Position numbers and translations under genes: made by a program. Source: Hydra vulgaris (lineage: Eukaryota; Cnidaria; Hydrozoa; Anthoathecata; Hydridae). Taken from it: a stretch of DNA of 64,000 bases. The stretch spans positions 5,160,001 through 5,224,000 of the forward strand of contig NC_088921.1 of NCBI RefSeq assembly GCF_038396675.1. Direction: 5' to 3'. The notes beneath the pieces are model-generated. The model saw only the letters and a list, made by a program, of their open reading frames with translations, had not been told where the DNA came from and searched no databases. Each line of letters opens with the position of its first letter. Position 1 is the first letter of the stretch. This document shows positions 1-64,000 of this stretch, in pieces.

Positions 1-1350
1 ACAAATCTGAAATCAGTAATTATCGCCCCATCTCTGTTCTCTCCACATTTTCGAAAATCCTAGAAAAAATTATGTTCAACAGATTATACAAACACTTTCA
101 TAATAATAATCTACTTTACATTATTCAATTTGGTTTCAAGAAAGATAACTCAACTGAACATGCTATTATTTAATTTGAACGTGAAATCTCAAAATCATTT
201 GAAAAATCACAATATACACTAGGAATTTTTATTGACCTATCAAAAGCTTTTGATACGGTCGATCACCATATTTTGATTTATAAACTCAAATACTACGGAA
301 TAAAAAATAAAATTTTAAAATGGTTTAAAAGTTATCTATCTAATCGAAAACAGTTTGTATTATTTAACAATGATTATCAATCCACTTTTCTTAATACTTG
401 TGGAGTTCCACAAGGTTCAATTCTTGAACCTCTCCTTTTTTAATTTATATAAATGACTTAAATAAAGCTTCAAAACTAATGAGCATTATGTATGCAGATG
501 ATACAAACCTATTCCTTTCTAACTATGATATCGCTGAACTTTTTAAAACAATGAACGAATAACTCACACATATATCTAATTGGTTTAAGTGTAATAAGTT
601 AACCTTAAATATTAATAAAACAAAATGGGTTTTATTTCATTCGATTACAAAAAAACGATTTCTCCCTACAAATTTACCTCAAATTTTTATCGATCAAAAG
701 GAAATCAAAAGAGATTCTGTTACAAAATTTTTAGGTGTTTATCTTGAAGAAAATATTACTTGGAATCACCATATTGATTATATAAGCACAAAAATTTCTA
801 AAAACATGGGGATCCTATATAAATTACGAATCTATCTCAATAAGAAAGTCTTAATACAACTTTATTTCTCATTTATACATAGTTATTTAAATTATGCCAA
901 TATTGCTTGGGGAAGTACTGAAAAAAGTAAGTTGCAACGTCTTTATCTCCGTCAGAAACGCGCAATCCGTATAATCAATTTTGCAAATCGCTTCTCTCAT
1001 TCGAAGCATTATTTTATGGAAATGAGAATTTGAATATATACGAGTTAAATGTATTTAATACTTTATGTTTCGTATATATGTGGTTAAATAACTTATCCGT
1101 AGCCGTTTTCAAAGATCTTTTTTCTCTTAAACCAATCAGTGAATATACTTTGAGAAGTAATAACTTTTTAAATGAACCTTTTTGTCAAACAAGCTTTAAC
1201 CAATTTTGTATTACCTATCGAGCGCCACACCTTTGGAATAAATTTGTTTTGCCGAATTTTAATTTTGAAGTACGTATTACTTTTTGCCTAAAAAAAAAAC
1301 TGAAAAATCTCATTCTTTCATTAGATAATATTTTGTGTTATTATTAGTAG
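1..1350 (+). pseudogene. LINE reverse transcriptase, family A copy 1 (5' truncated by window)
   Basis: This is a decayed non-LTR retrotransposon RT read on the + strand. Recognisable blocks are an NYRPISVLS-like motif at the start, FIDLSKAFDTVDHH near 225-262, CGVPQGSILEP near 400-430, and a YADDTN catalytic block near 490-505. The C-terminal part survives as two open segments (806-1033 and 1030-1347) in different frames, ending in the YRAPHLWN motif usual near the end of LINE ORF2. Several stops and frameshifts interrupt it, so no product is expected. It resembles the copies at 22,440-24,893 (minus) and 44,035-46,010 (plus). CR1/Jockey-group membership is inferred from motif spacing, not from a search. 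Confidence 0.85.
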
Positions 1351-1495
1351 TAAAAGTTAAAAATATTTTTTGATCTACTTTTTTATTGTTTATATACATG
1401 TTTACGTTTATAGAATTTTATTCCTACTAATTTTATTTATTGTTCATATACTTTTTACTTTTTAACTTCCACATTGGTTTACTCTTGTATACAAT

Positions 1496-1647
1496 TCTGA
1501 TGGCAAGATCATCTTGATCTTTCTTCAGATCAGATTATTTACCTTCTAGTTTTGTAAAAGTTTATTAACTTTTTTTTTTATCTTATCTTTGTTAAATGCT
1601 TATTTGAGGTTCTGACGACAAGATCCTTGTGATCTTCTTTCAGATAC
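1496..1647 (+). repeat. Two related stem-loops in the LINE 3' UTR
   Basis: Two sequences of the same design lie downstream of the RT, at 1496-1534 and 1611-1647. In each, an inner AAGATC/GATCTT pair is preceded by a TCTGA box; the first copy also has an outer TCTGAT/ATCAGA pair. They are separated by a T-rich spacer. LINE RTs of several clades recognise a 3'-terminal stem-loop in their RNA, so this is a plausible recognition structure that has been duplicated. The function is inference. Confidence 0.55.
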
Positions 1648-1778
1648 CTAGTTTATATTTGTTATTTTTTATCATTGTAAGTTTATATTATTATTTTTAC
1701 TATTTTTTATTTTAAGCTGTACAACGATTAACAAATGTAAACCAAAAAAAAAAAAAAAAAAAATCGTTCATATATAAC

Positions 1779-1948
<170 letters not shown>

Positions 1949-2040
1949 TATACACCCACAAATTGTTTATACTATTTTTCACAAAAATACTTCTAGGTTC
2001 GACATTTTTATTGCTATTGTATATACTTTAATGTATTTTT

Positions 2041-2410
2041 TTCTTATTTATAGTGTACCACAAGGAGAACCTAATAATCAGTATAAATGTAGCACGACTA
2101 CGAGACCGGATATATAGAATTTTAATCAGCAATCTGAATATCTATTTGTAATTATTACTAATAACATTTAAAAAAACCACACCTATATCACAATCTGTAC
2201 ATAAAATAATAATTCATGGTGCTTCTATTACTGTGTATTTTAAGCATCCTCAAATAGGTTCTTTGTCTGAGACTATTGAAGCTATTGAAGCCAGAAACAA
2301 GGAAAATAAAACTGCACAAGTTAGTCATGCACGTCTAACTTTCTTGGTAGAAAACACTAGAGGTACAGCTGATTATTTGTTTGTGACATTTGATATGCAC
2401 ATTTATTGAG
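2041..2410 (+). pseudogene. Transib/RAG1-like transposase, C-terminal fragment
   Basis: A broken reading frame here matches the end of the complete Transib transposase at 56,377-58,356. It shows the zinc-ligand segment SVHKIIIHG (His pair spaced by five) and, further on, GSLSETIEAIEARNKENK, which aligns with the catalytic Glu block SEEAQEARNK of the complete copy. Upstream stops and the absence of both Asp blocks show that it is only a fragment. A short in-frame duplication (GAAGCTATT-like) sits just before the Glu block. No terminal repeat was seen on either side. Confidence 0.75.
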
Positions 2411-3314
2411 TGTTTTTTTTAATGTTATGCTATTGTTAATAGTTTTGACTATTTTTGTTAGACTATTTTTGTTAATTATTTTTTTTTTTTGTATAGAAAT
2501 CTCAATATAGTTTATAAGAACATTTCAAAGTTTTGTTGTCTATTGTTTTAAAAAGAAATGAAGAAGTAATTTAACAAATTTTTACTAGTAATTAACTAAT
2601 CTAGAAAGACCTATATCATGAATATCTGCGTTGAATTTTTAAAAAAACAACTATTTTCATAGGGACAAGTTATAAAAAACATCTATTAGAACGTTGAGAA
2701 ACTTTGTAAGAAACTTTAGAGCGAAGAATAAGATAATAGCAGATTTGTTTATAATTTTAATAAGTTTATATTTAATGATATTGTTTATTTTTAAATCGTG
2801 TTGATGAGACTGTTTGTAAAATACTATAAAATATAGGCGCCCACCGTTTTTTGAATATTTATATAAAAATTGTTAATAACAAAAATCAAAACAAAAGCAA
2901 ATCAATGTAATAATTTCTTTTGATTCAAATATTAAAACCTATGATTCCAGAAGAAAGTGACGTCATTCTGATTCAGACCGCCATCATCCTGATTTAAACC
3001 TCCGTCATTCTCGTTCAGACCGCCGTCTGAAGGTGCGCATTTATGGCGTTGCATTTTAAGTGTCTTTTTCACTTTTCTGTTAAAATTATTGACCTATACT
3101 TTTTTTTTATTGTTCCAATATTGGAAAATGAAAATGAAGAACTTTTAATAAAAATATCATGTGTTGGTAAACAAATTATATTAAATACAAATCTTATTTG
3201 CGCATACTTTTTTTATGGGTTTACATTACAAATTATGTAGTAGCTAAAAAAAAAAGTCAGATGAAAAATCTTAAAATTTTATAGTTAATCATTTAAGCAA
3301 TTTTAAATTATACT
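2411..3314. other. AT-rich DNA with no gene; small RS-like repeat at 2955-3025
   Basis: No supportable gene. At 2955-3025 there is a GC-richer patch made of a repeated unit of about 21 bp (CGTCATTCTGATTCAGACCG and variants). One frame reads as Arg/Ser/Asp/His-rich peptide. An open frame at 3043-3240 has no recognisable motif and is not called. Confidence 0.5.
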
Positions 3315-3318
3315 TTAA

Positions 3319-4529
3319 GGTGGTTTCTACATAATAATAAGTCAAAATTTTTTCAAAAATTGATTTTTTGGCAAATGAGATATTCTAATGTAAAATATAA
3401 CGTTATTTCTGTTTGTTTAAGCTTTTTACAAAATTTACTATTTTATAGAGGAAGTTATAATTTTAGTGCCTAGCAACGGCCATAGCAACCATTTTATTTT
3501 TTTAGTTATTATCTTAAATGTACCTTAAAACTTCAACTAGTACATCTCTTTTGCTATTCTAATGTTGCCTTGTACGTCCAAGTTGTTAAATATTTAAAAA
3601 TTTTAAGTTATGCTGTTGAAAAGTGCAAACAGCAGGTAGGCTTTTTTATAATAACTTTTTTTACTGTTTTTTAATGTGTTTGTTCATTTTAGCTGGATTC
3701 TAGTAAAATAATAAAGATTTAATATGGGAAACCTTCGAAATAACAAAACAAAGACATCAAGAAAGGGTCTTGGGGCTAGTGGTTGTAAAAAATCTGAACA
3801 ATTTGTAAATAACAAATGGGGTATTTGTTTTATCATAATATCTGAAAAAATGAACCGACACAGCATCCAAAATTTACTTATTACAACATCAGATAAGACT
3901 AAAGCAAAAAGAAAAAAACTAAAAGCCATCAATAAGGGTTTATTGGATAAAGACATAAAGAGGGAGGAGAAACTTATTTAGAAGGCGGATTTTAGTTTTA
4001 AAAACAAATTTAATTTCTTGTTTTTCGATTTTCTACCATATTGTTTTTTAAGAAAATTGTCTCACGATAAACATCATAAATTTTGAATTAATAGTAATAA
4101 CTACTTGAAATTTTCAGGGCTTATTCATCCAGTGTACTGCTAATGCCTGATTTTTTTTCAAATAAATTTATTTTTTGTAAGTCGTGGTTAGGAAACTAAG
4201 ATTAGAGGCTTAGTAGCAGATTTTTCGAAAACACAGTTGTTTTGACGCATAACTTTTACTAGAAACAAAATCTTTTAATAAAAAAAAATTTACGCACTAG
4301 ATACAGGTAGCACACACAAGTATACCAAGTTTGAAAGTAAAATAAGTTTTTAGTCATGAGAAATCGTGTTTTGAGTAAACTCTATTTTTTGGGGTTATTT
4401 TGACTCTATAGGCCTCTATGTGATCATCAATATATTTTTGGAGTTCGAAAAAATATTTTTTTTTACACATTCTGTACCTACTATTCAAAAAATTAATGAA
4501 TAAAAAGTTTTGATTACATAAGAACCACC
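3319..4529 (+). mobile_element. Internally deleted TTAA-type element related to 5682-8578
   Basis: The left end is TTAA followed by GGTGGTTTC; the right end is GAACCACC followed by TTAT, so the 4-bp duplication carries one mismatch. The same GGTGGTT terminus and TTAA flank occur on the complete element at 5682-8578. The single internal ORF resembles the extreme C-terminus of that element's transposase, so the body has probably lost the catalytic core. This would be a non-autonomous derivative. The superfamily (Kolobok-like) is inferred from TTAA and the relative's transposase. Confidence 0.65.
3724..3981 (+). CDS. Residual ORF with transposase C-terminus-like tail (85 aa)
   Basis: Short basic ORF inside the deleted TTAA element. 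Its first residues (MGNLRNNKTKTSRKG) parallel the start of the larger element's transposase (MGNQKNKIKATKRKK at 6246). Its tail (KAKRKKLKAINKGLLDKD) parallels the Lys-rich tail of that protein (KIRRKNIRAAKKGKFDQE). It therefore looks like the two termini of one transposase joined by an internal deletion, with DDE core residues missing. Expression is unknown. It could serve as a DNA-binding relic or be neutral debris. Confidence 0.5.
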   Translation: MGNLRNNKTKTSRKGLGASGCKKSEQFVNNKWGICFIIISEKMNRHSIQNLLITTSDKTKAKRKKLKAINKGLLDKDIKREEKLI

Positions 4530-4531
4530 TT

Positions 4532-5270
4532 ATGTTGTTTAATTGCAACTTCTCCTCAAACTATCGACCTATCTCACGCACTTCTGTCCCTCACAAGGTA
4601 ATGGAACGACTTGTACACAGACACTTTACTGACCACTTGAAAAAAATAAACTCATCAGCTCTGATTAACACGGGTTCTGAAAGGGAAAAGGTTGCGTCAC
4701 AAACCTACTCGAAACTACCGACATCTTGACTTAAGTTGCTCGCAACCGATATCTTATTCACAGACTTTGATAAAGCATTCGATAAAGTAACGCACCGTCG
4801 TCTGCAGCATAATTTCAAACCCTACGGAGTGTCCGAAAACTTGCATAAATGGATCAAAAGCTGACAAACCAACCTCCTACAACGCGTAACCATTGATAAC
4901 AATAAATTCGATTGGAAAACAGTATCGAGCGGTTTGCCACAAGGATCTGTTCTTTGACTACTTCTTTTCCTTATCTACATTAACGATTTGCCAAACAAAA
5001 TAGGACACCGCTTTAAAATGTATGCAGGCAACTGTAAAATAATTAAATTTCTCGAAATAAACCATGACAAAGTCAGGCGCACAGGGCAAAGCAACAACAA
5101 AAATTGGCTGCAATTTATACAAGAAATAACTTGGTAGGCCAACTGCATCAGCTATCATGCACGTCATCTGAACGAGACCTAGGCCTTTTTATGACTAGCG
5201 CCTTAAAGTTAAAAACAAATCTGCGTGGCTGCATCAGTTGACAACCAAGTGCTTGGCAGGCTCAAGAAGA
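4532..5270 (+). pseudogene. LINE RT fragment (family B)
   Basis: Decayed non-LTR RT immediately right of the TTAA element. Visible blocks are NYRPISRTSVPHKVMERLV near 4559, DFDKAFDKVTHRRL near 4760-4803, SGLPQGSVL near 4928-4956, IYINDLPN near 4975, and a degenerate catalytic box YAGN (normally YADD) near 5021. At least three stops interrupt it. Motif wording is closest to the nearly intact LINE at 35.4-38.8 kb. Confidence 0.8.
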
Positions 5271-5677
5271 CATTTAAGGTCGAAGTTTTGCATTATGGCG
5301 GACACTGAATTTTTCGTAAGTTTTATTTATAATTGACATGCAAGAAACTTTTGATTTAAAAAATGATTCTAAATCACTATATTGATGTGGTAAACTTGCA
5401 TCCAGAAGAGTATTTTGCGCAGATTATTGCTGATAAGTATAGTAATTATTAATACCAGACAGAAGAATACAGACAACTCGTGTTACGAACTTTCTGATGC
5501 AGATACAAATGTTAACGATTTTTTAAAACCACTAAAGAAACATTTTTGTATGAAATGTAAATCTTATAATCACAAATTATAATTGTAACATAATTATTTT
5601 AGTTAAAAAAAAAATTGATAGACAGAAAAATTTTTTTTTAATAAAATTGATGAAAATAAATTGTTTTCAGATTATTG
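5271..5677. other. No gene seen
   Basis: AT-rich stretch between the LINE fragment and the TTAA element. One frame holds scattered peptide-like segments, but stops are frequent and no family is recognised. Confidence 0.4.
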
Positions 5678-5727
5678 TTAAGGTGGTTCCCCTAGAAAAA
5701 AAATACGATATAAAAAAAAATCAAAAT

Positions 5728-5729
<2 letters not shown>

Positions 5730-5805
<76 letters not shown>
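5730..5805. repeat. (TA)n microsatellite inside the TTAA element
   Basis: Pure TA array about 50 bp inside the left terminus of the 5682-8578 element, so it arose or expanded within the transposon. Confidence 0.97.
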
Positions 5806-5808
<3 letters not shown>

Positions 5809-6245
5809 TGCCATTCTATACTCTTTCCAATGATATATATTGTTTGATAGGTCATTTGAAGTATATACATGAAAAATTTGGGTTTTAGAATATGGGTACT
5901 TTAAAAACGCCCCTAACAACGCCTTAGCAACATATTTTGTATATATATATATTTGACAAATTGACCAAAATAAGTGGTCATTTAATTTTTTTTTTGCTCT
6001 GATTCTAAAGCACTATATGTTCTGTAAATTACTCAAATGTGCACGGAATTAATTAATGAAACAGGAGAAAGTTAATGAAAACAAAGTTAGTGTGGTTTGC
6101 AGAGATATATTTTGCCTGTTTGAAAATGCTATGTTTGTTATGCTTTATAAATGTATTTTTATTTTGTTTTCAATAAATATTGTTTCTAAATAATAACAAT
6201 TTCAATAATAATTTTAACTGAGTGTACTTTAAGTGCATCTATATA

Positions 6246-8015
6246 ATGGGCAATCAAAAAAATAAAATTAAAGCAACCAAACGTAAAAAGATTTTTTGTG
6301 TTAGCAATAAACAGAAGATGTTCCTGATAACTTACGTAGTCGAAAAATCAAAAAAAGAAAGTTAGTAGATGAATCTCTAGATAAAAAAAGGAATATAGAT
6401 TCAGATAATTATAACTTGATTATAAATTTTACTTTACTAAAAGATTTTTTGAACTCCTTTTTATGTTGTCCTGAATGCCATTTAAAAAACCTTGAACTTA
6501 TTGATAAACTTTCTTTTCGAATAGACTATGCACACAAACTGAATTTAAATTGTTACGACTGCCCTTATAGCATTTGATCTTTTACTTCACCAGAATGTGC
6601 ACAATCTGAAAATATACAGGGTTGCCATAAATTCGAAATCAATGTTTTAGCAAAAATGGCATTTCGTGAAGTTGAAAAAGGCCATAAATCAATGAAAAAT
6701 GTTAGTAGATGTCTGAATATGTTTTCGATCAAAGAAACAACTTACCATGCTCTCAATAACTCATTGTGTAAAGCCGATTATGAAGCTGCTAGTACTAGTA
6801 TGCAGGAAGGTATCTGATATAAAAAGGAAGGTATCTGATATAAAAACCACCTTTAATGATAAAACTAAACCAACTAATTGTCGAGTTTCTGTTGATAGCA
6901 CCTGGCAAAAAAAGTGGGTTTTCATCATTGAATGGAGTCGTAACAGCATTAAACCGTGGTAGATGCGTTGACGTTCATGTTATGTCAAAAAGTTGCAAAA
7001 AGTGTTCTGTTTGGAAAAAAAGAAAAAATAATTCTGACTACGATTATGATCAATGGAAAGCAGAACATTCTAAAAGCGATGAATGTGAAACTAATCACTT
7101 AAAATCATCAAGTGCTATGGATGTTGCTGGGGCTGTAGAAATCTTTTCAAGATCAATAAAAAAGAATGGTCTAATTTATATTGAATATTTAGGAGATGGA
7201 GGTTATTCATCTTACTCTGAGATAGTTTCCAGTTAATCATATAAAGAACATGGTAATATTGTTCCCCAAAAATTAGAGTGTATTGGGCATGTTCAAAAAC
7301 GCCTCGTACTCGATTTCGAAACATTGTAAAAAAATATAAAGGAACATCAACTCCTTTGTCAGGTAAAGAAAAGTTTACAGAAAAGACCATCAATTCAATG
7401 CAAAATTATTTTGGCAGGGCTATAAGAGATAATAAAAACAATCTGTATGCAATGAAAAAAGCCACTGGTGCTATTCTTTGGCATTGTACTAACTTTGAAA
7501 GTTCTGAGTACCGTCATAGATTTTGTCCTGTTGGCAAAGATAGCCGGTGTAAATACAAAGAAAACAGTGATTACAAACCTAGTATTAATCTAGGGTTATG
7601 GATTCATAACCCGCTTTTATTAGCATTTGTTTTGCTGTCTGATGAGGAACTACTCCGAAAATGTCTCCATAGTGAAACACAAAATTCAAAGGAAGCTTTT
7701 AATAATATCATATGGAATAAATGTCCAAAAAATGTTTACCTTAGGAGATCAGTGTTAGAAATAGGGACAAATTCAGCTGTATTAGACTTTAATAATGGTA
7801 GTTTTGGTGTGACTCCTGTTTTTAAATATTTTGGAATTTCAAATGGTTACTGTTTTGACCAATTATCTGTTAATAGAAATAAAGAATGCATTGTTAAGAG
7901 CGCTAAAAAGACCAACGAAAAAGGAAAAATCAGAAGAAAAAATATAAGGGCTGCTAAAAAGGGTAAATTTGACCAAGAAAAAGCCAAGGAAAGTTATTTT
8001 TCTGGTGGATTTTAA
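6246..8015 (+). pseudogene. Mutator/Kolobok-like DDE transposase
   Basis: N-terminal basic region from ATG 6246, then a Cys-rich segment (CCPEC near 6466). The catalytic domain follows: CRVSVDSTWQKKW with the first Asp near 6894, then SSLNGVVTAL and MSKSCKKCSVW. YLGDGGYSSYSE has the second Asp near 7195, and KLECIGHVQKRL has the Glu near 7276. The C-terminal half (LSGKEKFTEKTI, MQNYFGRAIRDN, HRFCPVGKDSRC) is open from 7278 and ends in a Lys-rich tail at 8015. Frame changes near 6900 and 7290, plus stops near 6580, 6820 and 7234, break the gene. All three acidic residues are still encoded but not in one frame. Confidence 0.85.
6804..6845 (+). repeat. Perfect 21-bp tandem duplication
   Basis: The unit AGGAAGGTATCTGATATAAA(A) occurs twice back to back inside the transposase pseudogene, carrying an in-frame TGA in the coding frame and contributing to its inactivation. 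Confidence 0.9.
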
Positions 8016-8578
8016 ATTTGCGTTATTTTTTTTGTATTTAGTTTTTTAAATTGAATATTTAACGAAATATGATTTTTATGCGATTTTAAGTTTTTCAAAC
8101 CTTATATTTTCATGAATATTAAACTTTATCACTTGAAATTTTTAGGAAACACCCTTCAAACATATACCTAGAAACTGAGCGGAAAGAAACCACTTATTCT
8201 TTATTTGATTGAATTTATTTTAATTTTATATCTAGATGGAGGGTTGCAAAAGAGTAATTTTTTACGTTGAACGCCATTATGAGTTTTTCAGCTTTTATAT
8301 ATAGATCTTTTTTTCCGCTCATTCCCTTTATATATATGTAATTTATCATTATACCAAATTTAATATTATATACATTAGTTGTTTTAAAATTATTGGGTCC
8401 CAAGTCTTTCCTAAATTTGCTCAAAAAATAGCAAAAAAATGCTGATTCAGCTTTAAAAAATGCCCATTTTGTTATAAAATTAAAATTTTTAAATTCGTAT
8501 TTAATTCTAGTATTGAAAAATTGATATGAAAACAATTCGCAATTACTATAAAAAAAATAGTTTTTTTCTAAGGGAACC

Positions 8579-8985
8579 TTAAATGGGAGTAAAAATAAAT
8601 ATCGTTATTAAACTGCAAGTTTATAAAGTTTGTATATCAGGAGATTCATCATCACATAACACATTGTCTTATGAATGCTCTTGTCATATAGTTATCGATA
8701 GTTTATCAACGCAATTGCTATATCTGATTTATTAGTCACATTGCGCTATGAAAGCACGGTATTAAATTTAAAAATATTGAAAAACAACGGCATCTTTTAT
8801 TAGCATACGATCGATCCGAATTTTGTAAACAATAAGAAAATCGCAAGGTTTATTCCTTTATAATCGAAATTTTATCCTTTAAAGTTAACGAATCCTACAA
8901 AGTAGCCTAGAAACTAAAAAAAATATCATTATTTTCATTTACATGATTTAAGATTTTTTTTTGCCACTTAAAACCCCAATATTTA
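8579..8985. other. AT-rich, no gene seen
   Basis: Flank of the TTAA element. No open frame with a recognisable family and no RNA gene detected by eye. Confidence 0.4.
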
Positions 8986-9147
8986 ACAACTCGGAATTAA
9001 AAAGTCACCGTTAAAAAAAATATACCATTGACACCTCTCCCACCAAACCTTAATAACTGTTATAGAACAACTCGGAATTAAAAAGTCACCGGTAAAAAAA
9101 AAATATACCATTGATACCTCTCCCATCAAACCTTAATATCTGTTATT
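8986..9147. repeat. Tandem duplication, unit about 80 bp
   Basis: Two copies begin AACAACTCGGAATTAAAAAG at 8986 and 9066. Both continue through a poly(A) run and an ACCTCTCCCACCAAACC-like segment with few differences. Confidence 0.85.
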
Positions 9148-10439
9148 GAGAACCACGTATCTATCTACCCTTAGTTTATTATTACTTATCACTTTGTCAT
9201 TTACGAAAACATATAAAGTCTCTTTACCCCATACCAACATCATTACCACTTGTATTCAATTACACACCATTACCACCCTTATAACTCAAATGTTTTTTGA
9301 CCCAGATATTTTAGACCCATTAACCAATCTTGCTAAATTAAACCATTATAAATAATCATCACCCGGTGTACACATCTCACCCTTAGTACCACCTTGTTTA
9401 TTTACAAAAATTATAAAATTCTTTTACCTCCTACCACTAACTAACACACCATTATTACCACCTTTAATACCACCTGTTAATCGAATTACCTATCCCACCC
9501 TTTTAATTACCTTGTTCAATGGAACCATTATAATTTATTATTCCACCCCACCTTTAACCGCAACCGACTCTCATTATTTATGGTCATAACTGTTGATTTA
9601 AAAAAGATTTAAAAAAATAATTAAATATCAATTAGGCCTAACAACAAACGCTATTTAATTGAAAATTTATATTTCGAACAAATTAACTTCGACGAAAAAT
9701 TCTACAAAACTTCCGAATTTTATTTTTATGTTGAGAACAAAAGAAACACAAATGAAAAGTTTTTTTGAAAGAAACAAAGATGGACGCAAACTTAAACTTC
9801 TAAAAATAATTGACATAAACATAAACTTATATAGTGTAAATCGAAAACAAATATAATTTTAATTTTTCATTGCAAAATTAAATATCTAAAAGATTACATA
9901 AAAATAAATACAAAAAACATTAAACAAAAAATTTTCTGCATAACGTTACAAATAATTTTAGAGTTTTAAAACTTCTAAAAAGTATTTAAAGTTAAATCAT
10001 TAAATAAAATATAACGAAAATTTATCCAGTTTTTATTTATCTAAATTATGATTATATATTTCATGAACAATGAAATAAAAATATAATTAACAAAAAACAA
10101 TAACAAAAATTTCAAAAAGGTTTTGAAAAAATATAATCATATTAGAATTATTACTAATAAAGTTATTTAATAAAAATTATATATATTAATAATACAATAG
10201 TTATATAATTATTAAAACTAATAATTATATATATTATAATTATTAAAATTATTTATTTATAATATAGTTTGATCCTTAAATACAAAATACTCCTTTAAAT
10301 AATTTAGAAAATTAATGAAAAATTTTAAAATATTAATAAAATTAAATCGTACATTTTAAAACATATTTATTTATAAAATAATATATTAAATATTTCATTT
10401 ATTATTTTATAACTATTGTTCATATTTTAATTAAGATAT
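9148..10439. other. Pyrimidine-biased then very AT-rich DNA, no gene seen
   Basis: 9150-9600 is C/T/A-rich with recurrent ACCAC-type triplets; 9600-10440 is almost entirely A and T. The open frames at 9146-9355 and 9659-9856 have no motif support. The left end of the virus-like element may lie in here, but no terminal repeat could be paired with the right side. Confidence 0.4.
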
Positions 10440-10559
10440 TAAACATTTTTTTCGTATTATAAAGTTTTATAATTCATCGAGGTTATAAAAATTTTTGGTT
10501 AAAAAAAGGTTTTGGTAACCAAAATTTTTTCCATGGTAGTTGATCATCAACCACTTGAG

Positions 10560-13500
10560 ATTTAAACAACGAGTCCATTCTTAAATCTCTTCAATGAAAT
10601 CGATATCGTCGTGAAGTGAAAGATTTAATACTTCACAAAGATTAATCCACGGAAGAAAATTTTCTTTAAAATCTTTTTTCGTTATTAAATAATATTTCAC
10701 ATCGTTCACGCCTTCTTTTTCAATGTTCAGAATGTGGGCAAAAATTTGCTACAGCCAAACATGAATGTAAAGGTTATTATAAACCTGTTAAATTTGTATT
10801 ACTCACTATAATCCACAAAAATCATTCATGTGCACAAGTAGAAACATATTTCCTTTTTTAATGAGTTTTGATTGTGAAACAAGTATTACAAAGTCAGAAG
10901 GGAACGCTACTTCAAAAGTAAAACCTTTATCCGAACTGAGCTATCATTGCCATAGCATTGTAATTCAATGTATTCATGAAAAAATAGCAAGAGAATGTTT
11001 TGGTTTGGATGAACAAGGACACGTTATCACACAATGGATTTTTTATTATGAAAATACTATTGAAAGTTTAGAAAGAAATCCTTTGATGTGTTTACCTCAA
11101 TATTTTCAACCAGGCGTTTTTTTACTTCACAAAACACATAGACGTATATTGTGGGAAAAATTAAATTCTGCTCATGAAAATATAGAAAAATTAAAAATGG
11201 AATTGAGAGTTTATGATTTGATTGCGTTAGCAGATACTTTAATTCGATTTGCTTATGAAATATGTTGACCTCGTTTTCAAAATTTAAATATAACATTAGA
11301 AGAAAGAATTTTAATATGGCAAGAAGATAATCCTTTATGTACTATTTGCAGATATCCAGCAGATAAAATTCGTCAATCTGAGATTTATAAAAACAAATTT
11401 TCTTGCATGACTCCTCAAGAAATAGAAAGATTAAATCATAAAGAATTTCGTGTTTATAATGACAAACGAATTCAAGTTATTAATATGTTTCAAAGAGTAG
11501 GTCGTTTGGAATTATTTATGCTACCTTTGAATGTGCAAAACTATTTATTCAACAATGATTCTGAAAAAATAAAACAAGCTTTATTCAAAGTATCATGTTT
11601 GTATTATATTTGTTGCAGACGGTGGGAAAAATTTGAATACCTGCCTGCTACTAACGGTTTGTTAAGTGATTATGTGAGAATAAACAGTGATGATCTTGTT
11701 GACAATATGAAACAATTGGCTTCACTCATCATGATTGAAAATCAATTAAAATTATACTTTGATAATGACAACATTGAGTTGCTAGAAGATCCATATTTTT
11801 TAATCAAAATATTTCGCAAATGTATCAATGAAGCATGCAGTCAAAATACTGATAACATATTTTTATGTTTCTCATGAGAAAAGCAACCTGTCTACGAATT
11901 ATGGTATCATTGCATGTTGTTTTCTTTTAATCAACAATTTGAAAAGAAGTTTATACTATTAGATTTTATTCAAGATGGAAAAAATAGAGAAAAAGTTTTA
12001 AATAAATGCAATGCTTTACTAAACGCATTTGAAGATTATTTAGTTATTGATCACGATCATTTTTCAAGACAAGTGTATGGATTAGCTCATGATTATTGCA
12101 ACGAAAGTTTAGGAAGATATAGTCAACATTTATCTTGTCCTATTTTTGCGAGCTTTTCATCCTGAAATTAATAATTTAATTGACAATCAAGATTTTAAAA
12201 ATTGTTTTATTAAAAAAACATTATTTCCTTACTCGCAAATAACAGACGAACTTTTAAACATTGAATATAAAACAATTCCACCTATTGAATTATTTGCTCA
12301 AAACGATTTAATGAAGTCTAAGAATTTATAAGAAGAAATTAAAAAAATCAAAGAGGCTTATGAAGGCGTTCAAAAATTTTGGAATTTTTTAAATTTAAAA
12401 ACTTTAAAATCTTTATTACATATTTATACTGTGCTAGATACAGTAGTATTAGGTTCTGTTATGATTGATTTTGATGAAAGAACATTTGAATTTACAAAAT
12501 TTCATAATCTTAATCATGTCAGGGTTAGGGTTAGCATTTTTAGTTTTACAAGTAAATTAAATTCTGCAAAAAGTTTAATTCCCATTCAATTTCCTCCGAC
12601 CAACGAAGATCAAAAAATGATTGAAAAGAATATTCGAGGTGGTATGTCAACCAACGGTACACAAAAAAACGCCATCGATACAGGCTATTTTAAATCTAAA
12701 ATAAAAGAACTAAATTTAAATAATAACTTATTAAGAGGTTGTTTATTTTTTATGGACAAAAATGGTCAATACGGTGGAGCTCAATTAAAACCTTTACCTT
12801 TCCATATGAAATATCCTTTTGATTTGGAATGCGACATTTTAGACAATGTTATTCAAAAACATCATCGCCTTAATTTAAACGATTTTTCAACCTGCGCTTT
12901 AGTTCATTGTCAAATTATCATGAAACCAGAATATCAAGATCGTGTGGGAGTTTTTCACCTATGGTGGAAAAAGAAATAATATCATTACATAACTATTCTC
13001 CTGCTGAAATAGTATCTAAACGTTATCTAAAAAATAATGGAAAATATACTATAGAAAAAGACAAAACCATTAATTAGTTATGAAATTAAGTTCGCATGAA
13101 ACTTGTGAATTTTTAGACACTTTAATATGGTTAACGACGTGTTGCGGTTGTGCTGTTGAAAAAATTTATAAAAATGGTAAATGAAAATATGGAAAAAAGA
13201 AAAGAAGCTATTAAAAAAGACGACAAAGTAGTCGACGCTTCTTGCAAATTACAAATTAACGGACACTACGGAACATTAAGTCAACAAATTGCACAAAAAC
13301 TAAATACTGTTTTTATGAATCACGAAGAAAAAGCTTTTCAAAACATCATTGAAAATTTTTGAATTATTTGCGAGGTTTTAATTCGAGAAGGACAAACTGA
13401 TGAAAATATTAAATTATTACTCCCTTTTCATTTTCAAATTTATTATACAACGGATCACTAGATAAAAGTTGGACATTTTAGAAAAAAAGTATGTTTAGAC

Positions 13501-14585
13501 TATTACGAGTCTGCTGGTTTTATGTATGACGATAATTTTAAAGAAAATCCTCTCAATTTGATTAGTGATGTCAAAACAAAGAGTATTTTACTTCACGACG
13601 AAAACAATCATCAAGAAATGAAAGACGTCTTTGAACTTTTAAAAACAAAAGATCATAAAACGCTCTCATTTTAACTACCAGCGAAAAATGTAAATTAATT
13701 AATAAATCTTTACGTATTGTGGCTTCACAAATTTTGTCTTATGCAAAACTCGACGTGGGACGTTGTAGTTGGGAATTGGGTCAAGTATTAAGAAGTCATG
13801 GAGCTGAAAAACATTTAGTAGTAACAGATACTGATTCTGGTTGTTTTTTTAATACACAAAAGAAAAATTGAAACAACACACTTTCCTTAAGGTTTCGCGA
13901 AAAAGTAGAAGAATGGATTTATTTTTCAAAAATTGGTTATCATTGGATGGATTATTCCAATTATAAAAAAAATAACTGTTTCTATTCCACTCTTTACGCT
14001 AAAGAAACAGATCATTTTCAAAACGAAATACCACCTTCCTATTACATTGCTCAAGCTTTTGCCATGGGACCTAAATGTAATAGCGTTCACAGTTTCAACG
14101 GAGACGAAGAAAAAGAAAATTATTACAAAAATAAAGCTAAAGGAGTACCCAATTCTAAACTCTTATTTTTAAATTATGTCAACGGTTTTGATACTTTTGC
14201 AGCTAAAAGATTGTTTAGAGAACTCCCTTTTCCAGTGGTAAAAGAAAAACAACCTATTGAACAAAATAGAATGAGTGTCAATTACATACAAGTTAAAATA
14301 GAAATACACGTTATTGATTTTTTCAAAAGGTTTAAACAAAAAAATTATGTTTTTGATGACAGAGTCATGACTGAAAGTCGAGATCATTATCTTTTACAAC
14401 CGATACGAGAAGCTAATTTAAAAGTTCTACCCGATATGGAAAAATTTTGTAGCGATGAACACATCCGAAATTTACTTGAAATTGAAAAAAATATTATAAA
14501 ACAATCAGAACGTTATCAAACCATGGCGATATTTAATCGAAAAGTTTTGATGCCTTTATTATATGATATTAAAAAGAATACATAG
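10560..14585 (+). pseudogene. Type B DNA polymerase (protein-primed type), broken
   Basis: Would replicate the element's linear DNA. A CxxC...HxxC zinc motif lies near 10,728-10,772. An exonuclease I motif FDCET is near 10,868. A DHDH...GLAHDYCN segment (12,051-12,105) precedes a HAFHPE-like block. IEKNIRGGM is near 12,625. Palm motif A is DKNGQYGG near 12,752, motif B is KLQINGHYG near 13,246, and motif C is TDTDS at 13,824-13,838. The last open part runs 13,947-14,585. The reading frame is cut by in-frame TGA at 11,266, 11,875, 13,360 and 13,869, by TAA at 12,329 and TAG near 13,459, and by frame changes at T or A runs near 12,150, 12,950, 13,080-13,160 and 13,670. It is non-functional as it stands unless the TGA codons are read through and the frame shifts are assembly errors. 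Confidence 0.85.
12521..12534 (+). repeat. Telomere-type tandem motif inside the polymerase frame
   Basis: The string AGGGTTAGGGTTAG interrupts AT-rich coding sequence and is read as alternating Arg-Val. TTAGGG is the usual metazoan telomere unit. It may be chance or a scar of break repair. Confidence 0.5.
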
Positions 14586-14616
14586 TTGTAAAAAAAACTT
14601 TTTTATAAGTAAAAAA

Positions 14617-14955
14617 ATGGAGTTTCATTTTTTTGATCAAAAATTAACAACTCATCAACTTGAAAACAAATTAAAAGAAATTGGTTTTAAAAATTTTCAT
14701 TTAGTAGAAAATACAGAAATCGAAGTTTATTATTTTAAAAATAAAAAAGATTTTTATACTTCGCGTTTGATTCTCATCACTCTAAACGGACGGGATTTAA
14801 TTCCTGAAGAATTTTTAACTTGTTGTACTGAATGTTTTATTGATTATTTACGTTTTGCTTGTCATGTAGGATGTTATCCAGAGGATTGTGTACATTGTGA
14901 AAATTTTAATAGAATACATTATAATTGCACTTGTCTATTAGATAAAGAAAAATAA
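14617..14955 (+). CDS. Small Cys-rich ORF, paralogue 1 (112 aa)
   Basis: Starts at ATG 14,617, the first Met of a domain that is repeated in the next gene (FFDQKLTTHQLENKLKEIGF). The second half is rich in Cys (CCTEC, CHVGC, CVHCENF, CTCLLDKEK), suggesting metal binding or disulphides. No known family is recognised. Its stop overlaps the start of the next ORF as TAATG. Position between polymerase and ATPase marks it as an accessory gene of the element. Confidence 0.6.
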   Translation: MEFHFFDQKLTTHQLENKLKEIGFKNFHLVENTEIEVYYFKNKKDFYTSRLILITLNGRDLIPEEFLTCCTECFIDYLRFACHVGCYPEDCVHCENFNRIHYNCTCLLDKEK

Positions 14956-15232
14956 TGGAATTTAATTTTTTTAATCAGACATTAACAACCCAACAACTTG
15001 AAAACAAATTAAAAGAAATTGGCTTAAATCATTTTTATTTACAGGAAAATTCAAAAAAACATTTTTACAACATACAGGACAATCTCGTACTTCTCGTATA
15101 ATTTTAATTACTCCATACAGCACTCAATTAATCCCCAAAAAAATTTTAACTGGTTCTACTGAATCTTTTCTTAAATATTTAAATAAATTGTTAGAAAGAC
15201 GATTTACTTGTTATTTAGATAAAGAAAAATGA
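14955..15232 (+). pseudogene. Small ORF, paralogue 2 of the upstream gene, frame-broken
   Basis: Begins at the ATG overlapping the previous stop. Its first 26 residues repeat those of paralogue 1 with few changes (FFNQTLTTQQLENKLKEIGL), and its last residues (CYLDKEK) also match. A frame change near 15,060 separates the halves, and the Cys cluster in the middle is reduced. It arose by local duplication. Its stop overlaps the next ATG as ATGA at 15,229-15,232. Confidence 0.6.
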
Positions 15233-15482
15233 TTGACAGTATATTATTAATAGAAATCGCAAAAAGATTGAGATTGGAAAACATGTGAAAGATATTTGAA
15301 AGTGGATAAAATTCAACTCGATTTAATTGATTCGGATTATAAATATATTGAAGAAAAAGGTTCAAATGCTTTCAAATGTTGAAAATATGGAATTGCAACA
15401 GAATAAAAGAACATTTACTTTATGCGATGGATAATATACCAAGAATAGACATTAAAAAAATTATTTTAGACCGTTTTTTGTA
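15229..15482 (+). pseudogene. Death-fold-like small ORF, broken
   Basis: Starts at the ATG overlapping the preceding stop. Across its frames the pattern resembles a death domain: an early helix ILLIEIAKRLRLEN, a YLKVDKIQLDLIDSDY segment matching the L..D I..I stretch of helices 2-3, a FKC-stop-KYG segment where death domains usually have a conserved Trp, and an end NIPRIDIKKIILDRF matching the ...I.R.DI... last helix. Frame changes and a TGA at about 15,379 break it. If correct, it would be a captured host signalling module that could affect cell-death or immune adaptors. Recognition by eye of a small divergent fold is weak evidence. Confidence 0.4.
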
Positions 15483-15547
15483 AAAAAAAATTTTTTAAGC
15501 ATATATAAATTAAAAAATTTTTTATTGTTTTTTTATTAATAATAAAA

Positions 15548-16384
15548 TGGAAGAAAAAGAAGAAAAATCTATTGAACAAAAAGTAGAGTCTGCGAAAAAC
15601 TAACAGAGCAACCTTTAGAAAAAAAAGATGACAGATCTATAACTGAAATATTAAACGAGAAAGGTTTTCACAGTTTTTATTTAAAAGGAACATCGAAAGA
15701 AACTGAACTCAAAGACGAAGAAAGCAATTCGCAAGTTAAATTCAATATTTTTAAACCTACTCAAGATGTGTATCCTGAAAATTCAATTATTACAGGACCT
15801 ACGTCAGCGGAAAATCGACCATGGCGAAAGAACTATTACATTGTGGAAAATTTCCTGATGCTGAAATGTTGTTTGTGGTACAAATGAGAGAACCTAGTGA
15901 ATCTCAACACAAAACATGGAAAAACATTATCGAATCTTCTAAAAATAATTTGGAAGCTTACGATATTATAACAGTTAACAGTCCAGAAAATTTAGATTCG
16001 GTAATACAGAGAGCTATTAGTTTTTCAGAAGATATATTAGGTATTTAAAATAGTGATCATCGTCTATTAAAAACGATACTTTTATTCGACAATATTATTG
16101 CTTTTTGCTTAAAAAGTCAACAGTATACTAGCGCTTGTTCCAGTGGGTCTCAACACGGAGTAGGCACCAACACCATCTTTCATTCAATCCCTTCTAAAGC
16201 CAGTCAATGTTGGAACAATTTAGTTTCTTATTACAAATATTTTATTTCTTTTGATAACAATAGCGAGATTGAAAAAATATTTAAAAATGATTTTCCTTTT
16301 ATTGGCAAAATGCATGACCACGTTATAAGCAATTTGTTAAATAAAGAAACTTCCAATCAACACGGACATTTGGCTTTATTTTAA
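15548..16384 (+). pseudogene. Packaging ATPase (A32/FtsK-HerA type), frame-broken
   Basis: Acidic/Lys-rich start at ATG 15,548 with a stop near 15,601. The Walker A loop lies near 15,796-15,825: GPTS in one frame and GKSTMAK in the next, so a frame change falls inside the P-loop. The following open segment from 15,821 continues to 16,048. Later text in the same region (LLFDNIIAFC, then SGSQHGVGTNTIF) resembles Walker B and the H-rich sensor segment of viral genome-packaging ATPases. Such enzymes pump DNA into the capsid. It sits between accessory genes and the unidentified or structural block, as in Polinton-like genomes. Confidence 0.65.
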
Positions 16385-16420
16385 AGAAACTGTTCGGTTG
16401 CACGCTTAAGAACACAGATT

Positions 16421-16663
16421 ATGAGTAAAGAACAAAGAGTATTTATTACAGTAGACGCTCAAGGTAAATTGGACTTTGATTATAAAGACATGAGCGTTAA
16501 CAAAAAAATTGTCAGTTTTCAATCCTTTCCTTATGTCAAGGCGCAAAACTTAAAAAATCATTATTATCTCAAATCTCATCATATTAATTATATTCAAGAG
16601 AAGAAGAATAAACTCGAGGAAGAAGATAAAAACGATATAAATAAGAAAAAAAAAATCCGCTAA
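16421..16663 (+). CDS. Unidentified ORF with charged tail (80 aa)
   Basis: Not recognised. The N-terminal half has a strand-rich look (VFITVDAQGKLDFDYKD). The C-terminal third is highly charged (EKKNKLEEEDKNDINKKKK), ending at an A-run where a frame change may have truncated it. A Ser/Glu/Asp-rich stretch continues in another frame to about 16,795 (SSDESLNESSDSGPSSDSE). Confidence 0.45.
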   Translation: MSKEQRVFITVDAQGKLDFDYKDMSVNKKIVSFQSFPYVKAQNLKNHYYLKSHHINYIQEKKNKLEEEDKNDINKKKKIR

Positions 16664-16780
16664 AAAAAAGAAAACTGAGTGAAAGCGAAAGAGCAACACA
16701 ACTACTCGAAGAAATTAAAAGACAAAATCCATATGGATTGTGCGAATCTTCAGACGAATCTTTAAACGAATCTTCAGACA

Positions 16781-17179
16781 GTGGACCCAGTTCTGATTCT
16801 GAATGATTGGGAAAGTGAAGAATTTTTACGAAATTTACAAAATGATTACGAATTATGCAATCCTACAAACAAAACGAGTAAACGTCAAGCCATGAGAAAA
16901 ATATTGTCTGTTCGAGGACAAATTTTTATCCCAAAAATGAATAGAAGAAAAGACATTGACGAAAACGAAATTAAAATATGGATGAAAGAAACTTCAACAC
17001 ATTTTAACGCTGTAAAAATGTTAAAATGTGAGCTTTTATCAGATCACAAAAGACAACAATTAAAAAACGCTTTTCAAGAATTCGTTTGTATAGAAATTAA
17101 ACTCTTTGTCAAAGAATATTTATATCGTTATCCAAAGTTTAACGAAAACGGAAAAGTCCTCATGATAAAAGAAAAATGA
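16781..17179 (+). CDS. Unidentified ORF (132 aa)
   Basis: No recognised family. Predicted mostly helical and charged, with basic patches (NKTSKRQAMRKI, KMNRRKD). It may be the main part of a protein whose acidic start lies in the previous frame. Its stop overlaps the next start as ATGA at 17,176-17,179, which supports both as real genes of the element. Confidence 0.55.
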   Translation: MDPVLILNDWESEEFLRNLQNDYELCNPTNKTSKRQAMRKILSVRGQIFIPKMNRRKDIDENEIKIWMKETSTHFNAVKMLKCELLSDHKRQQLKNAFQEFVCIEIKLFVKEYLYRYPKFNENGKVLMIKEK

Positions 17180-17424
17180 AAGATAAAAATCAAGCTATAT
17201 CAGACTTTGTTTATAGCAATTACGACGTTTTAAAAGAATATTTCAACTCTACTCGTTTTAAACTTTATCATGAAATTATAAATTATTATTCTATTAACTT
17301 AATCTCATTCGACACTATAGAACCTACAAAAACTGTGATCAATTTATTAAGACAACAGTTTGACGTTGATTATTATCAAAAAGAACTCTATTTTCAAAAT
17401 AGTTTGTTTTTTTATGAAACATGA
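17176..17424 (+). CDS. Unidentified small ORF (82 aa)
   Basis: Tyr- and Phe-rich, no Cys cluster and no membrane segment. Unknown function. Start and stop both overlap neighbours by ATGA, so it is part of a packed gene string. Confidence 0.55.
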   Translation: MKDKNQAISDFVYSNYDVLKEYFNSTRFKLYHEIINYYSINLISFDTIEPTKTVINLLRQQFDVDYYQKELYFQNSLFFYET

Positions 17425-18359
17425 ATAGATATAGACCTTATAACGAGTCTCCTTTATAAACTTTACGTAAAATATTGGCCAAAAATGCGTTTAACATAGA
17501 TGTTTTTAATAAAAATTTATTGCAAATGGATGAACAAGAAAACTCAGAAGTAAACCTAGAATCTGAATATTCAAACAGATCAGATTTGTCTCAGCTTATT
17601 GAGAGATATGATTTACCTTCTTCTCTTAATTATGCAGATCGCATTAATATCAAAAATCAAATTGCTGGCGAAGTTAGCTTTCAACAAAAATTAAATAGTT
17701 TACTACCTCTAGATACTATGCAAAACAGTGATTTGGCTACCAACTTAATAAGCGATCAAGAAAATTGGAAAACTTATCTCAACGTGGGAGGTGATGCTTA
17801 CGCTTTTAAAACCATTTTAAATTTGAATAAACAAAGCGAATTTAATGATAAAATTAAACAAATAAATATAAGCAAATCGTTAAGAATGATGAGAAATTTA
17901 AGAAAATTTTCTATTCACGACAACCCTCTAACTAATACGCCTCCCACCTCTATTCAATGTACATTAAGTGCTATACCACGTTCTACTACTTTAAACACCA
18001 TTCCATCGAGTCATAAAAAAATTTATGTTTTGACACCTCTTAGAAAATTTTTAATTTTTCTTGAAACACCCAATCCAAACGTAGTTTTACAAGAATTTTA
18101 CAAAAACGAAGCTATAAAAAAAATCCCCAACTTACCTAAATATCTCATCGATATGTGTAAAAATCAAGTCATTTATAGATTTGGATCTCATCAAATTTCT
18201 TTACGCGTTTATAAACCAAGAAACGAAAAAGCCACTTTGAACAACTTAAAAATTTATATTTTATATCAAGCCAATGTTGTAGACGTAAAGGAATCCATAG
18301 CGAGTATCAATAACAATGTTACAAACACTGCTTTTGAAAAAATAAACGATCCAAAATAA
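17421..18359 (+). pseudogene. Unidentified ORF, candidate structural gene, first part
   Basis: ATG 17,421 overlaps the upstream stop. After 12 codons there is a TAA (17,457-17,459), then 300 open codons to 18,359. The protein is mid-sized and not strongly charged (segments such as WKTYLNVGGDAYAF and KKIYVLTPLRKF). No family is recognised. The next block continues in the same frame after TAA 18,357-18,359, so this could be the N-terminal part of one protein of about 550 residues. Size and position between ATPase and integrase would suit a virion protein, but no jelly-roll signature could be confirmed by eye. Confidence 0.5.
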
Positions 18360-19261
18360 TATTTTTTTTACGCTAGCGAATTTTTAACTTTACTTACCTC
18401 TTCTCACTCTGTAGGCACCATGAGAATAGCAGTCGATTATTACCAAATAAGACAACTTACTTTTGCCAAATTATGGAGTTTTATTAAAAGATACAACATA
18501 CCTTTCCGAAACGAAACTAAATTAACATCCGAAAGTGTATACGCTGGTGCTCTATTTCGTGATCCTTGCTCTGTCATGACTTCTGGTTTTATAGAAAGCA
18601 AATCCATAACCGATAAAAGGTTTGCTGGAAAAAGAGCTTTTGAAATATTATTAGAAAGAAAAGACATTATTAATCAAAGATGTATACAATATGGCGAAAT
18701 GTTTCGAGGTGTTAAATTTGACATTTTGAGAGAATATATTCAAAACAACAGTTATTTATTATCCAATAAAGATATTTACGATCAAATGAAAAATAGTTAT
18801 GACGAGAGCGCATTAGCCATCAGAGCTATTGGTAAAAATATGCTCTTTTCAACATTTGAAACTTTTTTCAATCATGTACCTTCATTACCTTTTAGAGATG
18901 TAACAGATATAGTCATTTTAAAAGAAGATGTAGAGCAAACTTGTGCTAAAGGAGGAATGTTGGGTTTATTGGAAAGTATTAAATCTAATTCAAATCAATT
19001 TTACAACACGGAAAACACAATCAAAGAAAAAAGTTTACTTGAATTGTTGATGATAATGGGTTGTACAATTCTCAACTTGCTCGTTTAAATTCACTTTTAT
19101 TATCTTATAAAATATTTTTTGATATGGATTCTATTAATATTAAAAATTTCGCCGAATCTTTAAAACTACTTACCAATTTAAAAAAAAATTTATTCACTCA
19201 TCCATTAACAAGCTCTTCATTATTACATATTCCTACACCCCAAAAGGAACAACGAACATGA
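18360..19261 (+). pseudogene. Unidentified ORF, possible continuation of upstream gene
   Basis: Open in the same frame as the upstream ORF from 18,360 to 19,088. The first Met at 18,420 is preceded by about 20 open codons. A frame change near 19,050 leads into the segment that ends at TGA 19,259. The content is helical and contains no recognised motif. Either this is a separate gene starting at 18,420 or the C-terminal half of one long gene interrupted at 18,357. Confidence 0.45.
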
Positions 19262-19562
19262 GCATCTGATTCCTATTTAGCACCGATAGAAACTAAAAAA
19301 GAAGAAACTACTGAAACAATTAAAACTGAATCTACTGAACCACCAGAAACTTCTCTCGAATTATTAGGTGCTACTGCTTTACCTGAAACAATTAGTACCT
19401 CAGAACCAACTGTGGCTAGTGCTTCAACTGATGTTAGTGAAACTAGCATAACTACAAAAGAACGATTAAAATTAGGATTAAAAAGAAAACCATTAGAAAC
19501 GAGATCAATGAAAAAAATGGCGGAGGATAAAGAACGAGGAAAAACTACCTATAAAAAATTTT
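19262..19562 (+). pseudogene. Thr/Glu/Pro-rich then basic segment
   Basis: Open frame after the TGA, rich in Thr, Ser, Glu and Pro (TKKEETTETIKTESTEPPET), followed by a basic part (KERLKLGLKRKPLETRSMKK). It looks like a disordered linker plus nucleic-acid-binding tail. It could be the end of the preceding protein. Confidence 0.4.
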
Positions 19563-20580
19563 TTTTAAAGAAACGGACAACGTCTTGAGAGATGCTATTG
19601 ATAACCTTGTAGAAGATCAACTGACCAAATTATAAAGTCGTTTGTTTGCTTTGACAGACACACCTAAAATTAAAAAAGTTTTGCTTCAATTTGACACTTA
19701 AAAAAAAAATCCAACCGATTTAAAATTTTATGAACAATTAAGAACGCTTTTAGAAAGTTCTATCTATGCCAAATGGAACGGTCTCATAACAGCTTGGTCA
19801 CATGTGACCTTACTTTTTAAAAAAACAACCGACGTCAATGGTAAAAAACAAGCAACTAGGAAACCCTATGTTTACAAAACTCGTCAATTTTCATACGATA
19901 GACCTCGTCAATATTTTCAAGCTAATTTGGCTGAAATGAACAGTTTTAATTTAAATTTCGCTCCTCATCGTCCTGAATTTGTTTAGTTGAGGTAGATGAA
20001 GTGTCTAAAAAAGTTTATTTGAGAGTGACCTGTAAAAAAAGTGCCATAAAAGTGCTTAGCAGTTTTTAACATTTTTTTGAAGATATTAAAAGAGACGATA
20101 AAACTTTTATCTACTTACAAACTGATCAAGGTGGAGAATTCTTTAATAACAAAATGGAAGAATGGTGTTATGAACAAAACATTTATCATTTTAGTTCTAA
20201 AAATTATGGAAAAGCTTAGTTGGCCGAATCGACAATAGGACGGTTAAAACAACTTTATCAAAAATTAAGAAAACAAGGAGAACTTCAAAAAAAAAAATTG
20301 GAGTTTTTATATCGAAGGTATAAAACAAAAACTAAACGAAAAAGAAAGAGTAACAAGTGGAATAGCTCCTGAAGATGCTGACAACGCCAAAGGTAGAATT
20401 CTTCGTTTAGTCGATCAATACCGTGACAGCAAAAGACGAGGTCTTCATTTTTCTTCCAACATGTTACATCGAGTAGAAAAAGAATCCAAAAACGAAAAAT
20501 TAAAGATATACAAACCTCTATCCGTTGGCACCAAATGTTATTTGAAAACATATAAATTAGAAAAAGGTTGCATTACCTAA
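19563..20580 (+). pseudogene. Retroviral-type (rve) integrase, broken
   Basis: The catalytic core is recognisable from about 19,900. A FQANLAEM block stands where Polinton integrases carry the first Asp. VDEVSKKVYL is near 19,995. LQTDQGGEFFNN near 20,115-20,150 has the second Asp. AESTIGRLKQ near 20,222 has the Glu. The remaining C-terminal domain is open from about 20,300 and ends after KIYKPLSVGTKCYL near 20,540. Stops after 19,986, near 20,068 and near 20,216 interrupt it. It would insert the element into host DNA. Polinton-like elements encode integrase beside their capsid genes, consistent with its place at one end. Confidence 0.75.
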
Positions 20581-20660
20581 AAATCTAAAAAAAAAAGGTA
20601 TATATGCATGGGGATCATCAAAAAATGATTCGGATACGTTTTTTTTATACATTCCTTTTA

Positions 20661-21799
20661 AATCAAGCTATAAACGGAAAAAATCAACTTACCTAAACTT
20701 TGAGGTTTTTCATATCATCATGGCGATTTTAAGTTTTTGAGTTCATGGTAACTTATTACAATATATTATTGTGCAATCGTCGACTTTGATTTTGAAAAAA
20801 ACGTTACATAAAATTTTCTTAAAGTTATTTTTCTTGATGGATGTAATATATGCCATATCAAATGTCTAAAAAAGCAATTACTTATCTTTTGACATTAATC
20901 TTTTTGCGGGGAATTTGGGTTTTAAACAGTAGTTGTCGCAATATAAAAACTACCCCGGTTGCATTACCGAACTCACTTTATTAATAATAGACGAATAGAA
21001 AAGGTTCGTTTTTCCTAATTTATTGTTTAGGTTTAATTCCTTTTTTTTTCTTTAATCCAAAATAAAATCCTTTTATAAAATCTAAACTCTATTGTATAAA
21101 AGCAAAAAAGCCCCGCGGAATGTGTTTTTTTAAGTAAAAGAAATTGACTATGAATGGAAACAGAAGAAAATTAAATATTTTTTTACATTTTACAATTTAC
21201 ACCTTTTTTTTCAAGAAATAAATTTTAAATAAATAAAAATAGTTTACTACACTGGTATCTTGTACCAAATCAACATGTTTTTTAAAAATTCTTTTGTGGG
21301 CGTTTTTCCAAAATAAACAAATTTAGCAATTTTAAGTTTATAATAAATGTAAATAAATTTACAATGATCATTTTGTTTCCTTACACACATACATGCATCT
21401 AATACTAGTTTTAAATAAGAAAAATAAAATGTAAGGCATTTTACTTACTTACTTTTATTATTTGAGTTTGGTTTCAATCAAGAGTGCGTTGAGGGGGAAA
21501 ATCAAGGTAGTAAGCCCCCTCCCCCCTCACACACCCTTCTTGCGAAGAAGCTATATTTATTTTAAAGGCAAGTATTAAGATATTTATAACTTTAATATAA
21601 TTGTACAGAACTTAGTAACTAGACTATGTTTTATTGTGTAAAGGTTGTTGATTTATCTAAACTATAACAGTCTTAATTTCATCTAGCTTTTAAACTATTT
21701 CTTAGCTCTCAAACCCTCCCTTGTTGCAAGGGCTGAACCTGTACCTGAGAGATAACTTCCATACATGGAACTCCAAACATTAATCTTTTTATACTTACG
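20661..21799. other. AT-rich, no gene seen
   Basis: No supportable gene. A C-run and G-run pair near 21,493-21,535 can base-pair weakly. The right end of the virus-like element may be here, but no inverted repeat with the left side was found. Confidence 0.4.
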
Positions 21800-22246
21800 T
21801 CATTTAAAGATGCTTTACAAAAAATTGCGAAGATTACCGGTAAAAAAAAATACCCCAAAAAAAAACCCTCCCCCTTACCTCAAATGTGAGGGCAACAAAT
21901 TACCAAAATCTGTTTTTTCTTTTATCAACTAAAAACATATTCATCAATGAATTTCAAATTATATGCAATAATCTCTTAGTGTTCAAAAATTATGTCTAAT
22001 AAAAGTTTGAATCACCCTCAATTTGAGGGGGTTACAATTTTTATCTCGCTATAATTTTTGAACGCTAAAAGATTATTTCATGAAATTTCAAATTTATGGT
22101 TGAATTTGAATTTAGTTAAGAATAGTATAAAAATATTTTGAAAACTCCTTGTCCTCACATATGAGGTAGGGGGTTAAATTTATTTGGATATTATTTTTAT
22201 TTATATTTATTTTATTTTAGCATTTGCAAAGCATCTTTATTTAATG
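21800..22246. mobile_element. Foldback (MITE-like) repeat
   Basis: Long imperfect palindrome. The outer ends ATTTAAAGATGCTTTACAAA (21,802) and its inverse near 22,221-22,243 pair with each other. Inner arms (ACCTCAAATGTGAGG versus CCTCACATATGAGGT; AATCTCTTAGTGTTCAAAAA versus its inverse) pair around a centre near 22,025. No ORF. Target duplication not resolved. Confidence 0.6.
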
Positions 22247-22439
22247 GAAGCATAACCATATAAATGTTTGGATTTTACTCCATCTCAAACACCAAAAAAA
22301 GCAAGATCAGTCTCCGCCTTTGATGGTGAATGATAAATCCCGCCCCGAATTAAAATCGAGAAACTGGAAAATACTATCTTTTAAAAAAATAATCATTTTC
22401 AGAATTTGCATATTCTATTTATTTATTATTTTTTTTTTT

Positions 22440-24893
22440 TGCCAAAAAAATTTATTAAAGTCGTAAAGCATAATATAAATACAAATAGCAGGGGCAAGAA
22501 TAAGACATAATTGGTCTTATCACTAAGCCCCTAAGTCTATATCTTAAATATAAGTCAACAAAAATTAAAAAGCGTAACACAATATAATATAAAACGTTTT
22601 TCTAAAGACTTAATAAAATAAAAATCATCGGTCCAAAAGTCCTACTTCCACTTTCTCTTTTTGCATTGGTTGAGAAAAATTAAAAAAAAAAAGAAAAAAA
22701 AAAGGATAAGTACAAAGATACTATATTACAAAAAAGCAAGAAAGCAAATACGCATAATCCTGAAGCTTTTCTTTTACACTAGCATATACCTTGAAATATG
22801 TGAAAAATTCTTATAAACCATAATTTTTTTTTTTTAATTTTTTTAAAAAAACTTTAATTTAAGCAATAACAAGTAGCACAATTTTTTTCTAAGATTGTCA
22901 TAAGTTTGTCATAATGACAAACCTCTAATTATTGGGTAAGTTTAACAGTAGCAATCATTAAAACTTCAGAAAAAGCTGAGCGCTACGTCGTTCATCAGTT
23001 GTTTTTGCTTCAATTTATTCTTAAACTCATTAAGCGTAGAAATTGTTTTAAGTTCATTCGTTAATATTTTGTTTCATAATTTTGGCCCACTAGCAGAAAT
23101 TGAAAATTCGGTCGCCGCAAAGTAACTTTCGGGTTAAATATAACTGTTATTTGAAAATCTCGTTAGATATCTATTCTGATTTATTTTGAATAATGGGTAA
23201 AATATTTTAGGAGATATATTATTATTAATTTTTAACATAAATATAAGAATTTGATAGACATTTAATTGATAAACATTCATTATATTTAAATTAACAAATA
23301 ATGCTTGGGAGTGTGTATAACGGCCCACATTGGAAATGATTCTGATAGAATGCTTTTGTTTGTTAAATAGTTTTTTATTTTATTTTTATTTGTACTGCAC
23401 CAAGCAATATTTGCATAATTAAGATGGCAATGAATGAACGAGAAATATAAAAGCTTTAAGCAAGTTGGATTTAAAAAAGGCTTAGCTCTGGATAGCAGGC
23501 CTATAATCCTTGAGATTGTATTTTCGAGACAATGTATGTGATCTCTCAACGTCACATTTTCATCCAGAAGCACGCCGAGAAATTTTATAGTGGTTTCTCT
23601 TTTTTTTTCCTGATTGGCAATACAAAGTTTTGGAAGTTTCAAAGGAGTTTTATCTCGGTCATGAAAACGATAGAAAAAAAAAAATTTTGTTTTGGTTACA
23701 TTTAGAGATAATTTGTTTGCATTAAACTATTCAGTAAGATTTAATAGCTCTTTGTTTACTAACAAAAACAGAATATTTATATCATTATGTGCATAAAGTA
23801 GTGTCATCTGCAAATAAAATTGTATCTAGTTCAGTACAAGCTTTGCTTAAATCATTAATAAAAATGAGAAATAGGAGTGTCCCTATTATAGATCCCTGAG
23901 GAACCCCACATGTTATGTTCATATAGGTTGTTTACCTTCATTATAAGAAATTTATTGTTTTCTATTTGACAAATAGCTTTTAAACCACGCAATTTTTATG
24001 TTTAATACCATAGTTTTCTAACTTTGTTAAAAAAATGTAATGACCGACAGTGTCAAAAGCCTTACTGAGATAAATAAATACACCTAATGTATATTTATTT
24101 TCATCAAATGATTTAAAGATATCTTGAAAAAGATGAACAGTAGCCTGATCTGTAGAGTGGCTCTTTTTAAATCCAAATTGCTTACTATAGAGAAAATTGT
24201 TTACATCTAAAAAGTAATACAATCTTTTATACATAATGTGTTCTAATAATTTTGAAAAGCATGATAGTATGGAGATAAACTTGTAATTGGAGACACTAGT
24301 CTCATCTCCTGATTTTAGTATAGGTATTACCCTTGCACCTTTAAGTTTATCGGGAAAGATTCTTTGCTTTAAAGAGAGCGTAAATATATGCAAAAGCGGA
24401 ATTTTTAAATAAGACATTGATTTAATTACTACATTACTGCTTACATCATCAACTCCATTACCTTTATTTGGTTTAAGTAAGTACATAGCATCAAGCAATT
24501 TTGTTAGCATATTATTGTCCATTCTATTATTATTAGAGTTTAGGTATGACTTGAAGCAAGTTTAATTTTATTTATTTTTGATGCTAAACTTGGACCTGAG
24601 GTAACAAATGCATGGTTAAACGAATAAACAATTATTACGTCGTTAATAATTTCACAGTTATTACTAATTAGTTTTTTTGGTAAACGACTAATATTCATAT
24701 CTTCTTTACCTATAACCTCTTTTGTTATATTCCAAGTTTTTTGTATATCATTTTTGTATCTTAGTAATTGGCTACTATAGTAAAGTCTTTTTGAGCGCTT
24801 TACAATCGTCACAAAAAGACGATTATAGTTTTTATAGTTTGTTTCATTTTTAAAAGTTCTTTTTTTAATGAACTTCTCATACAATCGTTGCTT
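22440..24893 (-). pseudogene. LINE RT, family A copy 2 (antisense)
   Basis: Read on the minus strand, this is a decayed non-LTR RT. The pre-RT linker is open at 24,540-24,884. RT palm and fingers are open at 23,980-24,522 (LLKPNKGNGVDDVSSNVV, DKLKGARVIPILKSGDE, KQFGFKKSHSTDQAT, LSKAFDTVGH). The C-terminal part is open at 23,286-23,642 (FLGVLLDENVTLRDH, LLYFSFIHCHLNYANIAW). The catalytic YADD block lies in the broken region near 23,790-23,830. The 3' UTR extends to about 22,440 and ends in A-rich sequence on that strand. Confidence 0.85.
22491..22531 (-). repeat. LINE 3' UTR stem-loop
   Basis: GGGGC...ATAAGAC-loop-GTCTTAT...GCCCC: outer and inner complementary boxes form one hairpin near the 3' end of LINE copy 2. 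The same structure with base changes occurs at 45,896-45,940 in copy 3. Confidence 0.65.
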
Positions 24894-26240
24894 TTTTTTT
24901 TAAAATTTTATGATTACGGGGGTGTTATCCAGGGATTTTGTAGAGTTTTTGTTTTAATAAATTTAGTTGTTATTGGGAATGCTTTATTGTAGTGACATTC
25001 AAATATATGATAATATTTATCATAGCCTTCATTAACACCTTTTGTTTTAAAACAGATTTCCAGTTTGTTGTCGATAAAAGGCTAATAAATGTCACAAATT
25101 TTTATTTGAAGTTTCAGAAACACAGTTTTTATCTTATTTTTTAATCTTAGTATTATCTAAATCATTAATAATACTAAAGCTCGATTTGCAACTTAGGCAA
25201 GTGAGGTTTCCGTTGTAAAATAATTATTCGAAACCTATAACACGCTGGCTATCAGCCCTTTTTTAAAGGTTTTGTAAGAATGGAGATAACGCTATAGGAT
25301 CAAAGGTGCATACGGATTAAGGGTGCAAGTGCTCCCTTATATTTTTTAATATTTGTTGAATATAAGGATGTCGGCAAAATCCAAAGTACCAACTAGTGAA
25401 ATGCGAACTTTTGTGCAAACCACTATATTATATTTTTAGGACCATGACTATATTATTAATTTTAATACAAATAAATATGAATATATTTGTAATGTATATG
25501 TTATTAAGTGTAAATGCATTTACTGACTATTAGAGAGAGCATTCAGGTAAATGTAAATACATCGACTGAGGGTTTTGGTTGGCGCAGTGTAGTCATGTTT
25601 ATAGTCATGATTATTGTTTAAAAACGGCTAAAAATGCTGTTACAATATAAAATACTTATAAACCAATGGTGCGCAGTTCAATTTCGCATTTTACCTAGTA
25701 TTTAAATTAAAGCACTTTTTGTAGTTGATGCATCAACTAAAAAAAAATATTATATTTTACATTAATCATCACCAACTTAAGGAAAATATGTTGTTATTAA
25801 TATGAGGAGCCCAAATTTAACTTTTCTAAATGTTTCATTATTTATTTGTTTGATTATTTTATTATTCTCTTAATGTTTCAGTATTTTATTTTCTTCCTAT
25901 TATATATTGTGAGCTATATTTCTATGATGTATCGATGTCAAAATATTTAATCAGAAGTTTAAATACCAAGTTTTATTTCAATTATAAAAACGAAATTAAA
26001 TAATTTATTGGGGTAATAATGTATTTCTAAAATTAAAATAAATTCAATACAACATTTTCTGCAGTTATCAGTAACGTTAACGTAACCATTTCTACCACTA
26101 AATCCTATCGACTAAGTAAATTAAGCTTGAGTTTTTAAACACAAGACTGAACACGAGTTTTTAGTCTTATGTTTAAGTGTTTAGTCTAATGTTTAAAAAC
26201 TTTACCTTTTTATTTAAGGACCTTATTTTTTAGAAATTAT
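24894..26240. other. No gene seen
   Basis: AT-rich, partly the 5' side of the antisense LINE (no clear endonuclease domain left). No other supportable feature. Confidence 0.4.
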
Positions 26241-26319
26241 GAAGTGGGCTCCCACTATAGTTCAAAATGATATTCTTAAAATAAAACTATGAAATATTAA
26301 CACAAAAATAAATCTAAAA

Positions 26320-26640
26320 AGATAATCTTAAAATGAAGACTTGCTAACATAAATAAGTCGAGAGATTCTCAAAATAAAACTAAAAAATACAAACAAAAAA
26401 AAGAATCAAGGATGATAATCTTAAAATAAAAATTTGCCAACAAAAATAATTCTAGGGATTTTCAAAATGAAAACAAAAAATACTAACAAAAAAAAATGTA
26501 GAATGATAACCTTAAAATAAAAACTTGTCAGCAAAAATAGTTCAAGAGATTCTCAAAATAAAACTAAAAATACTAACAAAAAAAGAATCTAAGAAATTTA
26601 TCTTAAAACAAGACTAAAACTACTAACAAAAATATTCCAA
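26320..26640. repeat. Satellite, unit about 91 bp, about 3.5 copies
   Basis: Units beginning GATAATCTTAAAATAAAAAC recur at 26,320, 26,412 and 26,504, each containing AGAGATTCTCAAAATAAAAC and a poly(A)-like end. A partial unit precedes and another follows. Confidence 0.8.
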
Positions 26641-26802
26641 AAAGTTAATTGTAAATCTAAACTAAAAAGTGCTAACTAACATGAAGCAAGAAAACAATAT
26701 TAAAGAAAACTTTAGTTGTTTAAGCAATAATAAAGTATAAAATCACCAATATTGGATGAAAGATACTTTTAAAAAAGAGATTTTTTTGACTTAGCTTTTG
26801 CT

Positions 26803-26899
26803 TAGCACTTGCCAAAAAAGAAGATAACCAGATGATGATGATGATGATGACGATCATTATCATCATCTATCGGATCATTTTCTCTTTCGGCAAGTGCTA
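26803..26899. repeat. 97-bp foldback with GAT/CAT core
   Basis: TAGCACTTGCC at 26,803 and its exact inverse complement at 26,889-26,899 enclose a (GAT)n tract and a complementary ATCATCATC-like tract, so nearly the whole unit can fold into one hairpin. Confidence 0.7.
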
Positions 26900-27320
26900 C
26901 ACCATATAAATTATATATATAAAAATATTGTACGCACTCAAACTTCTTCTTTAGGCTCATTCTATAATCACATTAGGTACTATTCTAAAGCTGATTATTC
27001 TTTTTGTGATTTTCTTTGTAGAAGTCCTGATATTCTTTTTGTGATTTCCTTTGCAAAATTCCTTGGTGATCTCATTTGTTTCTTTGGTGATAAATGAGCC
27101 TCCTACATAACCACCTGATGATAAATGAGTCTCCTACAACCGCTACTTCAGTATTTAGTCAATACTCATTCTACTCCATGGTATTCACTTTATATCCAGC
27201 TTATATATCTTATGGTATTCATTTTTTACATATTTTCAACAAGACGAACATCCTATTTCTATTTCGTGGGTCTAATTGGTCTAACGGGTCTAATTACTAG
27301 GGATGCATTCAAATAATACG
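26900..27320. other. No gene seen; short direct duplications
   Basis: Phrases such as CTTTTTGTGATTT(T/C)CTTTG and GATAAATGAG(C/T)CTCCTACA occur twice within 150 bp. Open frames here lack any motif. Confidence 0.4.
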
Positions 27321-27323
27321 TAA

Positions 27324-27705
27324 TTGATGGAAAACCTAAACATAGAATTATTTGTGAAAAAAAAAAATACTCAGGCACTATTTAATCTTCCTTTTAAGTA
27401 CTGTAAAAGTTATGCTGAGCATATTAAAGCTGATAGATGTACAAAGAATACCAGTAATGGCAATCCTTTAAGGTATTGGAACAGTGTGTATGAAAATAGT
27501 AATTTAAAGGCAACCAATCATGTTGCTGTTATTCAAGGAGTTACCGCATTCTTCATTACTAGACATACCTGTTAGAGTTACTATTGTAGGTGTTACTAAC
27601 GCTTTGCATAAGCAAAAAAAGATAAAATCTGCCGGACCAGATGGCTTGTTTATGAAATCATTAATATATGGAGGACATTACTGTCTTTTATTTATGCTTT
27701 AATTA
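27324..27705 (+). pseudogene. LINE fragment (pre-RT and first RT block)
   Basis: The second open segment carries ALHKQKKIKSAGPDGLF, the finger-domain motif (K.N.K..GPDGI) at the start of LINE RTs. The first segment (RYWNSVYENSNLKATNH) resembles the linker preceding it. Truncated before the catalytic motifs. Confidence 0.6.
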
Positions 27706-27749
27706 ATATTAAAGCATAAATAAAACTACCAAATTGATAATAAACAATA

Positions 27750-28684
<935 letters not shown>

Positions 28685-29580
28685 GGTTATCCTGCTACGG
28701 ATAACATTTAACCTAGTACAATCTGAAATCCCGCTTTCTAGTAGCATACGCCTTTTTAGGCAAAGGCAAGGAGATACCAACTACGACTTTAAACATACTT
28801 GACCTTAGGGCTCTTGGTTTTGTGAAGTCTAAAGATGGTGTCTCGATAAAAATTCACATCTTGGGCAGATGTTAAATGCATCCAACTACTGTCATGTAAA
28901 AGACCTCCTAGGCAGAGACTTAAAGGGTAAACAGACTCTATCTTTTGACCAGCATCGCATTCCTTCTTCATCTATTAGGCTAGCGCACATGTATTTATAA
29001 TACATTGTTTTTAGTATTGGATGTTCGTTGCTGATCTTCTTTACTCAATGCATGGGTTTTACTTGTGAATCTGTTTTTATGAATAGGCAACTCGATCTAA
29101 TATCTCCTAATGAGGGTACAACTCTAAAACTCAGTTTTATTGTTCTAAGGCTGGCTGGTTGTCAGGTTTCCAAAATTTGTGGTAACTCTCAGAGAGGCTG
29201 ATTCCATATTCCGCTGAATAATATCAAAGACTTAAGAGTGCCATGTTGCGTATGGATGGTGTCCTTGTTTGTACTTTTGATGTGCATTGCCAAGGCCACA
29301 CCTGAAGCCCTTTGTTACGGCTTAGAGTTTATTATTAGTAATGAGGGGATTGCTGGTCTGTTAAACAGTGTACTGAGTACTGTCTATGCTCTGAGTCAAG
29401 TTCTTTAACAAATTTAAAAATGAATAAGGTACCAAAAACTGTTAAACAATAAAACCATCATCATCAAGTTCTCTAAACCTATCATTCAATAATATTCATT
29501 GTCATCGAAGTAACTTTTCTTCTGATGAGTCTCATTTCTTGTAAATTTCATAAAACCTATTTGCTCTTTGTGAGACTGAT
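28685..29580. other. Unassigned, less AT-rich stretch
   Basis: Base composition is closer to balanced than in most of the window, but both strands are full of stops. Direct-strand text just before 29,581 may belong to the 5' part of the following LINE. No family recognised. Confidence 0.4.
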
Positions 29581-31080
29581 TTGATTTCAGCTGTCTCATC
29601 CTGTGATCTTAGTGTTGATGGTTATCTTCGTTTAAATCGTAAAGATTCCAATTATCACATGCTTGGTCTGGGCATTTACATTCCTCAATATTCACCCATT
29701 CGTCGAAAAACTAGGTTTGAATCCGCAGTCTATTCCTTTATGTTCTTTCATTTAGCACCACTTCACTCTATTGTCTTTCTTTTTGTTCTACATCACTTTT
29801 ATTCATCTCAGGGGTGCACTCATTTTGATGTTATTTCAGATCGTATAGACCAAGCCCTTTCTTTTTATTCATCAGCCAATATTGTTGTTGTCGGTGACAT
29901 TAATGCCCATCACTTTAAATAGCTTGGCTCTGGTGTCAGTACCTTTGCAGGCATTAAAGCCCACAAATTTTACCTTTCTTCTTCTTGAATCTTTAATAGT
30001 ATCAATAATAAGGGCAAACCTGTTACTCCACATCTCTTGTATGGTTTAGACTTTGTTATCTCACCAAAAGACAAAACTGAATTGTTTGCTATGACCTTTT
30101 CATGAACATCATTTCTTGATTCCACTAGTTGCGTTCTACTTGATATACCCGTCGAATATGTTCATCCATCGCTTGATATTCGTGTCATATCTGTTATTCC
30201 AATTTTCAAACATTCTGGAGAGCGATCTGATTCGTCTAACTACCGTCCCATTAGTCTTCTTTGTATTATAAACAAGATTTTTGAATCTTTAATTAACAAA
30301 CACTTAATCTCTCACTTTGAATGTAATCACTTACTTTCTGATTGTCAATATGGATTTTAATCTTCTCGTTCTACAGCTGATTTGCTAACAGTAATAACCG
30401 ATAGGTTTTATCGTGCATTAAATATAGGTGGGAAGGATAAGGCCATTGCTTTTTACATTTCTTAAGCTTTTAATAAAATCTGGCTTATTCTTATTTATTA
30501 TTCTAGCTTCAGGGGTTCCTCCAGATTAGGTCCTTGGCCCTATACTCATTTTAATTTTTATTAACGATCTTCCAGATAATCTTACACCTAAGGTGGCATT
30601 GTTCACTGATGTATCATTTATTCTTGTCATGATAAGAAGTCAAAACTCTCTGAATATTTGGAGGGAGCATTTGAGCTTCAAAATGATCTCGCTTCTGCTA
30701 TAGCATGGGGCTCACAGTGGCTGGTAAACTTCAAGGATTAATTTTTACTTCCGACTTATGTTGGAAACCATGTATCAAACTTATTGCAAAATTAGCATCT
30801 GCTAATAATGCATCTCTTTCGAGCTCGACACTTTAAAAATTTGAATGCTATTATCTATCTCTATAAATCTTAAATTCTTAGACGAAACTCTTATTCGTCT
30901 TGATGTTTTCCCCAAACATTAATTCTTTGGAGTTCGTTTCCGTCATCTTTCTATCCTGATTCATTTAATTTGCAATCCTTAAAGTTGTCTGTCAATCTTT
31001 GTCTTGCTCTACAATTTTCTTTTTTTCTCTTCTAGTAACTTCCAACTCTAATTAGTGGTTTCTTCAGCCATGTTGGAGGT
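29581..31080 (+). pseudogene. LINE (family C) endonuclease-RT remnant
   Basis: The endonuclease part has VVGDINAHHFK near 29,890 (the GD.NAHH box of APE-type endonucleases). The RT part has SNYRPISLLCIINKIFESL near 30,236, LLSDCQYGF near 30,331, and SRSTADLLTVITDRF near 30,365. Downstream is a broken region where GVPQG and ADD boxes should be (30,500-30,640). The wording matches the copy at 49,463-51,490, including the linker YGLDFVISPKDKTELFA. Many stops. Confidence 0.85.
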
Positions 31081-31367
<287 letters not shown>

Positions 31368-31616
31368 TCGGACAAAACGAGTGCAACCAAATAATGCTAA
31401 TTTAGTTTCTTTATATAAAAGTGCTGCATTTTTTCAATTTTGAGAAATAACTATGTAACTGTTTAGAGACAAAGTTCTTCAACTTTTATTCATCCCAAAG
31501 TTCATTATTTGTACACGAAAATTAATAAATTAATCAAAAGTATTAAAAAATGTTGATTTCCTTCTGGACAAAACAAGTGCAACACGACAATATGTTGACC
31601 AAACTGTATTACGCTA

Positions 31617-32640
31617 TCAATATTTCTTGGCGAATCCATTGTTGTTGATCACAGCCTTGCATCTTCGAGGCATAGATTCGATTAGGTGATCAATAAAACT
31701 TTGTGGAAACGCTGCCCAGGCCTTTTGGATTTGTTCAAATAGTTGATCCTTATTACGAACACCTTCATGAATAATTCTGCGGTTGACGATCTCCCACAGG
31801 TTCTCGATTGGGTTGAGATCCGGAGATTGAGGCGGCCAATCCATCACCGATAGGTGGTTGTCTTGAAACCACTGCTTGACTACTTTTGCAGTGTGTTTCG
31901 GATCGTTGTCTTGCTAAAAAACCCATTTTATTGGCATATTCCATTCAGCATGAGGTAACATAACATCTTTCAGGATATTTTTATACATGAAACGGTCCAT
32001 TATTCCATCGTTTCGATGTATTGGACCTAGGCCGTTAGCAGAAAAATACCCCCAGACCATTACATTGCCTCCACCATTCTTCACGGTCTTATGGCAGTAA
32101 CGTAAATCGAGGCGTTTTCCGGCCGGTCGACGTACACGACAAATGCCATCGCTCCCAATGATATTGAACTTCGAACATCACTGAACAGGACAGTTCGCCA
32201 TTTCTACACATTCCGGTCAATATGAGATGTAGCAAACAGGAGTCTTTTCTTCTAGTTTTTTGGTGAAATCAGCAGTTTTATTGCAGGGCGTCAAGAAAAC
32301 AATCCGGCTTCAACAGCACCTTGTCTAATTGTTCAGTCCAATACAGGCAGCTCTAATTGCTTTTGTATCTTGACTGACGATATCCAGGGATCCTTCTTGA
32401 CGGATCTGACGATCATAGAATCCTCTCTAGAAGTGGTGGAACGTGGTCTTCCACCTTTGTTATCTGCTTCCAAATTCCTCGTAGAACGATTTTGAAACAT
32501 AGTCATGATACGATCCATTTTTTCACGCGGTATTTATCACAAATACTTTTTTGTGACATTCCATTTACGTAATCGCCAATAAATTTCTTTTTTAGTTCCA
32601 ATCCAAGACTGTCGGTAGCCATTTTTGCACTTGAAGTCAT
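31617..32640 (-). pseudogene. Tc1 transposase (DD34E), lightly broken
   Basis: Start at ATG near 32,640 on the minus strand (TSSAKMATDSLGLELKKKF), followed by a helix-turn-helix type N-terminal domain, a frame change near 32,520, and the GRPRSTTSREDS linker (GRPR box). Catalytic blocks are LFSDVRS near 32,185 (first Asp), QDNDPKHTA near 31,900 (second Asp), and SPDLNPIENLWE near 31,800 (Glu); 34 residues separate the second Asp from the Glu. The C-terminus at 31,617 is intact. Stops, including TAG directly before QDNDPKHT, and at least one frame change inactivate it. The protein would cut and paste the element at TA sites. Confidence 0.85.
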
Positions 32641-32877
32641 AAAAATAATAAAAATAAATAATCACGTTTCTCAAGGCTTACCGTGTTACATTTACCTTGT
32701 GATGATACAATAATGCTCTGTGGAACACAACGTCTTTGTTGGATGTAGACTGTATTGATGTAATAAAACACTTGTTGTATTTCACTTCTTGTATTGATGT
32801 TCTTGGATGAAACACTTTGATAAAACTCACTTCGATAAACTGTCTTGATAATATTGACTGAATGACTTCCATATACT

Positions 32878-32915
32878 GACTGAATTACATGTCGATTTAC
32901 ATGTCTCTTATATGG
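32878..32915 (-). promoter_or_regulatory. Core promoter of the Tc1 transposase: TATA box and initiator
   Basis: On the minus strand CCATATAAGAG (32,905-32,915) is followed about 30 bp later by ATTCAGTCAG, containing the initiator-like TCAGTC (32,878-32,883). The spacing matches a TATA/Inr core promoter. A leader of about 240 nt then runs to the ATG. A possible leader intron begins at AAG|GTAAAT near 32,695 and would end at CAAG near 32,632; this is less certain. Confidence 0.55.
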
Positions 32916-32937
32916 TAAAATGAACCTGTGCGAACCT

Positions 32938-33112
32938 GTTCTGGAAGATTCTAGATGCTTCTTTTCGATGCTTCTTGAAGCCTCTAGATGCGTCTGGATG
33001 CTTCGGAATGCTTCTAGATACATTCGGATGTTACTGGATGCTTCCAGATTCTTCTTCCGGAAACTTCTGGAAGCTTCTGCATGCTTCTGGAAACTTCTGG
33101 ATTCTTCCTTTA
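32938..33112 (-). promoter_or_regulatory. Heat-shock-element-like array upstream of Tc1 transposase
   Basis: At 33,055-33,107 TTC and GAA triplets alternate with exact 5-bp phase: TTC, GAA, TTC, GAA, TTC, CAT, TTC, GAA, TTC, GAT, TTC. A looser array with the same 10-bp period (consensus TTCTGGATGC) extends to 32,938. Inverted nGAAn pentamers in this phase are the binding site of heat shock factor trimers. The array ends about 25 bp from the TATA box. A plain 10-bp minisatellite is the alternative. Confidence 0.6.
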
Positions 33113-33399
33113 ATTATTAAAAAACTTTCGTGACGTTGACACGGACCAGACTTAAGAAAATGAAACAAACCAAAAAAGTTGCACATGTTTTGTCCGCTGC
33201 AAAATGGCACTTGTCAACAAAATTCTGCCTGTGTGCTGTCATCTTTTAGCTGATTGCTCATGTCATGGCATGCTATGAATCCAGACTCCTGAAGTGTTTG
33301 CTGTGGTAGTATAATTCGTATCATTTTTAAGACATGTAAAATTAGGAACACTTTTTAGCATTGTTCGTTGTTGGTTGCAAATGTTTTGTCCAATATTGC

Positions 33400-33727
<328 letters not shown>

Positions 33728-33735
33728 TTATGTTA

Positions 33736-33742
33736 TCTCTCG

Positions 33743-33787
<45 letters not shown>
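33736..33787. repeat. (CT)n microsatellite
   Basis: CTCTCT array directly following the TA array, starting after CTCTCGCTCTTT. Confidence 0.95.
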
Positions 33788-33789
<2 letters not shown>

Positions 33790-33799
33790 TTTCTCTTTA

Positions 33800-35190
33800 T
33801 ATTTTAAAGAGTAACAAAGAAGGACAAAGAGAGATCAAATATACAAGTTATATTTACGAAACATATTTACCATCATATTCACAAAATTTTTTAAATATAT
33901 TGATAATAAGGATGTCTAAGAAAGAAAAATAAATTATAAAACGTTTATAACCTATTTCTTTAATTAAAAGTTAAATAATAAAAAACCTGCATCAGACTCG
34001 ACTAAAATTGAATTTCTTAAACTTAGAATTTACCACGAGCCTTACAGTATTTATGTAAACTAAGTTAACTTTTTTTTGTAGTAACTGCTAGGTTATTTGT
34101 TACTATTTTAACATAAATATTATTATTAAAAACAACTAATACATTTTAAATACTAAGGCCTAATCAAAATCTTAATTAAAAGGTTTGTTTGTTGCGTTGT
34201 TTTGCAAAAGTAGTCAACATTCAACAAAAGTAGGTTATTTCTCTTGGGTACACATAACGATGAAAAAGCTATTCTAGGTCTGCAATTTTAAAAATTTTTG
34301 CTACCTACTTCGGACGGGTGTTAAAGATCGCTAACCAACTTGTTTATTAAGTTTGAAAAATAATAAATTACAATGGCGAGTTTTTCTATTAGTAATTCTA
34401 ATATAAATTTTATAACATAATCTTATATTTACCTTCATTCAAAATAAATATATGGTTAAAGAAGTTTACATTTACATTAGAATTTATAAAAAGTTATAGA
34501 TACCTATCTTATATTTGTTTTGTCATTACAAATAAATCTATAGTTATAAATTTATTGTTATAATTTAAAGTATTATTTCATATTGTTATGATAAATATAA
34601 CATTATTTATTATTACAAATTCATAATATTGATATAAGAAGAGATGTATGTGTATCATCTATACATTTTTGTTCTATTTATACTGTTATATTCTATAATA
34701 TTGATATAAGATATGATGTATGTATATTATTTGTAAAGTTTCATTCTATTCATACAGATATATTCTATATTAATTTTATATGTATAGAATTGAAATCTTT
34801 ATAATTATATACATAAATAACTTATACAAAATATGTCACGTTGGTCAAAATGTTGTCTTTTTTTATTAACAACTTGTTAATAAAAGTCAGTTTATGTGAT
34901 TAGAGTTTTAGTGCAATAGCAATTTTTAGCATGCATTAAAAATAGATTGGTAAAGTTATTTAAACCAAGAAGGTTTTTGGCTTAACAAGAAGGTTTTTGG
35001 CTTAGCGAAAAACGGAAAATATGCATATATTTTCCGTTTTGCGCTACCTACTTTTGATGTATACTAAAATTTTTATCGCTAATTGTTTATGTTATAATCG
35101 TCTAAAATAATTATTAAATCAGCTTTGTTATTTTATTAAATTGGTGTTAAAAAGTAATGTTTTAACAGTAATTATTAAAAAGATGACTTT
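33800..35190. other. AT-rich, no gene; duplication and hairpin
   Basis: A unit of about 71 bp (ATTGATATAAGA...) is duplicated at 34,629-34,770. AAGGTTTTTGGCTTA is repeated at 34,969 and 34,990, followed by a strong hairpin at 35,004-35,045. No coding signal. Confidence 0.5.
35004..35045. repeat. Near-perfect hairpin
   Basis: Arms AAAACGGAAAATAT and ATATTTTCCGTTTT flank a GCAT-centred loop; outer bases AGCG/GCGCT extend the stem. Confidence 0.8.
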
Positions 35191-35443
35191 ACCTTACTAG
35201 AAGTTAGAATTACTTGATCAAGAAACTAAAAAATGTGTTCTTTTAAATGTGTTCTTTTAAAAAATTTCTTTTAAAAAGTTTCTTTTAAAAAATTTCTTTT
35301 TAAAAAATTTCTTTTAAAAAATTTCTTTTAAAAAATTTCTTTTAAAAAGTTCTTTTAAAAAAATGCGTTCTTTTAAAAAACTTTACCTTACTAGAAGGTA
35401 GAATTACTTGATCAAGAAACTAAAAAATGTGTTCTTTTAAATG
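35191..35443 (+). repeat. 194-bp duplication with 14-bp minisatellite in LINE ORF1
   Basis: ACCTTACTAGAAG...GTGTTCTTTTAAATG occurs at 35,191 and again at 35,385. Between them is an array of AATTTCTTTTAAAA units (14 bp, about eight imperfect copies). The right copy reads in frame into ORF1. Confidence 0.8.
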
Positions 35444-35685
35444 CAAAAAATCTAAAAAGATTCGAAAAGTACAAAAAAGTATATTTAAACAAAGACAAGA
35501 CACCAACTGAGCGAGCATTTGAACGTACACTAAGAGAAGAAAGAAATAATAAAAATAAAGAACTTCCTAATGTAGTAAATGGTTCTGAAGAGAGGCTTCG
35601 CTTCGGTGAGAGAAATGGAAAAAAGTTCTACTTCGGAATCATAAATGGAGAACTTAGACGAATTGATTACCACCCATCCCAATAA
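35400..35685 (+). pseudogene. LINE ORF1, C-terminal part
   Basis: Open reading frame with ELLDQETKKCVLLNAKNL, then KVYLNKDKTPTERAFERTLREE, the short C-terminal signature (hydrophobic, then D.TP.ER...L..E) found at the end of several LINE ORF1 proteins. It ends at TAA 35,683-35,685. ORF2 starts inside it at ATG 35,645 in another frame. The N-terminal part is lost to the repeat expansion or truncation. Confidence 0.6.
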
Positions 35686-38600
35686 GAGTAGTGGCAGATT
35701 AATACTATGCTCAAAAAAACATAAAAAATACACTAACAAATATACATTTTCAAAAAGTAATAAAAACAATATATGTCAAGCAAATCAAAAAACATTAAAC
35801 GATGAAAATAATAACCAATTAAAATGCCTTTATACAAATGCTACCTCATTAAATTCAGATAAAGTAGATAAATTATCATTATTAGCCTCAACGTACAAAC
35901 CTCATATTATATTTATCAATGAAACTTGGTTCAAAGAAGATTCTTTAGTGAGTATTGAAAATTATTATTTACACAAATTTAACAGAAACGACAATATTTC
36001 AAACACAAATAATGGCGGTGGTGTAGCAATATATGTTCATGACAATGTATCATCATTTGAAATAAAAAACTCTTCAATTAATGTTACGAAATCTGAATAA
36101 ATTTGGTGCCTTATCAAGTATGGAAACGAAACTATTAAGCTTGGCTGTATTTATCGTCCACCGTTAAAATCAAAAATTATTTATAATGACGAAAAATCAA
36201 ATAACACTAACATTGAAAGGTCAAACCAAGCTGACGATGAAATAATTCAAAGTATACAAACAGCAAAAATAGAGTTAAACAGAAAAATATATACCGGTAT
36301 ACTCATATGTGGGGATTTCAATTTTCCATACATCAAATGGTATGAAGATGGTTCTGTCCAAGTTAATGGTAATAAAAACAGCATTGGTGCTAGAGTTGTA
36401 GATCTTATTAACAATATAAACATCATTCAAAATGTAACATTTCCAACATTCATCCAAAAAAATAAAATGCCAAAAAATATATTGGACCTGGTCATAACTG
36501 AATCATCAGACCGAATCAAATACATAGAAAATTTACCACCACTTGGATTAGCTAGTCAAGGCCATTTGATACTAAAATTTAATTATGATTTATCAAGTAA
36601 TAAAGATAAAACTAGTTATTTAACATTCAAGTACAATTACCATAAAAGTGATTTCAATTCTATCATTAAATGTTTTCAAAATATAGACTGGTTAAAAGAG
36701 TTAAGCAACTTAACTATAAATGAGAGTTACAACTTATTTTTGAATCATTGTAACTACATAACAAATATGTTTGTACCAAAAGTGATATGTAAAAATAAAA
36801 ACAAACCTCTTTGGCTCAATCGTACACTTGTAATCCTCATAAATAAAAAAAATAGATTATGGCGTAAAAATCAATCTTCAAAGTGGAAAATACCTGAGCT
36901 TGTCGAACAATACAAAAAACTAAAATCTTCTTTACAAGTACAAAAAAGATTAACTATTAAAAAATTTGAACATAGTTTAGCTTTTGATACAAAAAATCCC
37001 AAACGTTTGTTTAGTTATGTTAACAGTTCACGCAAAATCAAACAAAGCATCAAATCAATTCGGAATAATTATGGAGTTACTGGGACCGATGGTAGATTCA
37101 TTGCTGACACATTAAATGATCAATTCAAATCAGTCTTCAACAATAATTCAGTTAACAAAGATTCTCCACTACTTTCAAATCGTACAACTGAGCGTTTATC
37201 AAGCCTTCATTTTTCAATAGATGAGATCAAAAATAAATTAAAAAATTTAAATCCAAATAAAACAACCGGACCGGACAATGTCCACCCAATGATATTAAAA
37301 CAATGTGCTAATGTACTATCTTTACCTCTAACAATTATATACAACAAATCACTATCAGAAAGATCGATTCCTCATGCATGGCGCAATGCAAATGTTACTC
37401 CACTATTTAAAAAAGGTGATACCAATGAACCAAGTAATTATAGACCAGTTTCTCTTAGATCTATTCCATGTAAATTAATGGAAAGCTTAGTAACCAATGA
37501 CATTGTAAATCATCTCTCAAAACTAAATTTAATATCTCAATCTCAACATGGTTTTGTAAAGAATAAAGCATGTGTTACAAACTTATTAGAATCCAATGAT
37601 TATATTACAAAATGCTTAGCTAACAAAAATGCAGTAGATGTGGTATATCTGGACTTTTCAAAAGCTTTTGACACAATCTCTCACAAATTATTAATCATCA
37701 AGCTTAAAGCTTATGGAATAGTTGGAGACCTTCTTGATTGGATTGAAGACTTTCTCACTGATAGAAAACAGAGAGTAGTACTTGGAGAACACGTATCTGA
37801 TTGGGCTCACGTTACTAGCGGTGTCCCACACGGCTCAGTTTTAGGCCCAATACTTTTTATAATTTACATCAATGACTTGCCAGACAATTTAAAATGTGTC
37901 AGTAAACTATATGCAGATGATTCGAAACTAATGAATGAGCTACGAGTAAAAAATATTCCTAATGATACCACTGACATTCAAATTGATTTAAATAAAATCA
38001 CTGAATGGACAAAAGTTTGGTTGATAAAGCTGAACCTAGAAAAATGTAAAGTTATGCATATGGCAAGTAACAACCCACGCTCAAACTATTCACTTCAAGA
38101 TACAACCAACTATTTAAATTACGATTTAGAAAAATCAGATGTAGAAAAAGATCTTGGTATATTTGTTTCAAGTAATGCTAAATATTTTAATCAAGTTATT
38201 CATGCTAGTAATAAAGCTAACAGAATGCTTAATATGTTAAAAAAACACATTTATATCAAGGGATTTAATGTTATGGACTAAGTTATACAAAACATATGTC
38301 AGACCTAACCTGGAATATGCAATCAGTGCTTGGTCACCTTATTTAATGAAAGATATAAAGATTGTTGAGAAAATTCAAAGACGATCCACAAAAGTCCCAA
38401 CTATATGCAAACATCTTTGTTACACAGATAGATGTATCTTATTTCAAATTCAAAAACTGGAGGATCGTAGAATAAGAGGTGACTTGATTCAAAAGTTTAA
38501 AATTGAAAAAGGTCTTACCATCATTAATTGGCACAATGAACCAATTATACGTCCAGCTCGATGTGGTCAACGAGAACAGTTTGTACGCGAATTTAACAGA

Positions 38601-38738
38601 AATTGCGATCCACGATATCATTTTTTTAGTAATCGTGTTGCTAAGCATTGGAATGCACTCAATGATGCAACAGTTAACTGTTCCTCGACTAACGAATTTA
38701 AACGAATGCTTGACAGTTCAATTGATAGTTGCCTATAG
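35645..38738 (+). pseudogene. LINE ORF2: APE endonuclease and reverse transcriptase, nearly intact (family B)
   Basis: One frame from 35,645 to 38,281 with a single stop (TAA 36,098-36,100), then a +1 frame change near 38,270 into the last 156 codons. The endonuclease has YTNATSLNSDKVDKL, FINETWFKED and ICGDFNFPYIKW near 36,306. RT blocks are NKTTGPDNVHPMIL near 37,256, NYRPVSLRSIPCKLMESLV near 37,436, VYLDFSKAFDTISH near 37,640, SGVPHGSVLGPILF near 37,816 and LYADDSKLM near 37,907. The C-terminal part has YVRPNLEYA and RHFFSNRV-like blocks. The usual PQG of the template-grip motif is PHG here. Two lesions make it one of the youngest LINEs in the window. Confidence 0.9.
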
Positions 38739-41187
<2,449 letters not shown>

Positions 41188-41216
41188 CACAGTGAGCCAG
41201 CTGATAGACAAAACTT
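41188..41216 (+). repeat. Transib copy 2 upstream terminus: heptamer, 13-bp spacer, nonamer-like box
   Basis: CACAGTG (41,188-41,194), a 13-bp spacer starting AGCCAG, then ACAAAACTT (41,208-41,216). Compare GGCCAG and ACAAAATGG with the same 13-bp spacing at the upstream end of the complete copy. Confidence 0.8.
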
Positions 41217-41904
41217 CAAAAATAAAAATTTATTATTTTAAAAACTATTCATAAAACATAGTTGTAATACTCTATTTTCTTATTAAGAAATTTGTTTGAG
41301 TATAATAGTCTATATAAAAACCACAAAAATCAATTGCGGTTCAATGTTTTATAAATTACTTTATTTTTACAAAAAAGCGTAAATTTTTTTTATTTTTATG
41401 CGTTACTTTAGTTAACAGTAACTTTGAAAAAAGTACGTTTATGCGCAATTCGATTTTATATTTTAATTATTTAATAATATAACTTTACGAAAATAATATA
41501 AAGGAAAGATCAACATTTATAACACATTTATAAACTGGCTTTATAACAACAAGGTAAGTTTATAACAGTGTGATAAACTTACCTTGTTGTTTAAAAGTGT
41601 CAGAAAAGTTAGGGAATCTATGAGAACCTATATCGAGCGCTTGAGCTAGTATATGCAACATGTCTATGACTTATTAGAACTATATGCCTCTAATTTCCCC
41701 TTTTGAGTTTATTTGACATTTTAAAAGTACAAGTTTTAAGTCGTATTATTCGCTTGAAATCGAAATACTTATTTAAAACGTCATGTTTTTTATTCACCCA
41801 AATAAAAATACATGTTATTTTTTCACTAATACAAGTCAATACACATTGTACTGTTTAAACAATACTATTTTTGTTTTTTATTTTAGCTATAACATAAAAA
41901 TTTG

Positions 41905-42525
41905 TGATATTCACACACTTATAAGACAAAATAAATTAGTTCCTAATGATAAATCATTTTTTTCATCAGTATTAACTCTCCTAGCTTCAGTTGAAATAAA
42001 ATTTAAAGCCTCTGAGTTTAAAAACTTTAAAAAAGTATATCGTAAAAATTGGATAGCTGCAAACAATGATATTATTTATTTTGAAAAAAACAATGAAAAT
42101 TGGCTTGCTCAAGATTTTCAGTTTACGTACATTACGCCAAACCCTTCAGTTACTGAAGTTGGAAAACCCTGTTGCTCCTTTAAAAACACATGCGACAGAA
42201 CAAAGAAAAGAAAGCTTAACAATGTTATTAACACTTTATCTGGCGTTGAATTACTTCATGCAACAAAGGTAAAACATGGGAATGAGTTTAAGTACGAGAC
42301 TGCCAAAAAAATGGCAGAAATTTTAGATGACAAATCCGTTCAAATTCAAAAGGTATTCACAGGATGAAGGTCTAGCAATGATTGTTGATGGTGGTATATC
42401 AAAGTTAACATACCAGCTTTTACAAAATGGCGCTGATGAAAAGGGCTGCCATATCTATCCTTTATATAATGATATACGATTTTCAAAAGCTAAACGCCAC
42501 CCGAAAAACATTTATTTAGACTAGC
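41905..42525 (+). pseudogene. Transib transposase, N-terminal half, broken
   Basis: The segment FKNFKKVYRKNWIAAN, CCSFKNTCDRTKKRKL and KYETAKKMAEIL is open to 42,367. It changes frame into YSQDEGLAMIVDGGISKLTYQLLQ and HIYPLYNDIRFSKAK (to 42,524). The second part aligns with YSADEALALIIDASLTKASYQLI and IYPAYNDVRDAKLK of the complete transposase (about residues 158-204). The catalytic domain is absent. Confidence 0.75.
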
Positions 42526-42560
42526 AGAAAGCAACCCGTAATATGGGTTATTATCGGTCT

Positions 42561-44034
42561 GTTACTTAATTTATAGTGGCTGTTTTCCACAATTTAAAGT
42601 TTTTATTTATTTACTAATATGTGCATTAAACGTATCTGTCCATAAGAGCCAATTGGTCTGAACTCCATTTTCTGTGAATGAGTAAAATGCAAATTTCATA
42701 TTTATGTCGTATATTCCGTCTTGGCCATATTGCCTTCCAATCGTTATTTATTGCGGTTTAACCGCAATCAATTAAGTCTTAAATCCATTTTATGAGCCAA
42801 AAAATCTGAAAATAGTTTTTTTTTACTATACTATCACATTTATACTTACAATGTAGTATCACATTTAGCTATCAAAAATGTTTTAAATTGACTTTTAAAA
42901 GTTACGTTAATAGTTTTTAACGTGACATAATTTCATGTTTGTAAACTAAGCTGACCGCACGCGGATCTTGTTTAGTCTGTCCAACACAGACCATTTTTAC
43001 ATTGTTTAAATGGCCTCTTTGTTTCAATAGTTTTTAGTAAACGGTAATTTGCTATCATTTACTAAAAATTCTTTTTGTTAATCGGAATTTAATTCTCTTA
43101 AATATTTTGACACTAGTAAAGAACCTCCCTTCCAAGTTTTTGCCTTAATGGAGTCCAGGAGAATAAAATCATTTTTTAAAGTAATCACGTTTTTGATGAA
43201 GACCTTTTACCAAAATAATAAAATGTAAAACAATGATTTACATTTTTAAGAATATTTTCTTTTTAGTATATATAAAAATTTAACATATATAAGAATTTTT
43301 TCTTTTTTTAAAATTGTCGCAAATGCAAACTAAGCTAATTAATTAGTTAAACCCGTTATTAAATTTAAGTTTCTCGATATTTGACAAATGTGCAAAACTA
43401 CAATATTTTCAATGTTTTTAATGGTTTTTAGTATGTTTTTAGTAGCGACCCTCCTTTAAAAACATCCCTTGAGCTACGTACAACAAATTATTAGGCATAA
43501 AATTAAAAAAATTTTTAAATAAATTGAACTAATTGCATATATTTATATCATTTTAACTGACAAAAATTTACAATAAAAGGAAATCAGGTTTTTTTTTATA
43601 AAATGTATAAATGCGTTAATCGTAAATCTTAAGAAAAAAAGAAAATGGAATTATGATACCATAATAACAAAAAAACAAAAAAAAAAAAAAAATTAAATTA
43701 TAAAAAAACAAAAACAAACACCTCATAAAGACTCAAAATTGATTTACCTATTTATAGTAACCGAGGTTCACATGGCAGTTAATATAAACATTTATCGAAA
43801 AAGTAACTATAAAATCTGTTTCAAAGTACAAAAGGATTAAAAATAAAAAAAAATTAAAAAAAAATCAATTAAAAATATAAATTGCATTTTTAGCAAAATG
43901 TTGTCTTGGCTTTTAGTAAAAAAATAAAAGCAGTAAGTTCCAATAATGAAACTACCGTTTATTCATTTTTAACAATAGACACCAACCTGAAGGTAAGCCA
44001 AACAGTCTATCAACACAAAACATCACAACAATAA
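42561..44034. other. No gene seen
   Basis: AT-rich with A-runs at 43,675-43,700 and 43,840-43,870. A 17-bp palindrome TTGCGGTTTAACCGCAA lies at 42,751-42,767. Confidence 0.4.
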
Positions 44035-44130
44035 CACATAACAATAGAATATTTACACCCTTGATCCTGTAATCTAGCAAAAATAACAAACCAAATTGGT
44101 TTTAAGAAAAAATGTTCCACTGAACATGCA

Positions 44131-45153
44131 GTGATTGATATAGTCAATCAAATAACAAACGCATTTAGTACTAACTACTTTACATTAGGAGTTTTCATTG
44201 ATCTGTCAAAGGATTTTGATACTGTAAACCATAACATACTTATAAAAAAACTTGAATATTATGGAGTAAAAAATAATAAGTTACTTTGGTTCAAAAGCTA
44301 TTTGACCAATAGAATACAATTCATCCGATATGCGCATAAACAAACAACTCCATATGCTGTAACTTGTGGTGTCCCCCAGGGCTCTATTTTAGAACCCTTA
44401 TTATTCTTAGTATATATAAATGATTTAAATCTAGCAACACACTTTTTAAACTGTATTTTTTTTGCAGATGACTCCAATCTTTTTTATTCTCACAGAGATA
44501 TTAAAACACTTTTTAAAACAGCTAACGAAGAGTTGGGTAAGGTTAATGAATGGTTTATAAGTAATAAACTGTCTCTAAATGTGGAGAAAACCAAATTTAT
44601 TTTATTTCATAAAATAAATAAATTAGAAAATATTCCCATTAAACTCCCAAATCTAATAATCAATAACGCTAACATTAAAAGAGAAACTTCAGTTAACTTT
44701 TTGGGCGTAATATTAGATGAACATTTACGTTGGAGTGATCATATAAAAAGCATTGAGAAAAAGTTATCAAAAAATATTGCCATGATATGTAGGGCCAAAC
44801 CATTTCTAAATAATAAATCTTTAAAAAGTTTATATTTTTCTTTCATTCATTGTCATTTGATTTATTGTAATATTGCATGGGCAAGTACAAATCATACAAA
44901 ATTAAAAAAGTTGTACAGTAAACAAAAACATGCCTGCAGAATATTATTTGGAGCTGATAAAATTGTACCATGCGAGCCTCTTCTGCGTATACTGGGCGCA
45001 TTAAATGTTTATAAAATAAACTTACATCAAGTTTTAATGTTTATGTATAAAACAAAAATGGGACTATCTCCTAAAATATTTCAGTCCTATTTTGAAAAAG
45101 TAGAGCATAAATATCCGACAAAATTTTCAAATAATAACTACATTGTCCCTTAA
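44131..45153 (+). CDS. LINE RT, C-terminal 340 codons, open
   Basis: Uninterrupted remnant of ORF2: FIDLSKDFDTVNH (motif A; the usual Ala after SK is Asp), TCGVPQGSILEPLLF (motif B; the usual Gly-Pro is Glu-Pro), FFADDSNLF (catalytic box), NKLSLNVEKTKF, VNFLGVILDEHLRWSDH (motif E/thumb), then SLYFSFIHCHLIYCNIAW. TAA at 45,151 lies just before the last conserved YRGPYLWKKF block, which continues to 45,327. No endonuclease or start, so it is not an autonomous gene. Confidence 0.8.
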   Translation: MIDIVNQITNAFSTNYFTLGVFIDLSKDFDTVNHNILIKKLEYYGVKNNKLLWFKSYLTNRIQFIRYAHKQTTPYAVTCGVPQGSILEPLLFLVYINDLNLATHFLNCIFFADDSNLFYSHRDIKTLFKTANEELGKVNEWFISNKLSLNVEKTKFILFHKINKLENIPIKLPNLIINNANIKRETSVNFLGVILDEHLRWSDHIKSIEKKLSKNIAMICRAKPFLNNKSLKSLYFSFIHCHLIYCNIAWASTNHTKLKKLYSKQKHACRILFGADKIVPCEPLLRILGALNVYKINLHQVLMFMYKTKMGLSPKIFQSYFEKVEHKYPTKFSNNNYIVP

Positions 45154-45895
45154 TATAATTCAAAACAAATTACATATTCAATTCAATATCGTGGACCCTA
45201 TTTGTGGAAAAAGTTTCCTAATATTGCAAATACGGAAAAAGTTAGTATACATCAGTTTAAAAAAGAATCGAAACAGGTGTTATTACATATGGATTTTAAT
45301 ATATCCGATTTTAAATGCCTCTTTTAAACTAAAAATCAATTATATAAAATATGTATCAGAATTTATCAATTTATCAATTTTTGTTTGTTAGTTTTTTCAT
45401 TATTTGAGTTATGGTGTTTCCTCTAATCTTAATAGTTATTGGTGAAATCTTAGTTTTTCAACATTTTACTTAACTATTAATGAGTTGTTATTTATTTTAC
45501 TTTTAATTAAATTGGTTAGAAATATACATACTTAAAACGGTTTTTTTTAAATTAAGTACTCTTTTATTTTGAATATTTTGTTTTTTATTTAAATATTACT
45601 TTATTACAAATTGTTATAAATTTTATTTTCATATTCTTCAACAAATACTTTGTATAATGTACGTATATAGTGTGGCTCTTGAAAATACGTGCTCTTTAAT
45701 TAATTTATTTATTTTTTGATTTTCTTTTTTACTTTTTTTCAGTTTTTCTTGTTAACTTGATTATTACTCTTAACATGAATATTGTTCTTGAAGTATTTCT
45801 TAAACTAATTGTTATTTATTTTTACATTTATAATTTTGAATAAATAGTTTGTAAAGTATAAATATATTATCCGGCTATTGTAAATACGTACGATT

Positions 45896-45940
45896 GGGGC
45901 TCGGTGATAAGACAAAATAATGTCTTCTACTTGCCCCGCC
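45896..45940 (+). repeat. LINE 3' UTR stem-loop
   Basis: GGGGC...ATAAGAC-loop-GTCTTCT...GCCCC, homologous in design to 22,491-22,531 of copy 2, about 60 bp before the A-tail. Confidence 0.65.
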
Positions 45941-45990
45941 AGTTTTTTTTTATTTATAAACCTTGTAAATTGTAAAGGTTATTAAACGGC

Positions 45991-46010
<20 letters not shown>

Positions 46011-46021
<11 letters not shown>

Positions 46022-46675
46022 TTAAAATATGAAAGACGAAACTATAAAACTAATTTTAAGTTTACTATATTTATCTTTTTACTAAACATATAAATACATA
46101 AAGGTATATATGCTTTAATTTCAATATTAGTTATTCAATTACTTCAAATTTAGGACATTAAAACGTCCTAGATTTAAAGATCAAGGTTGCATACTCTCTC
46201 ATACACATTACGCTAAACATTAACAGACATTATGTGTTTCCAGAATATTTAAAAAAAGGCTAGACAACACAACCTAGCTCTAAAGCAGCAACACCGCCTA
46301 ACACTAAATGCTGCCAACTTACACCTCTGCTATAAGTACACCGCTTGGCTGGCAAGGTTATCAATCTTGCTCAGCATAATACCAAGTGAAACCACTTTGA
46401 AAACATGGAAACAACATAATTTTAACATATATACAACTATAAACAGAAATTGTTTTATATAACACATATAAACACATTTTATAACAATATTAAATGACAG
46501 ATACATTTATCAAAAGCTATGAAAAAAAATATTAAAATAATAAATAAAGTTATAAATACAAAATGTGCTCACAACCTAGAAACAATAAATTTTCGAAATG
46601 AAAATCTAATGACTATAAATTAACAACATTAGAAAATATAATATTATTTGTGTAACACTTTCCACCTACCACACC
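46011..46675. other. No gene seen
   Basis: Spacer before the Helitron 3' side. No hairpin followed by CTRR could be fixed as its 3' end. Confidence 0.4.
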
Positions 46676-48218
46676 TTAAATGAGATGTTTATCAATTTTG
46701 AAAAACAAACTGTTAAATGCTCTAGTTCTTGAACATGCAACATATAGTTGCGCATGAGAAAAACATTTTTTTAGATATAAACCAACTCTGTCAAATGTTT
46801 GACCTTGACTTTTATTAATTGTCGTTGAATATGCCGATCTGACAGGAAACTGACGACGTTTCAGAACAAAAGGTAAATTAGAATCTAATGGAGCCAACTG
46901 AATTCGAGGAATAAAAACCCGTTTACCACCGGAAACACCTGTCAAAACCTCTGCGTCAATATAACTATTTTGAAGAGCACAAACTTTCATTCGAGTACCA
47001 TTGCATAGCCCAGCTTTGAGATCTAAATTTCTAAGTAGCATAATTACACAACCAATTTTCAATTTTAAACAATGAGGTAGCATACCTAGAGGAGTTAAGC
47101 TGTTTAAAAACTCAACAGGAAATTTCTTTCATTAAGGTCATCAGTATTAATTCGATCAGCACTTAAATAAATTTTGCCCTCACCCGGCAGACATTCAAGT
47201 ACTTCTTTATTGATTGATAATGAATCAACATTAGTTGGTGTTAAAACCACGCGTTTAGAATAATCATTTTGATCAGCATCTCCAAAAATCTTTTCATAAA
47301 TTGATTGATTTTCTCTAATAATGCGCTGATTTGGTAATTCAATGCATCCTTTAAAAGGATCCTTCTCTTTGACTGGTATAGTTCCATTCCCAAGTTTTTG
47401 TAGCCATTGGAAAAATTCACCTTCCCCATTTTGCACTCTCATATTTTCAGTTAATGTAAACTTCTGCACCCATTGCCAATGCAAAGAACATTTTATACAC
47501 GATTCTACTATTTCAGCTGGTTGTCCTCTTTTCACAACATGCAGAATTTGCCTGAAGTCACCACCAAAAAGAATGATTTTTCCTCCAAACGGAAAGTTAT
47601 TGTTGCAAATATCTTTTAACAACCTATTAATTGCATTTAAGTCATGTATAGGTATCATGGATGTTTCATCAAGCAAAAGCAAAGTAACTAGTCTTAAAAA
47701 ATCCCCGTGTATAGATTTATGAGTTACATTACATGTGCTATTATCCAATATTGGAACAGGAGGTTTGAATAAGCCATGCAATGTAGATCCAATTGTTAGT
47801 AGAGTTGCTACTATACCTGTCAATGCAGCTGTAGCAGATTTAAAGCCCCTACTAATGGTTTCAGCAATCAAATAATTATTAGTAAAGGTTTTTCGACTAC
47901 CAGCTGGTCCATCCATGAAAAACAATATAGAATGTTGATTTTCTACACTTGTTTGCTCATTCAGTGCAGCAAGGATAACATTACATACATTTAATTGATT
48001 GACATTAAGGAACAGTTCATTTGGTTGGCTTCGTCAATAGATTGTTGAACATTTTCATCAAAATTTTCTAGATTTAGGCGCATAAACTTATCAATAACAG
48101 GCAGATTGCAATCAGGCAGCGTTTTACCACGTTGATTTATAATCTTTTCAATTTGATGAAAAGTAGCTTGTTCAGCTATTAGAAAAGGGACTGAGCGGTC
48201 AATGAAATCCTCCGTCAT
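46676..48218 (-). pseudogene. Helitron PIF1-like helicase domain, broken
   Basis: From 48,218 down: MTEDFIDRSVPFLIAEQ, then the ATPase core at 47,104-47,925 with FFMDGPAGSRKTFTNN (Walker A; the usual GKT is RKT), TAALTGIVATLL, LLLLDETSMI (Walker B), GKIILFGGDFRQILHVV (motif III) and LTENMRV (motif IV). The last part at 46,676-47,083 carries [20 protein letters not shown] (motif V) and [11 protein letters not shown] (motif VI). One frame break lies near 47,090 and another near 47,930. It would unwind DNA during transposition. The Gly-to-Arg change in Walker A argues against activity. Confidence 0.85.
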
Positions 48219-48332
48219 AAAAGCTTAGTATGTATTCAAGAGATGCAAAGGATTGTCAGGTTCACAAAAGGTCAAAATAATTGAAAACAACTATTTAATT
48301 TGCTTTGGCATACCTGTTAAAACCGCCTCAGA

Positions 48333-48417
48333 AAGAGTTTTCTACCATTCAGTGTCATCTTGCAACAAACCTTTCAAAGGTTTGTTGCAAGATGACACTG
48401 AATGGTAGAAAACTCTT
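48333..48417. repeat. 85-bp perfect palindrome inside Helitron coding sequence
   Basis: Two 42-bp arms, fully complementary, around a single central C at 48,375. The left arm is native helicase-linker coding sequence on the minus strand (KGLLQDDTEW). The right arm is its inverted copy and adds 14 codons without shifting the frame. Confidence 0.95.
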
Positions 48418-48739
48418 GCTTCATGAAATGTTTTAAGTACAATACCATTAACAGTACGCACATCCTACCAAGATGTTGCACCTATTACTTGCAAAAGTAA
48501 CAGTCTAAGAAAAAACAATTCTCCAGTTGGATTAACTTTATACATTCTTACTATCACCTTATTACCACTCCTTTGTCTAACCTTCAATTAACAATGTTTA
48601 TCATCAAATATAAAGTGATAAGGAATGTCTACATACGAATAGCAATGTACTTTTTCATTTTCAGTATTTAACTTAAACCATGCCATTAGGTGCATATCAC
48701 GTTGAGCTGCAAGTCCATTCGTTCTGCTCCTTCTCTAAA

Positions 48740-49462
48740 ATATACTTATTGATTTTCAGGTAGATGAACTTTAAGGCGTATAATAGTGTGTGACATATGA
48801 CTTATTGGATACTCGAAAATTTGCCACAATGTTTCAGGTGCACTTACATAACGACAATCTAAAAAAGTGTTTACTTCACCATGATTAATTTTTTCATTTA
48901 TTAAAATATTGGCACACTCGTGACCCTTTACAGCCTTTACAGACATGCAAGCTTCAAGATTAATGTGAGCTTCATTTTTCTTTGATATGGATTGTAAGGT
49001 ACCACCCAGCGGTTATCTACATTGTTACCTTTAAGATTAATAACCAAACCATTATCACAACGACTATAGTGTGGATAACCATTATGAACTGCAACTATGT
49101 TAGCATTAAATCCATTAGAATAGTTTTTGCTGCACACCCTTTCTTTTATGCATGGATTCAGTATGCCACATGGACGGTGAATCATGCAAGTTTTAACGAC
49201 GTCATTAAGGTCTTGACTAACAATCGGATCTGAATTTTCTGCAGATATTAAATTTTCAAAATCATGTGCTGTTTCAAGCTTATCATCATTTGCAAAGTGA
49301 AGTAAAATATAAATATATGGCACACCACGCTTTTGAAACTCAATAACGTGAAAATGTATTACAAATTTGCCTAATACACCGTGCTAAAAATGTCATTGAA
49401 AAGGTTATTTAATTTGAGTTTAAATACTTGAATAACCAAGTCAGGTCTATCATTTGCTGTCT
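48740..49462 (-). pseudogene. Helitron Rep (HUH-type) domain, broken
   Basis: The frame starts at the truncation with RPDLVIQVFKLKL and continues through VIEFQKRGVPYIYILLHF, DDVVKTCMIHRPCG-like text and VCSKNYS. Next is RWVVPYNPYQRKM near 49,000, then CRYVSAPETLWQIFEYPIS and RLKVHLPENQ at about 48,750. These are the conserved blocks of Helitron Rep. The HUH motif (His-hydrophobic-His) reads Tyr-Ile-Tyr at 49,310-49,320, so metal binding would be lost. The domain would nick and join single strands during rolling-circle transposition. Confidence 0.8.
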
Positions 49463-51490
49463 GACCTGGATATAATTCAGGCTTACATAAAATCTTTTTA
49501 TTCTCTTGACAATACCAGGTCAAATCTCACTCTTCTCCATGGTTTATCTTACATTATGCTGCTGCAATATCCAATCGAAACAGTTACTTCCATATCTATC
49601 AGCAAAACAATTCTCCAGAAAACAGACGTCTGTTAATTACTGCCAGAAACCATTGTATAAAAGTTTTGCTTAATGCCAAAGCCCACTATTATCAGGTCAT
49701 GAAATCCTCTATTTCATTACAAAAATTAGGCTCTTGTGACTTCTGGAGAATATATAACAGTTTCAATAATAAGTGCAAATCTGTTATTCCTCCTCTCTTG
49801 TATGGTTCAGAATTTGTCGCCTCACCTAAATAAAAAGATGAATTTTTTGCTAATAAATTTTCATCAATATCATCTCTTGATTCCACTAGTTGCGTTCTAC
49901 CTGATTTTGTCGTCAAATAATTTGACCCATTGCTTGACACTCGTATCACTCCAGCTTTTGTATATAAAGTGATTTCCTGTTTAGACTCTTCTCCAGCTTG
50001 TGATCCGGAGAGCATACTTGTTATAGTCTTGCATAAGTTTTCTCCGGATCTGTAGTCTAAACTTACAAAATATTGAATAAGTGCTTAACAGAGTCTTGTT
50101 TTCCAGCCTGCTTGAAAGCGGCATCTGTTATTAGTATTTTCATAAAATCCTGGAGAGTGATCTATTTCGTCTAACTACCGTCTAACACTTAATCTCTCAT
50201 CTTGAACTTAATAACTTACTTTCTGATCATAAATATAAATTTCGATCTTCTTGTTCTACAGCTGATTTGCAAACAGTAATAATCGATAGGTTTTATCGTG
50301 CATAAGATAAAGATGAATAGGTTAAAGCCATCGCTCTTGACATTTCTAAAACTTTTGATAGAGTTTGACATGCTGGTCTTCTCCGTACGCTTTCTTCTTT
50401 CGATGTATCTGGTAACATCTTTAAGATTATTGAATCCTTCCTTTCCAATCATTGTATAAAAGTTGTCCTCGATGGACAGCACTCTTCTTTATATTCTGTA
50501 TCTTCAGGGGTTCCTCAAGTTCCAATCCTTGGCCCTATACTCTTTTTAAATTACATTAAAGACCTTTCAGATATTCTCACATCTAAGGTGGCATTGTTCA
50601 CTGATGATACTACTATTTATACGTGTCATGATAAGAAGCCAGCACTCTCTAATTGCTTGGAGGGTGCATTTGAGCTTGAAAAGTAACTTACTTCTGCAAC
50701 AGCGTGGAGTTCACAGTCTCTGGTGAACTTTAATTCACATAAAACTCAATTTTATTTAGTAATCGTTATCGCAATAATTTAGATCTTCCTATATTTATGA
50801 ACGGCAATGAACTCAATGAGTCATCTACCCTTCATCTTTTAGGATTAACTCTTACTTCTAATCTTTCTTGGAAACCGTATATGAAATCTATTGCAAAATT
50901 AGCCTTTGCTAAGGATGCATTTCTTTATTGAGCTCGACACTTTTTTACTCCAGATTTTATTTTTTATCTCTAGAAATCTCATGTCTGTACTTGTATGGAA
51001 TATTGTTGCCATATCTGGGGCGGATCTTCTAATGGTGCCCTTTCTCTTTTAGAAAAGATGCTAAATTACATTGTAAACATAGTTAGACTTGCTCTTGCAG
51101 CCAAGCTCCAATTATAATTACATCATCGTAATGTTGCTTCTCTTTCTCTTTTGTACAAATCCTATAATGGGCACTGCTCTTAAGAGCTAGTGTCTCTTTG
51201 CCATCTACTAAAATTTATTCTCATATTATTTGTCATTCAATCAAGTCTCATACTTTTTCTTAGAATGTTCCTAAATGGTCTAAAAACTCTTATTCCCATA
51301 GTTTTTTCCTCTAACGCCAATTATTTGGAATTCGCTTCCTTCATCTTGCTTTTCCTGAATAATATGATTTGCAATCTTTTAAGTCGTCTGTCAATCATTA
51401 TCTTGCTCTACAATATTTATTATTTCCCTCCAGTAAATTCCAACTCTTATAGTGGTTGCTTGCAACCTTGTTGGAAGCGAAGATGTTGAA
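49463..51490 (+). pseudogene. LINE (family C) RT remnant, second copy
   Basis: Linker text FWRIYNSFNNKCKSVIPPLLYGSEFV near 49,740, SLDSTSCVLPD near 49,880, RSSCSTADLQTVI near 50,235, ALDISKTFDRV near 50,334, SSGVPQVPILGPILF near 50,505 (PQG changed to PQV), ALFTDDTTIY near 50,595 (ADD changed to TDD), LLGLTLTSNLSWKPYMKSI near 50,840 and MEYCCHIWG near 50,998. Frequent stops. Same family as 29,581-31,080. Confidence 0.85.
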
Positions 51491-52906
51491 AAAAAAACAA
51501 CAACTGAAAGTTGCATTAGAATTTATGTGCTCTAATGCTTGAAAATTGCGATAAATTTAGTCATAAATTATAAAAAGCGGCGCAAATACTTCTATCTAAA
51601 AAAGTAAAAAATACAAAATTTTTTCATATGACTTCAACGCCACTCATTAGCCACTCTGCATAAAATTTGGTTTTCAAAAAAATTATGGAATTGACTAATG
51701 CATAACTTTGTCTAAAAGGGTTACAAAAAGCATTTTACATAAAAAGTGAGTTTCATAAGGTCCTATAACCTAAATTTTACTGGATTTCAAACATGGGGCT
51801 ATATGTCATATGACCCTGTGGCTGGCAATTATTATTATCAACAAAAAAAACGCTATTAAATAAAAAAGGGGTTAAAAATATTAAATTAAATAAAAAATGG
51901 GAAAAAGGAGATCTTAAATACAGGATTGCCATTTTTAGTATTTATGAACAAAAATTAAAATCCTTCCTAATTAATTTTCTTCATCCTATTTTTTTACGCA
52001 TGTTAGTACCACATTTAACGCATTTATATACAATCATGTCCATGCTGTTACATTATTCTTGTTAAATTTAAAAAATTATAAAAAACAATGCTAGTCGCTT
52101 TTGGTTTAATGGTTTATTATTAAATTTATAAAAACAGTGTTGAATTATATATATATTAGATATAAAAAAGTTGCAAATTTATGCATGTGTTGTTATTTTG
52201 TTCTTGTTAACATTTGCAAATTAAAGAGAACATCAAAAAGTTAATATAAACAAAAACAGTGTTGGTTTAATAACATAGTAAATTTTTTAAATTTCCGTGA
52301 TTTATATACATAAGTGACAAAGTTTTTATATATTGATGCACTATAAAAAAATATTGTACCCAGAATTGATATGTGAAATTTACTGTCGTCAAATTTATAT
52401 AAATAGTTATAAATGCAATGCAACGGGTGGTATAGTCATGACATTTGCAACCCTACAAATTTGGTGACAATCAATGAACCATTCAAGCAACTGCTACTTT
52501 AGCTTTATTTATCACATAAAAGCATCACTATTATAAAAATTGTGCCTTAATCATTTATTCAGATATTCCTTCATCTGATATCAGCCTTGAGCTACCTCTT
52601 CTTCTCCCCCTAAGAAGTATCTGCTATCTTCAAGAGAATTCAGGAAGTTTAACAGCAAAGGAGATATTTGAGGTACAAGTTATAGTTTAACAGGTAAAGT
52701 TTAGTAGATGAAGCCATAATTGCCTAGTCAAAATGACAATGATTTAATGAGAGACCAAGGGTTTACGTAGTAATAGCTAAACTTTAGGTATCAAGGCTTA
52801 AACAGTCGAATTTGTTGAACAAAAATAAGTCACAATTCAGAGAAAACACATCAAAAGTTTTACAACTTATTCAGTCAGAAAGCCCATTGTTTCTGTAACG
52901 TTGTTG
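51491..52906. other. No gene seen
   Basis: AT-rich flank of the large TTAA element. No motif-bearing frame on either strand. Confidence 0.4.
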
Positions 52907-52910
52907 TTAA

Positions 52911-53582
52911 GAGCCATTTTCTGATAAAATCAGGCAAAAGTACTGTCGGCTCAAAAGTGATATTCTTTAATCACGCTCAATTTTATATACAGTAATGCTA
53001 ATAGGGTAAAAAAGAAGTCTGTAATTTTTTTTTTTTTTAGTATTTCTTGTTCCTGAGTTATGGTCGGTCAAACTTTTGCCATTTTAATACTTGGAAAGTC
53101 ACTTTTGGGGTTTTATGATTTTTAAACTAAGATTAAAAGCAATGAGACCACTGCACCCTAAGTTTCTTTTCATATTATGGAAGTATAGGTAATACTTTAA
53201 AAAAAGAAAATCAAAAAACCTGAGGTCAACCCTTCCTTTGTCTGAAAATCATAAGCTGAAATCACACATTTTTAAATTTGGGGCCTACTTTAAATGCATT
53301 TATCTCGGAGCGTAAAAAGTGCCCGCGACTTATCTTACACTTTTTTGAAAGAGTATCTCATTTTTATTTGAATGGTTTAAAGAAACTGAGAGGATATTGT
53401 TTACAAAAAAACTTATGAGTCATCAAAGTGTCAAAAAATGTTTTAATCAGCGTTCAATTATCAGCCATTATTGGAAATGGGAAAGGTCCCAAGATTGAAG
53501 ATACAGATATTATATTACTTTATATTACAATTTTTTTAATGCGAAAAAAAAACTTAGGGGGTAATATTTCATTGTTGAAATA
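52911..53582 (+). repeat. Left TIR of the large TTAA element
   Basis: Matches the inverse complement of 60,988-61,648 with scattered mismatches and small indels, e.g. GAGCGTAAAAAGTGCCCGCG and ATGGTCGGTCAAACTTTTGC. The outer 120 bp are more diverged than the rest. Confidence 0.9.
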
Positions 53583-53950
53583 ACTCCACCACAAAAAGTT
53601 AAATTTTTTATAAATTAAAAAAAAAACCCGAATGTAGCAGCAGAATTAATCAATATATTATATGATGTCCTTATCTTATTATGTCATTGTTTGCGTCATA
53701 AATCAGTTTTACATATCCTATATCTTTGATTTTAATGCATTGTTGCTTGAAATGCCTTTTGGGCTTTTTCAAATTGATCATCCATAAGCTTATAGTCTTC
53801 AGACTGTTTTAACGGTAGAGGTGGTAGAATTCCACAAATGATTTCACGGTCTTTGTACTTTATAACATCAGGAAAAGCTGGCCATTTAAAAAGTTTCTTG
53901 ATTGCAGAAACATACTTTATACAGCTCACCATGTAACCATCACTGAGAAC

Positions 53951-54133
53951 CTAATATGAGTAATGATTTTTTATATTTGAAAAATAGTTTGAAAAATCTG
54001 ATTCTCATTTGACAAAAGTAAAACTTCGTTTAAATTTAGTGACACATTCAATATGATGAAATAATGTTTAGAAAAAAATGTTTTTATTTAAATGAAAAAC
54101 ATTTATTTTAAACATTGAATAAAAATGAAGTAC
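53951..54133 (-). other. Probable last intron in the transposase pseudogene
   Basis: AATGAG|GTACTT donor and ATATTAG|GTTCTC acceptor on the minus strand, both in phase 0. The junction keeps the frame into the KWP-containing last exon. Confidence 0.6.
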
Positions 54134-54270
54134 CTCATTTATAATCCAGGGTTACCTATTGCCCATATAAATAACGACAATCCAATCGTTTTCATGCCAT
54201 GCACCAGATAAATTAATGGCAATGCTTATAAATTCCTTTTCGAATTCTTCATTTGCTAATACTTCTTGAT

Positions 54271-54379
54271 CTATAAAAAGGAAAAATATAAATATTTATA
54301 CAAACACTTGTACAAATATTTATAATTACAAAATAATATTAAAATATATATTAATGAAAGTAGACATAAAAATTATTAC
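54271..54379 (-). other. Probable intron in the transposase pseudogene
   Basis: On the minus strand ...GAACAAG|GTAATA opens and TTTTTATAG|ATCAAG closes a 109-bp intron; joining the sides gives a continuous Glu-rich reading. Confidence 0.6.
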
Positions 54380-55891
54380 CTTGTTCTGCTGTCTCTTCTT
54401 CGTTATCCGCATTAGTACTACCAACATCTATTGGTTCATTTAATCTGTTGTCTTTTTGTAGCCTGCTCCAACGTGAAAATAGTGATCTTATTTGCTGAGT
54501 TGTTACGTATTCTGAAACTTGAAGCTCTTTTCTTATCAAAAGGTGCACCTGCTAAACTTTTTTCCAGATACTTCACCTTCCATAAAGAGTTTATATAATA
54601 TATTTTTTTGTCTCATACTATACCGGAAGGTACTGCGTGTTGGTAAAGCCCAACCTTTAACATATTTGCTAATGTCAGAACATTCTTCTTCCAATATCTT
54701 CTGTTCTGAGTTTGGTTGATAACTATGTAAGTTTCCATTCTTGATTTTAAAGTGCTGATATTGTGTCTTCCCGACATCATGTGTTCTTCTAGTTCTTCTG
54801 ATGTATGGAATGATCCATTACAAATTGGCTCAGAGCAAAAGGTAAACAAATTTAGTGATCTATCTTTGCGAAACTTTTCCTTCATATTGCTTTTAAAAAC
54901 TCTTGTTTTCTTGTCAGTATCGCTATATGGGTGTGTTAAAAACATTTGCAGATCAAAATTAACATTAGAATATTCTCGTTTAACTCCATCGCCAACTGCA
55001 TAGTACCGCCACATTGTCATATAGTTATGAAAGAACTCAAACGAATGATACTGACTTATTTTAGCTATTTTTGTTCCACTCAACTTGCTTTTGCCCTTAA
55101 TAGTGGCAACACCAACAGCAGAATTTTTCAGCCCATGTCCGTAATGTAAAGCAGTATAAATGTCCTCTGCACACATCAAATTGTTACCAGCATCAACAAA
55201 GCTACAAATCAATGACTTTGCTCCGGCAGCTTCTCAATCGCACTGATCCTTGCCACGATAAGGTTCGTTATAATCGTAGCGCTGAAGCTGTATTTGGTTA
55301 TTTTTGCTCAACAAGAGCTTCCATTATAAAGTTGCCATGGTACGATGAAGCATTGTCAGGTTTTGCAAAGAGTTTATTAACACCTGAATGGTCATGCTCA
55401 AACTTCGGAAGAACTAATTGGGCAATTGATAGTGTTTCCGAAAAACCTTGCTCACACCTATAAAGAGCTGTAAAATACACCTTTTTATGAAAATGTTGTT
55501 TTTCTTAATAAAGAAAATGTCTACATGCAGTGACATCTCCTTTTTTCCAAAATATTTTTTTTGACCTTCCCTGTATATGGATGGTAGAACTTTTTGGCAA
55601 TAGTCTTTCAACCAAAATCCAGTTTCTTCATCAAGACTTTCAAAAGCAAAAATTTTGGCTTTTTTCTGTTGACAATCACGCATTAAATGTTTTTTATAAT
55701 CAATGATATCTTTTTCAGCAATTTCGATATCATAAATAGTATCCTCGTCGGCTGAATTATTTGATGCTAATCTTTTTATCTCAACTAAGGATTTGTTTAA
55801 ATTTTTACACTCATAACAAATCTCATGATTAGGTGCTATTGAAATCTATTGCAATTGCTTGTCGGTTAAATCACTCAAAGCAAATATTGGG

Positions 55892-55896
55892 CAGTG
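55892..55896 (+). repeat. Transib target site duplication, left (CAGTG)
   Basis: Exact match to 59,257-59,261. Confidence 0.9.
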
Positions 55897-55934
55897 CACA
55901 GTGGGCCAGAATGCACTTTTACTGGACAAAATTC
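55897..55934 (+). repeat. Transib downstream terminus: heptamer, 22-bp spacer, nonamer-like box
   Basis: CACAGTG (55,897-55,903), a 22-bp spacer starting GGCCAG and ending CTGG, then ACAAAATTC (55,926-55,934). The spacer is 9 bp longer than at the other end; the extra bases lie between GGCCAG and GGACAAAAT. Confidence 0.85.
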
Positions 55935-55944
55935 ATAACTAATT

Positions 55945-56230
55945 TAATATTAGAGCTATATTCACTAAAATTAGTATGAGTACTAACATGATGTCTGCGC
56001 TTTTTATGAAGGTAATATTTTTTTATTTCGTTGCTATGGATAACTATATTTTGCTTAGCAAATACCTACTTTTGTTATCTGCAGATATTTTATAAGTGCT
56101 ATATTCACTAAATTTCGCATGAGTACCGATATGAGATCACACTTCTTACAAAAGTGATAATTTTTTAAATTTAGTTGTTATGGATACTTATATTGCTTAG
56201 TTACCGGGTACTTTCCTTAGTTACAAAGTG
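55945..56230. repeat. Transib subterminal repeats, left
   Basis: GCTATATTCACTAAA...ATGAGTAC and a later TTG(C/T)TATGGATA(A/-)CT box recur with a spacing of about 146 bp. Inverse forms of the box (TATCCATAGTAACC, TACCATAGCAACC) occur at 58,567 and 58,711 near the other end. Confidence 0.65.
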
Positions 56231-56376
56231 GTAAATTGATATTTAAATATCTTATCGGATTTTTGACCCACCTATATTGAATAAAAATTGTGTATTTAGG
56301 TAAATAATGTTTTAGGAATAATAAAAGCAAAAAATAGTGCAAGAAAACGTTATCAATTTTAAATTACATCAAAAAA

Positions 56377-58356
56377 CTATAAAACAATAATATTGTTTGA
56401 AGATTGTTTAAGTAATTGTAAAACATCTGAAGGAAATGCTTTATGATTTGTTTGGTGTGATGTTGATTTACGCAATGATGAAATAACAGGATCACTGGAA
56501 ACTAGGAGTCTATTGATAAGATCAGTATTTGTTGCTTTTCTGGATGTTTTTCGGCTGAAATTTTTGCGATAAGATTTAAAGTCTTTATTTCTAGCCTCTT
56601 GAGCTTCCTCTGACATAAGTCCGATGGATAATGTAAGGCTTTTAATTATGTCATGTCCATGTATCAATACTTTGTGAACTGATTGAGCCATGTAATACCA
56701 TGGATAAAGGGACACATATAGTCTAAAAGTGTCAAAACAATAATCCTTGAACTTTAAGCAGCCTATTTCATATCCCGAAGAGAAAGTTACGAAGATAATG
56801 TAAAATCTGAATATAAGGTTTTGGTCAATACCCAGAATTTCAGCTGTTTGTTCATATGCTGCAAAAGCACGCCTTGAGGTATTGCCATCATTACTTGTTC
56901 CAGAACCACCACTTTTAGGGAAATCAACAACAAGTCCCATTTTGTTCATAAAGTCAGTCTGAATCTTTTGTTTAGCTACAGATGTCTTTTCTTTGTGTTC
57001 TTTAGATCTTGCTTGCCACTTTCTTGTTTCTTTTTTATATGCAATGTGCAATAAAATCTCAAAAAATCGAATCCATGCATGAAGACTGGAAAGACCATAT
57101 TTGAACTCTCTGTTAGTATAATCTATATTAAGGATATCAAGACTATTCATATTTTTTGGAGAGACACCACACACTGAACAGCATTGGTATGAGTTATTTT
57201 TTTCAGATAATATTGTTTGAACCTTCCCATCAATCATTGTAAGTTCAATAATACAATTCACTTCAATAGAAGATCCGCAAACCTCTAATAAAATCATACC
57301 CAAGCTTTCTATCTCACTTTTAATGTACTGATCTTTTTCAATCACAGATTCCTTGGATTCCATTTTGTATGCAAATCTTATGGGTCTACAATAGGCTGTG
57401 GAGGACGACTTTTGATTTCTCCAAATAGGCACCTTTTCGTTGCTGTTGTTAAATCCAGTCAAATCCAATGGGACAAGACAAGTAATAAATAATGATTCTT
57501 CACGCTTTAAATCTCTGTTAATGTTGGGTTCTGATAAAACTTGTTTATAAATGCTTTGGCCAGTAGCACCATCAAAACCAGCCTTACACGTTAGTGTCAT
57601 TGTTTTTATTGCTTTGTCGTTCAATATCAAGTGCCTTAGCACAGGTTCCTGAACTGCACAGATTCTTTGCAAAGTATGAGTCATTAAATCTTTTAAAGGA
57701 ACTGAAGCTGAATAGTCCTCCACTGTTATGTTTGCAGGATAACATTTCAATTTTGCATCTCTGACATCATTGTAAGCGGGGTAGATGTTATATTCTTTCT
57801 CCAAGGCTCCGCCTCTAATCAATTGATAGGAAGCTTTTGTCAGACTTGCATCAATTATTAAAGCCAGTGCTTCGTCTGCTGAATATTTAGTTGCTTTATC
57901 TGTATTTGATATATTTAAAACATTCTTGGCAGCAATAACAACAGATTCATCTCTAAAGTTTTTATTAGCAGCAAAAAATAATTCATTGGATGAATGAGAT
58001 TCAATTAAACAAGATACACGCCGTTTTTTAGTTTTATTAGAACTATTATCAAATGCAACTGGTTTTTGACCACGTCTACTTGCAGTTGGTTCATTGTCTT
58101 TTTTTCTGACAATTAAATATTCATTAAGCCAGTTCACAAACTTCTTTTCAAAATTTTTCACAATATAGTTTGCAGATTTCATTTTTTTTTTATACAAGTA
58201 AACAAATCGTTGAACAGCATGTCTAAAATCAACGTCTTTAAAATCAGCAAATTTTGGCTGAATAAATTTTAATATATCTTCAGTAATATTTTGTTTTGAA
58301 ATACTAAGATTGTTTTTTTGGAGAAAATTATGAATGTCTAAGTTTAACAAAACCAT
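56377..58356 (-). CDS. Transib transposase, RAG1-core-like, intact (659 aa)
   Basis: Catalyses cut-and-paste transposition by nicking and hairpin formation at CAC ends; in jawed vertebrates the homologous RAG1 core performs V(D)J cleavage. First Asp is D262 in FDGATGQS and second is D376 in ELTMIDGKVQ. A C393-x2-C396 pair (QCCSVCG) and an H561/H566 pair (SVHKVLIHG) are the counterparts of the RAG1 zinc ligands. Catalytic Glu is E587 in SEEAQEARNK. RKWQ at 445-448 and GNTSRRAF at 491-498 also parallel the RAG1 core. Residues 106-113 (NKTKKRRV) are a likely nuclear signal. Length is usual for Transib. There are no stops or frameshifts; the ATG at 58,356 is the first in the frame. No RAG2-like gene is nearby. 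Confidence 0.93.
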   Translation of the reverse strand: MVLLNLDIHNFLQKNNLSISKQNITEDILKFIQPKFADFKDVDFRHAVQRFVYLYKKKMKSANYIVKNFEKKFVNWLNEYLIVRKKDNEPTASRRGQKPVAFDNSSNKTKKRRVSCLIESHSSNELFFAANKNFRDESVVIAAKNVLNISNTDKATKYSADEALALIIDASLTKASYQLIRGGALEKEYNIYPAYNDVRDAKLKCYPANITVEDYSASVPLKDLMTHTLQRICAVQEPVLRHLILNDKAIKTMTLTCKAGFDGATGQSIYKQVLSEPNINRDLKREESLFITCLVPLDLTGFNNSNEKVPIWRNQKSSSTAYCRPIRFAYKMESKESVIEKDQYIKSEIESLGMILLEVCGSSIEVNCIIELTMIDGKVQTILSEKNNSYQCCSVCGVSPKNMNSLDILNIDYTNREFKYGLSSLHAWIRFFEILLHIAYKKETRKWQARSKEHKEKTSVAKQKIQTDFMNKMGLVVDFPKSGGSGTSNDGNTSRRAFAAYEQTAEILGIDQNLIFRFYIIFVTFSSGYEIGCLKFKDYCFDTFRLYVSLYPWYYMAQSVHKVLIHGHDIIKSLTLSIGLMSEEAQEARNKDFKSYRKNFSRKTSRKATNTDLINRLLVSSDPVISSLRKSTSHQTNHKAFPSDVLQLLKQSSNNIIVL

Positions 58357-58424
58357 ATCTAAATAATTATTGTAACAAGTATTTTGTATTTAAAAGTAAA
58401 ATGTTATAATATATATGCCGCCTG

Positions 58425-58530
58425 GACTACTAATACTTGTTAGTAATTAAGTTACTACAAGTGTTAGTAATTAAAAGTAAAAGTAATTAAATTACTGTCA
58501 GTGTTAGTAATTAAATTACTAACAACTACC
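58425..58530. repeat. Short tandem repeats in the Transib leader
   Basis: GTTAGTAATTAA(G/A)TTACT units repeat three to four times with inverted character (TAGTAATTAAATTACTA), upstream of the transposase ATG. Confidence 0.7.
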
Positions 58531-59227
58531 GATAATATGTTGTTGCTATGTTATGCAAAGTAAGGTATCCATAGTAACCAAAAAAAGTAAACCTCATAAG
58601 AATTCTGAATCTCATTTTAATACATACCCCCAATATTGTGTATTTAGCGCAAGTAAAATACTGTTAAAACAACGTTAATGTAAAAATGAGTTGTTGCTAT
58701 GCAAAATTTAGTACCATAGCAACCAAGTTAAAACATACATAAAATCTGAACGGGGATTTAAGGGGACGAGCAATCAATTAAAACTCGATTGAAGCATCAT
58801 ATAGCTCAAATAAATATAAGACAACACATGGCAAATTGTGGTAATTATTAGTTATTGTGCGGCAAAAAATAAGTTTCTTAAGAAATTTTTTTTTTTAATC
58901 TGTGATTTTCAAAGTATAACTGAGATAACATGCTATGACAAATTTATTTCACACATTGGTTTTTCTTATCTCTAAATACTCTAGAATAACATGTACTAAT
59001 TTTTTGTTTCAAAAACGTAGATGTAATTGAAATATAACACAACGTTGATGTCACCGTTAATTACTTATTTATAATTTTTTTTTTATTTAATTTTATCTGA
59101 ATATTCAAATGCTTAGAGTCCTGGTAACTAAGGGATTTAATATAAATAAATTATCAATAGATTTCTCCTAATATATGTAGATACTAAAATTAAATAGGTT
59201 TTCAAGATTAAACAACTAAAATTTTTC

Positions 59228-59256
59228 CCATTTTGTCCACCTACTGGCCCACTGTG
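59228..59256 (-). repeat. Transib upstream terminus: heptamer, 13-bp spacer, nonamer-like box
   Basis: Reading on the minus strand from 59,256: CACAGTG, a 13-bp spacer starting GGCCAG, then ACAAAATGG (59,228-59,236). Confidence 0.85.
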
Positions 59257-59261
59257 CAGTG
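59257..59261 (+). repeat. Transib target site duplication, right (CAGTG)
   Basis: Exact match to 55,892-55,896. Removing the element and one copy rejoins the interrupted transposase frame (SISHC | PIFALSD). Confidence 0.9.
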
Positions 59262-60987
59262 GGAGATAGAATTAGGGTAGCTCGCAATGTAGTTAAACCG
59301 GAAATTAGTTTTGTAATATCATTTGCTGCGTTCAAATAAATTACACAGCTCTCTATTCTGGTACTTCAAAGATAAATCTTGATACATAGAGAAACTATTC
59401 ATAGCTGCAGCAGTAATATCATCCAGTCCCGCTAAACATTTTCGTTGAGATGGTTTAACAACATGAAGTATTTGCCACAAACTGCTTTCCGATAAAGGAA
59501 AGTAGTTCTCACTTCTGCAAACTTCATCATAAAATGCAATTGTATGACTAATTTTAGCTGTCAAAACTGCACGAGATATTTTATATACATCATTTGAGTC
59601 AAGTTTACTTTTTGTGACTCCATATGCAACATCTTGAAGGAGGTTTCTGTAAAGTATGAAATCGAGAAAATGTTCAGCTTTTTTCCAGTCTAGTTGATTT
59701 CGCGTAATTTCCTTTAGACAGGAATAGTTATACCTAAGTTAGCATTCTTCATTTTTCGTGCCTGGTCTATCTTGTATTTGGAGCACCCAAAAACTTTCAT
59801 AAGTAACTTCTTAGTAAATTTTTCATGTTCAATTAAACACAGAACAATATGTTTACCCATAGAGTCACTTTCTTCATAAATTTTAACAAATTTTTTTAGA
59901 TCATCAGGTACTGCATCATTGTCTAAAGTTTCCAAAGATCTATTTAAAACATTTGAGATAAAGTCTTCACTCTGATCTGGGGCAACAACTTCAGCGATCC
60001 TCTTTGCAAGCTGTACCTTGGCTCTTTCAAATTTTCTTCGTAATTTATTTTTGGTTCCATTGCTGAGATCAGCTATCGTTTTATTCTTTATCTGAAACTT
60101 AAAAGGGCTGATGTGGAGTGCTTCTGATAGGTTGTTACCAGTAGATGTAGCACCTTCAACCTTTTCTCCAGATAATAAAATTTCTTTAGGCTCAAAATCA
60201 AAATCAGTTGTATCCTCAACTAACTCTTCGTTAGTGGCAGTACTTGTTTTAGTTTGAATAAGAATGCACTTAGTTAATGCATTGGATGACAGCATCTTTT
60301 TGGAGAAACCCAGCCAATATATTAAATTTTGACAAAAATCAAAATTAGAAATATTTATTTTAAAGGTTTAGTAATTAAATTTTGTTGTTGTTGAAATACG
60401 GTTGTAAAAAAATTCTTACCAAAGTTAAATCTATGGTAAGGACATATATAGTCGTTATCAGAAAGTGATATGCACCCTCAGTTTTCTATAAGAGACTTTT
60501 CTGTCCATTCTGTCTCTTGGTGCGCCTTTAAAACTTAAAAACATAAAACTTAGATATTATGCAATGTAAACTGAGGAAATTAAACAACAATCGTTTTACA
60601 CTACTAAAGGTTTTTTTTTTTACAACTTGTAAGAGCATTTCTTACTTTAATTTTTACAAAGTTTGCTTTGACATCCAAAGTCAGATCTTGTATCTTGAAT
60701 AACCTTTTTTCATTGAAACGAGGATATGGTCCACACTTGGCATCATTAACTTTGCAAACATTTTCAACAACAACCTCTTGCTCTGACACACTTTTTTCAA
60801 CTAAGTTTTTTTTTTTTTAAATTACAATTAGCATAAAATGCTCATTCTCTGTTCTGAATAAATCAGAAGTAAATGTTCAATAAACATCAAGTTAAAAATG
60901 TTTACTGGAAAAAAAATTTTTTCAAGTCCACAATGGTATAAATGAAAAACAAAACAAAACAGATTTAGCATCATTTTGACGTAAAAT

Positions 60988-61648
60988 TATTTCAACAATG
61001 TAATATTACCCCCTAAGTTTTTTTTTTGCATTAAAAAAATTGTAATATGAAGTAATATAATATCTGTATCTTCAATCTTCGGACCTTTCCCATTTCCCAT
61101 AATGGCTGATAATTGAACGCTGATTAAAACATTTTTTGACACTTTGATGACTCATAAGGTTTTTTGTAAACAATGTCCTCTCAGTTTCTTTAAACCATTC
61201 AAATAACAATGAGATACTCTTTCAAAAAAGAATAAGATGAGTCGCGGGCACTTTTTACGCTCCGAGATAAATGCATTTAAAGTAGGCCCCAAATTCAAAA
61301 ATGCGTTATTTCAGCTTATGATTTTTAGACAAAAGAAGGGTTGTCCTCAGATTATTTGATTTTTTTTTTTTAAAGTATTACCTATACTTCCATAATATGA
61401 AAAGAAACTTAGGGTGCAGTGGTCTCATTGCTTTTAATCTTAGTTTAAAAATCTCAAAACCCCAAAAGTGACTTTCCAAGTATTAAAAGGGCAAAAGTTT
61501 GACCGACCATAGCTCAGGAACTAGAAATATTTAAAAAAAAAAATTTACAGGCTTCTTTTTAATATTACAAACAACGTAATATGTAAAATTGAAAATGATT
61601 GAAAGATATCACTTTTGAGCATTGCCTGGTTTTTTTAGAAAATGGCTC
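60988..61648 (-). repeat. Right TIR of the large TTAA element
   Basis: Inverse complement partner of the left TIR. Differences between the two arms give a relative age for the insertion. Confidence 0.9.
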
Positions 61649-61652
61649 TTAA

Positions 61653-62660
61653 GTTTTTTAGAACTAAGGGTATCACATGCCAAGTAAATAGTACCTATTT
61701 ATAGACAGTTCATTCTGGAGACTCAAAACCATGTTGTTTACAATAAAAGCAACTGGTCGGCAATCCAGTTGGCTTCTTCTGTGCATCTCAGGGAGGACAA
61801 GACTAGCGCCTAGATGATCATGAGTATCTTGATGTATGATGACTAGAGGTCATCAAACATTTGAAAATGGCATTATTCTACTAAACCATCAAGGCCTTCA
61901 AACGAATTCTCAATATCTTTCGCCTCTAAGACAATAGTGACACTAAGATGCGCTACTAAAGTAAGAACTGGCTACAAAGAAGTGAGTTTTCTGTTGGAAA
62001 GAGCAATGTAAAAGCTGCAGATAGAACTCCAAAAAACACTGCCAATACTGAAAAGCAATGCATATATTCGTAAAAATCTTTTCCAGAACCTGTCTGAGGC
62101 TAAGGTTAGAGCTAATATCTTAGCCAAACCACAGAAAACAAAGATCATAGAATCAAGATATTTATAAGGCTGAAAACTCTGTGGAAAACGGTTTATCCCA
62201 GAAGCTCAAAGCCATGTTGCTTTGCAATTAAAACAACAAATGGCCTTCTATTCTGATGGTTTATTCTGTGCATCTCAAAGAGGACAAAACTAATGTCAAA
62301 AAGTTATCGAGTGCCTTGATGTATAACAACTTCAGAGATTATTAAAGATTTAAATTTGGCATTATTTTACTGGTCCTTCAAGTTTATTGTATAATTTTCC
62401 AACTTCTTTGTTATCTGGGACAGTAAAGACACCACAGAAAAAGCTGGTTATGCGACTGAGTTCTTTGAGGGCAAGAACAAGGTTTAGTGAGAACAGCTGA
62501 TAAAACCCTAGAAAAAACTACTACCACTGCAATTCAGGTTCATTAAAATCTTTTTCACAAGTTGAGGCTAAGCAACAGAGCTAGTAACTTTTTTAAAACA
62601 CAGATCAAGAAGATCATAGAAAATGATGCCTCAAAGAGTAATTGTATATATGATAATCAC
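61653..62660. repeat. Diverged tandem duplication, unit about 465 bp
   Basis: CTCAAAACCATGTTGTTTACAA near 61,730 and CTCAAAGCCATGTTGCTTTGCAA near 62,198 begin two parallel blocks that share TGTGCATCTCA(G/A)(G/A)GAGGACAA and AAGATCATAGAA in the same order. Confidence 0.75.
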
Positions 62661-63095
62661 AATTATAGGTAACTACAATTTTAAAATACAATCCTTTATG
62701 GCCATAAGGTCAAGATGACAACAAGAATTAATGAGAATAATGTTTTTTATAAATTGTTACAATACTCTCTCAACCCTATAGTTTCAAAACATAAATCTTA
62801 CTAAAGCAAACAAGGTGTTTGAAAAAAACCACAAAATGTCACTAATATGAGGTAAAGGAGATTCAAAATGTCAAAGTCCATATCATCTCAATAAATTCAA
62901 AAACAACAGGGAAACTTATTTAGAAAAGCAAGGAAAGAGCCTTCAGCGAAATATATTTGATGTCATTATCAAGTACAGTATACCAAATATATTATGGAGA
63001 AATTCTTTTGGTGGCTACTTCGTGAAATCTAGTATCATTTTCTTAAGTTGAGTTTCTAAAACATCCGGAGGGGTTAGTATAAAAATGTATTTTTT
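62661..63095. other. No gene seen
   Basis: Spacer between two tandem repeat families. Confidence 0.4.
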
Positions 63096-63840
63096 TTCTG
63101 AAGCTTATTTCAAATGATTTTTTACTGTCTTTGTCTATTTATTATGCAATTGTTGTTTATTATTAGACAAAATATACAAAAATATGAAACTGTTCTTGTA
63201 CTGTTTTATTAAAAACTAATTTACAGTTATTTCATAAAATCAAACCTTAGACTCAATAAAGTCATAGTCTTTAGAAATGAGCATTTGAAAAAAATCTAAG
63301 TCTGAATACTCTGTCACAGCAGGCCTTAACTAAATCAATTGAATTAGTTTAGACCTAAGACAGCCAATCAAAATGGTGTAACAATAATAATAATAATAAC
63401 GATAACAATGTTACGCTGCGGCGAGAAAATTTCAACTTAAGGACTTAACAAAATAGCCAAATAAAAACAAATATTTCACTTGATTTTATCAATTAGACTA
63501 AGAATTAAGTCTGAATTTCTGAAGCTTTTCAGATGATTTTTTAATGTTTTTTACTGATTTTTAAGTTGTGATTGTTGTTAATTATCAGACAAAATAAATG
63601 AAAAAATGAAACTTCTTTTGTCTGTCTCATTAAATACAAATTTCTTTTGTTTAGTCATGACATAAAACCAAAGTTTAGGCTCAATGAAATCACTTTTTCA
63701 GTCTTTAGACATGAGCAATTGAAATGAATCTAAGACTAAATACAGTGTTACAGCAGGCCATAACCAATCAAAATGATGTAAGAAGCCAAATAAAATCAGA
63801 TACTTCAATTGATCTTAGCCATTAGGCTTAGTAGCAAGTC
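63096..63840. repeat. Second diverged tandem duplication, unit about 420 bp
   Basis: TTCTGAAGCTT...ATGATTTTTTA begins at 63,098 and 63,518. Both copies contain ATTATCAGACAAAATA-like, ACTCAATAAAGTCA-like and ACAGCAGGCC(T/A)TAAC boxes in order. The first unit has an extra (AAT)n tract near 63,383. Confidence 0.75.
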
Positions 63841-63869
63841 AAGTCACGTCACTTGTTTAAACTGGCTAG

Positions 63870-64000
63870 CAAGTCATCTGGAGTACCACAAGGCTTGGCA
63901 CTCTACTATATTGCCAACGATGTTAAGCGCTACATAGTGGATAACAAGATCATTAGCTTCATTAAGTTTGCGGACGGTGCACTCAGCATGACTACCGTAA
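63870..64000 (+). pseudogene. RT fragment at the window edge
   Basis: Frame SSGVPQGLALYYIANDVKR followed by IISFIKFADGALSMTT: RT motif B (GVPQG) and motif C with FADG instead of FADD, at unusually short spacing. Less AT-rich than its surroundings. It may continue beyond the window. Confidence 0.6.

Follow-up and report, generated by a model that had tools for sequence, protein, structure and literature searches.

A well-populated Transib family of Hydra vulgaris with unequal ends resembling recombination signals

Asymmetric, 12/23-like ends of Transib transposons have been published before. According to the available part of PMC8355894, which refers to Kapitonov and Jurka 2005, Transib5 of Drosophila melanogaster and Transib2, N1, N2 and N3 of Anopheles gambiae are 12/23-asymmetric. 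Moreover, asymmetric ends occur in all Subgroup I Transibs and part of the Subgroup II Transibs of a further study, which also describes them in an algal RAG-like transposon, reports polymorphic insertions of AanRAGL and names two Hydra Transibs, HvuTransib-7_HMp and HvuTransib-9_HMp (PMC9435367). The amphioxus transposon ProtoRAG performs best with its unlike ends, as stated in the available part of PMC8289069. Unequal ends beyond the RAG branch of deuterostomes, which according to the first-pass annotation of the DNA described here would, if fixed in the family, bear on how the 12/23 rule began, are thus not new: they are preceded, on the available text of these sources, by the insect Transibs (PMC8355894) and by Subgroups I and II and the algal element (PMC9435367). 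The question on which the Hydra Transibs bear is the origin of the 12/23 rule.

The window, i.e. the whole stretch of 64,000 nucleotides that was analysed, holds a Transib of 3,360 bp at 55897-59256, bounded by the 5-bp target duplication CAGTG (Table 1). The long end, read on the plus strand from 55897, is CACAGTG GGCCAGAATGCACTTTTACTGG ACAAAATTC with 22 bp between heptamer and ACAAAA, and the short end, read on the minus strand from 59256, is CACAGTG GGCCAGTAGGTGG ACAAAATGG with 13 bp, the short end lying upstream and the long end downstream of the transposase. Heptamer, box and both spacers had been annotated correctly to the base at first pass. The two ends share a block of 13 bp, CACAGTGGGCCAG, and one of 10 bp, TGGACAAAAT, which are 13 bp apart at the long end and 4 bp apart at the short end, so that the 9-bp spacer difference falls between the blocks. 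The proposal that this difference is real and cleanly placed is upheld by the genome-wide repetition of the 4- and 13-bp gaps.

Table 1. Coordinates of the Transib and its ends in the window
Feature	Position	Strand	Basis
Target-site duplication CAGTG, left copy	55892..55896		sequence
Long-end 13-bp block CACAGTGGGCCAG, transposase-downstream; heptamer CACAGTG at 55897-55903	55897..55909	+	sequence
Long-end 13-bp insert AATGCACTTTTAC; heptamer-to-ACAAAA spacer 22 bp	55910..55922	+	sequence, copies
Long-end 10-bp block TGGACAAAAT; nonamer-like box with ACAAAA from 55926	55923..55932	+	sequence
Transib transposase, single open frame, 659 aa	56377..58356	-	ORF, HzTransib 6pqn match
Short-end 10-bp block TGGACAAAAT; ACAAAA at 59236-59231	59230..59239	-	sequence
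Short-end 4-bp insert TAGG; heptamer-to-ACAAAA spacer 13 bp	59240..59243	-	sequence, copies
Short-end 13-bp block CACAGTGGGCCAG, transposase-upstream; heptamer at 59256-59250	59244..59256	-	sequence
Target-site duplication CAGTG, right copy	59257..59261		sequence, uninterrupted flank relatives

The closest solved structure to the encoded protein is HzTransib (6pqn, E 1.1e-100), and a profile of 66 relatives reaches RAG1L of amphioxus (6e-15) as well as RAG1 of vertebrates (4e-14 to 1e-10); a Pfam search of the window protein returned no accepted family. D261, D375 and E586 align with the catalytic residues of RAG1 and are present in 65, 64 and 66 of the 66 aligned sequences, respectively. The protein is a RAG1-related DDE transposase as is characteristic of the Transib superfamily, whose further marks, CAC-starting terminal inverted repeats and 5-bp target duplications, are found here too. 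The initial assignment to Transib is therefore sustained by the HzTransib match, the CAC ends and the target duplication. Within 55897-59256 no second frame of at least 60 aa is present, hence the element has no RAG2-like gene of the kind expected of a RAGL transposon. A GRP-type motif lies near residue 95 and has Gln96 in the window copy, at a site occupied by Arg in 64 of the 66 aligned sequences; the corresponding block of the profile aligns with GGRPR of zebrafish RAG1, a stretch that is weak when taken alone (i-Evalue 1).

The insertion itself is confirmed by relatives of the flanks, since the window flanks, once joined, have 40 uninterrupted counterparts elsewhere, of which 33 match across all 197 bases. 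Identical 5-bp target duplications border 22 of the 26 copies with two ends, L030 among them, and together with the uninterrupted sites they are consistent with cut-and-paste transposition. The 26 copies show a median pairwise divergence of 0.98%, and 15 of them retain the intact 659-aa frame. In the available part of PMC12220107, CMC-Transib is placed among the putatively active, expressed TE groups of Hydra and outside the most expressed TE types. The Hydra element thus appears to be a recently active autonomous Transib, which may be active at present.

Whether the bipartite ends are real is decided by genome-wide pattern counts. In the window alone, CACAGTGGGCCAG has exactly two exact occurrences, and allowing up to three mismatches yields three matches against 2.08 expected, a loose and little-informative test; moreover, among 2000 resampled pairs of ends, 19 had a common block of at least 10 bp past the initial 13 bp, so that the single copy is no more than suggestive. 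On the contrary, the pattern CACAGTGGGCCAGN{3,20}GGACAAAAT has 499+489 = 988 exact matches genome-wide against 0 for the reversed control, 437 of them exactly of the 13 type, and a narrower 22-type pattern with an optional final T has 479.

Unequal spacers, the mark of asymmetric-end Transibs, are fixed as far as the examined copies show: of the 30 that were fetched, 26 have two ends, and every one of these carries 13/22 spacers, in keeping with the fixation on which the first-pass annotation had made its inference depend. Equal-spacer copies, which would have spoken against this, were sought on two chromosomes, and none of the 72 inward-facing pairs among the ends listed is like-ended; all are short/long (C1, 46/46; C2, 26/26), comprising 66 pairs of 13/22 and six of 13/24. 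These figures refer to elements with both ends fitting the patterns, and 89 of the 181 ends listed on C1 are unpaired. Since copies of one family share one recent ancestor, fixed pairing alone is no proof of a pairing rule. Within the 26 copies, damaged ends included, the ends are more variable than the adjoining DNA, not less, with 9/702 variable sites in the short end (16/2574 in neighbouring DNA) and 16/936 in the long end (17/2597).

Other Hydra elements share this architecture. A sister family, whose protein is 54-60% identical to that of the window family, has 13/24 spacers in all ten two-ended copies among 12 fetched, and in both autonomous families the short end is upstream. The sister families hence differ in the long spacer, 22 versus 24, and the 13/24 arrangement has the vertebrate-like difference of 11 bp. 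Over its outermost 26 bp, the short end of the window family is 88% identical to that of the sister family and to that of L037, a 1.3-kb element, while no match to either was reported in the noncoding DNA just inside it; the long end of L037 is 83% alike to that of the window family over 306 bp. The ACAAAA box is present at both ends of all three, and its conservation, which had been made a test of the first reading, thus extends from the window family to the 13/24 family. At least two groups of shorter elements, presumably non-autonomous, likewise pair a short with a long end. A third, P0004-like family (12 places, 55-57% identity at the top of the search) was considered as a symmetric 12/12 type because the C15 copy has a 12-bp-spacer end downstream of its transposase, and this was rejected: the 12-bp end occurs at 44 places with no close pair, which argues for one such end per element. 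Going by the ends listed, five of the 12 copies have it on the transposase-upstream side and six show none, C15 being an unexplained exception. Bacterial/archaeal and viral contigs gave 17 and 31 pattern matches, respectively, none of which was confirmed as a Transib locus.

These observations are probably best read as a recently active, cut-and-paste Transib with bipartite short and long ends, whose unlike ends would be synapsed through a two-part reading. Each end is made up of the CACAGTGGGCCAG block, at the site of cleavage, and of an ACAAAA box farther inside, which is 13 bp from the heptamer on the transposase-upstream side and 22 bp on the opposite side, or 24 bp in the case of the sister family. 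The heptamer block may be read by the catalytic core and the box by an N-terminal region resembling the RAG1 NBD, and the two unlike ends may be joined in a synaptic complex, by analogy with the preference of amphioxus ProtoRAG. A stricter version, in which the Hydra transposases enforce a pairing rule, the NBD-like domain holding the ACAAAA boxes of a short (13) and a long (22/24) end and like ends staying unjoined, is considered quite unlikely; if true, a 12/23-type rule would be a property of the transposase, older than RAG2 and immune use and kept in cnidarians. The lack of like-ended elements among the 72 pairs is consistent with unlike-end pairing.

The same pairing could have been inherited passively, an old indel in one end being copied along by a transposase that tolerates any spacing and prefers no combination of ends. 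Copies of about 1% divergence make fixation within a family cost nothing, and a long spacer of 22 or 24 bp is not rigid over time; yet pairing and polarity recur in two autonomous families with such divergent proteins, pairing extends to the shorter groups, and the short-end module is kept while the DNA just inside it is not, which renders this reading somewhat unlikely. That ACAAAA is a chance match in AT-rich sequence, outside the recognition site, is highly improbable: resampling of end pairs does give a shifted shared block of at least 10 bp about 1% of the time (19 and 17 of 2000), but the same box marks either end in two families and in L037, and a pattern demanding heptamer plus box has 504+536 matches against 49+54 for the reversed control.

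The asymmetry might also be of the ordinary left/right kind, with binding sites placed differently to set polarity or the order of cleavage and the likeness to 12/23 convergent instead of ancestral. DNA completes a helical turn in about 10.5 bp, of which the 9-bp difference falls short; the Hydra spacers, moreover, are 13/22 and 13/24, not 12/23. Published RAG-like ends span 4/13 between blocks (PMC9435367) to 27/31 (available part of PMC8289069). Against this stand the exact V(D)J consensus heptamer, the closeness of the sister-family box ACAAAACCT to the consensus nonamer ACAAAAACC, the relatedness of the transposase to RAG1 and its GRP-type motif, and the 12/23 Transibs of insects (available part of PMC8355894), so that ordinary asymmetry is possible though doubtful.

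With respect to V(D)J signals, CACAGTG is the exact consensus at both window ends, and by eye ACAAAATTC, ACAAAATGG and ACAAAACCT match the nonamer at 7/9, 6/9 and 7/9 positions. The spacers are not exactly 12 and 23 bp, being 13/22 here and 13/24 in the sister family. Hence, of the claim that they approach 12/23, the inequality stands, while the lengths and the 9-bp difference in place of 11 depart from it; the earlier interpretation as a whole is partly supported. Hydra is a tractable animal with related, recent, high-copy Transib families that have short and long ends and intact frames. Such families make it testable whether a transposase without RAG2 prefers unlike ends and reads the box via an NBD-like domain, and are a good subject for asking whether a 12/23-like rule predates RAG.

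HzTransib of Helicoverpa zea has a homologous transposase core, its solved chain (497 aa) matching the window protein only from residue 155 of 659. Unlike the Hydra ends, those of HzTransib are symmetric with little nonamer similarity (available part of PMC8289069), which indicates that a Transib can function without the Hydra-type layout. Amphioxus ProtoRAG, vertebrate RAG and the Hydra element all feature a CAC-starting heptamer, a distal second element and unequal spacers; a preference for unlike ends was seen in the tested ProtoRAG and vertebrate RAG systems, which use RAG2L or RAG2 and spacers of 27/31 or 12/23, as far as the available text describes them, whereas the Hydra element lacks a second frame. 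AanRAGL of Aureococcus anophagefferens consists of a 13-bp element, a 4/13-bp spacer and a 10-bp element, the same three lengths as in Hydra, and shares the 5-bp target duplication; in contrast, AanRAGL carries a RAG2L gene as well, and beyond the first CACA the sequences of its blocks differ (PMC9435367). The insect 12/23 Transibs likewise combine heptamer and nonamer-like box with unequal spacers, of 12 or 23 bp within 1 bp (available part of PMC8355894), whereas the Hydra elements are cnidarian, have 13/22 and 13/24 spacers and number hundreds of ends. HvuTransib-7_HMp and HvuTransib-9_HMp share the host genus and the superfamily and possibly belong to the family of the window element. Taken together, the Hydra family is best regarded as a new, unusually well-populated member of the asymmetric-end Transibs.

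The first-pass annotation placed the limits of the Transib exactly, as judged from the sequence. Because the transposase is encoded on the minus strand, its upstream end is the one at 59256, and the unequal spacers claimed for the element are borne out: the heptamer and ACAAAA are separated by 13 bp at the upstream (short) end and by 22 bp at the downstream (long) end. Alternatively, each end can be divided into two blocks, CACAGTGGGCCAG (13 bp) and TGGACAAAAT (10 bp), with 4 or 13 bp inserted between them. The joined flanks of this window copy gave 40 scored uninterrupted matches in the genome, 33 of them spanning all 197 bases, and hence the Transib sits within repeated sequence, at a clean site. 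Several minus-strand frames occur in the surrounding repeat, none with a Pfam match. A stretch resembling the end block with 1 mismatch is not above chance in a loose search.

Coordinates of the Transib, its surroundings and other Transib-like features (window positions unless a contig is named)
Feature	Position	Strand	Basis
Transib element	55897-59256		
Target duplication CAGTG	both flanks of 55897-59256		sequence
Transposase, one frame, 659 aa	58356 to 56377	minus	ORF reading
Repeated sequence around Transib	54613-55683, 59319-60295		
End-block-like stretch CACAGTGAGCCAG	41188-41200		
Short element, ends 13/24	C1:63367262-63369013		
20-bp-spacer end (example)	C1:20134685-20134718		
Three tandem 12-bp-spacer ends	C1:35055665-35055828		
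Two outward-facing 22-type ends	C2:42786187 and 42789622		
P0004-like 12-bp-spacer end, box ACAAAACCA	L073 106-140 (G000 C15:4588805)		

The asymmetry is fixed in the copies examined. From the genome (911.5 Mb, 15 contigs), 30 near-identical copies (transposase 97-100% identical) were fetched out of 67 scored at 96-100%, and 26 of these possess both ends, invariably as 13/22 with the short end upstream of the transposase (26/26). A recognisable 13 end is missing in loci L007 and L009, a recognisable 22 end in L016 and L023. The two target duplications agree fully in 22 two-ended copies out of 26, counting L030 once an inserted G is allowed for, and differ in L018, L022, L025 and L026; the 22-end tip is damaged in two of the 26, L022 and L025.

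Genome-wide, the end pattern yielded 988 exact matches (437 of the 13 type) vs 0 for the reversed control, and a narrower 22-type pattern gave 479. Inward-facing ends within 6 kb were paired on two of the 15 contigs, C1 and C2. Among the 181 ends listed on C1 (100 reaching 68.7 Mb, 81 from a second pattern), 46 inward pairs were formed, 40 of them 13/22 and 6 13/24, with no like-ended pair among the matches listed, and 89 ends are without partner. On C2, covered to 62.8 Mb and to only 19.8 Mb for end types outside the family's two, the 95 ends listed formed 26 inward pairs, all 13/22. Two 22-type ends on C2 face outward 3.4 kb apart, possibly representing two broken copies or a composite.

Pairwise divergence of the 26 copies has a median of 0.98% and a minimum of 0.27%; the 659-aa frame persists in 15, and two more carry 660 and 665 aa. 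In PMC12220107, 14 putatively active Hydra TE groups, CMC-Transib among them, are enriched in AEP relative to strain 105; expression was seen for all 14, although Transib does not rank in the top fifth of TE types by expression level. According to PMC4411706, a genome usually holds a single copy of an autonomous Transib, or a few at most, and the 67 scored near full-length matches of the window family are far above that norm.

Two proteins named Hydra vulgaris, P0002 and P0003, have genome copies at up to 99% identity, which identifies the host as that species or a very close one. A sister Hydra family (P0002-like) encodes a protein 54-60% identical to the window protein. Ten of 12 loci read in this family have both ends and identical target duplications (L065 and L067 were dropped), and all ten are 13/24, short end upstream; their box is ACAAAACCT, except for ACAAAATCT at one end of L062. 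Compared with the window family, the short end of this family matches only over its first 26 bp, other matches lying further inside. Similarly, L037, a shorter Transib-like element (1,290 bp, ends 13/22), is 83% alike over 306 bp at its long end, while its short-end match is confined to the first 26 bp (88%). A module of heptamer, 13 bp and ACAAAA has thus been preserved, unlike the adjoining interior. Among window-family copies, the ends are less conserved than nearby DNA, not more, as expected for insertions drifting after landing; the case for conservation thus rests on the between-family comparison. With first-order resampling of the window family's ends used for both families, shared blocks of at least 10 bp at shifted offsets arose in 19/2000 resampled pairs for the window family and 17/2000 for its sister.

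Further ends include those of another short element on C1, spaced 13/24. The P0004-like transposases form a third family, in which a 12-bp-spacer end (box GCAAAACCA) lies upstream of the transposase in 5/12 copies among the matches listed; against this pattern, it is downstream in the C15 copy (box ACAAAACCA), whose upstream stretch (L074) contained no recognisable end. A C1 repeat end, CACAGTGGCTTGTAAATTTTAACTCCAACAAAAC and variants, has a 20-bp spacer; among the matches listed it occurs 15 times, with 0/15 paired, and seems to belong to another family. Three Transib-like ends with 12-bp spacers are also arranged in tandem on C1, 69 bp apart in one shared orientation.

Among proteins of solved structure, HzTransib of Helicoverpa zea is the closest in sequence (E 1.1e-100, residues 155-649), and a profile built from 66 relatives recovers HzTransib at 1e-195, amphioxus RAG1L at 6e-15 and vertebrate RAG1 at 4e-14 to 1e-10. 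D261, D375 and E586, kept in 65/66, 64/66 and 66/66 aligned relatives, respectively, correspond to the RAG1 catalytic residues. One relative, P0011 (47% identical), is recorded in a metagenome assembly assigned to Rickettsiales; either it is contamination from a host, or it could represent the bacterial Transibs mentioned in PMC9435367. A GRP-type motif sits N-terminal to the region solved in HzTransib, with Gly95 kept in 64/66 relatives. In the 66-relative profile this block aligns with GGRPR in the nonamer-binding region (NBD) of zebrafish RAG1, the stretch alone being weak (i-Evalue 1). An equivalent NBD with GRP is reported for both Transib subgroups (PMC9435367). Position 96 is Arg in 64/66 relatives and in P0001, another record from the window family, and Gln in the window copy.

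In HzTransib and RAG, core contacts are made at CAC, and transposition follows a hairpin-forming cut-and-paste route. For amphioxus ProtoRAG, the distal element and spacer length matter and an unlike end pair works best (PMC8289069). By analogy, the GRP region probably reads the ACAAAA box, and synapsis would join one short and one long end. An old length difference between the ends might instead have been inherited passively, which we consider unlikely; ordinary left/right asymmetry, devoid of common descent with 12/23 signals, is possible, if somewhat doubtful. In the P0002-like family the long spacer exceeds the short one by 11 bp, equal to the difference between vertebrate signals.

The novelty implied by the first-pass annotation for asymmetric ends outside the deuterostome RAG lineage is not supported, as such Transib ends are already published: 12/23-type ends in Drosophila and Anopheles (PMC8355894), and asymmetric ends throughout Subgroup I and in part of Subgroup II of the Transibs studied (PMC9435367), with those of AanRAGL from Aureococcus anophagefferens being 13 + 4/13 + 10 (PMC9435367). 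Hydra Transibs, possibly including the window family, are also covered there; no report of 13/22 or 13/24 pairs in Hydra was recognised from titles and abstract beginnings, which does not prove absence. Given the published asymmetric ends elsewhere and no recognised Hydra report, the present elements are best taken as a new example of a known end type, to which they add scale (72/72 inward pairs among matches listed on C1 and C2 are short/long), identical end polarity in two Hydra families and a conserved 26-bp short-end module.
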